From the NCBI RefSeq assembly GCF_005503445.1, contig NZ_SCOH01000016.1:1-64000 (forward strand): 64,000 nucleotides of DNA, given 5' to 3'. The DNA comes from Chitinivorax sp. B. GTDB taxonomy: Bacteria; Pseudomonadota; Gammaproteobacteria; Burkholderiales; SCOH01. The notes beneath the pieces were generated by a model. That model saw only the letters and a list, made by a program, of their open reading frames with translations, had not been told where the DNA came from and did not search any database. The position numbers and the translations under genes were made by a program. This document shows positions 1-64,000 of this stretch, in pieces (the first letter of the stretch is position 1; every line of letters starts with the position of its first letter).

Positions 1-155
1 CATTTAAGGTTATGCCACAACGCTGGATTGTAGAGCGCAGTTTCGCTTGGTTGGAAAAACATCGGCGGCTGTGGAAGAACTGTGAGCGGCAGTTGAATAC
101 CAGCTTGCAGTTCATCCATCTCGCCTTCTTGGCTCTATTGCTCAAAAGACTTTGA
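1..155 (+). mobile_element. 3' end of IS5-family transposase gene (partial, cut by window edge)
   Basis: Reading from position 3, an open frame encodes the last 50 residues of an IS5-family DDE transposase, with the characteristic RWIVERSFAWLEKHRRLWKN motif containing the conserved glutamate of the catalytic triad. It ends in LLLKRL and a TGA at 153-155. The rest of the element lies outside the window, so intactness cannot be judged. The stop is immediately followed by an IS-end sequence. Identification rests on the very conserved C-terminal motif and is firm at family level; the IS name is not assigned. Confidence 0.88.
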
Positions 156-167
156 ACAGGCTCTTAT
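148..167 (+). repeat. Terminal inverted repeat (right end) of the IS5-family element
   Basis: The sequence GACTTTGAACAGGCTCTT directly overlaps and follows the transposase stop, where the right inverted repeat of IS5 elements normally sits (reverse strand AAGAGCCTGTTCAAAGTC). The partner repeat is outside the window. The same core, TTGAACAGG(C/T)TCT, recurs at one end of the two short repeats near 25.1 kb and 62.9 kb. Confidence 0.7.
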
Positions 168-710
168 AACGCAGGGAAGTATTCAGCCTCTTCGGCCACA
201 GATGGCAATATGATCACCCAGAAAGTGTCATTGGGTGAGCTGCCATTTGCGGCCGGCTTGCAAAGCATTTCGTCATTCTCCCGCCACTTCACGTTAATGG
301 GGGCTGGGCGTTTGGAAATCATGCTGCACTATGGCTATAAGGCAGGCAATAATCCGAAATCGATCTACGATCCGGCGTTCAATTTTTATTCCAGCCTGGA
401 AGTATCGGCCATTGCCCCTTCGTCGGATGGTTCTCAAACCCGTCGTTTCGATGCGTTTGAAATCGCTCGTCCAGGTGGCAATATTGGCAGTTTTGCCGAA
501 GGAACCGGCAGCATGTTCGTGTCCTTCGAGAACTTTGGCAATTCCGCCATGGATGTGATGTTGACGGATTTCTCCCGCGTCAATATCGCCAATGCCCAGT
601 GGGGACAGCCCGTACCTGAACCAGAAACCTACGCCATGATGTTGGCTGGCCTGGGGGTGGTGGGTTTTGCCATCCGCAAGCGTCGCCGTGCGATGGCGGA
701 TATTGGTTGA
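156..710 (+). pseudogene. 5'-truncated PEP-CTERM sorting-domain protein
   Basis: The frame is open from the IS end to 710 and in phase with the transposase stop, so the gene's original start and signal peptide have been removed by the IS insertion. The C-terminus has the full PEP-CTERM tripartite signal: VPEPETYAMMLAG, a hydrophobic stretch and an RKRRR basic tail, which marks export and exosortase-dependent sorting. The first internal ATG is at 210, but a protein starting there would have no signal peptide. The upstream residues after the IS are soluble in character (Ser/Ala/Asn-rich), as expected for the middle of such a protein. The functional domain is not recognised. I treat it as a disrupted gene. 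Confidence 0.75.
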
Positions 711-743
711 TGTATTAGGACTGTGTTGATGTGGTGGGTTTTA

Positions 744-778
744 CGGGTCGCCTGACTGATGGCAGGCGGCCCGTTTTT
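744..778. terminator. Hairpin terminator between convergent genes
   Basis: An 11-bp stem (744-754 with 763-773, one G-U pair) encloses an 8-nt loop and is followed on the plus strand by TTTTT. It sits between the plus-strand PEP-CTERM remnant and the minus-strand acnA and could end transcription of either. Confidence 0.8.
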
Positions 779-780
779 GC

Positions 781-3480
781 TTAGGCGCTCAGTAATTCAC
801 GCAGCACATACGGCAGAATGCCGCCGTGTTTATAGTAATCCACCTCGATTGGCGTATCGATGCGGCACAGTACCGGAATGGATTGCTTGCTGCCATCGGC
901 GCGAGTGATCACCAGAGTCAAGTCCTGCTGTGGTTTCAAATCAGCAGTGACACCGATCACGTCGAAGGTTTCACCGCCGGTCAGGCCAAGCGATTCGACG
1001 CTGTCCGTGCCTTTGAACTGCAACGGCAGTACGCCCATGCCAACCAGGTTGGATCGGTGAATGCGTTCAAAGCTTTTTGCACACACGGCCTTGATTCCCA
1101 ACAGTTGTGTGCCCTTGGCGGCCCAGTCACGGCTGGAGCCGGTGCCATATTCCTCCCCGGCAAAGACAACCGTAGGAACACCGCGTTGCTGATAGGCTTG
1201 TGCCGCTTCGTATACCGTCGTCTGTTGCCCGTCCAGCACCGTGAAACCGCCTTCCACACGGCTTCCGTCTTCCTTTGGTGGTAGCATCAGGTTCTTCACG
1301 CGAACGTTGGCAAATGTACCGCGCACCATCACGTCATGGTTGCCGCGGCGCGAGCCGTAGCTATTGAAATTGAGCGGCGTCACACCTTGTTCCTGCAGCC
1401 ATTTGCCGGCTGGCGTGACTGGCTTGAAGCTACCCGCCGGGCTGATATGATCGGTGGTGACCGAATCGCCTAGAATCAACAAGGGTTTGGCGCCCACAAT
1501 ATTACCAATGCTGCCGGGCTGCATTCCAAACTGATCAAAGAATGGTGGTCTGGCAATATAGGTGGAGGCTGGCCAGGAATAGACCTGCCCGGTGGGGGCG
1601 GGGATCGCATTCCATAGATCATGATCCTTGGTGAAATCGCCATAAAGTGCCCGGAACACGGACGGGTTCATGGCGTAATGCATCAGCTTGTGGATCTCAT
1701 CGCTACTTGGCCAGATGTCGCGCAAGTAGACGGGTTGGCCTTCCTTGCTGGTACCCAAGGGTTCCTGATCCAGATTGATGTTCACGCGCCCGGCAATGGC
1801 AAACGCGACCACCAGTGGCGGGCTGGCCAGGAAGTTGGCGCGTAGGTTGGGGTGGATGCGTGCTTCGAAGTTGCGGTTGCCAGACAGCACGGCAGCACAG
1901 ACCAGGTCATGACCGGTGATGGCTTCATTGATTTCAGGTAGCAAGTCGCCCGCATTGCCGATACAGGTGGTACAGCCATAGGCGGCAATGTTGAAACCAA
2001 GTTGGTCCAGATAGGGTTGCAGGCCGGTTTCCTTCAGGTATTCGGTCACCACGCGAGAACCAGGGCCAAAGCTGGTCTTGATGCGTGGATTGACCGTCAG
2101 GCCTTTTTCAACGGCTTTCTTTGCCAATAACCCGGCGGCCAATAACACACCAGGGTTAGAGGTATTGGTGCAACTGGTGATGGCTGCAATCAGCACATCG
2201 CCACTGGCAACGTCGATGCCTTCCTTTTTGGTGGCATGTCGTTCACCAAGCTTGTTGGCTGGTTGATTGAAACCATTTTCCGCCACTGGTTTGCTGAACA
2301 GGGTGTTGAAACTGTCTTTCATTGCTGGCAGCGGAATGCGGTCCTGCGGGCGCTTGGGGCCGGCCAGTGAAGGCACAATGGTGGACAGATCAAGCTGCAG
2401 TGTCTTGCTGTACTGGATATCACCTGCTTTGGGCATGCCAAACAGGCCCTGGGCTTTGAAGTAGGCCTCAAATGTCGCGATTTCCTGCTCCTGTCGGCCA
2501 GTACCACGCAGATAGTCGATGGTTTTTTCATCGACTGGGAAAAAGCCCATGGTGGCGCCATATTCCGGGGCCATATTACCGATGGTGGCGCGGTCGACCA
2601 CGGTCAGACTGGCAGCACCTTCGCCAAAGAATTCGACAAACTTGCCTACTACTTTTTCACGACGCAACAGCTCAGTGACAGTCAGGACCAGATCAGTCGC
2701 CGTGATGCCTTCATTCAACTTGCCTTTCAGTTCTACGCCAACCACATCCGGTGTCAGGAAATATACCGGCTGCCCGAGCATGCCGGCTTCGGCTTCGATG
2801 CCACCCACGCCCCAGCCAACCACGCCCACCCCGTTGATCATAGTGGTATGGCTATCTGTGCCGACCAAGGTATCCGGGAATGCCACGCCATCGCGAATCT
2901 GCACGCCCCGGAACAGATATTCCAGATTCACCTGATGCACGATGCCAATGCCAGGTGGTACGATCTTGAATGTATCAAACGCCTGCATGCCCCATTTCAT
3001 GAACTGATAGCGCTCGGCATTGCGTTGGAACTCCAGTTCCATGTTCAGGCGCAGGGCTTGCGGGCTGCCTTGATGATCGATCATCACGGAATGGTCGACC
3101 ACCAGATCCACCGGGACTAGCGGCTCAATGACTTTGGGGTTCTTGCCCATGCTGTGTGCCACGTTTCGCATGGCGGCCAGATCGGCCAATAAAGGAACGC
3201 CTGTGAAATCCTGTAGGACCACGCGCGCTACCACAAACGGAATTTCATCCACTCGCTCGACAGTGGGCTGCCAGTTGGCCAACTGCCGTATATGGGCTTC
3301 GGTCACTTTTTTGCCATCGCAGTTACGCAGTACGGATTCGAGCACCAGACGAATCGATACTGGCAGCTTCGAGACTGGGCCGATACCGGCGGCTTCGAGT
3401 GCGGGTAGCGAATAATAAGCGAGGGGGGGGGCTGCGGGAATCGTCAGGATCTGACGGGTATTGAAAAGGTTGTGGCGCAT
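781..3480 (-). CDS. acnA: Aconitate hydratase A
   Basis: Interconverts citrate and isocitrate via cis-aconitate using a [4Fe-4S] cluster. The protein is 899 aa from the chosen start, close to E. coli AcnA. The cluster cysteines are visible as SCTNTSNPG and, 66 and 69 residues later, [10 protein letters not shown]; the swivel domain carries [15 protein letters not shown] and [16 protein letters not shown]. An upstream in-frame extension to 3600 exists, but the ATG at 3480 has a GGAG Shine-Dalgarno 6 nt ahead and matches the family N-terminus ([12 protein letters not shown]), so I use it. The LysR gene upstream runs the same way but is separated by 218 bp, so acnA probably has its own promoter. 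In other bacteria AcnA is the more stable, stress-associated aconitase; that role is inferred here. Confidence 0.96.
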
Positions 3481-3698
3481 GATGACTCCGGAAAGGTGGA
3501 CGGGAGATAACCGGCCTGCTCGATGACCCTGTCTGCATGGCAGATCAAACTCAGTCGGGTGGCCCAACCGTGTGGATAGCTGGGTATGGGGATTGTTCAA
3601 GGAATTTCAAGCGCGGATTTTGCGCCATGCCCCATTATAGGTTGCCTTCAGTTTGCGTGTGGTGGCTAGTCAGGGCTATAAAATCAATAGCTTGGTGT

Positions 3699-4580
3699 TT
3701 ATTTGGCACTGTTCTCCAGCCATTGGCAAAACGCCTCGATGGCTGGGTCGTTCATCATTGCTCGCGGCACCACCCAGCAATAGCCTCGGACTGGTACACG
3801 TGGGGTGGGAAGTGGGGCGATCAGTCCGCCAGTGGCGATTTCCGATTGCATCATCGGCAATGGCCCCAATACCACGCCGAGGCCATCCATGGCGGCTTGC
3901 AGGGCTAGGTAGAAATGATCAAAGTGTTGGGTACGGGCAGGTTTCAGATCCGGTACCCCTGCCAAGGTCAGCCAGCGTTGCCAGGCGGTGGGGCGGGTGT
4001 CAGCTTGCAATAGCGTGTGTCGGGCAAGATCGGCCGGGATAGTCACTGGCAGCCGCGCCAGCAAGGTTGGGCTGCACAAGGGCAGTTCCCATTCTTCAAG
4101 AAACGGTTTGGCGATATAGCCTGGCCAGTCGCCGGGCCAACGTCGCAGGGCAATGTCGAATGGGCTTTCCAGTCGACCCACGTCGCGATCGGAGGTCATC
4201 AGTCGCAGTTCGATATCTGGAAACTGCTGCTGAAACTGCGGCAACTGTGGTAGCAACCAGTGCATGGCCAACGTTGGAGTGGAATTGATCACCAGCCGGC
4301 GTTGCACATTGGGTTGCATCAGTTGCGCGGTGGCGTTGGCGATGATGTCCAAGCCATCCTGCACCTGTACCAGATAGCGCCAGCCGACATCGGTGAGTTT
4401 GACGCGGCGACCGGTGCGTTCGAACAGCTTGACGCCAAGCCAGTCTTCCAGCTGCTTGATCTGTTTGCTCACAGCACCATGTGTGACGAACAGCTCGTTC
4501 GCTGCTGCGGAAAAACTGCCTAACCTAGCTGCTACCTCGAAAGTTCGCAGCGCGTTGAGGGGAGGGATATGATTGTTCAT
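3699..4580 (-). CDS. LysR-family transcriptional regulator, GcvA-like
   Basis: This 293-aa LysR regulator has a winged helix-turn-helix at about residues 8-65 (LNALRTFEVAARLGSFSAAA, then VTHGAVSKQIKQLED) and a periplasmic-binding-like effector domain from about residue 90. The N-terminal pattern is that of the GcvA/AmpR branch. It is divergent from acnB across about 154 bp and lies upstream of acnA, so it is well placed to control one or both aconitase genes. LysR proteins often repress themselves and activate a divergent target, but no effector can be read from the sequence. Confidence 0.9.
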   Translation of the reverse strand: MNNHIPPLNALRTFEVAARLGSFSAAANELFVTHGAVSKQIKQLEDWLGVKLFERTGRRVKLTDVGWRYLVQVQDGLDIIANATAQLMQPNVQRRLVINSTPTLAMHWLLPQLPQFQQQFPDIELRLMTSDRDVGRLESPFDIALRRWPGDWPGYIAKPFLEEWELPLCSPTLLARLPVTIPADLARHTLLQADTRPTAWQRWLTLAGVPDLKPARTQHFDHFYLALQAAMDGLGVVLGPLPMMQSEIATGGLIAPLPTPRVPVRGYCWVVPRAMMNDPAIEAFCQWLENSAK

Positions 4581-4734
4581 CCTGTGATTTTAACTCACAA
4601 GGGATGTGGCAATTACTCGTTTGTGTATCTAAGCGTATGGGCGTAATCTACACGCCGATTAAAAGGCTTTGCTGCACTGCATTCGCACGTAGGCAAGCCA
4701 ATGCCGATCAACCATCAAATTGAAGGTCAACATC

Positions 4735-7323
4735 ATGCTTGAAGCTTATCGCCAACATGTTGCCGAGCGTGCGGCGCTTGGGATTCCCGCCCTGCCGCTG
4801 AATGCGCAGCAAACTGCCGATCTGGTCGAACTGCTGAAGAACCCGCCGGCTGGCGAGGCGGAATTCCTGGTCGATCTGATCACTAACCGTGTACCGCCGG
4901 GTGTGGATGATGCTGCCAAGGTCAAGGCTTCTTACCTGGCCGCCGTAGCATTCGGTACTGAAGCTTGCCCGCTGATCAGCCGTGAAAAAGCAACTGAACT
5001 GTTGGGCACGATGCTGGGTGGCTACAACGTCAAGCCGTTGATCGAGCTGCTGGCAGATGCTGCTGTAGGCGCCATCGCTGCAGAAGGTCTGAAAAAGACC
5101 CTGTTGATGTTTGATTACTTCCACGATGTGAAGGAACTGGCCGACAAGGGCAATGCACACGCCAAGGCAGTGATCCAATCGTGGGCAGATGCTGAATGGT
5201 TCACCAACCGTCCGGAACTGGCCAAGAAAATCACCCTGACCGTGTTCAAGGTGACTGGCGAGACCAACACCGATGACCTGTCCCCAGCGCCGGATGCGTG
5301 GTCCCGCCCTGACATTCCGCTGCATGCATTGGCGATGTTGAAAAACCCGCGCCCTGGTATTGAGGCTGATGAAGCAGGTAAAATCGGCCCGATCAAGCAA
5401 TTGGCTGCACTGCAAGCCAAAGGCCATCAGATTGCTTACGTTGGTGACGTAGTCGGTACCGGTTCTTCCCGTAAGTCGGCAACCAACTCGGTGTTGTGGT
5501 TCACTGGTGACGACATTCCGTTCGTACCCAACAAGCGCTTTGGCGGTTTCTGCTTCGGCACCAAGATCGCGCCGATTTTCTTCAACACCATGGAAGATGC
5601 TGGTGCACTGCCTGTTGAAGTGGATGCGGGCAAAATGGATATGGGCGATGTGATCGACTTCTACCCATACGAAGGTAAGGTTGAGAAGAACGGTGAAGTG
5701 ATTGCCCAATTCGCACTGAAGTCTGATGTGTTGTTGGATGAAGTCCGTGCTGGTGGTCGTATTCCGCTGATCATCGGTCGTGGCCTGACTGCCAAGGCGC
5801 GTGAAGCACTGGGTCTGCCGGCTTCCACCGTATTCCGTCTGCCGCACGATCCTGCAGATTCCGGCAAGGGCTTCTCGCTGGCACAAAAGATGGTTGGTCG
5901 CGCCTGTGGTCTGCCAGAAGGCAAGGGCGTGCGCCCTGGTACTTACTGCGAGCCGAAGATGACGACCGTGGGTTCGCAAGATACCACTGGGCCGATGACC
6001 CGCGACGAGCTGAAGGATCTGGCTTGCCTGGGTTTCTCGGCTGATCTGGTCATGCAATCTTTCTGCCACACTGCAGCGTATCCGAAGCCTGTTGATGTGA
6101 AGATGCACCATGAACTGCCAAACTTCATCTCCAGCCGTGGCGGCGTTGCGTTGCGTCCGGGTGATGGTGTGATCCACAGCTGGTTGAACCGCCTGTTGAT
6201 GCCGGATACCGTGGGTACCGGTGGCGATTCGCACACCCGCTTCCCGATCGGTATTTCCTTCCCGGCTGGTTCTGGTTTGGTGGCGTTTGCTGCTGCTACC
6301 GGAGTTATGCCGCTGGATATGCCGGAATCCGTACTGGTCCGTTTCAAGGGTGAAATGCAGCCTGGCGTGACCCTGCGCGATCTGGTCAATGCGATTCCGC
6401 TGTATGCGATCAAGGCGGGTCTGTTGACTGTTGAGAAGAAGGGTAAGAAGAACATCTTCTCCGGCCGCATCCTGGAAATTGAAGGTTTGCCAAAGCTGAA
6501 GGTTGAGCAGGCATTCGAGCTGTCCGACGCATCTGCAGAGCGCTCCGCAGCCGGTTGTACTGTGCATTTGGATGAAGAACCGATCATCGAATACATGAAG
6601 TCCAACATCACCCTGATGAAGTGGATGATTGCGAATGGTTACGCTGACGCACGCACCCTGGAGCGCCGCATCAAATCGATGGAAGCCTGGATTGCCAAGC
6701 CGGAACTGCTGCAGCCGGATGCCGATGCAGATTACGCTGCAGTGATCGAGATCAATCTGGCTGACATCAAGGAGCCGATCGTTGCTTGCCCGAACGATCC
6801 AGATGATGTGAAGACGTTGTCTGAGGTTGCTGGCGACAAGATCGATGAAGTGTTCATCGGTTCGTGCATGACCAACATCGGCCACTTCCGTGCAGCTTCC
6901 AAGCTGTTGGAAGGCAAGAGCGACATCCCGGTTCGCCTGTGGGTTGCGCCACCGACCAAGATGGACGCGCAACAGCTGACTGAAGAAGGTCACTACGGCG
7001 TGCTGGGCCGCACAGGTGCACGGATGGAAATGCCAGGTTGTTCGCTGTGTATGGGTAACCAAGCACAAATCCGCAAGGGCTCCACCGCGTTCTCCACTTC
7101 CACCCGTAACTTCCCGAACCGTCTGGGCCTGGATACCCGGGTGTACCTGGGCTCCGCCGAATTGGCGTCGGTCTGCTCCATGCTGGGCAAAATCCCGACC
7201 TATGAGGAATACATGGCCAACATCGGTGTGATCAACAAGAATGCCGATCAGGTTTACCGTTACATGAACTTCAACGAGATCAAAGAGTATCAAGATGTCG
7301 CTGATACCGTTGCAGTGAAGTAA
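4735..7323 (+). CDS. acnB: Aconitate hydratase B / 2-methylisocitrate dehydratase
   Basis: The main TCA-cycle aconitase of proteobacteria, also able to act on 2-methylaconitate in some species. The 862-aa protein matches the AcnB architecture: N-terminal HEAT-like domain, swivel domain near the N-terminus ([16 protein letters not shown]), then the catalytic domains with cluster ligands in [13 protein letters not shown] and [10 protein letters not shown]. The ATG at 4735 gives the canonical start [14 protein letters not shown] and has GAAGG upstream; a TTG at 4720 is also in frame but overlaps that ribosome-binding site. Codon use is strongly biased, as in a highly expressed gene, which leaves a very long antisense frame open (see rejected items). 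A strong terminator follows. Confidence 0.97.
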
Positions 7324-7350
7324 CACGCTACTGGCCATTGGCAAATGAAG

Positions 7351-7379
7351 CGGCCCGCATAAGCGGGTCGTTTTGTTTT
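7351..7379 (+). terminator. Rho-independent terminator of acnB
   Basis: An 8-bp GC-rich stem (CGGCCCGC, 7351-7358, with GCGGGTCG, 7363-7370) and a 4-nt loop are followed by TTTTGTTTT, 28 nt after the acnB stop. Confidence 0.9.
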
Positions 7380-7698
7380 GATTGCTGTGATCATTGACTA
7401 TCGGTGGTGATATGCGTGAAGGCCGTCACCGAATTTTATAGTTGAATGCCTTCAAACGAATGTTGAATGGCTGTGATGAGGGATGATTTGCTGGGTGAAT
7501 AGCAGGAACGAGTCCATGGCAAACGGTTGCTGTGGGTTGCAATGCTGACATTGGCAGTTTGCTGAGCCAGCGTAGCGCAGTAGGAAAATGGTCCACTTTT
7601 CAAATAGTGCCTTAATCGGGTAAAGCCAGTCGGAAGGGTAAAGTTCAAGCATTGGGCTTTAGTTGGAAAAATTGACCAAGGTAATCAGTGAGGCAGGC
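7380..7698. other. Intergenic region between acnB and a LysR gene
   Basis: About 320 bp after the acnB terminator. Short open frames here have no family features or credible ribosome-binding sites. It presumably holds the promoter of the following LysR gene, but I see no convincing operator or conserved RNA. Confidence 0.5.
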
Positions 7699-8592
7699 GT
7701 GATCGAGAAGCTCGAAATCAATCATCTCAGAACCCTTGATGCTTTATATAAGTTTGGAAACATATCCCTGGCTGCGGAATATCTCAGTGTCTCTCAGCAG
7801 GCAATCAGCCTTCAACTCAAGAAAATAAGAGTGGTTTTGGGGGATCACCTGTTTGTTCGAACCGGGCATGGTATGGTACCAACGCCTTACGCTAAGCTGA
7901 TTGAACCCCATGTTCTCAAGGTGCTGATTCACCTCAATGAAATACCACTACCTGATTCCATTCTGCCTGGCAGGATGGAAAGGACATTGGTGATATCTGC
8001 AACCGACTATACACAAAAGGTCATTGTGGGAGAGTTGATCAAGGATCTGAGAGCATCTGCGCCAAAGGTGAAAGTCATTGTCACCAATATTGAAAGTGCC
8101 AATTTAATCAGGAAGATGCATCAAGGTGAAATTGACCTGACATTCACAGTGAGTGGATATGTGCCTGAGGGGTTGATTTCAGAGACCTTGTTTTTCGAGA
8201 GGTACCGCTGTGTTTCAGCGGATAAGGCTATCTTGTCTGGCGATTGTCTGTCGCTGGCGGAGCTTGTGAAACATGACTTTGTCGTCACATCACCAGGCAT
8301 CGCCAGCTTTAAGGGGTCGGCAGACACCTGGTTTGAACAGCAGGGGTTTCATCGGAATGTGGTGCTCTCGGTACCCTCATTTTTTATGGCACAAGCATAC
8401 TTGAAACAGTCAGATCTGGTGGGATTTCTTCCGTCCCGTCTTTTGCCGTGTGACGGGTTGTTTGACATCCCACTGGAGAAGTACCCTCCGGGATATGAAG
8501 TCGTGGCGGCGTATCACCCCAGTGCCAAAAGCGATCCATTTCTGAAATGGTTGCTTGATAGAGTTGGTCAATGCTTTATTGGGTCAACATAG
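7699..8592 (+). CDS. LysR-family transcriptional regulator
   Basis: A LysR regulator with N-terminal winged helix (EINHLRTLDALYKFGNISLAAEYLSVSQQAIS) and a substrate-binding-like C-terminal domain. The NodD/SyrM-like branch is the nearest by eye. I choose the GTG at 7699, preceded by GAGG 5 nt upstream, giving 297 aa; a TTG at 7663 would add 12 residues but lacks a Shine-Dalgarno. The ridA-family gene lies about 100 bp downstream on the same strand and could be a target or co-transcribed. The function is not known. Confidence 0.85.
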   Translation: MIEKLEINHLRTLDALYKFGNISLAAEYLSVSQQAISLQLKKIRVVLGDHLFVRTGHGMVPTPYAKLIEPHVLKVLIHLNEIPLPDSILPGRMERTLVISATDYTQKVIVGELIKDLRASAPKVKVIVTNIESANLIRKMHQGEIDLTFTVSGYVPEGLISETLFFERYRCVSADKAILSGDCLSLAELVKHDFVVTSPGIASFKGSADTWFEQQGFHRNVVLSVPSFFMAQAYLKQSDLVGFLPSRLLPCDGLFDIPLEKYPPGYEVVAAYHPSAKSDPFLKWLLDRVGQCFIGST

Positions 8593-8688
8593 CAAGGCTT
8601 GTATCAGTAACAAGCTTGTATTGATGGATCAGGTCTACCTGTATCGGTACGCTGACCGAACGTTTCCATACCGATTTCAGAGGCACTC

Positions 8689-9102
8689 ATGAGTATCAAA
8701 CATATCAATCCAACCACACTTTATGATGGTGCGCCATTTGGCATGTCTCAGGCTACGATTGAAACAGACAGTGGGTTGGTGTTTGTTTCAGGGCAGGTCG
8801 ATTGGGACACCAATTATCAGGTCAAAAATGGCAGTATCGAAGTACAGGCAGAAGCCGCTGCAAAAAACCTGCTTGCCGTATTGGCTGCGGCAAACGCTTC
8901 TGCCGATCAGATACTGCAGTTGCGTGTCTATGTCAGGGGAGAACTGAGCGATCACATGGAAAAAGTTGTCCCGGTACTCGTCAAGTATTTGGGGGTATCG
9001 CGCCCTGCATTGACTGGGATTGGAGTTGCATCTTTGGCATCACCGGATACGTTAATTGAAATTGAAGCGGTGGCGAAAGTATCAAAACAGTCAGTTGCTT
9101 GA
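8689..9102 (+). CDS. RidA (YjgF/YER057c/UK114) family enamine/imine deaminase
   Basis: A 137-aa single-domain protein of the RidA superfamily, whose archetypes hydrolyse reactive 2-aminoacrylate and related imines made by PLP enzymes. The conserved substrate-binding arginine is at residue 105 (SRPAL) and the acidic IEIEA motif is near the C-terminus. The ATG at 8689 has AGAGG upstream. It is more distant from archetypal RidA than usual, so it may be one of the Rid paralogues whose substrate is a specific imine or that have lost activity. The preceding LysR gene suggests regulated expression. Confidence 0.88.
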   Translation: MSIKHINPTTLYDGAPFGMSQATIETDSGLVFVSGQVDWDTNYQVKNGSIEVQAEAAAKNLLAVLAAANASADQILQLRVYVRGELSDHMEKVVPVLVKYLGVSRPALTGIGVASLASPDTLIEIEAVAKVSKQSVA

Positions 9103-9229
9103 TACCCATCGACTATCTCAAAAGCCATACTCCATATGTTGCCGCACAATATGCCTGATTCCGTCGGTCGAGCCAGATAGCGGGTGAACTTAATTGGGCA
9201 GACGAACATGTCTTGCCCCGTACAGAAAC

Positions 9230-9252
9230 AGCCTGTCAGTCAGGCTTTTTTA
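9230..9252 (+). terminator. Rho-independent terminator after ridA-family gene
   Basis: A perfect 6-bp stem AGCCTG / CAGGCT with loop TCAGT is followed by TTTTTT. It lies 128 bp after the ridA stop and shortly before the 3' end of the convergent LysR gene. Confidence 0.75.
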
Positions 9253-9290
9253 GGGGCGTGGACAACGTCAGAGGGATTATGTCCGTGCTG

Positions 9291-10187
9291 TTATGGGTTT
9301 TTGATGTGATCAGCCAGGTAATCAATCAGCACGCGCACACTTGGAATCAGCCCCCGCCTGGACGGAAATACCGCATGCACGATACCGGTGGTGGGTGTCC
9401 AGTCGGGCAGAATATCGATCAGTTCGCCACTGGCCAGTTCGTCTTCCACTACCATACAGGGTAGTTGGACAACACCCACGCCGCGTAAAGTGGCCCGCTT
9501 CAAGGCAGTCATGTCATCGGTAACATAGCGGGGTTGATACAGAACCCGCGCCTTGGCGCCATCAGGGCCGTTCAATTGCCAGCAATGCTCACGATGCGTT
9601 CCCCAATCCAGGCTGGGCAAGGTATTCAGGTCAGCAGGGTGTTTGGGGGTGGAATATTTTTCAAGTAATGATGGGCTGGCCACCAGCCGTTGCGGGCTAT
9701 CAGCCAGATGGCGCATGACCAGATCGCTGTCTTCAAGTGGTGGAAAGCGAACCCGCAGCGCAATATCCAACCCTTCTGCCAACACGTCAACCGGCCGATT
9801 GATAGCCTCCAGTAGTACCGTCACTTTCGGATAATCCACCATGAACTGGCCGACCAGTTCACCAATCCGGTAATGCAACAACGTGGTTGGGCAGCTTAAC
9901 CGGATGACGCCTTGGGGCTCGGACTTGGTGCGCTCAATCACTTCTCTGGCGGATTCCACTTCAACCAGTACGGCCTGGCAACGGCTATAAAACGCCTGGC
10001 CGGTTTCCGTGACTGAAAAGTGCCGGGTGGAGCGATTCAGCAAACGTACATCCAGCCGCTCCTCCAGTAAGGCAATGCGCCGACTGAGCTTTGACTTGGG
10101 CATGTTCAAAGCCCGGCCTGCTGGTGCGAAGCCGCCATGCTCCACGACTTGCGCAAAATAAAACAGATCGTTCAGGTCATCCATCAT
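9291..10187 (-). CDS. LysR-family regulator divergent from pirin gene
   Basis: A 298-aa LysR regulator of the DmlR/CrgA-like branch: winged helix at residues 5-65 (DLNDLFYFAQVVEHGGFAPA) and an effector domain with the CPTTLLHYRIGELV strand typical of this group. It is transcribed divergently from a pirin gene and a ycaC-type hydrolase gene. This arrangement is common in proteobacteria and suggests it regulates them. Two adjacent methionines (10187 and 10184) could start it. Confidence 0.9.
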   Translation of the reverse strand: MMDDLNDLFYFAQVVEHGGFAPAGRALNMPKSKLSRRIALLEERLDVRLLNRSTRHFSVTETGQAFYSRCQAVLVEVESAREVIERTKSEPQGVIRLSCPTTLLHYRIGELVGQFMVDYPKVTVLLEAINRPVDVLAEGLDIALRVRFPPLEDSDLVMRHLADSPQRLVASPSLLEKYSTPKHPADLNTLPSLDWGTHREHCWQLNGPDGAKARVLYQPRYVTDDMTALKRATLRGVGVVQLPCMVVEDELASGELIDILPDWTPTTGIVHAVFPSRRGLIPSVRVLIDYLADHIKNP

Positions 10188-10279
10188 CGTTCACAAAATA
10201 GAACACTGAGGTCGATTTTACAGGTCTAGCGCGAACAGTGTTGCGAAATTAATATTTCTCCATCAACAGGAGGCACATC
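10188..10279. promoter_or_regulatory. Divergent LysR-pirin promoter region with inverted repeat
   Basis: The 92-bp gap holds an inverted pair AACACTG (10202-10208) and CAGTGTT (10236-10242) and an AT-rich core next to the pirin ribosome-binding site. A spaced dyad in a divergent LysR promoter is a plausible LysR binding site; this is inference from position and symmetry only. Confidence 0.4.
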
Positions 10280-11152
10280 ATGAAACAAGTTCTTGGCATC
10301 TACAGCGCACCGCATCCACACTGGGTTGGGGATGGTTTTCCGGTCCGGACATTGTTCTCATATCACGCATTTGGTAAACATATCAGTCCCTTCCTGCTGT
10401 TGGACTACGCAGGCCCGGCAAACTTCGCGCCAACCAGCCAGCAACGAGGTGTTGGACAACATCCCCATAGAGGAATGGAAACGGTTACAATAGTGTATCA
10501 GGGCGAACTTCAACACCGCGATTCAACCGGTGCTGGGGGCGTGATTGGACCGGGGGACGTGCAGTGGATGACCGCTGCCTCGGGCATCATGCATGAAGAA
10601 TTTCATTCAGTACCGTTCTCGCAATCAGGTGGAAACCTGGAGATGGTACAGCTTTGGGTCAACCTGCCTGCGAAGCACAAGATGGACCGCCCTGGTTACC
10701 AAAACTTGTTGAATGCCGATATTCCCAACATTTCACTTCCCCATGGGGCTGGGCAGTTGCGGGTAATTGCCGGTCAATATGGTACTGCCCGTGGGCCAGC
10801 ACATACCTTCACCGAAATGGATGTTTGGGATGTCCGGGTCAAGGCAGGCAATACAGTTACATTCCCCGTTCCTTCTGGTCGCAATACTTCATTGGTGCTG
10901 CTACATGGCTCGGTATTGATTAACGCAACATCGGTGGTAAATGAAGGCCAGTTTGCAATGCTTAGCCAGACGGGTGAGGAATTCACACTGCAGGCGAATA
11001 CTGACGCGGTATTTCTCATACTCAGCGGCGCACCGATTGATGAACCCATTGTGGGGCAGGGGCCTTTTGTCATGAACACCGAGGCAGAAATTCGTCAGGC
11101 CATGTACGACCTGAGACAAGGTGCATTTGGCCGTCTCGCCGAACCTGCGTAA
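10280..11152 (+). CDS. Pirin family protein
   Basis: A bicupin protein of 290 aa. The N-terminal cupin carries the metal-binding residues expected for pirin: H61 and H63 in GQHPHRGMETVT and H105/E107 in GIMHEEF. Known pirins bind Fe and have quercetin 2,3-dioxygenase or regulatory roles; the substrate here is unknown. The start has a perfect AGGAGG. It is followed on the same strand by a ycaC-type hydrolase about 100 bp away and is divergent from a LysR regulator, so the three genes probably form one regulated detoxification or stress module. Confidence 0.93.
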   Translation: MKQVLGIYSAPHPHWVGDGFPVRTLFSYHAFGKHISPFLLLDYAGPANFAPTSQQRGVGQHPHRGMETVTIVYQGELQHRDSTGAGGVIGPGDVQWMTAASGIMHEEFHSVPFSQSGGNLEMVQLWVNLPAKHKMDRPGYQNLLNADIPNISLPHGAGQLRVIAGQYGTARGPAHTFTEMDVWDVRVKAGNTVTFPVPSGRNTSLVLLHGSVLINATSVVNEGQFAMLSQTGEEFTLQANTDAVFLILSGAPIDEPIVGQGPFVMNTEAEIRQAMYDLRQGAFGRLAEPA

Positions 11153-11249
11153 CTCACGAAAGCTATTTTTGTTTCATCTTTTTCCGTGCCACATTGTGAT
11201 GTGTGGCGCAATTTCAACCCCACGTTAACTTAATAAAGAGGAATTTCTC

Positions 11250-11876
11250 ATGTCAACAACCTATAAAAGACTGGATAAAAACGACGCGGCCGTATTGCTG
11301 GTTGACCATCAAGCCGGTTTGCTCTCGTTGGTGCGTGATATCGAGCCGGACAGATTCACCAACAACGTACTGGCGTTGGCTGATCTCGCTAAGTACTTCA
11401 AGCTGCCGACCATTCTGACTACCAGCTTCGAAAACGGCCCAAATGGCCCGCTGATGCCCGAACTGAAAGCACTCTTCCCGGAAGCGCCCTTCATTGCTCG
11501 CCCAGGTCAGATCAACGCTTGGGATAATGAAGACTTCGTCAACGCAGTCAAGGCAACTGGCAAAAAGCAACTGATCATCGCCGGTGTGGTGACTGAAGTA
11601 TGTGTAGCCTTCCCGGTACTCTCCGCACTGGAAGCGGGTTACGACGTTTTCGTCGTGACTGACGCATCCGGTACGTTCAACGACATCACTCGCCAAGCAG
11701 CATGGGATCGTATGTCAGCAGCCGGTGCACAGTTGATGAGCTGGTTCGGGCTGGCAGGTGAGTTGCATCGCGACTGGCGTAACGATGTGCAAGGGCTTGG
11801 TACTTTGTTTGCCAATCACATTCCGGACTATCGGAATCTGATGACTAGTTTCAGTGCACAAAATGCTAAAGCGTGA
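11250..11876 (+). CDS. ycaC: YcaC-type isochorismatase-fold hydrolase
   Basis: A 208-aa cysteine hydrolase of the isochorismatase superfamily, near-identical in length and layout to E. coli YcaC (RLDKNDAAVLLVDHQAGLLS at the N-terminus, VVTEVCVAF around the nucleophile). Asp19 and Cys118 fall at the family's catalytic positions. The substrate is not established in the family. The start has AAGAGGA upstream. It follows the pirin gene with a 97-bp gap and is bounded by a large palindrome. Confidence 0.93.
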   Translation: MSTTYKRLDKNDAAVLLVDHQAGLLSLVRDIEPDRFTNNVLALADLAKYFKLPTILTTSFENGPNGPLMPELKALFPEAPFIARPGQINAWDNEDFVNAVKATGKKQLIIAGVVTEVCVAFPVLSALEAGYDVFVVTDASGTFNDITRQAAWDRMSAAGAQLMSWFGLAGELHRDWRNDVQGLGTLFANHIPDYRNLMTSFSAQNAKA

Positions 11877-11910
11877 AATCGATTTCTAATTTAGATTTTG
11901 ACTAAGCGAT

Positions 11911-11940
11911 GGGATACAGATCCATATGGATCTGTATCCC
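11911..11940. terminator. Perfect 30-bp palindrome after ycaC, probable terminator
   Basis: Two 15-nt arms starting GGGATACAGATCCAT are exact reverse complements with no spacer, followed by ATTTTCTTT. It lies 34 nt after the ycaC stop. As RNA it would form a long hairpin with a small forced loop and a modest U tract, so termination is the simplest reading; as DNA it is also an ideal dyad site. Confidence 0.6.
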
Positions 11941-12086
11941 ATTTTCTTTAGCAAATACTGGGAAGCTGTCTTGAAAACTGAACTACGAGAGCATCCAGCG
12001 TGCCTGAACATGAATCGTGGCGGAGAGGATGAGCCATTTGCGCCATGTGCAGGTTCATGCGGCCAACGTGCATGACACTCACAAGA

Positions 12087-12250
12087 TCAAGGATGGCTTT
12101 GTCCGTTACTGAAACGGTGGGGAAGCGGGCGTTTGCCTGGCTGAGCAGTTTTCGGCGGCTGGCTAAGGATACGAGGTGCTGACGGCGACGGCCGAAAATT
12201 CCGTGCCCATGCTCAACATGATACTTGCCAAATTGCGATGGCATTACCTA
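12087..12250 (+). pseudogene. Decayed IS5-type transposase C-terminal fragment
   Basis: Reading across frameshifts gives KDGFVRY, a stop, then AFAWLSSFRRLAKD and then AENSVPMLNMILAKLRWHY. This follows the order of an IS5-family C-terminus ([39 protein letters not shown]). The conserved VER is degraded (VGKRAFAWL). It is a small remnant of an old insertion. Confidence 0.55.
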
Positions 12251-12408
12251 GTGTAGTGTTTCACGTAGATTGCGACTGATAAAAGTGATGGATTTCTCGA
12301 CGAACCGAGGCGCAAACCACATCAATAGCGAGCTATGGCGAGGATTTGTAACGAAGAGTCGGCATGAAGGACACACTTTTATGTCTCAAGAAAAGTGAAA
12401 CACTACAC
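12251..12408. mobile_element. 158-bp non-coding element bounded by 14-bp perfect inverted repeats (MITE-like)
   Basis: GTGTAGTGTTTCAC at 12251-12264 and its exact reverse complement at 12395-12408 flank 130 bp without coding potential. The similarity extends outward (CCTAG and, on the reverse strand, CCTGG). The left end abuts the decayed transposase. It could be a miniature element or the two ends left after internal deletion of an IS. No clear target duplication is visible. Confidence 0.5.
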
Positions 12409-12446
12409 CAGGCAGCTTCTTGGATGCGGGATTGATTCAGGCTGTG

Positions 12447-13502
12447 TTACTGGATTTCTTCGGGTTTCACGATCACCCAGTTTTTGTCGGCAGTAACGGG
12501 TTGACTCAATGCAGCCTGTTTCTTGGCTGCATCTTCCCACCAACTTTGCATTTGTGGCATGTACTTGGCTTTGCGGTTGACCCACAGGCGCATACCGCCT
12601 TTTTCTACATCCACACCGTTCAATAACATATAGCCATCTGACAATGGGGTATCACCGCCAACCAGAATGGGTTTTTTCCATTGATCGATCCAACCGTGGA
12701 TGGTGCCAAGCTTGCCTTCGTACCAGGTCATTGGGTTAACAAGGTATGGAGTCAGTTCCAGTTGCTGATTGCGGGCCTGGTCGTATTTGCCCTTTTTGAT
12801 CTGCATGCGAGATGTAGTCAGCTCGCCGGTTTTGCGGTCTTTCAGCAGTAGATTCACACCCAGCACGTTTTGCGGCCTGGCGTTGTAGCCGTATTTCGGG
12901 TCAGCGGCGACCATGCGGACCAGTTCTTCACTAGCGGCAGTCATCACATAGACTTCGATACCATTTTCTTGCAGCTTGTTGTACAGCTCTTGCATGCCCG
13001 CGAAGGGTTTGGGCGGATTGACGGTACCGTTGACGAGCTTGTCACCCTGGTAGTATTGGATGGGAACGGGCTTGTCGTAAGCCATCAGTTCATCCACGTA
13101 ACCTTTGAGTTCTTTGAGGGTGAACCCGGAAAACACCTGGGCAACCCAGGGGTAGCAGACCAGATCGTCGATTTCACACAGGCGGAAATAGTAGGAATTC
13201 AGGCTTTCCTTGCTTGTATCAGTATCCTTGAACGGGATCAGTTTGAGCGATGGGTCAAGTTTGTCGCGGGTCAGCACACCTTTCATTTCCAAAAACGGTA
13301 GCAGGGATTCTTCCAGATCGTAGCGATAGCTGGTGTTGTCCATATCGAATACGGCATAGGCGCCTTTGTTGGCATGTTGCTTGATCAGGACATTCAGCTT
13401 GTTGGCCGCTTCAGTTGGCCAGTGTTTCAGATCGGTGGCGTGGGCGCCCAGGCTCAAACTAGTCAGCAGGACAAGGGACGCAAGGCGGGAGGGAATGGAC
13501 AT
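12447..13502 (-). CDS. Periplasmic HAD phosphatase, phosphorylcholine phosphatase (PchP)-like
   Basis: 351 aa with a signal peptide (cleavage near residue 22, GAHA). HAD motif I is DMDNT at 53-57 and motif III is GGDTPLSDG near residue 290, with a TAAS motif II between. This layout and the DMDNTSYRYDLEESL context match Pseudomonas PchP, which releases phosphate from phosphorylcholine in the periplasm during choline-lipid use. No choline regulator or transporter is adjacent, so the substrate remains an inference. It is monocistronic by position. Confidence 0.82.
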   Translation of the reverse strand: MSIPSRLASLVLLTSLSLGAHATDLKHWPTEAANKLNVLIKQHANKGAYAVFDMDNTSYRYDLEESLLPFLEMKGVLTRDKLDPSLKLIPFKDTDTSKESLNSYYFRLCEIDDLVCYPWVAQVFSGFTLKELKGYVDELMAYDKPVPIQYYQGDKLVNGTVNPPKPFAGMQELYNKLQENGIEVYVMTAASEELVRMVAADPKYGYNARPQNVLGVNLLLKDRKTGELTTSRMQIKKGKYDQARNQQLELTPYLVNPMTWYEGKLGTIHGWIDQWKKPILVGGDTPLSDGYMLLNGVDVEKGGMRLWVNRKAKYMPQMQSWWEDAAKKQAALSQPVTADKNWVIVKPEEIQ

Positions 13503-13644
13503 AAATGGCTTTCTTCTTATATGAACCCGATTGGGAGGTCCACTATTCTAATGACAGATTTGATTTTTAAAAGTATCTGATATGTATTGAATTGAGATTG
13601 AATAGAGTTGATCAATTGCGAATTGATTAATTTAAATGTTGAAG

Positions 13645-13672
13645 CGGACACGCTGCAGTGTGCAGGTGTCCG
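13645..13672. terminator. Hairpin downstream of ampC
   Basis: CGGACAC (13645-13651) pairs with GTGTCCG (13666-13672), and the inner CTGCA pairs with TGCAG around a GTG loop with one bulged G. It lies about 100 bp beyond the minus-strand ampC stop. There is no good U tract, so it may be a structured 3' end rather than a classical terminator. Confidence 0.45.
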
Positions 13673-13772
13673 TAGAAACAAGTGATTGGTAATAGAAGGC
13701 CAATGTTGTGGTATGGCTGGCAAAATGCAAGGTCAAGCAGTTTGCTATGGCTGTTGACCTGCTCCGGTCAGT

Positions 13773-14942
13773 TTATCTCCCTGTGTTGGCCATGCTATCC
13801 AGTCGGGTCAAAATTTTGTTGGCTGCAATCAATCGTGGTGCAATGGGGTAGCTCTTGTTGGCCAGAATCACGATGCCAATTTTCCTGGCGGGGATATAGG
13901 CAACATAGGCTGCAAAGCCGTTGGTGGAGCCGGTTTTGTTGATGAGTGCATTCGTTGTCGGTGGCTGCGGTGGTGTCAACTGGGTGGCTGGGTTGGCATT
14001 GAAGATCATGGTGTCACCGTTGCCTGACTGGAGTTGCTCCAGCTTCACTGGGTAAGGATACTGTTCCCAGATCAGGTCCTGCGTAATGTCGCCTGATTTG
14101 AAATAGCCAGTATGGGTGGCATCAATGGCGCGTTGCAGGGGGGTATCAATCTTGTTGACCTGCATATTGGCATCGACGAAGCGAATCATGTCTGCCGCAC
14201 TGGCTTTCATACTATAGGCCTCAGTCCCCAATAATCCAGGTTGCAAACGTATCGGTTGATCGGCCTTGGTATAGCCCTGTGCATAGAACCTCATCTTGGC
14301 TGTGGGTACGGTGATGTAGGTGTTGGTCAGGCCCAGCTTGCTGAATACATGTTGGCTCATGGCGGATTCAAATGATTGATTCAGGCTTTTGGCCGTGATC
14401 AGGCCCAGCAGACCGATGCTGACATTGGAATAGTTGCGATGGGTGCCAGCAGCAAAGTCGGATTGCCAGCGTTTCAGATAAGCCGTCAACTGATCAATAT
14501 GGTTGATTTTGTCGGGCACCTGCAGTGGCAGGCTACCAGCGGTATGGGTAGCAAGATGCAACAGACTGATGTTGTCAAATTGGCTGCCCTGTAATGCAGG
14601 CAGGTGTTTGCTGACAGTGTCTGAGAATGACAGTTTGCCAGTGTCACTTGCATACGCGGCCAGGGTGGCGGTGAAGGTTTTGCTGATTGAGCCGATTTCA
14701 AACAACGTGTCGCTGCTGATGGGCTGCTGGGTATCTTTTGAAGCGACACCGTAATAGTGGAACGTATGTTTACCATCTACCGTCACGGCGACGGCCATAC
14801 CGGGGATCGCGTATTGTTGAATGATCGGTTGGATGGCTTTGACAATGGTGTCTTGCAGGTTGGCTGGGTCGGTATTGTCAGCAGCCTGACTGTTTGCGAG
14901 GAATAGGGCGGTCAGCAAGGGCAACCACTTTGAAGGTTTCAT
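13773..14942 (-). CDS. ampC: Class C beta-lactamase
   Basis: 389 aa with a signal peptide (cleavage near residue 20-21). The serine active-site motifs are all present and correctly spaced: S85-I-S-K88, Y171-S-N173 and K336-T-G338, which together mark class C rather than an esterase. It hydrolyses cephalosporins in the periplasm. No divergent ampR is present, so classical AmpR induction is not supported here; expression is probably constitutive or controlled elsewhere. A distant esterase-like role cannot be excluded, but the YSN and KTG boxes favour a true AmpC. Confidence 0.92.
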   Translation of the reverse strand: MKPSKWLPLLTALFLANSQAADNTDPANLQDTIVKAIQPIIQQYAIPGMAVAVTVDGKHTFHYYGVASKDTQQPISSDTLFEIGSISKTFTATLAAYASDTGKLSFSDTVSKHLPALQGSQFDNISLLHLATHTAGSLPLQVPDKINHIDQLTAYLKRWQSDFAAGTHRNYSNVSIGLLGLITAKSLNQSFESAMSQHVFSKLGLTNTYITVPTAKMRFYAQGYTKADQPIRLQPGLLGTEAYSMKASAADMIRFVDANMQVNKIDTPLQRAIDATHTGYFKSGDITQDLIWEQYPYPVKLEQLQSGNGDTMIFNANPATQLTPPQPPTTNALINKTGSTNGFAAYVAYIPARKIGIVILANKSYPIAPRLIAANKILTRLDSMANTGR

Positions 14943-15182
14943 CTTTTTACTCGAAGTTGAATAGTTGGTCGGATACAGTGGTTTGATGTGTTATCGATGG
15001 TCGGTACCACTGCATAGGCGGCCCTGAAAACACATGGAGAGACGTGCACAGATAGACCATCGCTTGGTCACTGAAGACGGACAAGCTGTAAACCTATGGT
15101 TGCAAATCTTAGCAGTGGATGGGTTGCGGACAGGCTGCTGGTGTCGTAACACATGTAACGAGATCTGTGCCACATGATTGGT

Positions 15183-15926
15183 TCAGGGGCTGACGGACAT
15201 CTGCATGATGGCCTGATAACCATATGGCATCTGTTCCTTGTAAATCTTTTCCAGTGTCCCATCTTTGATCATCTCGCCGACAACCCGATCATATGCGGCG
15301 GCCAGTTCGCGCTTATTCTTGTTGAAGGTGAGATAGAGCTTGGTGGAGTCGAGCAAGGGGGTGAGTACCCGGATTTTGATCTGTAGCCGTTCGGCAAGAA
15401 TGGGAGCCGTATATGGGTCCAGCACAACGTAGTCATAGCGGTGCCGTGCCAGCTTGCGCAGCATGTCCTCATCCGTGGTGGCGTAATTAGGGTGCCAGCC
15501 CTTGAAGCTGGTAATTTTGGCTGTGTAGTCGTAACCACGGACCATGCCGATGGTTTTGCCTTGCATGGCCGACCAGCTGAATGTGGTTTGTGGAAAAGTA
15601 TCCAGCACATAGACGCCAAGTGGGTAGTTGCCCGTAGGGTGTTGGCCACTGATGAAATGCGGTGATGGCGCATTGTCTATCACCGCATCGTAACGCCCTG
15701 ATTTGACATACTCCAGGCAACGGGGCCAGGGGAGTTCATTGGCTTGAAAGCGGAGTCCGAGCCGACGAAATGCTTCAGTCAACATGGCAAAGGTACCGCC
15801 ACTGACAATCTTTTGTTTGTCAGTATAGGTGAACGGTGCCCATTCAACCCCGCACAGCATGATATCCCGCCCCCAGGAGAGCTGTGCAGCCAACGCAACG
15901 CCGATGATGCCAACTTGGCGGAGCAT
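15183..15926 (-). CDS. Periplasmic amino-acid-type solute-binding protein (SBP_bac_3), orphan
   Basis: 247 aa from the ATG at 15926, which gives a clean signal peptide (MLRQVGIIGVALAAQLSWG). The rest is a type II periplasmic-binding fold of the amino-acid ABC transporter family, with the late lobe motif ELAAAYDRVVGEMIKDGTLEKIYKEQM. No permease or ATPase gene is nearby, so it may serve a distant transporter or act as a sensor. A TTG at 15947 is in frame but would spoil the signal peptide. It is the same broad family as the gene at 61795-62535. Confidence 0.8.
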   Translation of the reverse strand: MLRQVGIIGVALAAQLSWGRDIMLCGVEWAPFTYTDKQKIVSGGTFAMLTEAFRRLGLRFQANELPWPRCLEYVKSGRYDAVIDNAPSPHFISGQHPTGNYPLGVYVLDTFPQTTFSWSAMQGKTIGMVRGYDYTAKITSFKGWHPNYATTDEDMLRKLARHRYDYVVLDPYTAPILAERLQIKIRVLTPLLDSTKLYLTFNKNKRELAAAYDRVVGEMIKDGTLEKIYKEQMPYGYQAIMQMSVSP

Positions 15927-16220
15927 GGTGATTCCAGTGTGACCCAATGATATCGCTCAAAAAATTGTGAAATGTCAGTATTCAGCGTAGTGCACTGGGC
16001 GCAGGGTTTCTGGTTGGATTGACTATGGTTGCGTCTGCAGACAGCAAGATAATGATGTTTGTTTTGGCTGCCGAGATGATGGCAATGTTGCCTGACATCA
16101 CCGCTTCATCAAGGCTGGGCATCGTGATGGATAAAGGCCGATTCGGCAGCAATCCATTCAGGATTTGCTGCCGTCGGGGTGAAGTGGTATCAGGTCAATT
16201 GCAAAAAAGAAGCAAATTGA

Positions 16221-16754
16221 TCAGCCCTGTTTTTCGGCCGCTGTTTTCAAGTTGGCCAGCCCTGCCTCGAAATCCTTGCCGACCATTCGGTCTACGTCGA
16301 CAAACACCTGCATCAACTTGGAAATAAAGGGTGTCGGGCCAGACATGGTCCAGGTTACATCCGTCGTTTCCCCATGTGGATTCAATGTGAACTCGGCGGT
16401 GTTGTGACCGGTAATCGGTTTGACGAAATCCAGCTTGATGGTGACCTTGGATGGGGCGGTGACATCGGTGATCTCCATGCTGCCTTTGCCAACGTCGCGG
16501 TTTCCCTCCCATTCATAGATGGCACCCTTGCCATTCGGTGGCCCGCCAAATGTCCGCTTCATTGCGGGATCTTTTTTCTCCCAGGGTGACCATGTGCCCC
16601 AGCGGTGGAAGTCGTTGATCAGGGCAAAGACTTCTTCTGGCGGAGCATTGACTGTCGTTGCCCGCTGGATACGGAACGTATCTGGCTTAGTTGCGGCCAT
16701 GACAAGCAGCACAGCGATGACAACGATGACGAGGACTGCGATGGTTTGAAACAT
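16221..16754 (-). CDS. SRPBCC-fold (polyketide cyclase-like) protein with N-terminal membrane anchor
   Basis: 177 aa from the ATG at 16754, which has a perfect AGGAGG. Residues 3-24 form one hydrophobic helix (FQTIAVLVIVVIAVLLVMAA), followed by a START/SRPBCC helix-grip domain beginning RIQRATTVNAPPEEVFALINDF and including FHRWGTWSPWEKKDP. Such proteins bind hydrophobic ligands; the ligand is unknown. It lies alone between a 273-bp and a 680-bp gap. Confidence 0.85.
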   Translation of the reverse strand: MFQTIAVLVIVVIAVLLVMAATKPDTFRIQRATTVNAPPEEVFALINDFHRWGTWSPWEKKDPAMKRTFGGPPNGKGAIYEWEGNRDVGKGSMEITDVTAPSKVTIKLDFVKPITGHNTAEFTLNPHGETTDVTWTMSGPTPFISKLMQVFVDVDRMVGKDFEAGLANLKTAAEKQG

Positions 16755-17434
16755 GGTTTCCTCCTGGTTCGACATTGAATCATGTGCAGGGCAGGCTACG
16801 GTCGCCATGCCATGCTGATATGGAGAAAGGCTTCAATGAAAATCAATCACATCATCAGATACATCTTTGATTGTTGTGAGGCTACTTTGTTAAATGAATA
16901 GTATGAAGCTATTGATGTGTTGTTGACATTGAAGTGGCAAATTCAATATAACAACATCTTCATGGGTGGATATGATTTGGATTAAACTTCGCCGCTGCCA
17001 AGTCAAGTGGGAATAGGTTGGTTCATCTATTTTTAAGTTTCTGTATCTTGCTGATAAAGCAGGTTAATAGTTTATCTGTGATTCGCCTTCAACTTATCAC
17101 CGCTGCGGTGGAATTTCAAGGTGCACGTGGAGTGTTATGAAGGCCTGAATGTCTTTCAATTGTATGATAAATATTTTAGGGGTGGCTTTCAGGTTAAATG
17201 ATGGAAAGGAGAGGGGCATTAATCGAGATGGTCACATAAAAAGGAACGTGAGGTTTTATCAGGCTAGCCAAGCATCGTGGATGAACGCAGCCAGGTGATA
17301 CCATGAGCAGGCTGCCATGGCAAATCATATGGCGTATTCCGGAGGGGGCCGTTGCAATTTTCACCTGCCACTGCAAGTGGGGCCGATAACCCCGTATACT
17401 GCCGCGCTGATTTGCATCATCGAAAGGAAACATC
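16755..17434. other. 680-bp AT-rich intergenic region
   Basis: Between the SRPBCC gene and the Lar-like gene. The left part should hold the minus-strand promoter of the SRPBCC gene. A small perfect hairpin, CACCGC-T-GCGGTG, lies at 17098-17110. I see no credible protein; a longer minus-strand frame over the right part overlaps the Lar-like gene and lacks family features. Confidence 0.5.
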
Positions 17435-17620
17435 GTGGCCCAAGCCAATACAGTGAACCCGTGCCCACGTTGTGGCCAGCCCGGTGAAGTGAGGAAGTCG
17501 GGCTCGAACCGTTGCTGGGTGCAATGCATCAAATTCGGTAAGGATGGCAATTGCAAAGCGATTTCGACGATCTGCCCAACCAGGGCCGAAGCGATTGCGG
17601 CGTGGAACAAGATGCGCTGA
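17435..17620 (+). CDS. Small Lar-like zinc-ribbon protein
   Basis: 61 aa, GTG start with AAAGGAAA upstream. It has two cysteine pairs (PCPRCGQPG and, after a WVQCIKFGKDGNC stretch, further cysteines) and ends TRAEAIAAWNKMR. This is the layout of the Lar/restriction-alleviation zinc-ribbon domain family, whose phage member modulates type I restriction; most chromosomal members are uncharacterised. No restriction genes are in the window. Its own terminator follows, so it is a real independent transcription unit. Confidence 0.75.
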   Translation: MAQANTVNPCPRCGQPGEVRKSGSNRCWVQCIKFGKDGNCKAISTICPTRAEAIAAWNKMR

Positions 17621-17646
17621 GTACAGCTGTTGTTCGTCCAGGAGAA

Positions 17647-17674
17647 CGGCCCAAGTCCACGGGCCGCTTTTTTT
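17647..17674 (+). terminator. Rho-independent terminator after Lar-like gene
   Basis: Stem CGGCCC (17647-17652) with GGGCCG (17661-17666), loop AAGTCCAC, then CTTTTTTT. It lies 26 nt after the stop. Confidence 0.85.
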
Positions 17675-17708
17675 CAACTCTTACCCATTTCTTTGGCTGG
17701 TCAGCCCA

Positions 17709-18509
17709 TCAGTCCCATTGCGGGCTGAAATCAGGGTTGGCCAGGCGCTCGTTCCGATCCAACTTGGCAATGGCTTGCATGTCGTCGTCACTCAGCACGA
17801 TGTCGGCGGCTTTCAGATTGTTGGCCAGATGTGTCCGCTGAGTTGATGACGGAATGACGTGCAAACCCTGTTGCAGCAACCATGCCAGCGAGATCAGGGC
17901 CGGGGTGGTTTGCCGCTGGGTGGCAATGCGTTGTAATACCGGCTCATCCATCACTTTGCCATAGGCCAGTGGCATGTAAGCCGTTACCCGAATGCCTTGC
18001 TGCTGGCAAAAGGTCACCACCTTGCGGTTTTGCAAGAATGGGTGAATCTCGATCTGCTGGTTGGCAATCGCGTGGCTACCGACGATATCAATGGCCCGTT
18101 GCAAATGGCGGAGGGTGAAGTTGGAGACGCCAATCGCACGCGTCAGCCCTTGTTGCTGGGCTTCGGCCAGTGCAGTCATGTATTCCTCAACGGAGAGGTC
18201 GTTGTTGGGTGAAGGCCAGTGGATCAGCGTCAGATCGACCTGATTGACCTGTAACTTGTCGAGACTCGCTTTCAGGCTGTCGGCCAGCTTGTTTTTGCTC
18301 AGGTTGTCGAGCCAGATCTTGGTGGTCAGGTACAACGCGTCACGGGCAACACCGCTTTGACGAATGGCTTTGCCCACCTCCGCTTCATTGCCATAAACCT
18401 GTGCCGTGTCGATATGGCGATAGCCTTCCGCCAGCCCGTTGAGCACGGCGTCAATGACAACTTGATCTTGCAGGCGGAACGTACCAAGGCCAATGCGGGG
18501 TATGTTCAT
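17709..18509 (-). CDS. dkgB: Aldo/keto reductase, 2,5-diketo-D-gluconate reductase B type
   Basis: 266 aa from the ATG at 18509, which has TTGGAG upstream and starts MNIPRIGLGTFRLQD, as E. coli DkgB does. The catalytic tetrad is D34, Y39, K64 and H97 (DTAQVY, TTKIW, LIHWP). The C-terminal VIPSSTQRTHLANN segment binds NADPH. It reduces small aldehydes and ketones such as methylglyoxal. An in-frame extension to 18608 has no Shine-Dalgarno. It lies 245 bp beyond the end of the YdhP-like MFS gene on the same strand. Confidence 0.92.
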   Translation of the reverse strand: MNIPRIGLGTFRLQDQVVIDAVLNGLAEGYRHIDTAQVYGNEAEVGKAIRQSGVARDALYLTTKIWLDNLSKNKLADSLKASLDKLQVNQVDLTLIHWPSPNNDLSVEEYMTALAEAQQQGLTRAIGVSNFTLRHLQRAIDIVGSHAIANQQIEIHPFLQNRKVVTFCQQQGIRVTAYMPLAYGKVMDEPVLQRIATQRQTTPALISLAWLLQQGLHVIPSSTQRTHLANNLKAADIVLSDDDMQAIAKLDRNERLANPDFSPQWD

Positions 18510-18754
18510 GTGATGGACTCCAAGTAATGATAAAAGGATCAAGTAACGGTTGATACAGTCGCGAGCCGAGAACCCGCGCCAACAGAAGCTAGTGTGGATA
18601 TTTCGCAAATTCGCGAGGTGATGGCGCAGGATTTTGATTCATAGGGAGATTTCGTGAAGGCGTCGCGTAGTGGCTCTTACGCGCGACAGAACGAAAATCT
18701 TCATATGGATCAAAAGACAAGCTAGCACTCGCGTCAATTTATGAAATATCCAGG

Positions 18755-19960
18755 CTAGTGTGCGGTGACGGTAACGGCTGGTTTGCCACGTGGGTCTATG
18801 CCTGCTTGTCGATCCAGTCGTCCGGCCCAGGTGGTCAGCAGTAGCGCGCCAACAACGACCACAGCACCAATCCAGGGTGTGGCCAGCAATCCAAGGCTGT
18901 TGACGATCAGCCCACCCGCCCAGGCGCCGCCGGCAATGCCAATGTTGAAGGCAGCAATATTCAGGCCGGAGGCGACATCCAGCGCATGTGGTGCATCGCG
19001 TTCCGCCTGTTTCACCACATACAGTTGCAGCCCGGCCACGTTGCCAAACGCCACGGCACCCCAGGCCAACACAGTGGCAACGACCAGTACTGGCGAATGG
19101 GCGGTGAAGGTCAATACCAGCAACACCAACGCCAGCAGGCTGAAAATGCACTGCAGTGCGGTGATCGGGCCTTTACTGTCCGCCAGTTTGCCACCCCAGA
19201 TGTTGCCGATTGCCACTGATACACCATAGACCAGCATCACCCAGCCCACGCTGCTGGCGGCAAAACCGGTCACTTGCTGCAGGAGGGGGGCCAGATAGGT
19301 AAAGGCGATAAAGGAACCGCCGTAGCCCAGCGCCGTCATCGCATACACCAGCAGCAGGCGGGGTTTGGTCAGCACGGTGAGTTGGGCTAACAAGGTGGTC
19401 GGCTTGGTCATCGGAATCTGGCGTGGAATCAGAATCAGACTGCCAACGAATGCCATCACGCCCAGCAGCGATACCGCCAGGAAGGTGGCCTGCCAGCCGA
19501 AGCTTTGACCGATGAACGTACCCAGCGGCACGCCAGTCACCAGCGCAACCGTCAGGCCGGAAAACATGGTGGCAATTGCACTGGCCCCTTTTCCCTTGGG
19601 CACCAGGCCAGTCGCAATCGTGGAGCCGATCGAGAAAAACACCCCATGTGCCAGACCGGTCAGTACCCGTGCCGCCATCAGCGCCTCATAGTTGGGTGCC
19701 ATCCAAGCGACCAGGTTGCCCAGGGTAAACAATGCCATCAATCCCAGCAGGAGTTGTTTGCGAGGTACGCGACCCGTCAGGGCTGTGAGCACGGGGGCAC
19801 CAACAGCTACACCCAGCGCATACAGGCTGACCAGCAAACCGGCAGAGGGTAGCGATACCCCTAAACTGATGGCAATGGTTGGGATCAGGCCGACAATGAC
19901 GAATTCGGTGGTGCCAATGGCAAAGGCGCTGAGTGTCAGCGCCCATAAGGCGGCAGGCAT
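18755..19960 (-). CDS. MFS transporter, DHA1 family (YdhP/AraJ-like)
   Basis: 401 aa, twelve predicted membrane segments, starting MPAALWALTLSAFAIGTTEFVIVGLIPTIA. The motif A-like loop is LTGRVPRKQLLLGLM. The ATG at 19960 has GGAG 6 nt upstream; an upstream in-frame start at 19993 would overlap the divergent promoter. Relatives export arabinose analogues or drugs, but the substrate here is unknown. It is divergent from a LysR gene across 99 bp, a typical pump-regulator pair. Confidence 0.9.
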   Translation of the reverse strand: MPAALWALTLSAFAIGTTEFVIVGLIPTIAISLGVSLPSAGLLVSLYALGVAVGAPVLTALTGRVPRKQLLLGLMALFTLGNLVAWMAPNYEALMAARVLTGLAHGVFFSIGSTIATGLVPKGKGASAIATMFSGLTVALVTGVPLGTFIGQSFGWQATFLAVSLLGVMAFVGSLILIPRQIPMTKPTTLLAQLTVLTKPRLLLVYAMTALGYGGSFIAFTYLAPLLQQVTGFAASSVGWVMLVYGVSVAIGNIWGGKLADSKGPITALQCIFSLLALVLLVLTFTAHSPVLVVATVLAWGAVAFGNVAGLQLYVVKQAERDAPHALDVASGLNIAAFNIGIAGGAWAGGLIVNSLGLLATPWIGAVVVVGALLLTTWAGRLDRQAGIDPRGKPAVTVTAH

Positions 19961-20059
19961 GGTGTGCTCCGGTGAAATTGAATGTGCTGGCATTGTGGCT
20001 GCTTGTTCTCTGGGGAAAAATCCGCTCTACTGACAATCACTTTTGACGGGGAGTCAATA

Positions 20060-20944
20060 ATGCTGAATGTCGATGCCTTGATTGCTTTTGTCGCCATCAT
20101 CGATGCCGGTTCGTTTTCTGCCGCCGCGGCCCAGCTGCAACAAACGCCTTCTGGCGTCAGTCGTACCTTGTCCCGTTTGGAAAGACAGTTGGGTGTCAGC
20201 TTGATTACGCGAACGACACGACGGTTGGATCTGACCGAAGAGGGCCGTTGGTTGCTGACCAGAGCTCGGCAGATTCTGATGTCGTTGGCCGAAACAGAAG
20301 CCCAACTGCATGCCAGTCTGTCGCAGCCATGCGGTCTGTTGCGGGTGAATGCAGCTACCCCGGTGCTCAATCACTTGATTGCACCACTGGTGGCCGGTTT
20401 TCAACGACAATTTCCACTGGTACGGCTTGAACTGATCGGGGCGGAAAGCGTGGTGGATCTGATTGAAGAGCGTGCCGACGTCGCCATTCGTATCGGCCCA
20501 TTGGCTGATTCCACATTGAATGCACGGCGACTGGGGGAAAGCCGTTTGCGGTTGGTGGCAGCCCCGTCATATTTGTCACGTAATCCAATGCCCAACAATA
20601 TTGCTGAGCTTTCGAAACACGCGTTGCTTGGGTTCACCAGTCCGGCATCGCTCAATGTTTGGCCGTTGATGGCTGGCCAGCAGGCCGGTTGGTCAATTGA
20701 ACCGGCAATTGCCGCATCCAGCGGCGAAACGTTACGACACTTGGCACTGAACGGTGCGGGCATTGCCTGCCTTGCCGACTTTCTGATTGGCGGCGACCTG
20801 AACGCCGGTCTGCTTCAGCCTGTGCTGGCAGATGCTGTCTTACCTTGGGCACAACCGGTCTGGGCTGTGTTTTACAAGCAGGGTGCGTTGGCACCACGCA
20901 TCGGTTGTTTTGTGGACTACTTGGCAAGTGCTTTGCCGTTGTAA
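20060..20944 (+). CDS. LysR-family regulator divergent from MFS pump
   Basis: 294 aa; winged helix at residues 1-60 (NVDALIAFVAIIDAGSFSAAAAQLQQTPSGVSRTLSRLE), DmlR/YafC-like branch with effector domain from about residue 88. The ATG at 20060 follows GGGGAG. The position suggests control of the MFS gene. The effector is unknown. Confidence 0.9.
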   Translation: MLNVDALIAFVAIIDAGSFSAAAAQLQQTPSGVSRTLSRLERQLGVSLITRTTRRLDLTEEGRWLLTRARQILMSLAETEAQLHASLSQPCGLLRVNAATPVLNHLIAPLVAGFQRQFPLVRLELIGAESVVDLIEERADVAIRIGPLADSTLNARRLGESRLRLVAAPSYLSRNPMPNNIAELSKHALLGFTSPASLNVWPLMAGQQAGWSIEPAIAASSGETLRHLALNGAGIACLADFLIGGDLNAGLLQPVLADAVLPWAQPVWAVFYKQGALAPRIGCFVDYLASALPL

Positions 20945-21452
20945 AACATGGATGTCTCAATCATGGACAGATCAAAACCGGGCTGGTCGGTTTGGATTGG
21001 TGGCCTGTCAGCGCCCTGAAAATACCATCTATCAATGAAGGTTTCATCGTGCAAGACAGGGGCTCACTCGTTCGGCTATCAATTCTGCGTAACGTCACTG
21101 TTTAAAATCAATTAATTATTTATATGCTCAAACATGCTTAATGAATGTTGTGGTTGTAAAAAATAAATAATATTGAACAGTTAAATAAATGATATTTGAC
21201 ATGTGGATTACAGTTTTCTGCTAGTGGTTTGGCTATGGGTAACGGTTTTAACGAGTTGCTTGATGTGGATATGTTTTTGTTTGTAGTGTTTTGTTTTTGT
21301 TGTTTTTTGGTGATTTGTGATTGGGTTGATTTAATTCTTGACTTTGGTGGTTTGGCAGCAAGAATATAATCTCGCCGATGTAGTTGGCGGTTCAAAAGAT
21401 GGCACTGCATCGGTAATCACAGAAGTATCCCGAAACCTACAAGGAGGTGTTC
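20945..21452. other. AT-rich, T-biased intergenic region with candidate promoter
   Basis: About 500 bp. The plus strand from 21268 to 21345 is unusually T- and G-rich with long T runs. Near the 3' end lies a perfect TATAAT at 21365-21370; the nearest TTGACT (21338-21343) is 21 nt away, longer than ideal. A promoter there would give a leader of about 75 nt to the next gene. No coding sequence is supported. Confidence 0.4.
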
Positions 21453-22604
21453 ATGGATAGCTTTCTCAACCTGCAAAATGGATTTTACAATGCATTGTCG
21501 CAGGGCTTGGGCTTTTCCCCAGGTAGTCCGTTCCAGTTGTTTCAGCCTTCCACACCGCTGTTACCTGGCAACAACCAAGCATTGTGGATGTATTTCAACA
21601 ATATTCCGCCATTTTCATTGACCCAGAACTATGTCGCCAGCGCTGGCAACCAGTTCTTCAGTGATTACCAGGGCATGATGTCTGCATTGCAGGGCCCACC
21701 CAACAACTTCGAGCAGGATGTGGGCGAAGTCTGCTTCAATGCGTGGATCAGCTATGTCACCAGCCTGAACCCGGCCCCGTCGCCAAACCAGTTGCCTACC
21801 TTGTTCCGTAACTGGGCGATGATCCGCTACCCAAGTGTGGCGGTTCGTGGTGCATCGGATCTGTCGGCAATGTTGCTGGACCCGATCAGTGCCGGCCAAC
21901 TGGCGCTGATGCCATATCAGAATGGTACGCCACCAGACTGGAGCCTTGGCTACGACGCACTGGTGAACCAACTGAGCGTTGCACCGTCCCGCTCGTTTGA
22001 TCTGTCAAGCAGCAGCATGAATTCGGACGTATCCAATAGCTGGACGCAGGGCGGCAACAGCGGCTTCTTCGGACTGTGGGGCGGTAGCAGTTATCAGTCC
22101 AGCGAGAGCCAGACCTTTGCATCGTCCGGTGTCACGGTATCGGCATCGTTTGCACATGTGATGACCTTTGTTGCATCGCCTGGCAACTGGTACAACTCGT
22201 CAGCAATGGGCGAGGCTTACAGCCAGAAGAGTGGCGTGCCTTGGAATCCGCAGTCACCAATCAATTGGGGCAATACCTTCGATCCGAAGTCGGGCAACAT
22301 GGCACGTTTCGCGGCCAACCTGATTGTGGCCGATACCATGCGTATTCAGGTGACTTCGCTGGCTACGTTCAACAGCGATCAACAAACCACTATCCGCAAC
22401 AATTCCAGCGCCGGCATGTGGCCGTTCTACTGCAAGGGCAGCAGCAGTGGTGCACATACCGAAGTGTCGTTCAACAACAACGGTCAGATGACGGTGTTGA
22501 TCAGCAGCCAGCCTGGTGTGCCAGTGGTGATCGGTGTGAATGTGCTGTCAGCAGGCGAATTTGTCGGCCACGCGGTTGAAGGGGCGAAGCTGGTCCGCAA
22601 GTAA
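21453..22604 (+). CDS. Uncharacterised protein, first of a tandem paralogous pair
   Basis: 383 aa. The ATG at 21453 has AAGGAGGT 5 nt upstream, one of the strongest ribosome-binding sites in the window. No signal peptide, lipobox or membrane segment is visible. The protein is rich in Ser, Asn, Gly, Pro and Trp and probably mostly beta. Blocks shared with its neighbour: WMYFNNIPP, FEQDVGEV, LFRNWAM, SDVSNSW, a Ser-rich segment ending SPGNWYNSS, AGMWPFY, and a closing PVVIGVNVL segment. I do not recognise the family. The design (a helical first half, a Ser-rich central linker, a beta C-terminus) could suit a secreted toxin-like or structural protein, but this is a guess. Confidence 0.85.
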   Translation: MDSFLNLQNGFYNALSQGLGFSPGSPFQLFQPSTPLLPGNNQALWMYFNNIPPFSLTQNYVASAGNQFFSDYQGMMSALQGPPNNFEQDVGEVCFNAWISYVTSLNPAPSPNQLPTLFRNWAMIRYPSVAVRGASDLSAMLLDPISAGQLALMPYQNGTPPDWSLGYDALVNQLSVAPSRSFDLSSSSMNSDVSNSWTQGGNSGFFGLWGGSSYQSSESQTFASSGVTVSASFAHVMTFVASPGNWYNSSAMGEAYSQKSGVPWNPQSPINWGNTFDPKSGNMARFAANLIVADTMRIQVTSLATFNSDQQTTIRNNSSAGMWPFYCKGSSSGAHTEVSFNNNGQMTVLISSQPGVPVVIGVNVLSAGEFVGHAVEGAKLVRK

Positions 22605-22710
22605 AGGGAAATCCGCCATCTCGCACTGGTTGATGCTGTCAGGGAGAGACTCGGGAGATTGAATCCGAGCATGTCCAGCATCGGCCGTGTGCCGCCGGCG
22701 GGTATGACAG

Positions 22711-22740
22711 AGCCTGGTCGCTTTTGCTGCCAGGCTTTGT
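22711..22740 (+). terminator. Hairpin between the two paralogues
   Basis: Perfect 7-bp stem AGCCTGG (22711-22717) with CCAGGCT (22730-22736), 12-nt loop, followed by only TT. It lies 106 nt after the first paralogue's stop and could attenuate read-through into the second. Confidence 0.5.
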
Positions 22741-22846
22741 CACGATCTCACAAGCTGCAGAATTGCTCATTGCGGCTAATTTCCAAAAATAACACTGGCT
22801 TGCCTCTCGCTGACACAGATGCGGCTGGCAGACAGGGAGGTAGGCT

Positions 22847-23983
22847 ATGTTGACGCCATTGCAGCCTGATCCGATGACTCAATTGCAGAACCGTTGGTAC
22901 AACACCGTGGTGGATAGCTTGCATTTGTCCCGTAATGCATTTCAATTGAATGTCCCGGTAGTGCCTGTGGCAACTGAAGATGCCGCTATCTGGGCATATT
23001 TGAATCAGATACCACCGGTTTCTCTGACCGCGAATCAGTCCCAATCGGATGGGAACACCTTTTTTGATCAATATGAAGCAATTGCCTTGCAAATGCAGTT
23101 TCCGCAATCTGCGTTTGAACAGGATATCGGCGAGGTGAATTACCAAGCCTGGATGGCTTATCTGGCCACCATTAATCCACCTCCGCAGTTGTCTGCCCTG
23201 CCAGCACTTTTCCGTAATTGGGCTATGGTGAAGGCACCGGCAGTAATGGCGGTGGGGGTGGCGGATCTGTCGAATATGGTACTGATCAACACAGCGCAGA
23301 TTGCTTTGCTACCCTATATCGAACAACCGGCCAAGCCAGTGGACTATATGCTGGGGTATCAGGCGATGATGTCCCAGGTTTACAACGCGCCATCGGCAAC
23401 GGTGTTGTTTGACAGCATGGCTGCCAGCAGTGACGTCAGCAATACCTGGGCCAAGGGGGTGGATTTCGGTGTGCCGGGGCTCTGGGCTGGCAGTAGTCCG
23501 CACAGCCGAATCAGCCGAGGGTTTGCTGCAAGTCACGTGCGGGCGCAACTCAATCTACATGCGGTGTCTGTCTGGACTTCTCCGCCAGGGGCCTGGTATA
23601 GCTCAATGATGTTGCACCTTGCCTATTCCAGCCAGAGTAGCCCACCATGGCCCGCGGACGCCTTTCCGAACTGGCAGGATGAATTTGGTGCTGATGGCGC
23701 TTTGCCGGATGCAGTGGGTTCGCTACTGATTGTGAATGGGTTGACCCTGACGGTGACAACGTCGCATCGGTTCCCTGCAGTGGATCAGCTATTGATCAAT
23801 GACAATGTGCAGCGTGGTACCTGGCCGCTGTTCAGTCCAAATCAATCAGGTGTGGTATCGAATCAGGCAGAGTTTGACAATGACGGCTTGTTGACTCTGA
23901 CGACCACGGTTGCGACAGGGCATCCTGTTGTACTTGGGGCGAATGTACTAGCTATCAACAGCTATCTTGGACATGGTGGCTAG
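22847..23983 (+). CDS. Uncharacterised protein, second of a tandem paralogous pair
   Basis: 378 aa, ATG with GGGAGGTA upstream. It aligns with the preceding protein along its full length, roughly one third identical by eye, with the same blocks in the same order: WAYLNQIPP, FEQDIGEV, LFRNWAMV, SDVSNTW, PPGAWYSS, RGTWPLF and HPVVLGANVL. The Ser-rich central linker is shorter and the N-terminal 30 residues diverge. No signal peptide or membrane segment. The divergence shows an old duplication with both copies kept, so each probably has a role. Function unknown. Confidence 0.85.
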   Translation: MLTPLQPDPMTQLQNRWYNTVVDSLHLSRNAFQLNVPVVPVATEDAAIWAYLNQIPPVSLTANQSQSDGNTFFDQYEAIALQMQFPQSAFEQDIGEVNYQAWMAYLATINPPPQLSALPALFRNWAMVKAPAVMAVGVADLSNMVLINTAQIALLPYIEQPAKPVDYMLGYQAMMSQVYNAPSATVLFDSMAASSDVSNTWAKGVDFGVPGLWAGSSPHSRISRGFAASHVRAQLNLHAVSVWTSPPGAWYSSMMLHLAYSSQSSPPWPADAFPNWQDEFGADGALPDAVGSLLIVNGLTLTVTTSHRFPAVDQLLINDNVQRGTWPLFSPNQSGVVSNQAEFDNDGLLTLTTTVATGHPVVLGANVLAINSYLGHGG

Positions 23984-24097
23984 CAGGGGCTGTTTATCAG
24001 CGGGCTGTCTGCATGGATGATCATCATGGCACATATGAGGCTGTTCGGATTGGGCCTCAGGATCATGTGCTGTTCAACACCTTGTTTGCCTTAAGTA

Positions 24098-24147
24098 TTC
24101 GGCCCCAAGGTATGGCGGATGAAAATCCGCCATACCTTGGGGCCGAA
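24098..24147. repeat. Perfect 23-bp inverted repeat with GAAA loop
   Basis: The arms 24098-24120 and 24125-24147 are exact reverse complements (starting TTCGGCCCCAAGG), separated by GAAA, a GNRA tetraloop on the plus strand. It lies between the convergent second paralogue and PEP-CTERM gene. It lacks a following T tract on either side, so it may be a bidirectional structural terminator or a REP-like element. Confidence 0.75.
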
Positions 24148-24230
24148 CGGGCGTGGCTGCCATGACTGCCGTTATGTCTGTGTCGGTGGCTGGTCAGAGC
24201 GGGCTGGGCAATACTCGTGATGTGACACAG

Positions 24231-24923
24231 CTATGTGCGGTTGCGACGCAAATGACCCAGTCCCAGCAAGCCGAGTGCCGCCAGCGATAAGATACTGGGT
24301 TCCGGGACTTTGTTGCTGGGTATGAATGCCTGCAGGTCGCCGAACGTCAGCATGTCGAAACCGATTCCGCCGGTGGATGGGTTGCTCAGGCTAGGGTCGA
24401 CCACGACTGAATGAAACAGGCCCAAACCTGCCAGTTCCAGGTGATCGTTGCCACCGCCTTCTACCTGTGTCACTTTGCCAATCAAGCTGCCATCCACCGC
24501 ATAACCGTATAGTGTGATGCTATTACCGCTGCCACCTGCACGGTCAGTATTGATGCTGAAGAAGTCCGTTAGCATGGGGCTGTTGCCATCTTTGGTGGAA
24601 ACAAAGGTGAAGCGCATTGGGGCATCGTAATCCAGAAAGCCTTTGCTACCAATGCCACCAATCATGTAACGACCTGATGCAGCATGGCCCACGCCACCAT
24701 CAAGCAATACTGTGTTTTCGGCAACGATGCCCAGATCGGCAAAGTGGCGATTCACTTTCGCGCTATCCGGCAATGCGCTACCTTGCCAGTATGGAATGGC
24801 GCTCAAGCCGACGGATTGCGGGTTTTCGAAATCCAGCATGGTCAATGCACTGGCTTGTGTAGCCAAGCCTATCCCTGCGATTGTTGTGATGATGCACAAC
24901 GCTTTATTAACGATTGATTTCAT
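24231..24923 (-). CDS. PEP-CTERM sorting-domain protein
   Basis: 230 aa with an N-terminal signal peptide (MKSIVNKALCIITTIAGIGLATQASA) and a C-terminal PEP-CTERM signal (KVPEPSILSLAALGLLGLGHLRRNRT): the VPEP motif, a hydrophobic helix and an Arg-rich tail. The core has a jelly-roll-like beta pattern (SKGFLDYDAPMRFTFVS, SITLYGYAVDGSLIG) of the kind that often binds carbohydrate. Such proteins are processed by exosortase/EpsH during exopolysaccharide-linked export. No exosortase gene is in the window. Confidence 0.88.
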   Translation of the reverse strand: MKSIVNKALCIITTIAGIGLATQASALTMLDFENPQSVGLSAIPYWQGSALPDSAKVNRHFADLGIVAENTVLLDGGVGHAASGRYMIGGIGSKGFLDYDAPMRFTFVSTKDGNSPMLTDFFSINTDRAGGSGNSITLYGYAVDGSLIGKVTQVEGGGNDHLELAGLGLFHSVVVDPSLSNPSTGGIGFDMLTFGDLQAFIPSNKVPEPSILSLAALGLLGLGHLRRNRT

Positions 24924-25387
24924 TTTATCCAGTTTGAAATAGCGATGAAGCTGCCGTGGTCAGGTAGCAGCGTGTTTAACGGTAATATGTCTGAGAACAT
25001 GTTCAATGTCTTACTTGTGCGAGCGCGATCGGGGCTCATGTACTACTCAACATCCTCATATGTCACACATATATTCCGGTTTTTGCGCTGCGTTTCACCC
25101 TGCTGGCGGCCGTTCATGACAGGTATTGAACAGGTTTTGAGGGCATTTATTGCCACATGCCCGTGATCAGTCCGGGCGATCAGAACCCATGTGGTCACTG
25201 GGCCAGCGAAGTGGGAGTCCAATGTTCAATATATTACCGCAATCGGTATTATAGATGATTTATATGACTTTTGCATGAATTGGCCTGGTGCGCCATTTGA
25301 ATGACCTGGTGCACTGCACCTAAGTAGAGAATTCATGGGCGATTCTGCCGGTTTTTCCAATAAGGTGGCCTGTTTGCTTGTCATCGA
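24924..25387. other. Intergenic region containing MITE-like repeat copy 1
   Basis: The left part carries the PEP-CTERM gene's promoter; 24993-25141 is the repeat copy annotated separately; the remaining 246 bp up to the yehQ-like stop has no supported gene. Confidence 0.6.
24993..25141. mobile_element. MITE-like repeat, copy 1 (IS5-type ends)
   Basis: This ~149-bp segment is colinear with 62757-62903 with no net indel over the core 139 bp (25002-25140 against 62762-62900). Most positions match, including CTACTCAACATCCTCAT and CCGGTTTTTGCGCTGCG. The ends are inverted: GAACATGTTCAATGTC on the left and, read on the reverse strand, AAACCTGTTCAATACC on the right. The right end resembles the IS5 terminus at 148-167. 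A non-autonomous element moved by an IS5-family transposase is the simplest explanation. Confidence 0.65.
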
Positions 25388-27469
25388 TTACTCAATCTCG
25401 CTCAATTCACCCAATAGGATATGTAGCACCGCCAGATTGTTTGCCAAGTCGGCAGGACTAGGGTTACCGAGTGAATCGACCGTATCGGTCAGTGCCTGCG
25501 CACAGTGGGTCAGTCCGTTCTGTAGAAGCAAAGCCGCCTGGTCACGAGCCCGGGTCAACGCAGTTTGACCCTGATGTCGCAGGCCTTGTCGCAACCATTG
25601 CGATAACAGGGCACATGTATTGCCAAGCATCGTTTGCAGGTCCGAAGTGGCCCGATCAGGAGCGTAGGAGGGTAAGGCCTGTGTGGGTTTGTGGCCAAGT
25701 GGCCCAAATGCCAGGACATGAGCCTGCCGATCGGTCATGATGGCCAACGGTGTCATGACCAGTCTGCCGTCCACGGTTTGCACCATACCGGCTACAGCAT
25801 GAATCACACCATTTTCGCCGGCCAGTACATGAGCTAGTCTATCCACAGCATGTGGACTGGCGGGGTTGTGTCGCAAGCAAAGTAATAACGACTCGTCATT
25901 GGATGGCTCGTCTTCGTCACCTACTTCCGCAATTTGCAGATTGGCCTGCAGGATTTGATTGGCGGCATCCCAGCCCCAATCCATGACATTGGCCACAGGT
26001 AGCACATGGACATGTTCAATGACCTGCAATGGCCGGGTGAAGCCGGGTGGTTGGTGCTGCAGATAGTTACGCAACGCGGCCAGGCTGGGCTGCCGCAACG
26101 GCGCAGGCAGGTTGTCCCAACTGCTGGACGAGAGTGGCAATACGTTGGTCTGCCGGGTGTTGCTGGCAATTTCCAGCAGGCCATTGGCGTGCCGCTTGGC
26201 GCTCTTGGTGACGATTTGACTGGTGGCCAGCCGATGCAGCGGTTGGCCAACCACCCGGCGGTCCGCCAACGTGGTGTTGGATTGCTGGTCATCCATTTTG
26301 GGCCAACTGCGGGCCAATACAGTGATGGCCAGCGTGTCCGGGTCGACGAACACCAACTGCGCCCCTTCATGCTGGTTGTCGGCCCAGCATAACGCGCCTA
26401 GTGACACCAGCCGCAAGTGGTCCAGTGCGACCTGGCCTTTGATGCCGATTCCCAGTATCTGGCTGGCTGGTATTGGCGGCAATTGGCCTTGCCAGGTCAA
26501 CTGATCTGCATGTTGAGCAGCAGCCAGCCGTGCCAGGAGTTGCGACAGCTGGTTCAGGATGAGGTCGCCATCCACTCGGCTGGACCGGGCATGCAGATCC
26601 TGGATGCTTTGCTGAAGTTGTGAGAGCGATTCGCTGACCCAGCACCAGCCCAAAGCCGTGCAAGCCCGTTGGGCTTGTTCAAACCGTGACGTCACTGCCA
26701 GCGCCGGTTGCATGGTGCCTTCCAGCCAAAGCTGGTTGGCCAGTTGGCGGATCGTATCGATGGCCTGTATGGCGTCCGCGACTTGCAGCGGACTAATACT
26801 CATCTCTTCGCCATCCGTGTGGACGGGTTGCAGCTCGACGGTGGCCTCGACAAAGTCGGCCCGTTGGGCATGTGCTTGCTGAAAGGCCCAGATGGCGACC
26901 ACCACATGTGCACAACCGCTGCCTTGTTGGCAATCGCAACGAGCATGGGCCAAGCTGCTGCGAGAGAAAAAACGGACATTGCACAATGGCAGCCGGGCCA
27001 TGGGGGTGGTGGATTGTGCTTGCCATGCCGTCAGCTTGATGATTGGCCTTGCTGCGGCCAGTTTGACGGCCTGGGCCTGTACTGCTGCCGGCAGTGTTGA
27101 AATGGCGTCGGCCAGCTCAGATGGGCACCAGGGGGCTTCAGTCCCGGGCGTGGTGCTGTCAGCGTCTGCCGATGGGGCGGCAGCCTGAGCATGGGCTTGA
27201 TACGCCAGCACCAGTGTCACGCGATGCCGGCACAAGCCACTGGCTGGGCAGGTGCATTGTGCATCGCGCAAGGTTTTGCCTGGGGGCAGGGTGGTGACCT
27301 GGCCATCGGCATATCGAGCGGTCACAGTGCCATCGTCGTGCTGCTCAATGCCGGGTAGGTTGCCTTCGGCAATATCTTTCTGCGCGCGTTTGACGAAGCC
27401 GGCATTGGCGAGTGCAATCAGCGCATCCGCTGTCAGCTCAAGCAGGTCACTGCGGGTCAAGGGGCTCAT
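25388..27469 (-). CDS. yehQ: SWIM zinc-finger protein (YehQ-like)
   Basis: 693 aa, last gene of the five-gene operon; its start overlaps the VWA gene stop by 4 bp. Two SWIM-type CxCx5CxH motifs occur early: CTCPASGLCRH (C72, C74, C80, H82) and CDCQQGSGCAH about 100 residues later. SWIM fingers bind DNA or protein. The remainder is helical with no other known domain. Domain type and operon position match E. coli yehQ, whose function is unknown. The paired SWIM motifs suggest a target-recognition or scaffold role beside the MoxR/VWA pair; this is inference. Confidence 0.82.
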   Translation of the reverse strand: MSPLTRSDLLELTADALIALANAGFVKRAQKDIAEGNLPGIEQHDDGTVTARYADGQVTTLPPGKTLRDAQCTCPASGLCRHRVTLVLAYQAHAQAAAPSADADSTTPGTEAPWCPSELADAISTLPAAVQAQAVKLAAARPIIKLTAWQAQSTTPMARLPLCNVRFFSRSSLAHARCDCQQGSGCAHVVVAIWAFQQAHAQRADFVEATVELQPVHTDGEEMSISPLQVADAIQAIDTIRQLANQLWLEGTMQPALAVTSRFEQAQRACTALGWCWVSESLSQLQQSIQDLHARSSRVDGDLILNQLSQLLARLAAAQHADQLTWQGQLPPIPASQILGIGIKGQVALDHLRLVSLGALCWADNQHEGAQLVFVDPDTLAITVLARSWPKMDDQQSNTTLADRRVVGQPLHRLATSQIVTKSAKRHANGLLEIASNTRQTNVLPLSSSSWDNLPAPLRQPSLAALRNYLQHQPPGFTRPLQVIEHVHVLPVANVMDWGWDAANQILQANLQIAEVGDEDEPSNDESLLLCLRHNPASPHAVDRLAHVLAGENGVIHAVAGMVQTVDGRLVMTPLAIMTDRQAHVLAFGPLGHKPTQALPSYAPDRATSDLQTMLGNTCALLSQWLRQGLRHQGQTALTRARDQAALLLQNGLTHCAQALTDTVDSLGNPSPADLANNLAVLHILLGELSEIE

Positions 27470-28620
27470 CGGCGTATCTTTTCTGCCAGCCAGGCGGCCA
27501 ACTGGCCAGGCGTCATTGCCCCGATATGGGCACCGGCGTTGACCATCCGAGTGGCGGTTTCACGGTCATAGTTGGGGGTTGCGTCGGCATCCAGTGCGGC
27601 TAGGCCCAATACCTGAGTGCCGTTTTCCACCAGGGTTTTCACACGTCTGACCAACTCGTGATCACTGCCGCCTTCATAGAAATCGCTGATCAGGACCACC
27701 ACCGACTTTTGCGGATTGTGGATCAACGACTGCGCATAGCCCACGGCTTTGGCAATATCAGTACCGCCACCCAACTGGACTTTCATCAACAGCTCGACCG
27801 GGTCGGCAACATCATCGGTCAGGTCAACCACCGCAGTATCGAACGCTACCAGATGCGTGCGCATGCCGGGTAGGCTCCACAGACAGGCTGCCATCACGGC
27901 GGAATGGATCACCGAATCCACCATCGAGCCGCTTTGGTCAACCAATAGGATGACATCCCACTGCTCGGTATGGCGTTTGACCCGGCTCATGAAAGCCGGT
28001 TTGTCGAGGTACAGCTTTTTGCGTTGCGGATCCCAGCGGTGCAGGTTGTCCTGTACGGTACGCTTGAAATCGAAGTTGCGCGCCACGGGAACCCAGGATC
28101 GCCGCCGCCGATCACGGCTGCCCGAAAAGGCTTGCCGCACGTCGGTGGCCAATTGTTCCATGATGCGGCGGACCACTTCGGCCACCAGCTTGCGTGCTGC
28201 AGCCAGCACGTCCGGGTTCATCAGATGCTTGGTGTGCAGCACGGCACGCAGCAGACTGGGCGAGGGCTCGATGCGCTCCAGCACTTCCAGGTTGGTCACT
28301 ACTTCGTCAATGCCGAAACGCTCCACTGCATCCTGTTCCAGTCGTTCGATGACCTCCTTCGGGAACAGCTCGTGAATGGTGTTGATCCAGTCCGGTGTGG
28401 TCAGTTGCGATTTCTCGTGCCCGCCATGCCGACTGGCGGACCGCTCACCCCGCGCCTTGCGGTCGGGGTCGCGCCCATACAGCCATTCCAGTGCGGCATC
28501 GGCTGCCTGGGCCTCACCGGGCAAATCTCCCAGGCAGCCCTGGGCGGCTTCGCCCAGCAGCAGGCGCCAGCGGGTCAATGGATCGGATATGGAAAGTTGT
28601 AGCGCTTGGTGGCGGCTCAT
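27466..28620 (-). CDS. yehP: VWA-domain protein (YehP-like)
   Basis: 384 aa. An N-terminal helical region (1-215) precedes a von Willebrand A domain with an intact MIDAS DQSGS (D228-x-S-x-S) and a later LGGGTDIAKA threonine motif; it continues VVLISDFYEGG. This is the CoxE-like class of VWA protein that partners MoxR AAA+ ATPases. It overlaps the yehQ-like gene by 4 bp and follows the DUF5682 gene after 4 nt, so translation is probably coupled. It is expected to bind a divalent metal and a protein client. Confidence 0.88.
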   Translation of the reverse strand: MSRHQALQLSISDPLTRWRLLLGEAAQGCLGDLPGEAQAADAALEWLYGRDPDRKARGERSASRHGGHEKSQLTTPDWINTIHELFPKEVIERLEQDAVERFGIDEVVTNLEVLERIEPSPSLLRAVLHTKHLMNPDVLAAARKLVAEVVRRIMEQLATDVRQAFSGSRDRRRRSWVPVARNFDFKRTVQDNLHRWDPQRKKLYLDKPAFMSRVKRHTEQWDVILLVDQSGSMVDSVIHSAVMAACLWSLPGMRTHLVAFDTAVVDLTDDVADPVELLMKVQLGGGTDIAKAVGYAQSLIHNPQKSVVVLISDFYEGGSDHELVRRVKTLVENGTQVLGLAALDADATPNYDRETATRMVNAGAHIGAMTPGQLAAWLAEKIRR

Positions 28621-28624
28621 GAGA

Positions 28625-31033
28625 TCAGTTCAAGGTTGAGATGGCGTCGCGCTGGGGTGGTATCAGCGTGATCCCCCAACTGGCGAGTTTGTCGACGGCG
28701 GTTTGTTCCAGTTGCAGATGGGTAGCCAGGCTTTCGGCCGATAGCGTGGGCAACTCTGCCAGCAAGCTGCGGCGCGATATGGGGGGCGCCTGATAGAGCG
28801 ACAAGATGGCTTCGGCCAGGGCGGCCCGTTCTTGTGTGGGTAACCAGGCAAATGCGCCGCGAATGGCGGGTAGTGCCTGCAAAAAGTCGGCGCCATCCAG
28901 TGTGCCAATCAGGCTGTCCAAGGTGCTCACGAATGCCCGATCCTGCGTCAGTTGCTCCCGAGCCAATGCCAACAAGCCAGCCAGCGCATCGCCAATGTGG
29001 GCTGTGGGCAGGCTTTGCAGCAATGCGCTGGCATCGGGCTGCGAATCGGATTCCGGTGACAGGCTGAGTACCAACCCCAGGGCGGCGCCACGGCTGACGG
29101 CTGCGGCATCGACGGCCTGGGCTTTGCGCCGGCACACGGCCAGGGCGCGATCAGGTTCCAGCGCTGGCAAAGTTGGCTGGCTGCCCGGCTGCGTGGCGAG
29201 TGCGTCACGCACGATCAGGCGGATCGCCTGGAAAGCCTGGATGTGCGCCAGTTGTTGCTCGGGCGGGACACTGCCGGTTGCCTCCAGTAGCCATAAAGCC
29301 CGATCGAATGCGGCACTGACGGCGGTTTGCAACAAAGCGGAACCCACCATGCCCAGTGATTCACCGTGTCGGTACAGGGTGAACAGTACCTGCAATGGTT
29401 CACCGAAGGCATCAAAGTGGCCTTCCTGTGCGATGGATGCAGGCAGCTCATCCAGCAGTCGACTACTGACGACGGGCAGCCCTGCAAATGCGGCGCGGTT
29501 CAGGGCGCCGGCCAATACCGCTATTCGGCTGCTGCCGGGGGCGACTTGCTGCAGGATTTCTTCCAGCCGGTTGCGGGCGGCATCTTCCAGTGTCGCCCCG
29601 TAGACTGCGGCCTCGATCAGCGCGGCTCGTTGCTCAAGCGAGGTCCGGAGTTGCCAGCACTCCTGTTGGCCACGGCCCATGGCCAGATCGGGTCCCGATT
29701 CTCGATGAATGCCGGGGATGGCCAGTAATGTCAATCGGTGTAGGACGCGGCTTTTGAGCCGGTCGTCTTGCGCCAGCAGGTTCAAGTCCAGCGTACCATT
29801 GAGTGGGATGCCCAGCCGCGCCAGCTCCTGATCGACAGCCAACACCAGTGGCGGTTGTGGGGTACCCGGGGCCAGCGCACCGCTGGCATCACCTGACAGC
29901 ACATCCATCATCTCGACCAGGGCCGGATCAGTCCCAGGCCGGATCGGGCCGCGATAGGTCCAAGGGAGCGGTACATCCAGTGCTTGTTTGATCAACGCGG
30001 TGGCGACGGCATCCAGCCAGTCGCTGCGTAATGGCACGGTGTGGCCGCGCAGCCGGGCCAAACCCAGTGCATGGGTATGAATGGCGATCAAATCGGCGGT
30101 GGACGAAGGTAGACGTTTTTGCCGCAAGCGCGTAAGGATGGCCTTTAGCGCATGTTCACCGGCACCGGCTGCGCCATGTTCCCACACCCATTGGTAATAG
30201 GCGGGTGAAGACATGCCGGATGCGTAGCCAGTAAAGGCATCCAGCCGCTTGTTGTGGTAGGGCACCAAATAGGAGCCAAATGTAGCTACACCATGCACAT
30301 TCGCATTCGGCGCCGGAACGTCGGGCGGCGACTGGCCAGCCTGAGCTGGGCAGTCTCGCCAAAGCTTGGCCAGGGCAGGGGCATGGTAGCCGCCGCACAC
30401 GACGAGCACTGGGCCATCACCTTGTGCCATGGCCCAAGCAATCCAGCGCGCCATCATCCATTCACGGGCCTGGTTGCCGATCGAGCCCGGATCATCGGCC
30501 CGCAAATGGATGAAATAGGTCTGTAAGCGATCTGCCAGCTCTGTCAGTGGCAATTCACCTTCAAACAGGTGGTCCCACAGTGCGTCACGACTGTCGATGG
30601 CCAGTTTGTCGCATAAGGCCCGTTCATAGGCTGCCGTGCGGGCCTCGTGCGCTTCATCATCTGCATCGGCATAACGGTTCAGTGTATCGGCAAAGGCATC
30701 ATGCCAGGCTGGCAGGTCAATAAAGCGAGCCTGTGCACCGACTTGCCGTGCTACCTGCAATGCTTGCCATTCCGGTGAGTGCTCGGCAAACGGTGACCAC
30801 GATGCGCGCCGATCGTCCAGCGGGCCATTGCTGGAGAAAAAACTGTAAATCGCCAAGGGCAGGCGATGCGGCAGATATAACTCATCGATACGTGGATTGA
30901 AGTCAGCTGGGCCTTCGATCAGTACGTGGCGCGGCTTGAGTGCGTGAATCTGCGCTGCCACCAGCCGGGCGCAAGCCGGGCTGTGATGACGCACACCGAT
31001 GATAAGCGGGGAGGGTGGGGTTTTCTCAGTCAC
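28625..31033 (-). CDS. yehM: DUF5682 protein (YehM-like)
   Basis: 802 aa. The N-terminus (LIIGVRHHSPACARLVAAQI, then HVLIEGPADFNP) matches DUF5682 and recalls the EreA/TraB-like fold, in which His and Glu residues at these spots are catalytic; activity has not been shown. The rest is a long helical repeat-like region. It overlaps the upstream MoxR gene by 4 bp. Position and content match E. coli yehM. Confidence 0.82.
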   Translation of the reverse strand: MTEKTPPSPLIIGVRHHSPACARLVAAQIHALKPRHVLIEGPADFNPRIDELYLPHRLPLAIYSFFSSNGPLDDRRASWSPFAEHSPEWQALQVARQVGAQARFIDLPAWHDAFADTLNRYADADDEAHEARTAAYERALCDKLAIDSRDALWDHLFEGELPLTELADRLQTYFIHLRADDPGSIGNQAREWMMARWIAWAMAQGDGPVLVVCGGYHAPALAKLWRDCPAQAGQSPPDVPAPNANVHGVATFGSYLVPYHNKRLDAFTGYASGMSSPAYYQWVWEHGAAGAGEHALKAILTRLRQKRLPSSTADLIAIHTHALGLARLRGHTVPLRSDWLDAVATALIKQALDVPLPWTYRGPIRPGTDPALVEMMDVLSGDASGALAPGTPQPPLVLAVDQELARLGIPLNGTLDLNLLAQDDRLKSRVLHRLTLLAIPGIHRESGPDLAMGRGQQECWQLRTSLEQRAALIEAAVYGATLEDAARNRLEEILQQVAPGSSRIAVLAGALNRAAFAGLPVVSSRLLDELPASIAQEGHFDAFGEPLQVLFTLYRHGESLGMVGSALLQTAVSAAFDRALWLLEATGSVPPEQQLAHIQAFQAIRLIVRDALATQPGSQPTLPALEPDRALAVCRRKAQAVDAAAVSRGAALGLVLSLSPESDSQPDASALLQSLPTAHIGDALAGLLALAREQLTQDRAFVSTLDSLIGTLDGADFLQALPAIRGAFAWLPTQERAALAEAILSLYQAPPISRRSLLAELPTLSAESLATHLQLEQTAVDKLASWGITLIPPQRDAISTLN

Positions 31034-32130
31034 GGCAGGCGATGACGGGCGGCGTAGTAGTCGCGCCAGTGTTCACCCTGGCGTTTGGCGACTTTTTGCT
31101 CAAAATAACGACGCAGTTTGGCACGATCATCGGCGTTATCCTTGACCACGGTGCCAGCGATACATTCCACCACGTCGGCCGGCTCGCCTTCGCGCTGATC
31201 CAGAAACCACGCCCGCACACCGACCGCATGGGCTACGTTGACTGCCTCGGCGGTGGACATCACCGCATTCAGCTTATCCATCCCGTCGCCGCTACCTGCT
31301 TTGCCATTGGCCCCGCGCAAATCGCGGAAGGTTGTGACCAACAGCTCAAGGATTGGTGTTGGCAACTTATGTGGAATACCGCTTTTTTCCAGCAACCGGG
31401 CCGAGGCAGATTCAACCAGCGCCAGTTCATGGGCAAAATCAAGAATCGGGAAGACCGTCTCGAAATCGAAACGGCGTTTCAATGCCGCACTCATCTCATT
31501 CACCCCGCGGTCACGGGTATTGGCGGTCGCGATGATGTTGAAGCCTTCCTTGGCATACAGCATGCCGTGTTCGCCATCCAGTTCCGGCACAGCCATGACA
31601 CGGTCGGAGAGCATGCCCAACAGGCAGTCCTGTACCTCCAGCGGGGCACGAGTGATTTCCTCGAACCGCACGATGTGGCCGTCCCGCATTCCCTGATAGA
31701 GCGGTGCTGGCACCAGCGCGCGTGGGCTGGGGCCTTCGTTGATCAACAGCGCGTAGTTCCAGCAGTACTTGATCTGGTCCTCGGTGATCGAGGCACCCCC
31801 TTGAATGGTGAGGGTGGATTGCCCGCAGATGGCAGCGGCCAGCAGTTCCGACAGCATGGATTTGGCTGTGCCAGGTTCACCGACCAGCATCAGCCCACGG
31901 CCAGTTGCCAGGGTAACCAGCATGCGCTCGATGGCGGCGGCAGGCGCAACGATTTTGCGTTCGATACCCGCCTCGGCATCACCCAGAATGAAACGTCGGG
32001 CACCGGTCAGGCTCATGGCCCAGCCAGGTGGACGAGGGGCCTTGTCGGCCTTGCAGAGCTTCTTCAGTTCATCAGCATAGAGGACTTCTGCTGGTGGGCG
32101 CTGTAACTGCGACTTTTTGTTGGCACTCAT
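31030..32130 (-). CDS. yehL: MoxR-family AAA+ ATPase (YehL-like)
   Basis: 366 aa. Walker A is GEPGTAKS (84-91); Walker B-like VRFEEITRAP, sensor 1 in IIATANTRDRG and the arginine-rich ALKRRFDFE follow in order. MoxR ATPases work as chaperone-like remodelers with VWA proteins; the VWA partner is two genes downstream. The spacing to the upstream WGR gene is 14 nt and the 3' end overlaps the DUF5682 gene by 4 bp. Confidence 0.92.
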   Translation of the reverse strand: MSANKKSQLQRPPAEVLYADELKKLCKADKAPRPPGWAMSLTGARRFILGDAEAGIERKIVAPAAAIERMLVTLATGRGLMLVGEPGTAKSMLSELLAAAICGQSTLTIQGGASITEDQIKYCWNYALLINEGPSPRALVPAPLYQGMRDGHIVRFEEITRAPLEVQDCLLGMLSDRVMAVPELDGEHGMLYAKEGFNIIATANTRDRGVNEMSAALKRRFDFETVFPILDFAHELALVESASARLLEKSGIPHKLPTPILELLVTTFRDLRGANGKAGSGDGMDKLNAVMSTAEAVNVAHAVGVRAWFLDQREGEPADVVECIAGTVVKDNADDRAKLRRYFEQKVAKRQGEHWRDYYAARHRLP

Positions 32131-32144
32131 GGTTGTCTCGCTTT

Positions 32145-35100
32145 TCAGGCCCGCAGGCTTTCCATATCGCGGATCAGTTCGCTGACGGCGATCGAATCCA
32201 GCGTGTTGAATGCCTCGGGTGTATCGACACTACCCCAGCCATTGGGGTGGCCGGTGGAAACGGTTTGCAGGGTTTGTTCCGGGTATTCGTCGACCATGCC
32301 GACGATGATGCCCGGGTCCAGGTTCAATTCCACCATTTTTTTGCCCACGGCTTTGGTGAAGTACCAGATCGAGCCACCATCCTGAGCATCACCGCGTCGC
32401 CAGCCCTTGTTGCTCAGCCCCAGGACTCGGCCAGTGGGTACGACAACACCTTGCCAGCGCTTCAACTCAGCCGTGGCCAGTTCATCGGCGGTCAAGGCAT
32501 AGGTATCCCGACCAATCTGTGGGAAGGGCTGCAACAGCTCATAATCGGCCAGCAACTGGCCAAATGCAGCGGCTTGCCCAGTGGGCAGTTCCAGCGCGTG
32601 TGGCAGGCCGATGCGCAGGTTGTTGTCTTCTGGTAGCTTAAATGGGTCGTCTTCAGCCGTCGTGAAGCTGCCGTCCTCCGCAACACGGAAGCAATGCAGT
32701 AGTTGACCGCCGAAATTGCTATCATCTTCAACCTGATAGATGCCCCATACCAAACGTTGTACCAGATGGCGTACCAGTGGATGACCAGCAAGAAACTGCT
32801 TGAACAGCGCCGGTTGCCAGCGGCGGCGCGCGCACATGGCCACTTCCAGTCGCAACACCTGTTGCGAGGCAATGGTGCGGGCATCTTTCTTCAGCGACTT
32901 GAACCGTTCCACGGCACTGGCCGACAGCTCGGCATCATCGGTTTTCTTGGGTTTGGGTAGATCGGCCAGTCGAGCACCTTCATTGTCCCTGACATAGGGC
33001 TTCAATGATTCATCAAACCCGACACGGAACTGACGTGGGCCGAAATCCAGCAACAAAGTGCCGTTGCTATCCAAGCCCAGATCAGGTGCCAGACGGTCTT
33101 CTAGTTCTTCGGTCGTCAGGTCGCGGGCTTCGGCAATCTGGTCGATCTTTTCACGGGCACGATCCTGCAGTCCCTTGAACTTCACTTTTTGGGCAATGCC
33201 GTTGAGCAGCATCAGCGCGACATCACTGCCGATATTGGCCAGTACGTCCAGCCCGGCCACAGCACGGGTATGCTGGCTTTCACCTGGCCAGGCACGAATA
33301 TAAGGGGTGAGCTTGCGGGCAACGTCGTCATTTCCCAGCAATCCCAATGCGTGGAATGCCCAGTTCTCTTTGGATGGTGAGCCTGCATACATCCAGGCGG
33401 CAAAACAATCCCAGGCAAAATTGGCCAGCGACTGCGGCGTGCAGGCTTCCTTCAATTGAGGAATACCGGCATAGATGCCGTCACTGGTCGGAAAACGCAG
33501 CATCGCCCCGATATGATCCAGTACTTCATCTGGCAAGGCTTTACCGTTGCTGGCCAATATGGGCCGCGGCCAGACGTTGGGTTGCCAGAAATCCGGCAGC
33601 TTGCCGATCTTGGTCGGGCAACGATCCAGCGGGTCCTCGTCCAACAGGGCACGCAGGGCCGCGCTGGCTTCAGGGCCCGGATAACGGCCGGCGACGGTCA
33701 TCAACAGGGCATCGTGCCCGTGACTGGCCAACAACCGCAGTGCCAGGGCGGCGCTGTCACGCGCTTCGCCCGCCTTGCCCAGCGCCGGCGCGATCAGGCC
33801 GCAGGCTGCATGTTCCGGGTAGCGTAACAGCCACTGCTTCGCTTCTTCGCGCGCGGTTTTCAGCTTTGCATAGGCTCGGGCAACAATGGGTGCCAGCTCG
33901 ACCGCGCCAAATGGCAAGGCGTAGGACAAATCCTGAGTCGGGCGCTGCTGGACGGTGGCCATCAGGCCGGGCAGAACCTTCAGGCCATATTTGGCGGTGA
34001 TGTATTGCACGCCATGGCCGGGCTCAGACGCCAGTGCGTTCCACACCGTGATACCCATATCGTTGGGCAGGTGCGCGGCAGCGGTGGCGTCGAAGTTGAA
34101 CCAATAGCTCAAGCCAGTCTGTCGGTATTCGTGCCAGGTGGCGATCAGTTCGTCGACATTCTGGGTTCGGATGGCTTGGGCAGCCCGCCCGATCAGCTGG
34201 TCGGCCAATTTGGTGTTGCCGCGGTTGTATTGTCCGAAACCCAACTGCTGGGCGAGTCCCAGCATGTCTTTACCTGCCTTCCGGTAGTGTTCCTGCTGCC
34301 AGTCGCTCAGCTCCATGGCGCGTTCGCGCTGGCCGGGCTGCCATTGTTCGATGGCCAGTAGGCTGAGCGGGTCCAAGGTCAGCGCAGCCATGCCTTGCTT
34401 GCTGCGCTTGTTCAGCCATGGCGGGTTGGCCAGCACACGTGGCAGCTCGCTGATTTCTGCGACCTCGATCGGGTTGGCCAGTTGCTCTGTCAGCTGATCC
34501 AATACGGTCATTGCAGCGTTGGACAGCCAGGGTTTCAGTGTTGGCAGCAATTCAAGGTGGGCGGGCAACAAGCTGAGCAGGGTCGCATGAAACAGTGGGG
34601 ACTCTTTGCTGCTGGCTGCCATTTTCTCAGTAAGGGCGGCAATGGCAGCCACTGGCCAACGACGTACCGCGCGTGAGAATCGTGTCAGGGCATTTTTGCT
34701 TGACTGTGCTACACCAGCTAGCGCGATGATGGCTCGGGGTACTCCAATACCGCATAGCAGATCGGCAGCCGTGTCAGCATAGGCGCCATGTTCCAGGATC
34801 GGCACCGCCTCCACGCCACGTTCCAGCGCCAGGGTAGAAAGGAAGTCATAGCGATTGAAGAACATTTTGTCGGCATAACGGACCAGATCGGGTCGACCCA
34901 GTGCTGCGATCACGTCTGGATCGGTTGCAGTCAGTTGCAGCCAGACTGCACTGTCCGGCGCATTGGGGCCTGCCAGGCTGCGCCCCAACTCGTTCGAGAA
35001 CTCTGGCAAATCCGGCAGCAATAAGCCAAATAAGGGTTGGCGGCAGGTCGATAATGTGTGCAGTGATGCGTTGATCAAGTTCACACATTCGGTCCAGACT

Positions 35101-35966
35101 GGTTCTTCCGCTGCAGAGAGGTAGTCGCGGAAGACCAACTCGGTTTCGCCGAACGGGCCATACCAAGTGTCGTCCAGCGGTTCGCTGTCATCCAGCTTGA
35201 TCGAGCATTGATAGCGCTGGCTACGTGACCATTCGATCTGTACCGAGTAACGCTCGGCTTCGATCAATGCGGAGATGGCGTAAGGCAAGCCATGATGCGC
35301 CACTAGGTATTCAACGAATAGCGACCCAATATTGCGTGCTTCAGAAGGTGCGATGACGCAGGCAACGGCCAGTAATATACCATCGGAGCCCAGTGTGCCA
35401 CCCAACTCGCTGTTGGCGAAGCGTTGCTCGGCCTCAACCAGCAGTGGCTGGATTACCTGCGATGAGCCTGCCTGACTGAACTGGACGTGCTTGGTCAGGA
35501 GCTGCCGCACCTCATGCCAGCATTGGCGTGCCGGCCGTACTGTAATGTTGGCTGGAAACTGCCGTGAACTGAGGCGGCATTCCATGGCATCGCGCGGCAG
35601 ATCAAGAACGGGGCCACTGGCGAGCCAAGGTGGTGTATCACAATCAACAGAGGCCGGAGACAATTGGGTATGTGTAGGCTTGACGGGTGCGGGTGTGGCT
35701 TCTGTGTTTGCTTTTACCGGGTCTGGCTTGGAGCTTTTCCCGATACCGGCTGTGGTAACAGCGCCGACTTCCACATAGCCTTTGCTGGTTTTTTCCTTGA
35801 CCAGTTTGTCCAACGCGGCGGTAGCTTTGGTGGTATCGGCGAAGCCTTTTGTCTGACTCTGACCATTGGTGCCGATCTTGCCCCATCGAATATTCAGATC
35901 ACTGCCATCCTGCTCGATTTCCCAAAACTTACTGGAATTGCCCTCAACATACTCGAAACGCCGCAT
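32145..35966 (-). CDS. yehI: WGR- and DUF4132-domain protein (YehI/MolR-like)
   Basis: 1273 aa, first gene of the operon. Residues 1-70 form a WGR domain (RRFEYVEGNSSKFWEIEQDG, WGKIGTNGQSQTKGF), a nucleic-acid-binding module found in PARPs. A Pro/Thr/Ala linker at about 70-105 follows, then a long alpha-helical HEAT-like region and a C-terminal DUF4132 domain (LEVAMCARRRWQPALFKQF, then a beta-rich end). E. coli yehI has the same domain order and neighbours. The WGR domain hints that the whole operon senses or acts on nucleic acid; this is inference. Confidence 0.88.
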   Translation of the reverse strand: MRRFEYVEGNSSKFWEIEQDGSDLNIRWGKIGTNGQSQTKGFADTTKATAALDKLVKEKTSKGYVEVGAVTTAGIGKSSKPDPVKANTEATPAPVKPTHTQLSPASVDCDTPPWLASGPVLDLPRDAMECRLSSRQFPANITVRPARQCWHEVRQLLTKHVQFSQAGSSQVIQPLLVEAEQRFANSELGGTLGSDGILLAVACVIAPSEARNIGSLFVEYLVAHHGLPYAISALIEAERYSVQIEWSRSQRYQCSIKLDDSEPLDDTWYGPFGETELVFRDYLSAAEEPVWTECVNLINASLHTLSTCRQPLFGLLLPDLPEFSNELGRSLAGPNAPDSAVWLQLTATDPDVIAALGRPDLVRYADKMFFNRYDFLSTLALERGVEAVPILEHGAYADTAADLLCGIGVPRAIIALAGVAQSSKNALTRFSRAVRRWPVAAIAALTEKMAASSKESPLFHATLLSLLPAHLELLPTLKPWLSNAAMTVLDQLTEQLANPIEVAEISELPRVLANPPWLNKRSKQGMAALTLDPLSLLAIEQWQPGQRERAMELSDWQQEHYRKAGKDMLGLAQQLGFGQYNRGNTKLADQLIGRAAQAIRTQNVDELIATWHEYRQTGLSYWFNFDATAAAHLPNDMGITVWNALASEPGHGVQYITAKYGLKVLPGLMATVQQRPTQDLSYALPFGAVELAPIVARAYAKLKTAREEAKQWLLRYPEHAACGLIAPALGKAGEARDSAALALRLLASHGHDALLMTVAGRYPGPEASAALRALLDEDPLDRCPTKIGKLPDFWQPNVWPRPILASNGKALPDEVLDHIGAMLRFPTSDGIYAGIPQLKEACTPQSLANFAWDCFAAWMYAGSPSKENWAFHALGLLGNDDVARKLTPYIRAWPGESQHTRAVAGLDVLANIGSDVALMLLNGIAQKVKFKGLQDRAREKIDQIAEARDLTTEELEDRLAPDLGLDSNGTLLLDFGPRQFRVGFDESLKPYVRDNEGARLADLPKPKKTDDAELSASAVERFKSLKKDARTIASQQVLRLEVAMCARRRWQPALFKQFLAGHPLVRHLVQRLVWGIYQVEDDSNFGGQLLHCFRVAEDGSFTTAEDDPFKLPEDNNLRIGLPHALELPTGQAAAFGQLLADYELLQPFPQIGRDTYALTADELATAELKRWQGVVVPTGRVLGLSNKGWRRGDAQDGGSIWYFTKAVGKKMVELNLDPGIIVGMVDEYPEQTLQTVSTGHPNGWGSVDTPEAFNTLDSIAVSELIRDMESLRA

Positions 35967-36296
35967 TGGTCACCTGTCTGCTGATTATTTGGATTGGCAG
36001 GGCATGTTTGGTACTTTGCCCTTGTGAGACTGAGGCTTGCGGTACCTGATGGTGGTTGTATATGCATACATGGCAAGCCAGACGGTATTGTATGCAAAAA
36101 GCATTATGCTTTGGTGGGTAAAGATGAAAAAAGTTTGATGGTGGCCGTAAACGTAGCGCATCCTCGAATAGCGAAAATCCAGAGTTGCTAGGCGAAGGCG
36201 TGGATTGGCGTCAAGGATAGGTGGATTGGACTGGCAAGGGGGCAATGCCATGTGCCGGCTCACGCTGGCATTGCGTCCACCTGGATTAATTGGCCG
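35967..36296. other. Intergenic region: yeh-like operon promoter and end of rph-like gene
   Basis: About 330 bp with minus-strand genes on both sides. The part next to 35966 must hold the promoter of the five-gene operon; no clear sigma-70 boxes stand out. Near the other end, GCAATGCCA (36242-36250) pairs with TGGCATTGC (36266-36274) around a 15-nt loop, a possible 3' end for the rph-like gene without a U tract. Confidence 0.45.
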
Positions 36297-38942
36297 TCAA
36301 CTTGATTGGGCATGCGGACAGATGACCAGCCCGCGGTCACCATCGACTTCTACCTGAGTGCCATTTTTCAGTAACTGCATGATACCCGGGATATTGACGA
36401 CTGCCGGGATGCCATATTCACGCGCGACAATGGCCCCGTGCGATACCATGCCACCGGTTTCGGTGATCAGTGCGCTGGCTCGTAGAAACAGTGGAGTCCA
36501 GGCGGGGTCGGTAGAGGGGGCGACCAACACGTCGCCATGTTGCAGTTGTGCGCCATCATCCGGGCTGTTGATCAGGCGGACCGTACCGGTGGCCCGGCCG
36601 GCTGCGACCGCCAAACCGTGATAAACCGTATCGTTTTCTCCTTGTTGAATCCGGGCCTGTACTGGGCGTGGACTGTCCAGTTCCAGCAAATCCGGGGCGA
36701 CTTGCGCATTCTGCTGTCGTTGGCGTTCATGACGATCGGCAATCAGTGTGATCAGACCTTGGCCTTGCCAGATACCGGTCATCAATTGGGCCAGATCTTC
36801 TGAGCTGCAATGGAAGACATCCTCCACCTGCAACAGCAGGCCGCGTCGTTGTAGGCGGCGACCAATCTCCAGTGCGATGAGTCGCGACAGGCCTGATATC
36901 CGGACAATGGCTGATTTGGCTGCTTCACGCTGCGCCGCTTCCACGGCGGCATTGCGAGCCATCGTGCGAATGGTGGGGTGCAGCCAGCGCGGCACGTGCT
37001 GACGGATGTCTGCCCAAGCATCGTCGCGGGTTTGCCGGCGGCGTATGGCCAGTTGCTTGTGTTCGTCGCGGCCAATCATACTGCGCAGGGTGACCAGCAA
37101 CCAGCTTGGGTCCTCTCGCCAACGCGGTCGCTGTAAATCCAGTTCATAGATTCCCCGGTGGCCAAAATCGTGGAGGAAGGCGTCCATTGTCTGCCGGAAT
37201 GTTGATGCTTCAGGCAACTTGCGCCAACAGAAAGGGTCGTGTTCCGCTGTTTGCAACAATGCAATGGCATCGGGTTCACCGGATGCCAAGTCAGCAAGTT
37301 GTGCCAGACGCTGGCCATGTTCGGCACTGGTGATGCCTTCGCTGTCTATGACCAATGCTTGTGCCAGTCGTTCGCCTTGGGCTGCGAGAAAGCGATTCAG
37401 TAACCAAGCGAGAGCCATGTGGGTGCCCATTCCGGCGCTCAGCATCAGGTGCAGTTCCGGTTGGCGCGTGAAAAACCGCCCAAGGTCGTTCAGCGTTTTG
37501 ATCAGGGTACTGTCCGGCTCGTCATGCCAGGGATGGTGCAGGTGGCGCGCTACTTCCTGTTCCACGCGTTGAATGTACTGTGAGCCGCGTGGCCGGATGT
37601 GGGTCAGCTTGGCGCCTAGCCTGACATTGCGTAACAGGCGGCGTAAACGATCGGGCCAGCTCGATTTACCGGGCACGTCGATTTCGGGCTGATGGCCGCC
37701 AATGGTGCGGTTGATCAGTGCGGGTGACAGCCCGAAACAGTCATGGAGTGCCCATTGCATCAATGAAAGATTGAAATAGCCACGTCCGCGATATCGCCGA
37801 GCCCAGCTGACCCCCGGTTGAACCGGGTAGCGTACCCGGTGATAGGATGCATGCAGGATGACGCTGACGGGGTAGAGGCTTGAGGTCCAGGTCAGCATCG
37901 ATTGCGCCATGGGCAATACGTCCCGATAATTGCCGTTGGACCAGAATACCGGCTGATCGGCAATGGCATCCGCGTGACAAAAGCTACGCGTGGTCACGGG
38001 GCGGGCCTGTACAAAATGCAGTTGGGTGCCGTCATATACCCATTCGATATCCTGATGCTGTTCACCATCGCCCAATGCATCAAAAATTCTGATCGCAAAC
38101 TGCGCCAATCGCATGATGGCATTGTCAGGTAGGCAAGGGCGGGAGGCGTCAATCGCATCGGTCCTGACCAGCTCGGTTCCGCCATCGGCAATCAGGCAGG
38201 TCTGTTGTTCTTTCCGACCAATATGGCGTTCGGCGATGTGCCAATCCGGTCCTCGCCGCTGTGTGTCGACCACAAATTCGTCCGGTGAAGCGGCACCGCC
38301 CACTACCGATTCGCCCAGACCAAAATTGGCGCTGATATACACCAGATCTTCACGTCCGCTGCGTGGATCGCAAGTAAAGGCCACGCCGGCGGCCACAGCC
38401 GGTACCATGGCCATGATGACGGCGGCGGGTTTGGCTTGATCAGCGGCAACGGCCATATGTTGCCGATAGCTGATGGCTCGGGCAGTCCAGGCAGATGCCC
38501 AGCATTCCCGAATGGCCATGATGACTGCTGTAACCCCCAGTACATTCAGCGAAGAATGATGCACCCCGGCAAATGATGCCTGGCTGGAATCCTCCGCAAT
38601 TGCAGATGAGCGTACCGCGCATGGTAGTGCGGTCAGTCCTTGTTGTTGCAGAAAAGCCCGAATGGCTTGTTCGATGGCAACGGGAATCGGCAAGGAAAGA
38701 AAACTTTGCCGGATGTCAGCCAATAATGTTGCGCTGGCTTGGGCACCAGCTTGTTCCGCCGCCGCCAGCTTGTCGGTCAATTGGTTCTGTATAACAAATT
38801 GCGCATACGCTTCGGCAACCACTACGCCACCCGCAGGCACTTGAAAGCCATAGCGTGCCAGACGGCTGAGATTCCAGCCCTTGCCACCTACCACACCCGC
38901 ACCAGCCTCAAAGGCTGCTGACCAATCGATTACCCAAGTCAT
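36297..38942 (-). CDS. Rifampicin phosphotransferase-like / PEP-synthase-like enzyme
   Basis: 881 aa in three parts: an N-terminal ATP-grasp domain (GGKGWNLSRLARYGFQVPAG; CAVRSSAIAEDSSQASFAG), a central substrate domain of about 450 residues, and a C-terminal swinging domain with the phospho-histidine motif ETGGMVSHGAIVAREYG (H835). This order and size match rifampicin phosphotransferases, which inactivate rifamycins by phosphorylating them with ATP. True PEP synthase has a different C-terminal barrel that is absent here. The gene follows a TetR repressor by 3 nt, as in many drug-inducible systems. The natural substrate could be another compound. Confidence 0.8.
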   Translation of the reverse strand: MTWVIDWSAAFEAGAGVVGGKGWNLSRLARYGFQVPAGGVVVAEAYAQFVIQNQLTDKLAAAEQAGAQASATLLADIRQSFLSLPIPVAIEQAIRAFLQQQGLTALPCAVRSSAIAEDSSQASFAGVHHSSLNVLGVTAVIMAIRECWASAWTARAISYRQHMAVAADQAKPAAVIMAMVPAVAAGVAFTCDPRSGREDLVYISANFGLGESVVGGAASPDEFVVDTQRRGPDWHIAERHIGRKEQQTCLIADGGTELVRTDAIDASRPCLPDNAIMRLAQFAIRIFDALGDGEQHQDIEWVYDGTQLHFVQARPVTTRSFCHADAIADQPVFWSNGNYRDVLPMAQSMLTWTSSLYPVSVILHASYHRVRYPVQPGVSWARRYRGRGYFNLSLMQWALHDCFGLSPALINRTIGGHQPEIDVPGKSSWPDRLRRLLRNVRLGAKLTHIRPRGSQYIQRVEQEVARHLHHPWHDEPDSTLIKTLNDLGRFFTRQPELHLMLSAGMGTHMALAWLLNRFLAAQGERLAQALVIDSEGITSAEHGQRLAQLADLASGEPDAIALLQTAEHDPFCWRKLPEASTFRQTMDAFLHDFGHRGIYELDLQRPRWREDPSWLLVTLRSMIGRDEHKQLAIRRRQTRDDAWADIRQHVPRWLHPTIRTMARNAAVEAAQREAAKSAIVRISGLSRLIALEIGRRLQRRGLLLQVEDVFHCSSEDLAQLMTGIWQGQGLITLIADRHERQRQQNAQVAPDLLELDSPRPVQARIQQGENDTVYHGLAVAAGRATGTVRLINSPDDGAQLQHGDVLVAPSTDPAWTPLFLRASALITETGGMVSHGAIVAREYGIPAVVNIPGIMQLLKNGTQVEVDGDRGLVICPHAQSS

Positions 38943-38945
38943 GCG

Positions 38946-39545
38946 CTACTCCGGTTTGTCTGCTGCGCCGTCGAGAAACAAGGCGATCTGCTCTGAAAAA
39001 AGCACATGCAATTCAAGGCCCGGTACATTCAGCCAGTACAGGATAGGGCCCAGCATCATTAGCTCCAGGCTGGCAACCAGCCGGTCAACTGGCATGCCCG
39101 GTGTGACATCGCCCTGTTCCTGCCCTTTTACCAGCACCATGTTGAGGTGCACGTCAAAGCCAGATCGTGGCGAGTTGCGGTTCATCAGTTGCGGTGCCGA
39201 CATCCGGTAGGCGACATATCGTGCCACATACAGCTTGTGCTGGGTAAACCAGCCCGCCAGCCCGCCATAAAGCTCATTGAGACGGGTACGGGTATCGGGG
39301 AACATTGCCAGCAGCTCTGTGATCTGCTCATGACACGCCTGATTTTGGGCACGAATGTAAGCGGCAAGAATGGCCTCTTTCACTGGAAAGTATTTGTACA
39401 GCGTGGCTTTGGAGACATCAGCAGCTTGGGCGATTCGTTCCATGGTGACTTGATCGAATCCTTCCTGCTCGAACAAGGCCATGGCCACATCGATAATCTG
39501 GCTGTGGGTGGCGGCTTTTTTCCGCTCGCGACGTCCTGCGTCCAT
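38946..39545 (-). CDS. TetR-family regulator upstream of rph-like gene
   Basis: 199 aa from the ATG at 39545 (MDAGRRERKKAATHSQIIDV), a normal TetR length. The helix-turn-helix is IAQAADVSKATLYKYFPVKE. Further in-frame ATGs upstream (39569, 39635) have no better Shine-Dalgarno and would run into the candidate operator. It is 3 nt before the rph-like gene, so the two are co-transcribed and it probably represses its own operon until a ligand binds. Confidence 0.88.
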   Translation of the reverse strand: MDAGRRERKKAATHSQIIDVAMALFEQEGFDQVTMERIAQAADVSKATLYKYFPVKEAILAAYIRAQNQACHEQITELLAMFPDTRTRLNELYGGLAGWFTQHKLYVARYVAYRMSAPQLMNRNSPRSGFDVHLNMVLVKGQEQGDVTPGMPVDRLVASLELMMLGPILYWLNVPGLELHVLFSEQIALFLDGAADKPE

Positions 39546-39566
39546 GATTAGAATAGAGGTTAAAAA

Positions 39567-39595
39567 CATACGTCGTATGATAATGAACGTCGTAT
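39567..39595. promoter_or_regulatory. Candidate TetR operator
   Basis: Just upstream of the tetR start lie CATAC-GTC-GTATG (39567-39579), an inverted repeat, and a second ACGTCGTAT (39587-39595) that directly repeats part of it (first at 39570-39578). The spacing and location fit autoregulation by the adjacent TetR protein. Confidence 0.5.
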
Positions 39596-39626
39596 TGTTT
39601 TTAAAGTGGCAATTTGCAGATGTAAA

Positions 39627-39649
39627 AAAAGCCACGTAAGGTGGCTTTT
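39627..39649. terminator. Terminator after the metallo-hydrolase gene
   Basis: Perfect 9-bp stem AAAAGCCAC (39627-39635) with GTGGCTTTT (39641-39649), loop GTAAG. A and T tracts on both sides make it usable in either direction. It lies 40 nt beyond the minus-strand MBL-fold gene stop. Confidence 0.85.
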
Positions 39650-39688
39650 AACTGGGAATCCCTTCGGTTATCGGGAATGTCAGCAAGT

Positions 39689-40645
39689 CTATTTCGGTAG
39701 GCTGTCCAGCCATACCTCCAGGCCCATTGCATTCAGGTTGCAATCCATCATCAACCAGTCATGGGCGGTGTTTTCACTGCCTTGAAAGCCTTGCCTCTGC
39801 AGGCGGTGCCAGAGCCAGTGGTAAAGGCTGTCGCGCAACTGGCGATGGCGGGAGGCGCCTGCGTTTTGTAAAGGCAGCGCAATATTCATGAATGCATCCA
39901 AACATTCATGCAGATCTCTTTCCAATTGTGGGATGTCCGTCACTTTACCGAAATGGGTCAAATAGGCGGCATCCGGTTTCAGCGCTGCCAGTCGTTCGAT
40001 CGAAGTATGAGCTGCATCGGGATCGAATTGGGGTGGGGTGGTGGTCGGAAACACGAAGGCCCGGCCATTGCAATCCAGTGCACGATAACTGAGGCCGAAC
40101 GTATCGCCGGTAAAAATGCCATTGCTGCCAGAATCGTGCACACAATGGTGGTGCCGAGCATGGCCAGGGGTGTCAAAGAATGTCAGGACACGGCTACCCA
40201 ATTCGACGGTATCGCCATCGTTCATCACCTGTACACGGTTCGCCGGAATCGGTTTCAGCTGCCCGTAACTGCGTGCCATTTCGGCTTCACCGTATACCTG
40301 GGTAGCACTGGCAGTGAGGATGCGCGGGTCGATCATATGCCTTGCCCCACGCGGATGGATCAATACTGTGGCGTTTGGCAATTGTTGAATCAGCGTGCCG
40401 GCCCCGCCAGCATGGTCAAGGTGCACATGGGTCAGTATTAGGTATTGCACGGCTTCAACCGGGACATGATGTGCCGCCAGTGCGCGTAACAGGCCTGGTA
40501 CCGAATAATTGGTTCCGCAATCCACCAAGGCTGCGACATCGTCATCGACAACCAAATGTGATGCGGCCAGGCCGGTTCGCTGGAATTCTACATCGATGGC
40601 GCTGACGCCATGGGCGTAGCGATAGATCTGATCATTGTTCTGCAT
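39689..40645 (-). CDS. MBL-fold metallo-hydrolase
   Basis: 318 aa. The zinc-binding signature THVHLDHAGG is present, with later ligands in TPGHARHHH and FTGDTFG and a final histidine in LTHFGK. The sequence most resembles glyoxalase II-like hydrolases of unknown substrate. It is a single gene between its terminator and the 370-bp gap ahead of the acyl-CoA dehydrogenase, which it faces divergently. A role in fatty-acid metabolism is possible from position but not shown. Confidence 0.88.
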   Translation of the reverse strand: MQNNDQIYRYAHGVSAIDVEFQRTGLAASHLVVDDDVAALVDCGTNYSVPGLLRALAAHHVPVEAVQYLILTHVHLDHAGGAGTLIQQLPNATVLIHPRGARHMIDPRILTASATQVYGEAEMARSYGQLKPIPANRVQVMNDGDTVELGSRVLTFFDTPGHARHHHCVHDSGSNGIFTGDTFGLSYRALDCNGRAFVFPTTTPPQFDPDAAHTSIERLAALKPDAAYLTHFGKVTDIPQLERDLHECLDAFMNIALPLQNAGASRHRQLRDSLYHWLWHRLQRQGFQGSENTAHDWLMMDCNLNAMGLEVWLDSLPK

Positions 40646-41018
40646 CCGCGCATTCTATCCAAGTTGAGATATGTCATGCGGAAAAATGCAAGGTAGAAAT
40701 CCGATGAACTTTGTTGCGGTGCAATATGGAAAAATGATTTCGTTTTTGTTGCTTTGCATCATTGTTGCATGGCAGCATAATTTGTTAAGTGTTTATAAGT
40801 TAATGATTTATAATGTAAAAATCTGATACTAAATTTGTCTATCAAACGATTGTTTGAAAAATACTTGCGGAAAGATAAACTAAAGCGTACTGTTAAATCA
40901 GAGCCCAAAGCGGGTGGTGGGCTTGCATTGTGGCAGATATGCGGTATTCGATATCAAGCCCCGACCTGTCTGGTTTTCCTGTTTTGAACCGCACCGAATT
41001 TGATGGAGATTGACTGAG
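40646..41018. other. Divergent intergenic region with acyl-CoA dehydrogenase promoter
   Basis: AT-rich 373 bp. A TATAAT occurs at 40809-40814. A second possible promoter has TTGTCT (40835-40840), a 17-nt spacer fully occupied by the palindrome annotated next, and AAAATA (40858-40863). Confidence 0.45.
40842..40857. promoter_or_regulatory. PsrA/FadR-type operator palindrome
   Basis: TCAAACGATTGTTTGA is a perfect dyad that fits the PsrA consensus of proteobacteria, G/CAAAC-N2-4-GTTTG/C. It sits about 160 bp upstream of an acyl-CoA dehydrogenase gene, exactly the class of fatty-acid degradation gene PsrA represses. No psrA gene is in the window. Motif match is direct; regulation is inference. 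Confidence 0.6.
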
Positions 41019-42812
41019 ATGGCTACCTACAAGGCGCCGATGCGCGATATGCAGTTCGTATTGCATGAATTGCTGGATGCTGAAAAGGTTTTGTCGACCC
41101 TTCCTGGCTATGAAGAGGTCTCAAAGGATGTGCTGGATCAATATCTGGAAGCCAGCGCCCAATTCTGCGAAAACGAGATTGCACCGCTTAACCGTGCTGC
41201 CGATGAAGAAGGTTGCCACTGGGATAATGGTGTGGTCACCACACCTAAAGGTTTCAAGGAAGCCTACAAGCAGTTCTGTGAATTGGGTTTTCCCAGCTTG
41301 GATTGTGATCCGGCCTATGGTGGTCAAGGCATGCCCAAGACTTTGGGCTTCCCATCCATGGAGATGCTGATTTCTGCCAATGTAGCCTGGTCGATGTACC
41401 CCGGTTTGTCGCATGGTGCATACAGTGCCATCCACGCCCATGGCGAACAATGGATGAAAGACCTGTATCTGCCCAAGATCGTTGATGGTACTTGGTCCGG
41501 CACCATGTGCTTGACCGAGCCGCATTGTGGTACCGATCTGGGAATGCTGAAGAGCAAGGCGGAAGTCAATGGCGACGGTACGTACAACATCACCGGTACC
41601 AAGATTTTCATCTCCGCTGGTGAACACGATCTGACCGATAACATTATCCATTTGGTGCTGGCGCGTCTGCCGGATTCACCAAAAGACATCAAGGGCATCT
41701 CTCTGTTCCTGGTACCGAAATTCCTGCTGGATGCGAATGGGAACCCTGGCGAACGCAATGGCGTGAGCTGTGGTTCGATTGAGCACAAGATGGGTATCAA
41801 AGCCAATTCGACCGCCGTACTGAACTTTGACGGCGCCAAGGGTTGGCTGGTGGGTGAAGTGAACAAGGGCATGACTTGTATGTTCACCATGATGAATGCA
41901 GCGCGCCTGGGTTGTGGCATGCAAGGCCTGGGTTTGGGTGAAGCGTCCTACCAGAATGCAGTAGCTTATGCCAAGGATCGCGTGCAGATGCGCTCACTGA
42001 CCGGCACCAAACGGAATGACCTGCCGGCCGATCCGATCATCGTACACCCGGATGTACGCCGCATGTTGCTGACTGGTAAGGCTTATACCGAAGCAGGGCG
42101 TGCGTTCTCCACTTGGCTGGCATTGCAACTGGATATCGAAGAGAAATCCACTGACGATGCAATCCGCCAGGATGCTGCTGATATGGTGGCATTGCTGACC
42201 CCGATCGCCAAAGCCTTCATGACTGACAATGGCTACACCGTGACCAACCTGAGCATGCAGGTTTACGGAGGTCATGGCTTCATCCGTGAATGGGGCATGG
42301 AACAATTTGTACGTGACTGCCGAATTTCGCAGATTTACGAAGGCACCAATACCATTCAAGCTCTGGATCTGATCGGCCGTAAAGTCTTGCTGGATCAAGG
42401 CCAGAAGCTGCGTAAATTTACCAAGATCATCCACAAGTTCTGTGAAGCCAACGGGCAAGACCCGCAGATGAAAGAGTTCGTCGAGCCACTGGTCAAGCTG
42501 ATGAAGGACGTGGGTGATGTCACCATGCATATCGGCATGCAGTCGATGATGAACAAAGACGAAGCAGGTGCCGCAGCAGTAGATTACTTGCGCCTGGTGG
42601 GGCACTTGGCCTTCGGTTTCTTCTGGGCCTGGATGGTCAAGGTTGCCTACAGCAAGATGGAAACCGGCGACAAGAAGTTTTACCAATCCAAGGTGACCAC
42701 GGCACGTTTCTACTTCCAGCGGCTGTTGCCTGAAACCGCATCGTTGCTGCAAACACTGCGCTCTGGTTGCAAGAACCTGATGGATCTGGAAGAAGACAGC
42801 TTCATCTTCTAA
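41019..42812 (+). CDS. Acyl-CoA dehydrogenase with C-terminal extension
   Basis: 597 aa FAD enzyme catalysing the first step of beta-oxidation. The N-terminal, beta-barrel (GTMCLTEPHCGTDLG) and helical domains are followed by the extra C-terminal domain of this long subfamily, related to DmdC and other 600-aa dehydrogenases. The catalytic glutamate is in QIYEGTNTIQ. I choose the ATG at 41019 (MATYKAPMRDMQF); a TTG at 41010 is in frame but lies too close to GGAG. A strong terminator follows, so it is monocistronic. Confidence 0.93.
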   Translation: MATYKAPMRDMQFVLHELLDAEKVLSTLPGYEEVSKDVLDQYLEASAQFCENEIAPLNRAADEEGCHWDNGVVTTPKGFKEAYKQFCELGFPSLDCDPAYGGQGMPKTLGFPSMEMLISANVAWSMYPGLSHGAYSAIHAHGEQWMKDLYLPKIVDGTWSGTMCLTEPHCGTDLGMLKSKAEVNGDGTYNITGTKIFISAGEHDLTDNIIHLVLARLPDSPKDIKGISLFLVPKFLLDANGNPGERNGVSCGSIEHKMGIKANSTAVLNFDGAKGWLVGEVNKGMTCMFTMMNAARLGCGMQGLGLGEASYQNAVAYAKDRVQMRSLTGTKRNDLPADPIIVHPDVRRMLLTGKAYTEAGRAFSTWLALQLDIEEKSTDDAIRQDAADMVALLTPIAKAFMTDNGYTVTNLSMQVYGGHGFIREWGMEQFVRDCRISQIYEGTNTIQALDLIGRKVLLDQGQKLRKFTKIIHKFCEANGQDPQMKEFVEPLVKLMKDVGDVTMHIGMQSMMNKDEAGAAAVDYLRLVGHLAFGFFWAWMVKVAYSKMETGDKKFYQSKVTTARFYFQRLLPETASLLQTLRSGCKNLMDLEEDSFIF

Positions 42813-42859
42813 TACCCAAGGCGGTTTAGCCGCTAACGAAAGTTTTACCTTCGATATTT

Positions 42860-42884
42860 GCCCGGCTTTGGCCGGGCTTTTTTT
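42860..42884 (+). terminator. Rho-independent terminator of acyl-CoA dehydrogenase gene
   Basis: Stem GCCCGGC (42860-42866) with GCCGGGC (42871-42877), TTTG loop, then seven T residues. Confidence 0.95.
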
Positions 42885-43057
42885 ATGCCGTCATCCATAA
42901 TTTATAACTAAGATGGAAAATATAACGTTGATATTTTAATGAATACCGTTGTGCTATGTTGAAGCTGGCGCCATTTGCACATCGCCGCAGTGAAGCGATG
43001 GGGAATGAGGCTGGCACCGGCCCTTGTCGGTGACGAACAACCAATGAGGAGAGCAAC

Positions 43058-45268
43058 ATGCAACAACATCACACGGGCCTTGGCCGCTGGTGGCTTGGGC
43101 TCATCTTGCTATTGTCGGTGCTGGGACTGACATCCTGCCTGGAGGTGGCAAAGCCCAGCCAGAACCGATACCTGGTTGATGCTCAGGGGAGGGCGCTGGT
43201 ACTACATGGCATGAATACGTCCAGTTCGGCAAAGCACAGTGCCGATCACATGCCATGGATTATTGAAAGTGATGTTGAGCGGGAAGCCACCGAATGGGGC
43301 TTCAACTTTGTGCGGATACTGGTGTTCTGGGGGGCCATTGAACCGCAGAAAGGAGTCTATGACTACCAATATCTCGACGAAGTGCAAAAGCGGGTGGAAT
43401 GGTATACCCGGCGTGGTATGCATGTGTTGATCGATATGCACCAGGATTTGTACGGTTATGGTGTAGGTGGTAATGGTGCACCACCATGGGCTACCGAGAC
43501 TGATGGCCACAAGCCTGGCAGTTTTGATGTTGGCCAGTTCTGGTGGTTGAAAAATCTGGACCCTTCCATCATTGCTGCATTCAAGAATTTCTGGGAATAC
43601 CGTGATCATCGCTATCTGCAAGACCATTACATTGCCGCATTTCAGCTAATCGCCCAACGCTTTCGGGGCAATGTCGATGTGATTGGCTACGACTTGATGA
43701 ATGAACCCCACGCGGGGGATTTGGGCAAGGCAATCAGTGGTGAATTTCAACGAAACTGGCTGGCAGATTTCTACCGTCGCCTGATTCCCAAATTGCGCCA
43801 GATTGAGCCAGATAAGTACCTGTTCTTCGAACCACAGGCTTTCGGTATCAATTTCGGTTTTCCAGCGGCGCTGCCAAAAGTCGAGGACGTTCGCGGCGGC
43901 GAGCCGCGGCTGGTCTATTCCCCTCATATCTATCCGGTATTTCAGCATGAGGGCATGAAGTACAATGATATCGATCGCAAACAGATGCGGGACTGGTCCA
44001 AGTACCGGGCTGCCGAAATGGACTTGCACGGTACACCAATGGTTGTCGGGGAGCTGGGTGGATCGGAAAAAATGCCAGGCTTTCATCAATACTTGGACGA
44101 TGTGCTCACCATGCTCGACGACATGGGAGCGGGTTGGGCTTATTGGGCAAGCGATCCGGGGGATTGGGGACCGGTCAACGGTGATCGCGTCGAAATGCCC
44201 AAGCTGAATCGGTTGATCCGCACCTACCCACGCGCCATTGCCGGCGAACCCGTGTCGTTTCGCTATGTACCTGGCGCAGCTCATTTCACGTTGGTATTCA
44301 GGGAAAAAGCCGGCGTGACGGGGCCGACTGAAATCTTCATTCCGCGTCGTCATTACCCTGAAGGTTTTGAATTGACGGTGTCTGACCCGGCAGGCAGTTG
44401 GCGGTCTGAATATGACGTACGAACGCAAGTGCTGAAGCTGTGGACCAATCCTGCCGTTGCTGAACATACCGTACGTATCCATCGCAAATATCAGAACTTG
44501 TATCTGCCTTATCTGGCCAAATGCGTGGGGACACAAAACGGTTCGGTGACCAATGGTACGCAGGCATTGGCCCAGGATTGCAACGGTGATATCTCGCAGG
44601 GCTGGATGATTGGCAGCGATCAGACATTACGCAGCAAGCAGGACATCAATCAATGTCTGGACGTCAGCGATGGATTGGCGATCAATGCCAAAAAAGTCCA
44701 AACCTACACTTGCAACGGTACCAATGCGCAGAAATGGTACTTCGACAATGGTCTGTTGCGTTCAGCACTGAACACTAGCAAATGCCTGGACGTATCCTAT
44801 GGTGGTACCAGCGATAAGATGCAACTATGGGATTGCATTGGTGGCCGTTCACAGACTTTTGCCTATCGGGCAGAAGCCACCAATCGATATTTGGCGATGA
44901 AGAACGAAGCTAATGGCCTGTGTCTGGATGTCGAGGGTGGCAACATGGCAGATGGGACCAATGTCATTGCCTATGCTTGCCACGGTGGCGCCAATCAAAG
45001 CTGGCTATACGAGCCCAGTACCGGCTTCATCCACAGCAGGCAGGATAACCGCTATTGCCTGGATAACCGCGGCAAGACTGAATCCGGCAGCAGTCTGGGT
45101 ATCTGGCTGTGTACCGACTCCGACAATCTGCGCTTTAACTGGAATGGCAGTACCATCCGGCCTTATCGAAATGTTGACCTGGCCGTGGCCGCAGGCAATG
45201 CGGGAAACCCCGTAACGCAACAGGCCAGCGATGGTGCCAGTGCTCAAGTGAAATGGCGGATGGAGTAA
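43058..45268 (+). CDS. Lipoprotein GH5 glycosidase with ricin-type lectin repeats (endoglycoceramidase-like)
   Basis: 736 aa with GAGGAG upstream of the ATG. A type II signal peptide ends in the lipobox LTSC (Cys27). A GH5 barrel spans about 35-400, with the acid/base E216 in DLMNEPHAG and the nucleophile E332 in VVGELGG; this pattern is that of the endoglycoceramidase-like GH5 branch. A beta domain follows, then ricin-B-type trefoil repeats from about 475 to the end, with QGW, QKW and QSW turns. It is probably anchored at the outer membrane or secreted and cleaves glycolipid or glycan headgroups; the exact substrate is inferred. Confidence 0.87.
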   Translation: MQQHHTGLGRWWLGLILLLSVLGLTSCLEVAKPSQNRYLVDAQGRALVLHGMNTSSSAKHSADHMPWIIESDVEREATEWGFNFVRILVFWGAIEPQKGVYDYQYLDEVQKRVEWYTRRGMHVLIDMHQDLYGYGVGGNGAPPWATETDGHKPGSFDVGQFWWLKNLDPSIIAAFKNFWEYRDHRYLQDHYIAAFQLIAQRFRGNVDVIGYDLMNEPHAGDLGKAISGEFQRNWLADFYRRLIPKLRQIEPDKYLFFEPQAFGINFGFPAALPKVEDVRGGEPRLVYSPHIYPVFQHEGMKYNDIDRKQMRDWSKYRAAEMDLHGTPMVVGELGGSEKMPGFHQYLDDVLTMLDDMGAGWAYWASDPGDWGPVNGDRVEMPKLNRLIRTYPRAIAGEPVSFRYVPGAAHFTLVFREKAGVTGPTEIFIPRRHYPEGFELTVSDPAGSWRSEYDVRTQVLKLWTNPAVAEHTVRIHRKYQNLYLPYLAKCVGTQNGSVTNGTQALAQDCNGDISQGWMIGSDQTLRSKQDINQCLDVSDGLAINAKKVQTYTCNGTNAQKWYFDNGLLRSALNTSKCLDVSYGGTSDKMQLWDCIGGRSQTFAYRAEATNRYLAMKNEANGLCLDVEGGNMADGTNVIAYACHGGANQSWLYEPSTGFIHSRQDNRYCLDNRGKTESGSSLGIWLCTDSDNLRFNWNGSTIRPYRNVDLAVAAGNAGNPVTQQASDGASAQVKWRME

Positions 45269-45301
45269 TCAGCACGGATAACTTGTTGATCTGACCCGGC
45301 A

Positions 45302-45331
45302 GGACGGCTGCGCTGCATGATGTAGCCGTCC
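45302..45331 (+). terminator. Hairpin after the GH5 gene
   Basis: GGACGGCT (45302-45309) pairs with AGCCGTCC (45324-45331), 33 nt after the stop. No T tract, so it may be a structured 3' end only. Confidence 0.4.
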
Positions 45332-45468
45332 GCAGCCTGTTTGTGTGAAGCGCATGGGGCTGTTTGGGTCATGAGCCTTGTGGAACATCTGAACGCGGTG
45401 GGCTCGACCATGGGCTCCCATTCGGATACGCTCTGATTCCCACCCATCACACAATCCTATGCCTGTTC

Positions 45469-46047
45469 ATGCCTGGTTTGATTTCGCTCCTGATGGCGGT
45501 CCTGTTCATGTTGGTGGCTGCTTGGTTGTACTGGCCATCACCAGAGATTGCTTTTCGTACGGATGAATCACCTGTTGCATGGTTGTCCAGTGCGCAGATG
45601 TGGGCGATGGCCGTGTTGTCACTCAGGCTTTGGGGAAACTCGATCCTACCCCGCAAGTTATGCCTATGGCTGGCGCTGGCAATGATGGGAATGGCGTTCG
45701 ATGAACAGTTCATGCTGCATGAGCATTGGAAGTACTCATGCCACCAGTGGATATCGGCCTGTCGTTACACCTGGATGACTGAGCTGCCGATGTTACTGGT
45801 CGGCAGCCTTGGCTTGTTGACAGGAATCTGGTTGCAACACAGTTTGCTCACACCTCATTTACGCAGGTTATTGTGGGCGTCGCTGTTGATAGGGCTGATG
45901 GCGCTACTGTTGCGCTTCACCGAACAGCCTATCGTGTTGCTACCTTACAAAGCGGCGTTGCTGGTGATTGCCCAGGCGTTGTTCATTGCCACATTGCTTG
46001 GCGTACCATCAGCATCAGCCGATACCCGTCAGGTGCACTCCGCATAG
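45469..46047 (+). CDS. Multi-pass membrane protein of unknown function
   Basis: 192 aa from the ATG at 45469 (MPGLISLLMAVLFMLVAAWLY), which begins directly with a membrane helix; about five or six hydrophobic segments follow. The loop FDEQFMLHEHWKYSCHQW, rich in His, Glu and Cys, is the most distinctive part. No clear Shine-Dalgarno precedes this start, and the frame is open upstream to a TTG at 45364, so the start is uncertain. The 3' end overlaps the convergent SH3b gene by 19 bp. I do not recognise the family. Confidence 0.6.
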   Translation: MPGLISLLMAVLFMLVAAWLYWPSPEIAFRTDESPVAWLSSAQMWAMAVLSLRLWGNSILPRKLCLWLALAMMGMAFDEQFMLHEHWKYSCHQWISACRYTWMTELPMLLVGSLGLLTGIWLQHSLLTPHLRRLLWASLLIGLMALLLRFTEQPIVLLPYKAALLVIAQALFIATLLGVPSASADTRQVHSA

Positions 46048-47477
46048 AAATCACTTTCAAACGGATACCATTCGCCACCTATATTGGCAAAGACAATACG
46101 GCGTTTGAGGATGGGCGTCGTGCCCTCGACGATTTCGGGCATGCCCCAAAGATCCCATTGTACGAAGTCCGCAATGGCGTCGTTGTTCAAGTCAATCTCA
46201 TAGACGGCAGCACGTAATATCCCCTCCGGGCTACCACCAGCAACCGATGTTTCAGTACGGTGACTGATCTTGGCTGTTCGTAACGGAAGTGCTGTCGGCG
46301 CCTGAAACCAGAGCAAGGGATCTTTGATGGCAGGGTAGTCAGCCAATACATTCTTGCCACGACGACGATTGCTCAAGCCTTCTGCACAACCACCGTTTTC
46401 ACCGTTAGGCTTGAACTGGATCTGTGGTGTCCATTGATAGGCACCCACCAGGCCGGTACACCCAACCACATGCTCCACAATCGGTTTGTCGAGCTTAAGA
46501 TCGAAGCGACCAATATCCCATGCCCCTGAATAGTGCCAACCCAGGTGTTGACGGAACTCCCAACGCGGCCCACCCGTGACATGACCCCGCTGCAGGATAC
46601 CGAAGTGCGCACTGACCTGTTCGATACCTGCATTGCCCGACAGGATTTCGCGAGGGCTACGGAACAACGAAGGCCGGATTGCGGGTAGCTGCAATTTTGA
46701 AAAACCTTGAACCCGGCAATCATGCACAATCGGCGACCCATAGGGAAAATCTTTGATGTTCGGATAATCCGTACGGGGCCAGAGCAGCGCGAATTTTTCC
46801 CCTTTGGCATTCGCGGTGGCTTGCTGCATCTGTTTGCAGCTCAATAGCGGGGGATTCATGCTGGCAGGGGCAACGATCCCATTTGCCAGCAGGTTTTTCA
46901 TGGCATCGAATTCCGGAACCGGATAACGGATCAACTTGGGTTGCGGCACTTCGTCTGTCAGGAATTCCCCGCTTTCATTTCTGCCGTTTTCCAGGTGGCG
47001 CTGCTTGTCGGAGAGTAAGCGCTTATGGAAATGGCCACCAGCGGTAAAGAGTGCCTGAGCTGATGGTGCTATCCAGAACGCACGCAGTGGTGAATACAGC
47101 GGGTTTTTCTGACCGGAGTTGGGTGGAGCATATTCATTGCCGATCTCTGCAAGTATCAGTGGCTTGTCCCCCAGTAAGTTGCATGGAACAAAGCCCCGGC
47201 GTGACTCGCTCCATTCGATCTCGCAGCTTTTATCATGCTGTGAGATAGGGGTGACCTTGGTGTTGGTAATCAGTTGAACAATAACCGGACTGTTTACGTC
47301 AGCGGTCTGGCGGACATTCACCCATGAGCCCAACACCCACTTTGTTGAGTCTGCTGCGTTTGCGGAAAACGTCAGCAGGAAGTATGCCCCTGCAAGCCCC
47401 GCCTGTTTGACAAAGCGAGGAAGCCAATCGTGTGGGGTGAGAATGTCTGAACTGCGTATGTGTGTTGAACGTGTCAT
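46029..47477 (-). CDS. Exported SH3b-domain protein of unknown function
   Basis: 482 aa with an N-terminal hydrophobic segment ending SANA near residue 42, longer than a usual signal peptide, so the true start may be internal. A bacterial SH3 domain follows (WVLGSWVNVRQTADVNSPVI to RRGFVPCNLLGD). The remaining 370 residues have no motif I recognise; several Cys and Trp residues and a final EF-hand-like DLNNDAIADF suggest a secreted beta protein. SH3b domains often bind peptidoglycan peptides. Confidence 0.75.
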   Translation of the reverse strand: MTRSTHIRSSDILTPHDWLPRFVKQAGLAGAYFLLTFSANAADSTKWVLGSWVNVRQTADVNSPVIVQLITNTKVTPISQHDKSCEIEWSESRRGFVPCNLLGDKPLILAEIGNEYAPPNSGQKNPLYSPLRAFWIAPSAQALFTAGGHFHKRLLSDKQRHLENGRNESGEFLTDEVPQPKLIRYPVPEFDAMKNLLANGIVAPASMNPPLLSCKQMQQATANAKGEKFALLWPRTDYPNIKDFPYGSPIVHDCRVQGFSKLQLPAIRPSLFRSPREILSGNAGIEQVSAHFGILQRGHVTGGPRWEFRQHLGWHYSGAWDIGRFDLKLDKPIVEHVVGCTGLVGAYQWTPQIQFKPNGENGGCAEGLSNRRRGKNVLADYPAIKDPLLWFQAPTALPLRTAKISHRTETSVAGGSPEGILRAAVYEIDLNNDAIADFVQWDLWGMPEIVEGTTPILKRRIVFANIGGEWYPFESDFYAECT

Positions 47478-47663
47478 GTTGTTCCTGAATGAAATGGCGT
47501 ATCAACCTGTCCGTAGCGTGCTTCAGACTACTGTTCTTGACACCACAGGCCAGTCGTGACGCAGGAATGCCGCATGATAAGTCAAGCCAGGACGGGACAT
47601 GCGCATATTCTGGTTTTTACGAAATCAGATACTTGACCTGTCAGTTCATTGTCATGTATAAAT

Positions 47664-47685
47664 CTATTAACAAATTAGTTAATAG
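47664..47685. promoter_or_regulatory. ArsR-type operator upstream of arsR gene
   Basis: CTATTAAC and GTTAATAG form a perfect 8-bp inverted repeat around AAATTA, ending 5 nt before the ArsR start. ArsR-family repressors bind AT-rich dyads of this size in their own promoters, so autoregulation is likely; there is no Shine-Dalgarno in the remaining gap, so the site overlaps the leader. Confidence 0.6.
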
Positions 47686-47690
47686 TTAAA

Positions 47691-48035
47691 ATGACACAAT
47701 CTCTAGACCGCATTTTTGAAGCGTTGGCATCAGGGCCCAGACGGCAGATTTTGGCTTATCTGACGGAAGCCGAGCTATCGACGTCTGATCTGGCTACCCG
47801 TTTTTCAATGAGCACGCCGGCAATATCGAGGCACCTTTCGGTACTTGAGACAGCTGGATTGGTTACCAGTGAACGGCGCGGACAGTTTGTGATGTACCGC
47901 TTGAATCGCGACAGTCTGGTGAACAGTCTGATGGGCTATGCCTTCGAACTTTGCCCTGTGGGTAACGAGTTGAAACGTGAATCCCGTGAATTGTCACAGC
48001 AGCATAAAGATGAACTGAAAGGTGATCATGTCTGA
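47691..48035 (+). CDS. ArsR/SmtB-family regulator
   Basis: 114 aa winged-helix repressor (RIFEALASGPRRQILAYL; FSMSTPAISRHLSVLETAGL). It lacks the CVC metal-binding box of true ArsR and the later metal sites, so it likely responds to something other than a metal, as in SdpR-type members. The start has no Shine-Dalgarno; translation may be leaderless. It overlaps the desaturase gene by 8 bp, so it almost certainly controls fatty acid desaturation. Confidence 0.85.
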   Translation: MTQSLDRIFEALASGPRRQILAYLTEAELSTSDLATRFSMSTPAISRHLSVLETAGLVTSERRGQFVMYRLNRDSLVNSLMGYAFELCPVGNELKRESRELSQQHKDELKGDHV

Positions 48036-49314
48036 CCTCCAAGTCATACCTAAGCACCACCGGGTCCAAGTACAACATGAAACGGATGTGGTGCAAGGAT
48101 CAGTCAAATGGGCACCCGCGAAATCATTTTGGTTTACCGGTATGCTGTTCGCAACGCTGATTGGCGGTAGTCTGACATGGAGCTGGTCGGCATTTGGCGT
48201 GTTTCTGGCGAGCACTGCGGCTGTATTGCTGTTTGGACATTCATTGGGCAGCCATCGCAAGTTGATTCACGACAGTTACCAATGCCCGCGCTGGCTGGAG
48301 TACACATTGGTTTATATGGGGGTACAGGTAGGGTTGTCGGGGCCTTTGGGGTTGTTGCGACAACATGATCTGCGCGACTTTGCGCAACGGCTGCCCGATT
48401 GCCACGACTACCTGCGTCACCGCAACGTGTTCTGGCGAGATGCATGGTGGCAGTTGAATTGCGAACTGATTCTGGATCGACCGCCGAAACTGAATCTGGA
48501 ACCACGTGTTGCCAATGATCGTTTCTATCAATTTCTGGAACGGACCTGGATGTGGCAACAGTTACCGCCCGCCATTGTGCTTTACATGCTGGGCGGATGG
48601 GCCTTTGTGTTCTGGGGGGTATGTGCACGCATCACGGCGGGCGTATTCGGACACTGGTTGGTTGGTTATTTTGCACACAATCAGGGTGACATGCATTTTG
48701 AAGTAACGGGTGCCGCAGTACAGGGGCATAACATTCACTTGGTCTCATTGCTAACCATGGGGGAGTGTTGGCACAACAATCATCATGCTTTCCCTGGTTC
48801 TGCCAAGCTGGGGTTGGCACCCGGTGAATGGGATCCGGGTTGGTGGGCATTGAAATTGATGGCGAGGGTAGGGTGGGTATGGGGTATTCGTCTGCCTGCC
48901 GATCTGCCTCATCGTGCCGTTTTGCAGCCTTGCCATGTTGATGCAATGTCCATGGTGCAACGAGCGGGAACATCTCTCACGTTACCAGCCACAAGGCAGT
49001 GGTCCGTATTGTGGGGGGTAATGCGAGAGTGGTCGGCACATGCGCAGAGGGCAACACCCACCATCTCTGGCCCGGTAGCCAATTTATCGCCAAGTCAGCT
49101 GCGATGGCTGGTGGGTGAACGGATTCCCTTCAGCATAAAGCGGACCAGCCGACGTGTCTCGCTACAAGTCGGTGAGCAAAGAATTGATGGATTGCCTGCG
49201 ATTTGTTTGGTGTGGTTTGATCGAGGTGGATTGTTCCGCGGGGCCGCGATCGTATTGCTTCCGGTGGCATGCATGGTTGAAACGGTGCGTAGTTGGGTCG
49301 AATTGCCGGCCTGA
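48028..49314 (+). CDS. Membrane fatty acid (acyl-CoA) desaturase
   Basis: 428 aa. Di-iron histidine boxes: HSLGSHR (box 1), a variant box 2 region RQHDLRDFAQR instead of HRxHH, and HNNHHAFPGSA (box 3). Four hydrophobic segments flank them. It would introduce a cis double bond into acyl chains, probably delta-9, using O2. The ATG at 48028 follows AAGGTG and lies inside the ArsR gene's last codons, so expression is coupled. The last 100 residues are a soluble tail not needed in minimal desaturases. Confidence 0.87.
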   Translation: MSDLQVIPKHHRVQVQHETDVVQGSVKWAPAKSFWFTGMLFATLIGGSLTWSWSAFGVFLASTAAVLLFGHSLGSHRKLIHDSYQCPRWLEYTLVYMGVQVGLSGPLGLLRQHDLRDFAQRLPDCHDYLRHRNVFWRDAWWQLNCELILDRPPKLNLEPRVANDRFYQFLERTWMWQQLPPAIVLYMLGGWAFVFWGVCARITAGVFGHWLVGYFAHNQGDMHFEVTGAAVQGHNIHLVSLLTMGECWHNNHHAFPGSAKLGLAPGEWDPGWWALKLMARVGWVWGIRLPADLPHRAVLQPCHVDAMSMVQRAGTSLTLPATRQWSVLWGVMREWSAHAQRATPTISGPVANLSPSQLRWLVGERIPFSIKRTSRRVSLQVGEQRIDGLPAICLVWFDRGGLFRGAAIVLLPVACMVETVRSWVELPA

Positions 49315-49458
49315 GCGGCTTTCATAAAGCAATTTTCGTGGGTAAGGATTGTGGTGAGGTGCAACACGATGGCATGATCTGCAGCCTGCTGCCGCGCTTA
49401 ACATGATGATCATGCCGGGTGTTGCAGTTTCCGATCCCATCCTCACTGCACAACAACC

Positions 49459-50064
49459 ATGAAAATACTCAACCCAGCAGTACAGGCAGCTTTGCAGTCC
49501 GGTGCCCCGATCAAGTTGAACGTTGGTGGGGGTACCACGCGTCGGGACGGTTATTTCAATATTGATCTGGTGGCGTTGCCTGAGGTGGATATTGTGGCGG
49601 ATCTGAATGCGCCATTATCCCTGTTGCCAGATAACTGCGTTAGTGCGGTCTATACCAGCCATGTGCTGGAGCATGTCACCAATTTATTGGGGCTGATGGA
49701 AGAACTGCACAGAGTCTGTCGGCCAGATGCGATGCTGGAGATCATCGTGCCACATTTTTCCAGCCCCCTGTATTACTCCGATCCAACCCATGTTCGTCCC
49801 TGGGGCATTTACACCATCGGCTACTTCATGGATCGCGAAGACCAGATCGGGCGCAAGGTGCCCAGCTATTATTCCCAGGCACGTTTCAAATTGCTGGAAC
49901 GACGACTGGTGTTTTCGCGGAGCAATCTGTTTGACCGCTTACTGGTGCCGGCACTGCGAGCAGTCCTCAATCGCTGGTTCGCTGCAATGGAGGTTTATGA
50001 GCGACGTTGGGCATGGATTTATCCCGCCCTTGAAATCCGCATGATGGTCACACCCAAGAAATAG
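49459..50064 (+). CDS. SAM-dependent methyltransferase (class I)
   Basis: 201 aa. The SAM-binding core is KLNVGGGTTRRDGYFNIDL, then DIVADLNAPL and SHVLEHV. The C-terminal part (HFSSPLYYSDPTHVRPWG) resembles the predicted methyltransferases in polysaccharide clusters; the acceptor is unknown. It follows the desaturase gene by 144 nt on the same strand and may or may not be in its transcript. Confidence 0.85.
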   Translation: MKILNPAVQAALQSGAPIKLNVGGGTTRRDGYFNIDLVALPEVDIVADLNAPLSLLPDNCVSAVYTSHVLEHVTNLLGLMEELHRVCRPDAMLEIIVPHFSSPLYYSDPTHVRPWGIYTIGYFMDREDQIGRKVPSYYSQARFKLLERRLVFSRSNLFDRLLVPALRAVLNRWFAAMEVYERRWAWIYPALEIRMMVTPKK

Positions 50065-50067
50065 CAC

Positions 50068-50613
50068 TCAGCTTTGACTGGCGTTCATAAAACTGATGGA
50101 GAACAAGCTGGTCAGCTCATCGTCCCCTGGCAACATCAGGTCGCGTTCGTAGGTCATTCCGATGTGTTCCAGCAGACGTATCGAACGCTGATTGTCCGGT
50201 GAGGTAATGGCCAGTAATCTGGTCAGCTTCAAGGTGTGCTGTGCATGATGCAACATGCTCTGGGTAGCTTCCCGAGCATAGCCATGACCGCGACTGGCCG
50301 GCAGGAAGGCATAGCCGATATCAATATCCGGCAGTGTGTCACGACGGATCAACCCACATAGTCCCAATGGCGTACCATCCTCGGTCCGTTCAGTCAGATA
50401 CATGCCAAAGCCATGCTGTACATAGCTGACCATTGGGCCATCTTGAATATATCGGCGGGCATCGTCCAGCGAATGCACATCGCGGCTGCCAATGAAGTGC
50501 AGCCAGTCCGGATCGTTGACCAAGGCCATGATGAACGCAGCATCATCAACAGTGAGTGGGCGCAAGGTGAGGCGAGCAGTATGCAGGATGGTGTTGTGGG
50601 TGGATGTATCCAT
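50068..50613 (-). CDS. GNAT N-acetyltransferase (RimJ/RimL type)
   Basis: 181 aa from the ATG at 50613, which has AAGGA 6 nt upstream and starts MDTSTHNTILHTARLTLRP. The acetyl-CoA loop is LPASRGHGYAREATQ. Longer in-frame starts would run into the peptidase gene. It follows the M1 peptidase by 14 nt, so the two form an operon. Substrate unknown. Confidence 0.85.
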   Translation of the reverse strand: MDTSTHNTILHTARLTLRPLTVDDAAFIMALVNDPDWLHFIGSRDVHSLDDARRYIQDGPMVSYVQHGFGMYLTERTEDGTPLGLCGLIRRDTLPDIDIGYAFLPASRGHGYAREATQSMLHHAQHTLKLTRLLAITSPDNQRSIRLLEHIGMTYERDLMLPGDDELTSLFSISFMNASQS

Positions 50614-50627
50614 ATCGATCCTTGGTG

Positions 50628-51959
50628 TCATGCTTTGGGTTGCTGGGACTGTGCATGGTAGACCCATTTCGCGAAGAACGGGGTGAGATCCTGCCCGCTG
50701 GCCTGCGCCATCGCTGCCTTGAAATCGTTGGTGGTGACCGACAAACCCCAATAACGTTGGGTATAGTGACGCAGGCCATGCCAAAAGATTGTGTCACCCA
50801 AATGCTCTCGCAGCATGTGGACGACATAGGTTCCTTTGTCATACACCAACGCACGGTCATTGGCACTAGGGTTTAGCCAGTCGGAGAAAATCAGCGGCTT
50901 GTCTTCACCTCGTTCGCGAACATGCTCGTACGAAGTACGGGCGCTGTCGATGTGACGCAAGTATTCCTCGCGGCCGAAGCGATATTCCAGATAGGCGGCA
51001 GTCATGAAGCTGGCGATACCCTCATTGAGCCACATTTCGGTCCAGCGACGGTTGGTCAGGCCGTTCCCCCACCATTGATGGGCTAGCTCATGCGCGCCCA
51101 GCCAGATCTTCTTTTCGTTGGCAAGCACACGCTTGCCGTAACTTTCATCCAACATGGCGATGTGATTCAGCTCCTGGGCTACTTTGCCTGCTGCCAATAC
51201 CTGTGTGTAATGTTGACCAGGGTAGGGGATGCCTGCCTTATCTTCAAAAAAGCGCAACATGGTTGGCGTGTCGGCAAACACCTGTCGCAGTGCCTGTTCG
51301 TCAAAATTGGCTGAGCCAAGATAACGGAGCTGTACGTGCGCATGATGTGCCCTGACTTCACGATACAGGCCAGCGGTAAAACCATAGAGGTAGCTGGGCA
51401 TCGGTGCTGTTTGTCGCCACTCGCTGGCGATACGATCACCTGATAAGGGGCGGGTGGTGTGATGCTGGCCATTGGCGGCGGCTTTCAGGCCGCTTGGCAA
51501 AATCAGCGTCAGGTTCAATGTGGCCCGATCACTTGGATCATCCACGCAGGGCATCCAGTCACTGGTGGAAAATGCGGTGTAGATCTGCTGTGCTGCGGGG
51601 GAGAAGTACAACCCAGCTTTAGGTTGTCCTTGATATCGAATGGTGAGCGTATGCGGGTTTTCGGTTGATGCAGGTAGACTGACGACAAGACGTCTTCCTT
51701 GCTTGCTGAAAGCCAGTGTCTGGTGGTTGTGGTTGGTAATGTTGTCGATGTTCAGCTCACCCGCATCCAGCTGGATTTGAGATGCCGTACTGGTGAATGT
51801 GACCGTTAGTTCCCCTTGAAGGTGCTGGGTAAGCAGGTCAGGTGTCAGTTGCAGCTGATAATGGAGAATATCGATGTTGCCTTCTGGATGCGGCAAGCTG
51901 GTGCAGCCTGTCAGCAAGGCCAGGATGATCAACCATGGGGTGCGATGTATTGGTGTCAT
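50628..51959 (-). CDS. M1-family metallopeptidase lipoprotein
   Basis: 443 aa from the ATG at 51959, giving a short lipoprotein signal with lipobox LLTGC (Cys19). The zinc motif is HELAH with the third ligand in LNEGIAS, the HExxHx18E signature of gluzincin aminopeptidases. The usual GAMEN exopeptidase motif is not seen, and the C-terminal ARM domain of larger family members is missing, so specificity is uncertain. It likely faces the periplasm. Confidence 0.87.
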   Translation of the reverse strand: MTPIHRTPWLIILALLTGCTSLPHPEGNIDILHYQLQLTPDLLTQHLQGELTVTFTSTASQIQLDAGELNIDNITNHNHQTLAFSKQGRRLVVSLPASTENPHTLTIRYQGQPKAGLYFSPAAQQIYTAFSTSDWMPCVDDPSDRATLNLTLILPSGLKAAANGQHHTTRPLSGDRIASEWRQTAPMPSYLYGFTAGLYREVRAHHAHVQLRYLGSANFDEQALRQVFADTPTMLRFFEDKAGIPYPGQHYTQVLAAGKVAQELNHIAMLDESYGKRVLANEKKIWLGAHELAHQWWGNGLTNRRWTEMWLNEGIASFMTAAYLEYRFGREEYLRHIDSARTSYEHVRERGEDKPLIFSDWLNPSANDRALVYDKGTYVVHMLREHLGDTIFWHGLRHYTQRYWGLSVTTNDFKAAMAQASGQDLTPFFAKWVYHAQSQQPKA

Positions 51960-52646
51960 TGTTTCAGGTGGATAGGGGGGGTGCCCAACTGCTTTAGGCG
52001 CCGTCATTGCAAGTCATCGGATATGTACTGTTGGCGAAGCGTCTGAATGGTAAACCAAGCGGAGCGATATACGTTTTCGTGTGTGGATCTGGTTGGCCTG
52101 TTGTATTGGGTGTAAGACCACCACCTCGGTCCATTCAGACCGTATTGGTGCAAATAGCTGCTTGGCTTGCACAAGCAGGCATCATCATCCAATACTTCTT
52201 CAGTCTTGGTACCGTCAGCCATGGGGTCTTGGCGCGATTGCATTCCCGATTGATTTTGCCTGATTTAAATTCACATGGTTTGTAGGTAAAAGTCGATTCA
52301 GTGCTGGAAATGTTGAGTAGCTATCCATCATTCGTGCTTCGCCAAGACACACTTTCGGCTTGATCTTGCCTAGAGGACAACAGTGGAGGCAGCAGTGCTG
52401 ACGAGGTTGTCCACCGTTTGTTTGAATGTTTCAACAGTAACCTCGGCAATCTTCCTTTTGCCAGCCTGTGGCGCAGATATGCCGTTGATTTTATGAATAC
52501 CAGTGGTACTACATGTTGTGAGCAGACAATCTGCTGCTGATGCGCTGTATTGTTGCGCTGACGCAAGGATTGTTTTCTTGTGCAATGCAAAAATGTCATC
52601 GAATACTGCTATATGAAGGGTAACCGACGGTATGGAAAAGGTGAGC
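51960..52646. other. Intergenic region upstream of the Pta operon
   Basis: Nearly 690 bp between divergent transcription units. It contains the promoters for both. A minus-strand frame (52370-52648) encodes a 92-residue Ala/Ser/Thr-rich helical peptide that faintly recalls phasins, but it overlaps the start of the plus-strand Pta gene and has no clear start site, so I do not call it a gene. Confidence 0.4.
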
Positions 52647-54020
52647 ATGACTGAAAACTATCCACTAGAAGGTCTGCGGCCCGGTCAGCGTGCTGAAACG
52701 ATGCGTCGTCTGACGGTCAACGATATAGAGTTGTTTGCGCTGATGGGGGGCGAGATTGATAGCGAGCAGATACGACCTGCAGGCGAAGGGCATGTGGCTG
52801 CCCATGCCAGTGGCTGTGTGGCGTTGGTGCTGTGGTTGATCTGCAACCGCATGCCAGGGGCTGGCAGCGAAGTGATGCGGCACGACCTGCGGTCAGCTGG
52901 CATGGTCATGGTAGGGGACGAGATCGATTGCGATGCAGAATTGTCAGAAGTCGATGCCGAGACCGGCTTGGCCCTGTTTCGTGTCGGTTGTCGCAATCAA
53001 CATGGTTCGACTTTACTGTATGGCCATGTTTGGGTTCGGGCACCACGTGAGCGAATTGTCAGCGAGCACGAATCGTTGCCGGAAATCACGCTGCATCGCC
53101 ATGATGGTTTTGCCCATTTGCTGGAATCCTGCAAGACAAGAGAGGCGGTCAGCTGCGCAATTGTTCACCCTTGCGATCGTGATTCCCTGCTGGGTGCGCT
53201 GGAGGCGGCGCGCCATGGTTTGATTCGGCCGATTCTGGTAGGGCCACAGGCCAAGATTCGAGCCACTGCCGAGGCAGCTGGTGCGAGCCTGGATGGCATT
53301 GAGATGCTGCACACCGAACATAGTCACGCTGCAGCGATGGCCGCTGTCGAGCTGGCGCGCAATGGCCTTGTTGAATCGTTGATGAAAGGTTCGCTACATA
53401 CCGATGAATTGATGGCCGCCGTGGTGCCCAGTGCCACGGGCCTGAGAACCGGCCGACGTATCAGTCATGTGTTTGTACTGGATGTGCCAGCCTACTCGCG
53501 GCCACTGCTGGTGACCGATGCGGCCATCAACATTGCACCGGCTTTTGAAGAGAAGATCGATATCGTGCAAAACGCTATCGATCTGGCACACATTCTGGGT
53601 ATTCCTGAACCCAAGGTCGCAATTTTGTCGGCAACCGAGGTGGTCAATTCGAAAATTCCGTCGACCATGGATGCCGCTCTACTATGCAAAATGGCCGATC
53701 GGGGGCAGATTACTGGTGGCATACTGGATGGCCCGCTCGCTTTCGACAACGCCATCAGCATTGAAGCAGCCCGTACCAAGCGTATTGTGTCACCCGTGGC
53801 TGGCCAAGCAGATATTCTGGTCGCACCAGATCTGGAGGCCGGGAATATGCTTGCCAAGAATATGGCGTATTTTGCGGGGGCCGATATTGCGGGGGTGGTT
53901 GTCGGTGCACGGGTACCGATTGTACTGACCAGTCGTGCCGACAGTGTGCGTTCGCGTCTGGCCTCTGCTGCCATCATGGCATTGGTGGCGCATGCCCGTC
54001 GCCCAACTGTTGAGGAATGA
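52647..54020 (+). CDS. Bifunctional MaoC-like hydratase / phosphate acetyl(butyryl)transferase
   Basis: 457 aa. Residues 1-140 form a MaoC-like hot-dog domain and the rest a phosphotransacylase (Pta/Ptb) domain (ESLMKGSLHTDELMAAV; PSTMDAALLCKMADRGQI). Such fusions are known in betaproteobacteria near PHA genes. The ATG at 52647 follows AAGGTG; an ATG at 52632 is in frame but overlaps that site. It starts a three-gene operon with ackA (3-nt gap) and fabI, linking acyl-CoA to acyl phosphate. Confidence 0.88.
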   Translation: MTENYPLEGLRPGQRAETMRRLTVNDIELFALMGGEIDSEQIRPAGEGHVAAHASGCVALVLWLICNRMPGAGSEVMRHDLRSAGMVMVGDEIDCDAELSEVDAETGLALFRVGCRNQHGSTLLYGHVWVRAPRERIVSEHESLPEITLHRHDGFAHLLESCKTREAVSCAIVHPCDRDSLLGALEAARHGLIRPILVGPQAKIRATAEAAGASLDGIEMLHTEHSHAAAMAAVELARNGLVESLMKGSLHTDELMAAVVPSATGLRTGRRISHVFVLDVPAYSRPLLVTDAAINIAPAFEEKIDIVQNAIDLAHILGIPEPKVAILSATEVVNSKIPSTMDAALLCKMADRGQITGGILDGPLAFDNAISIEAARTKRIVSPVAGQADILVAPDLEAGNMLAKNMAYFAGADIAGVVVGARVPIVLTSRADSVRSRLASAAIMALVAHARRPTVEE

Positions 54021-54023
54021 GCC

Positions 54024-55211
54024 ATGGATGGCTTGTTGGTGGTCAATGCTGGTTCATCCAGCCTGAAATTTGCTATCTACACGGTTGACGATACATTACC
54101 AGACCCGCTCTGGCGCGGTATTCTGGACGGCCTACCCAAAAAGCCCCATGCACGGGTAGTGGATCAGCACGGGAATGAATTGATCAATCAACAGGTAGCC
54201 TTGCCAGCCGGAGATCCGGCGCTGGCCCCCAGCCGCTGGTTGCTCGCCTGGTTGTCGACATTGAATGAAATCGAACTGAAGGCGGTTGGCCATCGGGTGG
54301 TGCATGGCGGTACGGAATTCATTTCGCCGGTGCGTATCGATGGTGAAGTCATGATCCGCCTGCAAGCGCTGATCCCACTGGCCCCCTTACATCAGCCTGG
54401 CAATCTGATTCCGATTCAGGCCATCACCAATCATTACCCGACACTACCGCAAATTGCCTGCTTCGATACCGCCTTTCACCGTAGCCAGCCGGCGTTGGCC
54501 CAACTTTATGCCTTGCCAGACCATATCACCCGTCAGGGCGTAAGAGCTTATGGTTTTCATGGCCTGTCTTATGATTACATCACCAGCCGGCTACAGGATA
54601 TTGCTCCGCAGCATGCACAAGGCAAGCTGGTGGTGGCACATCTGGGCAATGGTGCCAGCATGTGTGCCATTGAGGGGGGTAAAAGTGTGGCCAGCAGTAT
54701 GGGTTTCACTGCGCTGGATGGCCTGATGATGGGCACCCGCTGCGGAAATCTCGATCCCGGGGTGTTGCTGTATCTGATGGCGCAGGGGATGGATCACACT
54801 GCACTGGAACACCTACTGTATCGTGAATCCGGCCTATTGGGGGTGTCCGGTCTGTCGTCGGATATGCGAGATCTGCTGGCGAGTGATGTGGAGTCAGCCA
54901 AACGGGCTGTTGCCATGTTCTGCTATCGTGCTGGTCGGCAACTTGGGTCGCTCGCCGCAGCACTACAAGGGCTGGATACCTTGATCTTCACGGGGGGGAT
55001 CGGTGAACATGCCGCACCGATTCGAGCACAGATTGCCATGCGTGCGGCTTGGCTGGGCGTAGCGATCGACCCGGACCTGAACAATGCCCATGCGCCAATC
55101 ATTTCTCCACCGGGCAGTAAAGTAATGGTACGGGTGATGGCGACTGATGAAGAAGCAGTGATTGCCGAACATGTTCGATCCTGGTTGCTGCTGGATTCCA
55201 CCGAACATTGA
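54024..55211 (+). CDS. ackA: Acetate kinase family protein
   Basis: 395 aa. The N-terminal LLVVNAGSSSLKFAIY and the FDTAFH and GFHGLSYDY motifs are those of the acetate/propionate kinase family; HLGNGASMCAI and FTGGIGEHA complete the ATP site. Together with the preceding transacylase it would convert acyl-CoA to carboxylate with ATP yield. The 3-nt gap implies translational coupling. Substrate chain length is not determined. Confidence 0.93.
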   Translation: MDGLLVVNAGSSSLKFAIYTVDDTLPDPLWRGILDGLPKKPHARVVDQHGNELINQQVALPAGDPALAPSRWLLAWLSTLNEIELKAVGHRVVHGGTEFISPVRIDGEVMIRLQALIPLAPLHQPGNLIPIQAITNHYPTLPQIACFDTAFHRSQPALAQLYALPDHITRQGVRAYGFHGLSYDYITSRLQDIAPQHAQGKLVVAHLGNGASMCAIEGGKSVASSMGFTALDGLMMGTRCGNLDPGVLLYLMAQGMDHTALEHLLYRESGLLGVSGLSSDMRDLLASDVESAKRAVAMFCYRAGRQLGSLAAALQGLDTLIFTGGIGEHAAPIRAQIAMRAAWLGVAIDPDLNNAHAPIISPPGSKVMVRVMATDEEAVIAEHVRSWLLLDSTEH

Positions 55212-55226
55212 AAGGACTTGACCGGA

Positions 55227-56003
55227 ATGAATATTCCTTGCCTGACACTGGCAGGTAGCAAGGCCCTGGTTGTTGGCGTTGCCAATGAACACTCCATTGC
55301 CTGGGGATGTGCCCGCGTGTTCCACAAGCTGGGGGCGGAGGTGGCATTGACCTATTTGAACGAGAAGGCCTTACCTCATGTGAAGCCATTGGCTGAACAC
55401 ATCAACGCACCATTGCTGTTGCCACTGGATGTAAGCATTCCAGGTCAACTGGAAGCGGTATTCAATGAGGTTCGTCAATATTGGGGCCGTTTGGATATGG
55501 TGGTGCATTCAATTGCCTGGGCTCCCCTTGCGGATTTGCATGGCCGATTGACCGACAGCTCGGTTGATGGATTTTTACGGGCGATGGATGTGTCCTGCCA
55601 CTCGTTCATACGTATGGCCAAGCTGGCCGAGCCACTGATGCCAGATGGCGGTACCCTACTGGCGATGAGTTACTTGGGGGCCAACAAGGTGGTGCAGAAT
55701 TACCAACTGATGGGGCCGGTGAAGGCAGCATTGGAGGCATCGGTACGTTATCTGGCCTATGAACTGGGGCCGATGGGAATCCGTGTGCACGCGCTGTCAC
55801 CAGGTCCGATCCGCACACGTGCCGCCAGTGGGCTGCAGGATTTCGATGAACTATTGTACGACGCCATGCAGCGCTCACCAGAACAGGATCTGGTCGATAT
55901 CGATGATGTTGGCCATGCCGCTGCCTACTTATGCACACCAGCAGCCCGATTGATCACTGGATCGGTCCAGTATATTGATGCCGGGCACCACATCATGGCT
56001 TGA
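55227..56003 (+). CDS. fabI: Enoyl-[acyl-carrier-protein] reductase, FabI type
   Basis: 258 aa short-chain dehydrogenase. The active site is Y149, Y159 and K166 (SYLGANKVVQNYQLMGPVKAA), the Y-x6-Y/K spacing of FabI. The N-terminal GVANEHSIAWG binds NADH. The ATG at 55227 follows AAAGGA; a TTG at 55218 is less likely. Being third in an acyl-phosphate operon rather than a FAS operon, it may be a specialised paralogue; whether another fabI exists is unknown. Confidence 0.88.
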   Translation: MNIPCLTLAGSKALVVGVANEHSIAWGCARVFHKLGAEVALTYLNEKALPHVKPLAEHINAPLLLPLDVSIPGQLEAVFNEVRQYWGRLDMVVHSIAWAPLADLHGRLTDSSVDGFLRAMDVSCHSFIRMAKLAEPLMPDGGTLLAMSYLGANKVVQNYQLMGPVKAALEASVRYLAYELGPMGIRVHALSPGPIRTRAASGLQDFDELLYDAMQRSPEQDLVDIDDVGHAAAYLCTPAARLITGSVQYIDAGHHIMA

Positions 56004-56514
56004 TGGTCACGCTGGGTGTGGCCTATCGCGATGCCCGGCAGGTTTGATCACATCATTGACATCACTGTGTCATCCACATTGCTTGTGGAAAAAGGTTTGA
56101 ATTGTGGTGGCAAGTTATTATTCTGTAATGTGAATTCCTGTGTGATTAAAAAATAGGCAAAGATGTTGCGATGCCGCAATCTAGTGGACATCGTAATGTG
56201 ATGCACACCATACCGAGCGATATTACCGAGTTGTCTGAAATTTGAGCGATGCTGAAAAGGGTTGCTGCCTCAATGGCTTGGTGCCTGAGTTCATCATTTT
56301 GTCCACAGTGATTGTGGATGACCCGCCAGTGTGGGCTATGTCCGCACCATCTGGCCTGCTGAGCCGTGACTGATCCTTCGAATAGGGAGCCTGCCTAGGT
56401 TCAACTCTGCATCCATCCACATTCGCTGTGGACAACTATGCGAATTGCCTGGTCAAGTCATTCTGATGAAAGAAAAATTTCAGATTGACTGAAAAATGGG
56501 CAGGCAGGGGTGGT
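56004..56514. promoter_or_regulatory. Intergenic region with three TCCACA-N5-TGTGGA palindromes
   Basis: The palindrome occurs at 56073-56089 (spacer TTGCT), 56302-56318 (GTGAT) and 56417-56433 (TTCGC); a fourth is at 57171-57187 (GATGC), on the other side of the GNAT gene. Each is an exact 6+6 dyad with a 5-nt spacer. The half-sites resemble part of a DnaA box (TTATCCACA), but the inverted, tightly spaced arrangement also fits a dimeric regulator. No other gene is seen here. Confidence 0.6.
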
Positions 56515-57075
56515 TCAATCAGTCAGTAAAAAATCCCGCCGCAGCAGTGACCATTGCAGCATGTCGTGAAACTGACTGCCCCAATAAGCTCCCTCACGAA
56601 AGCAGCCTTCCTCCACAAAGCCCAGTGTTCTGGCAAGTTTGATCGATGGATGGTTCTGTGGATGGATTTGTGCCTCAATACGATTCAGCGACATCTGTTC
56701 AAAGCCCCAGCTCAATATCGCCTGCATTGCTTCACGCATATAGCCTTGGCCCTGATGCTGCATGGCCAGTTCATAACCGACGGAACATTTTCGCCACGGG
56801 CGATGCCAGTTGAACAGCCCGCAACTTCCAATCAGGTTAGTCTCGCCATGTTGTTGGATGCCCCAGCGGGTACCGGGATTGGGAAGGGTGCGCCAACTGG
56901 CAAAGGTATCGACCAGTTGGTGGGCTGCTTGGACATCGGGCAATGGGTCGCTACCAAACCAGCGCATCAATACTGGGTCGCTATGAATGGCATAGAGAGC
57001 AGGGGTATCGTTGTGCGTAATTTCACGCAGGATAAGGCGCGCAGTGTGTAATTCGGGAAAGGGTGTCATAGTCAT
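56515..57075 (-). CDS. GNAT N-acetyltransferase (RimJ/RimL type)
   Basis: 186 aa; acetyl-CoA loop QHQGQGYMREAMQA and C-terminal LARTLGFVEEGCFREGAYW typical of ribosomal-protein-like acetyltransferases and related small-molecule enzymes. The start is ATG at 57075 or 57069; neither has a good Shine-Dalgarno. It lies between the repeated TCCACA dyads, three downstream of its stop and one upstream of its start. Substrate unknown. Confidence 0.85.
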   Translation of the reverse strand: MTMTPFPELHTARLILREITHNDTPALYAIHSDPVLMRWFGSDPLPDVQAAHQLVDTFASWRTLPNPGTRWGIQQHGETNLIGSCGLFNWHRPWRKCSVGYELAMQHQGQGYMREAMQAILSWGFEQMSLNRIEAQIHPQNHPSIKLARTLGFVEEGCFREGAYWGSQFHDMLQWSLLRRDFLLTD

Positions 57076-57170
57076 GAAAACGTGGGAAGGTTTGACAGTG
57101 GCTGCCTGGATACGTGGTTTTACACGCCAATCAGAATCAGATCATTGCACATCAAACTCACCCGATTTCA

Positions 57171-57187
57171 TCCACAGATGCTGTGGA
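57171..57187. promoter_or_regulatory. Fourth TCCACA-N5-TGTGGA palindrome
   Basis: TCCACA-GATGC-TGTGGA, about 95 bp upstream of the GNAT start and 75 bp beyond the ppk2 stop. Extended symmetry here is longest (CATCCACA / TGTGGATG). Confidence 0.6.
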
Positions 57188-57261
57188 TGAGGGCGTGGAA
57201 GGTATTGCCAAGTATTTGTACGGATAATTAAATTCGGTATTGATTAAATATAAGGCGCCTG

Positions 57262-58146
57262 TCAGGTTTCTGTATCCAACTGTTGGCGAGCAGTGGTCAA
57301 TGCTTCCCGCTCTGTCGCGGCAAGTGTCGGGTAACTCAGCTTCATGTCTTTGAGTGCATCGATAATTGCGCCGATCACTACCAGCCGGGTAAACCACTTG
57401 TTGTCCGCTGGCACTACAAACCAGGGAGCTTGAGGGGTGGCTGTGGCGCGGATTGCCTGTTCGTAGGCGTGCATATAGTCGTCCCAGTGTTGGCGTTCGG
57501 CGATGTCGGCTGCAGAAAACTTCCAGTTTTTCTCTGGGTTGTTCAAACGTTCATAGAAGCGGCGTTTCTGCTCATCCTTGGATACATGTAGAAAGAATTT
57601 GCGGATCATCGTGCCATTACGGCCCAGGTAATCCTCGAAGTGGCGGAGATCGTCACATCGTTCATCCCAGATGCGTCTGGTGACCAATTTGGTTGGCAAT
57701 TGCTGCTTGTCCAGCAGCGTTGGGTGAACCCGTACCACCAGGACTTCTTCATAATATGAACGGTTGAAGATGCCGATGCGGCCACGCTCAGGCAAGCGCC
57801 GCATGCTGCGCCACATGAAATCATGGTCCAGCTCTTCTGACGTGGGGGCCTTGAATGAGTGGACTTCGCACCCTTGCGGGTTGATGCCCGACATCACCTG
57901 CTTGATGGTACTGTCCTTGCCCGCTGCATCCATGGCTTGAAACACCAGCAGCAATGACCATTCATTGTGGGCGTAAAGCTTATCCTGCAATTCGGCCAGT
58001 TCGGTGATACTTCGCTGTAGCAGGTTCTTGGCCTCTTCACGGAATTCCGATTCCAGACCTGCCGTATCCCCCGGGTTGATCTCGTCCAGCTTGAAGCCTT
58101 TACTGTTCTGAATGCGATAACGTTTGATCAGTTTATCGAGCTTCAT
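57262..58146 (-). CDS. ppk2: Polyphosphate kinase 2 family protein
   Basis: 294 aa single-domain PPK2. The Walker A is FQAMDAAGKDST (69-80), followed by INPQGCEVHSFKAP and the Walker B region FNRSYYEEVLVVRVHP, then ERQHWDDYMHAYEQA. It moves phosphate from polyphosphate to nucleotides; class (I, II or III) cannot be decided by eye. The start has AAGGA 6 nt upstream. It follows plpD by 24 nt on the same strand and may share its transcript. Confidence 0.92.
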   Translation of the reverse strand: MKLDKLIKRYRIQNSKGFKLDEINPGDTAGLESEFREEAKNLLQRSITELAELQDKLYAHNEWSLLLVFQAMDAAGKDSTIKQVMSGINPQGCEVHSFKAPTSEELDHDFMWRSMRRLPERGRIGIFNRSYYEEVLVVRVHPTLLDKQQLPTKLVTRRIWDERCDDLRHFEDYLGRNGTMIRKFFLHVSKDEQKRRFYERLNNPEKNWKFSAADIAERQHWDDYMHAYEQAIRATATPQAPWFVVPADNKWFTRLVVIGAIIDALKDMKLSYPTLAATEREALTTARQQLDTET

Positions 58147-58170
58147 GATGATCCTTTGGATTGGGGAGGG

Positions 58171-60351
58171 TCAGTAGGAACCCAAAAACAGGTACACGGC
58201 ATTGCGACCCTTTTCACCATGGCCGTATCCTAGGTAGAGCGGGCCCAGAAATGTATCCAGCCCGACATGCAGGCCCAGCGATGATTTCACACCCCGCGTT
58301 CCCAGTCCCAGTGAACTGTCTTCGACACGACCAATTTCGGCCGATGCACCCATATACAACGACTTGGCAAATTTCACTGGAATGCGCCACATGTAGGTAG
58401 CCCGGCCATAGCTTAGACGTTCGCCACGAAACTCGTCTGGTGCATAGCCGGACAGGTTGGCGAAGCCGCCGAGCGTAAATGCCTCGGTTGGCAACAGGCG
58501 TGAACCCATCGATGTGCCCCCGCGTGCGGCCAACTGCAATACATGCTGATTGACCGAGATGGCACTTTCCCAGCCGATCTCCAGCCTTTCGTAGCGGGTG
58601 TCCGCTCCCATGGCGGGAACAGAGCGACGGTAGTTCCAATGGGTTTGCCAACCATCATTGGGGAAGCTGGGGTTGTCGACTTTGTCTAGGGTCAGATCAA
58701 CATGGACCCCGGCCAGTCGTGCTTTTTCGCTGCCACTATCCGGTGGGCCGACCGTGACGTGGGCATTGGTTCTGCCGGCATAGGGGCCGATCCGCAATTC
58801 ACCATAGTCATCCAGATTCAGGCCCAGGTCGACACGGACAATGGTGTCACGTTCTGAGAATTCGGCATAGGCATCACCATTTTGATAGATCTTGCTCAGG
58901 CGGCGCTCAGTGCGTAATTCCGGGGCGACGAACCAACGGCTGCCAACTGCCAAGGGTTGATACCATTCGGTGGAGAATCCAAGCCGGCGTCCGATCGAGA
59001 CCTCGCTCTTCCATTGCGCTCCCAGTGAATTGACCCATTTCTTGCGATAGGCAGTTGCCAAGGTAAAGCTCGATACGTCGTGGGAAGTGGCGGACAAGCC
59101 CAAGCCAAAGCGCAGGGTATCCAGACCTTCCGATTTTTCTTGTGGGTGGATGCGCAATACCCGGCGATGGCCTTCGCGTTCGATTTGGTAATCGACACTG
59201 TCAAAATCGCCACTGCCATACAGATTGAGTAACTCACGGTGCAGCCTGGGTTGGTCGATTGGCTCGCCTGGCATCTGGTTCACCTTGGCGGCAATTGCTT
59301 CGATATTGACTTTGCCAGTGGCCGCAATGCGAATCTCGTCAACCTTGCCGATTGGTTCACGGTAGGCAAGCCGGGTGCTGAGATGGCGGATATAGTCGGC
59401 TTCGGATAGTTGCAGGGGCAGAAAGCGTTCTTTTACCAGTTCAGCAGCTTGTTCACCTTTGGGAATGATCTCGGCAACCCGGAAGAAATCTGTCGATGTG
59501 ATATCACCTAGCAACGGTGAGATCAGGATGTCGGTGGGTTTCAGGCTGGCCAGCTGTTCCCGCACGTTTTTGTTGATACCCAGGTCGACCATTTGCTGCA
59601 TGACCCCGACGATCGAGCCCAAGTCCTCGCGCTTCAATGCAGGGCTGCCCACATTGACTACGATCACGACATCGGGCTGGCATAGTTGCCGGGCATTGTC
59701 GACCGGCAGGTTGCGTGCCAAGCCGCCGTCCACCAATAGCCGGTCGTTGACCATGACGGGCTCGAAGGCACCAGGCACTGACATGCTAGCCCGCATGGCC
59801 AGGGCCAAGTCTCCTTTGGAGAACTCATACAGTTCGCCACTTTCCAGATCTGTCGCAATGGCACGATAGGGGACCGCCAGTTTATCGAAACTTTCCGGCC
59901 CCACACTTTGGGTCAGTTCACGAATGAACAGTTCGATTTTTTCTGTATTGACTGCCCCACGTGGCAGGCGAATCTCACCATTGTTCACTCCCAGCTCGAA
60001 TTTGAGCATATAGGTACGATCTTCACGCTTACGACGGTAGTCTTCATCCTGCCGCTTCAACCGGCTATCGAAGAGATCGTCCCACATTGCTTCCTTCATG
60101 CGTTTTTCGATCTCGTCAATCGGCATGCCGGAGGCGTACATCCCCCCGACCAGGGCACCCGCACTGGTACCAGTGATGCAATCGATGGGGACACGATAAC
60201 GTTCCAGGGTTTTGATCACGCCAACGTGGGCAAGGCCGCGTGCACCACCACCACCCAGAACCAGTCCAACCTGCTGACGAGCCATGGCATGGCTGGCCAA
60301 GCTGAATACAGCAAAAAACAGGGCACTACACACAAAGCGGAACACAGGCAT
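58171..60351 (-). CDS. plpD: Patatin-like phospholipase with outer-membrane barrel (type Vd autotransporter, PlpD-like)
   Basis: 726 aa from the ATG at 60351, which restores a signal peptide (MPVFRFVCSALFFAVFSLASHAMA). A patatin domain follows with oxyanion loop GGGGARG, nucleophile GTSAG (Ser63) and the DGG of the dyad (Asp208). A POTRA-like region lies at about 350-430, and a C-terminal 16-strand barrel ends in YLFLGSY with an aromatic last residue. Length and residue positions match Pseudomonas PlpD. The lipase is expected to be exported through its own barrel. It starts 8 nt after msrB. Confidence 0.93.
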   Translation of the reverse strand: MPVFRFVCSALFFAVFSLASHAMARQQVGLVLGGGGARGLAHVGVIKTLERYRVPIDCITGTSAGALVGGMYASGMPIDEIEKRMKEAMWDDLFDSRLKRQDEDYRRKREDRTYMLKFELGVNNGEIRLPRGAVNTEKIELFIRELTQSVGPESFDKLAVPYRAIATDLESGELYEFSKGDLALAMRASMSVPGAFEPVMVNDRLLVDGGLARNLPVDNARQLCQPDVVIVVNVGSPALKREDLGSIVGVMQQMVDLGINKNVREQLASLKPTDILISPLLGDITSTDFFRVAEIIPKGEQAAELVKERFLPLQLSEADYIRHLSTRLAYREPIGKVDEIRIAATGKVNIEAIAAKVNQMPGEPIDQPRLHRELLNLYGSGDFDSVDYQIEREGHRRVLRIHPQEKSEGLDTLRFGLGLSATSHDVSSFTLATAYRKKWVNSLGAQWKSEVSIGRRLGFSTEWYQPLAVGSRWFVAPELRTERRLSKIYQNGDAYAEFSERDTIVRVDLGLNLDDYGELRIGPYAGRTNAHVTVGPPDSGSEKARLAGVHVDLTLDKVDNPSFPNDGWQTHWNYRRSVPAMGADTRYERLEIGWESAISVNQHVLQLAARGGTSMGSRLLPTEAFTLGGFANLSGYAPDEFRGERLSYGRATYMWRIPVKFAKSLYMGASAEIGRVEDSSLGLGTRGVKSSLGLHVGLDTFLGPLYLGYGHGEKGRNAVYLFLGSY

Positions 60352-60359
60352 GCGTGCGC

Positions 60360-60761
60360 TCAGTCGGTTTGTTTGGCGACGGAAAAATCCAGCGCGACAG
60401 AATTCACACAATAACGGAGACCCGTTGGTGCGGGTCCGTCGGGGAACACATGACCAAGGTGTCCATCGCACTTGGCACAGCGAATTTCCGTGCGGTGCAT
60501 ACCGTGACTGTGGTCTTCAATCTGACGGATGGCCGCCGGATTCATCGCCGAAAAGAAACTGGGCCAGCCGGATCCCGACTCATATTTGGAATCAGATGAG
60601 AACAGTTCGGCACCGCAACCTGCGCAACGATAGGTACCAAGTTCGTGATGGTGATAGTACTTGCCGCTAAAGGGTGGCTCGGTACCGCATTCTCGCAGAA
60701 TACGGTATTGATCCGGGCTGAGCTTGGCTCGCCAGTCCTTGTCATTTGTCGGGTCGCTCAC
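60360..60761 (-). CDS. msrB: Peptide-methionine (R)-S-oxide reductase
   Basis: 133 aa. Zinc is bound by two CxxC pairs (C46/C49, C95/C98); the catalytic cysteine is C118 in RYCVNSVAL, and SGWPSF is the substrate loop. It repairs oxidised methionine. It heads the minus-strand group msrB-plpD-ppk2, with an 8-nt gap to plpD, so it probably shares that transcript. Confidence 0.95.
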
Positions 60762-60947
60762 GCAGGGCTCCGGTATGTTGCTGTCGAACTGCAGCCTGTA
60801 TGCGGGCTACAGCCAAATGGGTGGGTTGCCTTGATTATAAACATGCATTCACTTGACCGATATCAATTCCGAATTCCAGGATATCCTGATTAAGTGTTTG
60901 CCATGACAATGGGCTTGACTGCAGCTGTCTGCCCCTGCGTACTTGAA

Positions 60948-61687
60948 ATGAAATGTCCGTTTGCATCGTTAGGGCTGATTGCCGCAATGCTGGCATCGCA
61001 TCACCAATGCCGAGACCTATCGTGTACTGGCAGGTGACGTGATACCGTTCAGTTACGAGGAGCCGCGACAGCCGCAAGACATTGTTGTCGATATGTTGCG
61101 ACCCTTGGAAAAACAGGAAGCAATCCAGCCCCAGATCGAGGTGATGAGTTAGTCGCGTGCCCAGGCATTGGCTTTGCAGGGTGAGCCTGTATGATCATTC
61201 CGCTGACTCGGACGGAACCGCGTGAAGCCCGATATCGCTGGGTGGTGCCGTTGTTTCTTTACCGTTACGTGTTTGCTCCCACAACGGCTAAACCACCGGC
61301 TGATCTATCGAGTGCCTGATCCCTGTTTTTGGTACGTTGAAGGCAAATGCGGTATCACTGCCGTTTGGCGGGTTTGGGGTTGACGCGGGTCGGTTATTCG
61401 CAAACGGGGAAGAAGTCAATACCCGTCGACTGCATGCTGGGTTCATTGATGCTTGGTTGGCAGCGGATTTGTTGATCCTCTTTGTTTATCAATGCGCTGG
61501 ATTGGATCCGGTAGAGTTCAAGATCAGCCCATTTGCCGTTGGTGAGGATTGGGTGGTGTCATTGGGCGCATCGTAGGGCCCTCCAGAGCCGGCTGTGCAG
61601 AAACTCGGCCATGCGTTTGAGCGGCTTCGCCGCGCCGGTATTATGGACGAGATTGCCAACTGTTACCGTAGTGGGCTGGCAAACTGA
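60948..61687 (+). pseudogene. Decayed periplasmic solute-binding protein gene
   Basis: Reading across lesions gives a signal peptide (MKCPFASLGLIAAMLAS from 60948), a frameshift, ITNAETYRVLAGDVIPFSYE to QIEVMS, an in-frame TAG where a Trp is expected, IIPLTRTEPREARYRWVVPL, a further stop, LKANAVSLPFGGFGVDAG to ISPFAVGEDWVVSLGAS, another stop, then EPAVQKLGHAFERLRRAGIMDEIAN ending at 61687. This is a full SBP_bac_3-type protein in order, broken in at least four places. An intact distant relative lies just downstream on the opposite strand. Confidence 0.8.
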
Positions 61688-61794
61688 GTTGTTCAAGTGA
61701 TGGTGATCAGGCTCTATTAAGGTCACGTGTCAGGTACTACGCCGACCGCGGCTGGTAAACTCAAGCCCGCAATTAGGTCTGCCAGCTGGTGTTG

Positions 61795-62535
61795 CTATTG
61801 AAAATAGCGTGCACGTAGTGCATCAATGCTGCCATTACGACGGAGCTTTTCCAGTGAAGTCCGCAATCTGTCTACTTTATCCATGTCGGCCGCCTTGTTG
61901 ACGCCAAAGTAGTAATCGCTGCTGTCATCCAGCGTCAAGGCAGGGGAGAGAGAAGGGTAGGGGAGCTGATGTTGTCTGGCCTGCCAAGCAGCAGCCCAGT
62001 CGAGAATCGCGATCATGTCCACGCGCTTGGCGAGCAACTTTTTGAAGTTAGAGTTATCAGAGGGGGCGACATCCAGCGTATTGCCCTCGGTGAAACCAAG
62101 CTGCACCAACCGTTTCATGGTGGCTGATTCGAAAATGGCACCAACTCGAAATCGCTTGGCATCTTCGATGGATACGGGGTCCACTTCTGGTCGACTGGCC
62201 AGTTTCAGCAGAACTATCCTGCGACGACTGATTGGCCCCAACCATAGATATTGGTCCTCGCGTTCCTTGGTGCGGGTCAGCGTATACAGCACGCCATCCG
62301 GGTCTTGTTGCGCCAATAGTGTTGCGCGAGCCCAAGGCAGCAGGGTGATTTTCACGGCCATGCCTGCATCTGCCATCACCATTTTCAGCAACTCGGTACT
62401 GAAGCCGGTTACCTTGCCTCCCTCGTCATAATTCAATGGTGGCAGATCTTCGGTATAGGCGTTGAAGTCGGCGGCATGCAGCCAGCCACCGCATAGCATG
62501 ATACAAAGGCAACAGAGCAGCTTGCGAACCATCAT
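61795..62535 (-). CDS. Periplasmic amino-acid-type solute-binding protein (SBP_bac_3), orphan
   Basis: 246 aa with signal peptide (MMVRKLLCCLCIMLCGGWLHA, cleavage after AHA/LHA). The lobe motifs LPPLNYDEGGKVTGFSTELL and DKVDRLRTSLEKLRRNGSID place it with amino-acid-type binding proteins. No transporter genes adjoin it. The tail motif and layout match the pseudogene upstream, suggesting both belong to one expanded group of orphan binding proteins. The start could be 62535 or 62532; no good Shine-Dalgarno is seen. Confidence 0.8.
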   Translation of the reverse strand: MMVRKLLCCLCIMLCGGWLHAADFNAYTEDLPPLNYDEGGKVTGFSTELLKMVMADAGMAVKITLLPWARATLLAQQDPDGVLYTLTRTKEREDQYLWLGPISRRRIVLLKLASRPEVDPVSIEDAKRFRVGAIFESATMKRLVQLGFTEGNTLDVAPSDNSNFKKLLAKRVDMIAILDWAAAWQARQHQLPYPSLSPALTLDDSSDYYFGVNKAADMDKVDRLRTSLEKLRRNGSIDALRARYFQ

Positions 62536-62961
62536 CAATCTAAATAAGTGAATATGTGCATATTTAGATTAAATGATTTGGTGGAAATTGCCAGTTTTAT
62601 GCATGACATACCGCCATGTCAGCATCATGCCGGATCGCGGTATCCTGGTAAATCACCAAAGGTGGCAGAGTATCGCTGAGCAGGGGAGATACCGGTATCA
62701 GCCCGCAATGATGCAGCAATGCAGCCTGATCCGTTTCGCTACTCAGATCCCTTAGCACCTATTCAATGTCTTATTGCGCGACCACGATCGTGGCTCATGT
62801 GCTACTCAACATCCTCATGTATCACACCTACACGCCGGTTTTTGCGCTGCGCTTCACCCCGCTGGTGGCCGCTCATCACAGATCTTGAACAGGTTCTCAG
62901 TGCGACAATCCGTCCCTGATAAGCGCAAGGCGTCCCAGGGACGGTGTGTTACCTGTGCAGG
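62536..62961. other. Intergenic region containing MITE-like repeat copy 2
   Basis: 426 bp between two minus-strand genes. The left portion should contain the promoter of the solute-binding gene; 62757-62903 is the repeat. No other gene is supported. Confidence 0.6.
62757..62903. mobile_element. MITE-like repeat, copy 2 (IS5-type ends)
   Basis: Second copy of the element at 24993-25141, same orientation. Ends: ACCTATTCAATGTC on the left and, on the reverse strand, GAGAACCTGTTCAAGATC on the right, again IS5-like. The copies differ at scattered positions but keep length, consistent with old transposition from a common parent. Confidence 0.65.
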
Positions 62962-64000
62962 TCAGCCTTTGGGGCAAAAAGTGATCTGCAACCGCTTGCC
63001 TTGCGTGCAACTATGAAATCCGCTTTGACCGGCATTGGACGGATAGTCGTCATATGGGAAGGCATACAGACCAGGGCAGACATCGTGTACCCATTTGGCG
63101 TAGGTATTGTATGGCCAGCCACGGTAATAGCGATTGATGTCGGTGCTGTCCGGGGCATCCAGCATGTTGCGGTTGAGGGCGGCGCACCATTTCGGGTTTT
63201 CTGCGAAAGCGCCAGAGCAAGCATAGACCTCTGGTGTCTTGGCATGACGCGCACCTTCGCAGCCAGGTTTGTTGTTGGTGCAGCGAGCAATCTGGTCATT
63301 CAGACGATTGCAGACTTCCTTGGCTTGATTGACGGGATTAAGGCAGTAGGTTCGCAGTGCAATACATTTGTTGCCTTCTCGCAGTCCATCCGGGCAACTG
63401 CTGAGTACTTGGCTTTGCGGTATCTCGCAGGACGCAGTCCGGCAATCCGCCCCATCGCCAACACCTTGCACCTTGATCGGTAGGCCTAACCAGTCTACAT
63501 AGGTGACGTTGTAATTCAGTTCAGGTCCACTAGGCTTGTCCAGAAATGTCATTTCCGCTTTTTCCAGCTCCTCACTATGTGGCCCGCCTGAGAACGCTGT
63601 CACCCGGGCTGCTGTCCAGCGCTTGGGGGCCAGATACCACCGAACCTGATTTGGGTTGAGTACGGCGCGATCGGGTTGTAATACGGCCTGTTCCCCGGCG
63701 CCATGAATCCAGATCGGAAAGCTGCAACCGTTCTTGACACCGATTTCAACTCGGTCGGGATCATCTGGTGGGTTCTTGAAATCATCTTCGCCGCCATTTC
63801 CCCAATTACTTCTATCGATATACCAGGTTTGGTTGGTCTGGCCCGTATTGCAGGCCCATTGCTGAATGTTGCCACCCGGCTGAGTACTGAATTCCGCAAC
63901 ATCCAGGCATTTGTTGCTGTGACGTGCGCGAATTTCGTAACGCCCGCCGCTGAGCGGCACAATGCGAAACTGCTGATTCGGGGCATTGAAATTGGTCCAC
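62962..64000 (-). CDS. Secreted thaumatin-like protein with ricin-type lectin domain (N-terminus outside window)
   Basis: At least 345 residues in the window, frame open to the right edge. The visible part begins in a ricin-B trefoil (YEIRARHSNKCLDVAEFS, IQQWACNTGQTNQTW), followed after a short linker by a thaumatin/GH64-like beta domain (VEIGVKNGCSFPIWIHGAG; PSGPELNYNVTYVDWLGLPI) and a Cys-rich C-terminal half (CPDGLREGNKCIALRTYC; CTQGKRLQITFC). Disulphides are likely, so it is exported. Thaumatin-like proteins often bind or cut beta-1,3-glucan. The upstream start and signal peptide are not in view. Confidence 0.75.
   Translation of the reverse strand, partial: WTNFNAPNQQFRIVPLSGGRYEIRARHSNKCLDVAEFSTQPGGNIQQWACNTGQTNQTWYIDRSNWGNGGEDDFKNPPDDPDRVEIGVKNGCSFPIWIHGAGEQAVLQPDRAVLNPNQVRWYLAPKRWTAARVTAFSGGPHSEELEKAEMTFLDKPSGPELNYNVTYVDWLGLPIKVQGVGDGADCRTASCEIPQSQVLSSCPDGLREGNKCIALRTYCLNPVNQAKEVCNRLNDQIARCTNNKPGCEGARHAKTPEVYACSGAFAENPKWCAALNRNMLDAPDSTDINRYYRGWPYNTYAKWVHDVCPGLYAFPYDDYPSNAGQSGFHSCTQGKRLQITFCPKG

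Follow-up and report, generated by a model that had tools for sequence, protein, structure and literature searches.

Why should one short palindrome recur four times around a single acetyltransferase gene? In the 64,000-nucleotide stretch of Chitinivorax sp. B DNA analysed here (the window), exact TCCACA-N5-TGTGGA dyads are present at positions 56073, 56302, 56416 (written as 56417 in the initial annotation) and 57171, that is, four sites within a span of 1.1 kb. The closest further site of the window, at 42430, carries one mismatch, and 100 dinucleotide shuffles gave no match to the pattern. Over the whole genome (5.66 Mb, 169 contigs) we counted eight exact dyads, with none expected by shuffling, and half of them belong to the window array; the reversed control pattern gave a single match (compare 1 with 8). 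Of the other genomic dyads, two stand 431 bp apart beside cheR on contig 10; contig 7 has one upstream of priA, and that of contig 45 falls within a coding region. Given one site of the array, the chance of the remaining three falling so close to it is about 2e-9. Four of the eight dyads thus lie within 1.1 kb, so the even genomic spread against which the initial annotation had set its proposal is not what was found. The 5-bp spacer is also the favoured one: it accounts for 8 of the 15 matches with gaps of 0 to 30 in this genome and, in 60 genomes of the order, for 29 of 75 among the matches listed with gaps of 1 to 14 (binomial P of about 1e-14).

The array lies between a fabI-type enoyl-ACP reductase gene (55227..56003, plus strand, Pfam PF13561) on its left and a polyphosphate kinase 2 gene, ppk2 (57262..58146, minus strand, Pfam PF03976), on its right. 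The GNAT acetyltransferase gene (56515..57075, minus strand, Pfam PF13302) sits between the third and fourth dyads. The dyads had been described as surrounding this gene, and the arrangement itself is correct, three being on one side and one on the other; the implied link to the gene does not hold. In a sister species of the same genus (G001), the fabI-ppk2 interval contains four dyads, two exact and two with one mismatch, of the 12 such sites (exact or one-mismatch) in its 4.4-Mb genome, and the GNAT gene is absent from that interval. We therefore regard the GNAT gene as incidental, inside the array but not part of the element, and an operator linked to it is ruled out. The flanking genes of the two species are about 75% identical, but apart from the dyads the DNA between them cannot be aligned, meaning that the dyads were kept at fabI-ppk2 while the rest of the interval changed. 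Genes of the phosphotransacetylase, acetate kinase and FabI-type enoyl reductase kinds follow one another at 52632-56003 of the window and are likewise conserved beside the array in the sister species.

Each dyad consists of two 9-bp DnaA boxes that face each other across 5 bp, exactly like boxes I and II of the E. coli DARS1 and DARS2 cores, the inner arm TCCACA being the DnaA box core. The four window dyads hold eight half-sites. The conserved half-site, TYRTCCACA, extends over 9 bp, which is the length of a DnaA box. In the 20 half-sites aligned, position 1 is T in 17, position 2 is a pyrimidine in all 20 and position 3 is a purine in 18. These half-sites depart from the strict DnaA consensus TTWTNCACA in their first bases (starts TCA, TTG and CCA). 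The suggestion that the constant arms reflect selection for protein binding, and that this protein could be DnaA, is supported by the 9-bp half-site and by a geometry that is that of the core of the E. coli DARS elements (see below). As for an RNA element, it was rejected: there is no Rfam match, the spacers vary and two of the sister copies carry an uncompensated change of an arm base.

The unit of conservation is larger than the dyad. An ungapped, oriented alignment of ten copies (four from the window, two from contig 10 and four from G001) defines a module of about 94 bp, free of indels, in which the elements follow one another in a fixed order: box I, 5 bp, box II, 3 bp, a weak box III, a CAAGY motif and a Fis consensus. 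Module A (56070..56163, plus strand) has box I at 56070-56078, box II at 56084-56092 and the weak box III at 56096-56104, followed by CAAGT at 56111-56115 and the Fis consensus GATTAAAAAATAGGC at 56144-56158. Module B (56228..56321) is on the minus strand, with box I at 56313-56321, box II at 56299-56307, the box III position at 56287-56295 (a 3/9 match), CAAGC at 56276-56280 and the Fis consensus at 56233-56247. Module C (56413..56506, plus strand) has its boxes I, II and weak III at 56413-56421, 56427-56435 and 56439-56447, CAAGT at 56454-56458 and the Fis consensus GACTGAAAAATGGGC at 56487-56501. Module D (57168..57261, plus strand) has its three boxes, the third again weak, at 57168-57176, 57182-57190 and 57194-57202, CAAGT at 57209-57213 and a Fis-like site with one mismatch at 57242-57256. 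The fabI and GNAT genes converge, and Modules A, B and C occupy the space between their 3' ends; Module D precedes the GNAT start by about 90 bp and ends one base short of the ppk2 stop codon. The proposal of a loop formed by a dimeric regulator is not supported, the unit being this oriented module, with boxes I, II and III, CAAGY and Fis, and not a 17-bp palindrome.

The distal elements hold fixed places in the alignment. Over the ten modules a box III signal is found at exactly +3 (p of about 7e-4), with at most 5/9 matches per site; the CAC core occurs there in 7 of 20 cases, compared with no more than 2 at other gaps, and +3 is the gap that DARS predicts. Box III is clear in the priA core of the same genome. 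The Fis consensus GNNYRNNWNNYRNNC at +71 is perfect in 8 of the 10 modules (three of the four window modules among them) and has one mismatch or less in all 10. The tests for Fis and box III followed inspection of the alignment; even so, the offset scan, corrected for 160 positions, is still far from chance. CAAGY is present at +38 in six of the ten; the longer motif CAAGYCATT looks like half an IHF site. The IHF consensus WATCARNNNNTTR itself showed no enrichment at any offset in the window-type modules, including the place expected from the cores of the order described below. Conservation is concentrated mainly in the columns of the DnaA boxes, CAAGY and Fis, most of the others being near background.

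This anatomy resembles that of a known family of elements. The E. coli DARS1 core reads TTATCCACT-ATTCC-TGTGGATAA-CCA-TGTGTATTA, and the DARS2 core shares its layout. As in the dyads, boxes I and II are head to head across a 5-bp gap; box III, which is weak in the modules, stands 3 bp further on in the orientation of box II, and the loci, like the window array, are intergenic. The opposing orientation of boxes I and II in E. coli DARS is described as allowing head-to-head ADP-DnaA dimers and promoting ADP release (PMC8682772), and DARS2 uses Fis and IHF (PMC4245941). DARS1 too has a CAAGC, at +50, where the modules have CAAGY at +38, and DARS2, like the module, has a Fis site near its core. 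The window locus differs from the E. coli elements in having four modules in an array, a degenerate box III and another gene neighbourhood; no IHF consensus accompanies its Fis site at +71, while DARS2 has IHF sites placed between its core and its Fis sites. Given a weak box III, of no more than 5/9 matches, and the absence of IHF, we call the modules DARS-like and have not filed them as DARS.

The same layout is widespread in the order of the host, which gene content suggests is probably Burkholderiales. The full I-5-II-3-III core, CCACA-N5-TGTGGATAA-N3-TGTG, was found in 186 of 300 genomes of the order, compared with none of the 300 for its reversed control, and most of the N5 sites retrieved from other genomes of the order have a box III at exactly +3 together with a perfect box II. 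The core recurs upstream of priA, where Chitinivorax sp. B has a copy too, and in the interval separating xseA from exbB/tolQ-like genes. In 29 order-level loci with box III at +3, the Fis consensus is found at +83 (perfect in 10) and the IHF consensus at +116 (perfect in eight, one mismatch or less in 15), the frequencies by chance being 0.2% and 0.014%, respectively; YAAGY is found at +49. The order cores and the window modules share the I-5-II-3 spacing, the YAAGY motif and the Fis site in the same succession; the former differ in their near-perfect box II, better box III, Fis site at +83 and IHF site at +116, and the stretch from box III to the distal half is 11-12 bp shorter in the modules, about one helical turn. 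The distal half as a whole is shifted by this distance, since CAAGY is at +38 in the modules compared with YAAGY at +49 in the order cores and CAAGC at +50 in DARS1. Upstream of the E. coli mutH gene (L021:3452-3587), another set of boxes resembling a DARS core carries a perfect match to the IHF consensus at +116, which is the offset seen in the order-level cores.

A profile (R2) built from the 29 order cores, with the window modules left out, gave the four modules as its top four matches in the window: Module C with 27.9 bits, the window maximum (56414-56507, aligned with an 11-base deletion in the distal part), Module A with 20.4 (56070-56167), Module D with 20.0 (57169-57262) and Module B with 17.1 (56223-56321, minus strand), the next match having 9.7. 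Searched over the whole genome, R2 finds the window modules at E-values of 1.1e-5 to 0.03, which are rough values, as are all those from models of the R1/R2 type, as well as the two modules of contig 10 and a further array, downstream of rnr. In E. coli, where scoring covered the DARS and datA loci, DARS1 obtained 26.1 bits, and two segments of the DARS2 region obtained 18.5 and 14.8. The window modules thus show a family relation to the cores of the order and to E. coli DARS.

Arrays of this kind are a repeated theme and not a quirk of the window, because they are found at other loci. Downstream of rnr on contig 25 (G000:C25:71800-72536; L067:5801-6537), model R1 identified five tandem DnaA-box/Fis modules with a longer box arrangement, and an orthologous array is present in G001 (L068). 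The exbB-xseA interval holds further R2 matches in two more genera of the order: about seven copies in 1 kb between the exbB-like gene and xseA in G058 (L073:4039-5083) and several modules in G010 (L072:4232-5903). We also observed a pair of R2 matches starting at box II on either side of minC-minD (L075:2581-2702 and 5834-5958), upstream of a DUF938-like methyltransferase gene and a YbaK-like gene (families named by eye); G001 and G004 have similarly spaced pairs. Another R2 match lies between the apparent end of dnaA and dnaN (L078:1229-1353) in a member of the order whose complete genome measures 1.7 Mb.

The genome carries dnaA, an Hda-like open reading frame and a dusB-fis locus (dusB and fis named by eye from the open reading frames). 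The array is not oriC: dnaA is on another contig, and the region upstream of dnaA contains a single consensus box and no dyad. From its sequence the array is almost certainly a locus to which DnaA and Fis would bind, and it is probably a locus controlling the timing of replication. Boxes I and II would each take one DnaA molecule, the two forming a head-to-head pair across the 5-bp gap, with a third possibly on the weak box III 3 bp further, and Fis, at its fixed downstream distance, would bend the DNA. Such binding would affect nucleotide exchange at the modules: by analogy with ADP release at E. coli DARS1 and DARS2, the array may shift the level of ATP-DnaA, and the number of its sites suggests that it could sequester DnaA as well. 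DARS-like reactivation combined with sequestration, acting on the timing of replication initiation, would be its most likely role. With moderate confidence we thus favour a non-coding DnaA-control locus of four DARS-like modules that would modulate the ATP-DnaA level, sequester DnaA and help to time initiation.

The alternative that survives best, although we judge it less likely, is pure titration, in which the array would only sequester DnaA without nucleotide exchange and Fis would merely shape the DNA. A titrating cluster of boxes takes up many DnaA molecules and postpones initiation. Titration was proposed for datA in older work, and also for DnaA-box clusters; in Bacillus subtilis several intergenic clusters of DnaA boxes are able to sequester DnaA, and these are not known to include head-to-head pairs or Fis sites. 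The grouping of four modules in 1.2 kb, the sub-consensus boxes, the degenerate box III and the existence of more such arrays, in this genome and in those of other genera, are all consistent with titration. However, titration alone needs neither a fixed 5-bp head-to-head gap nor Fis and CAAGY at fixed offsets, and the layout matches that of DARS cores. The resemblance to datA, which works with boxes 2, 3 and 7 and an IHF site (PMC5742627), is that of a non-coding DnaA-box cluster near genes of unrelated function. Known datA function is to promote hydrolysis of ATP by DnaA. The window has no matching box layout, and a datA-type element does not fit, since no IHF consensus was found at a fixed place in the modules.

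We consider it improbable that DnaA acts here on transcription of the GNAT gene, ppk2 or fabI. The location of Module D upstream of the GNAT start and that of order-level cores upstream of priA would fit such a role, but promoter control is disfavoured because three modules lie between converging gene ends; as Module D abuts the ppk2 stop codon, most modules are without a promoter, and the sister interval has dyads and no GNAT gene. Still less probable is another dimeric transcription factor with TCCACA-N5-TGTGGA as its operator: the symmetric, exact 6+6 arms and variable spacers would suit an operator, but conservation reaches 9-bp half-sites of the DnaA consensus and a third box at +3, and the modules are detected by profiles made from order-wide DnaA-box cores. 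Finally, common descent from a dispersed repeat or a mobile element could account for ten similar copies of about 94 bp in two genomes but is hardly credible, conservation being mainly in the DnaA-box, CAAGY and Fis columns, with spacers and orientation that vary among copies and no flanking repeat signature seen.

It is an evenly balanced proposition that a DARS-type DnaA-Fis(-IHF) element is ancestral and standard throughout the order, beyond the relatives of E. coli, that it has multiplied in several genera into arrays of four to seven modules (at fabI-ppk2, rnr and xseA-exbB) setting the ATP-DnaA level, and that the window array is a version shorter by one helical turn. Descriptions of DARS in the open-licence papers searched are so far confined to E. 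coli and its near relatives among the gammaproteobacteria, and we found no report of it outside the gammaproteobacteria in that literature. The same box geometry with Fis and IHF offsets in a different order, if true, would make DnaA reactivation a general mechanism. The exact coordinates in many genomes can serve for testing the timing of replication by such loci, and the single and array versions form a natural comparison series.
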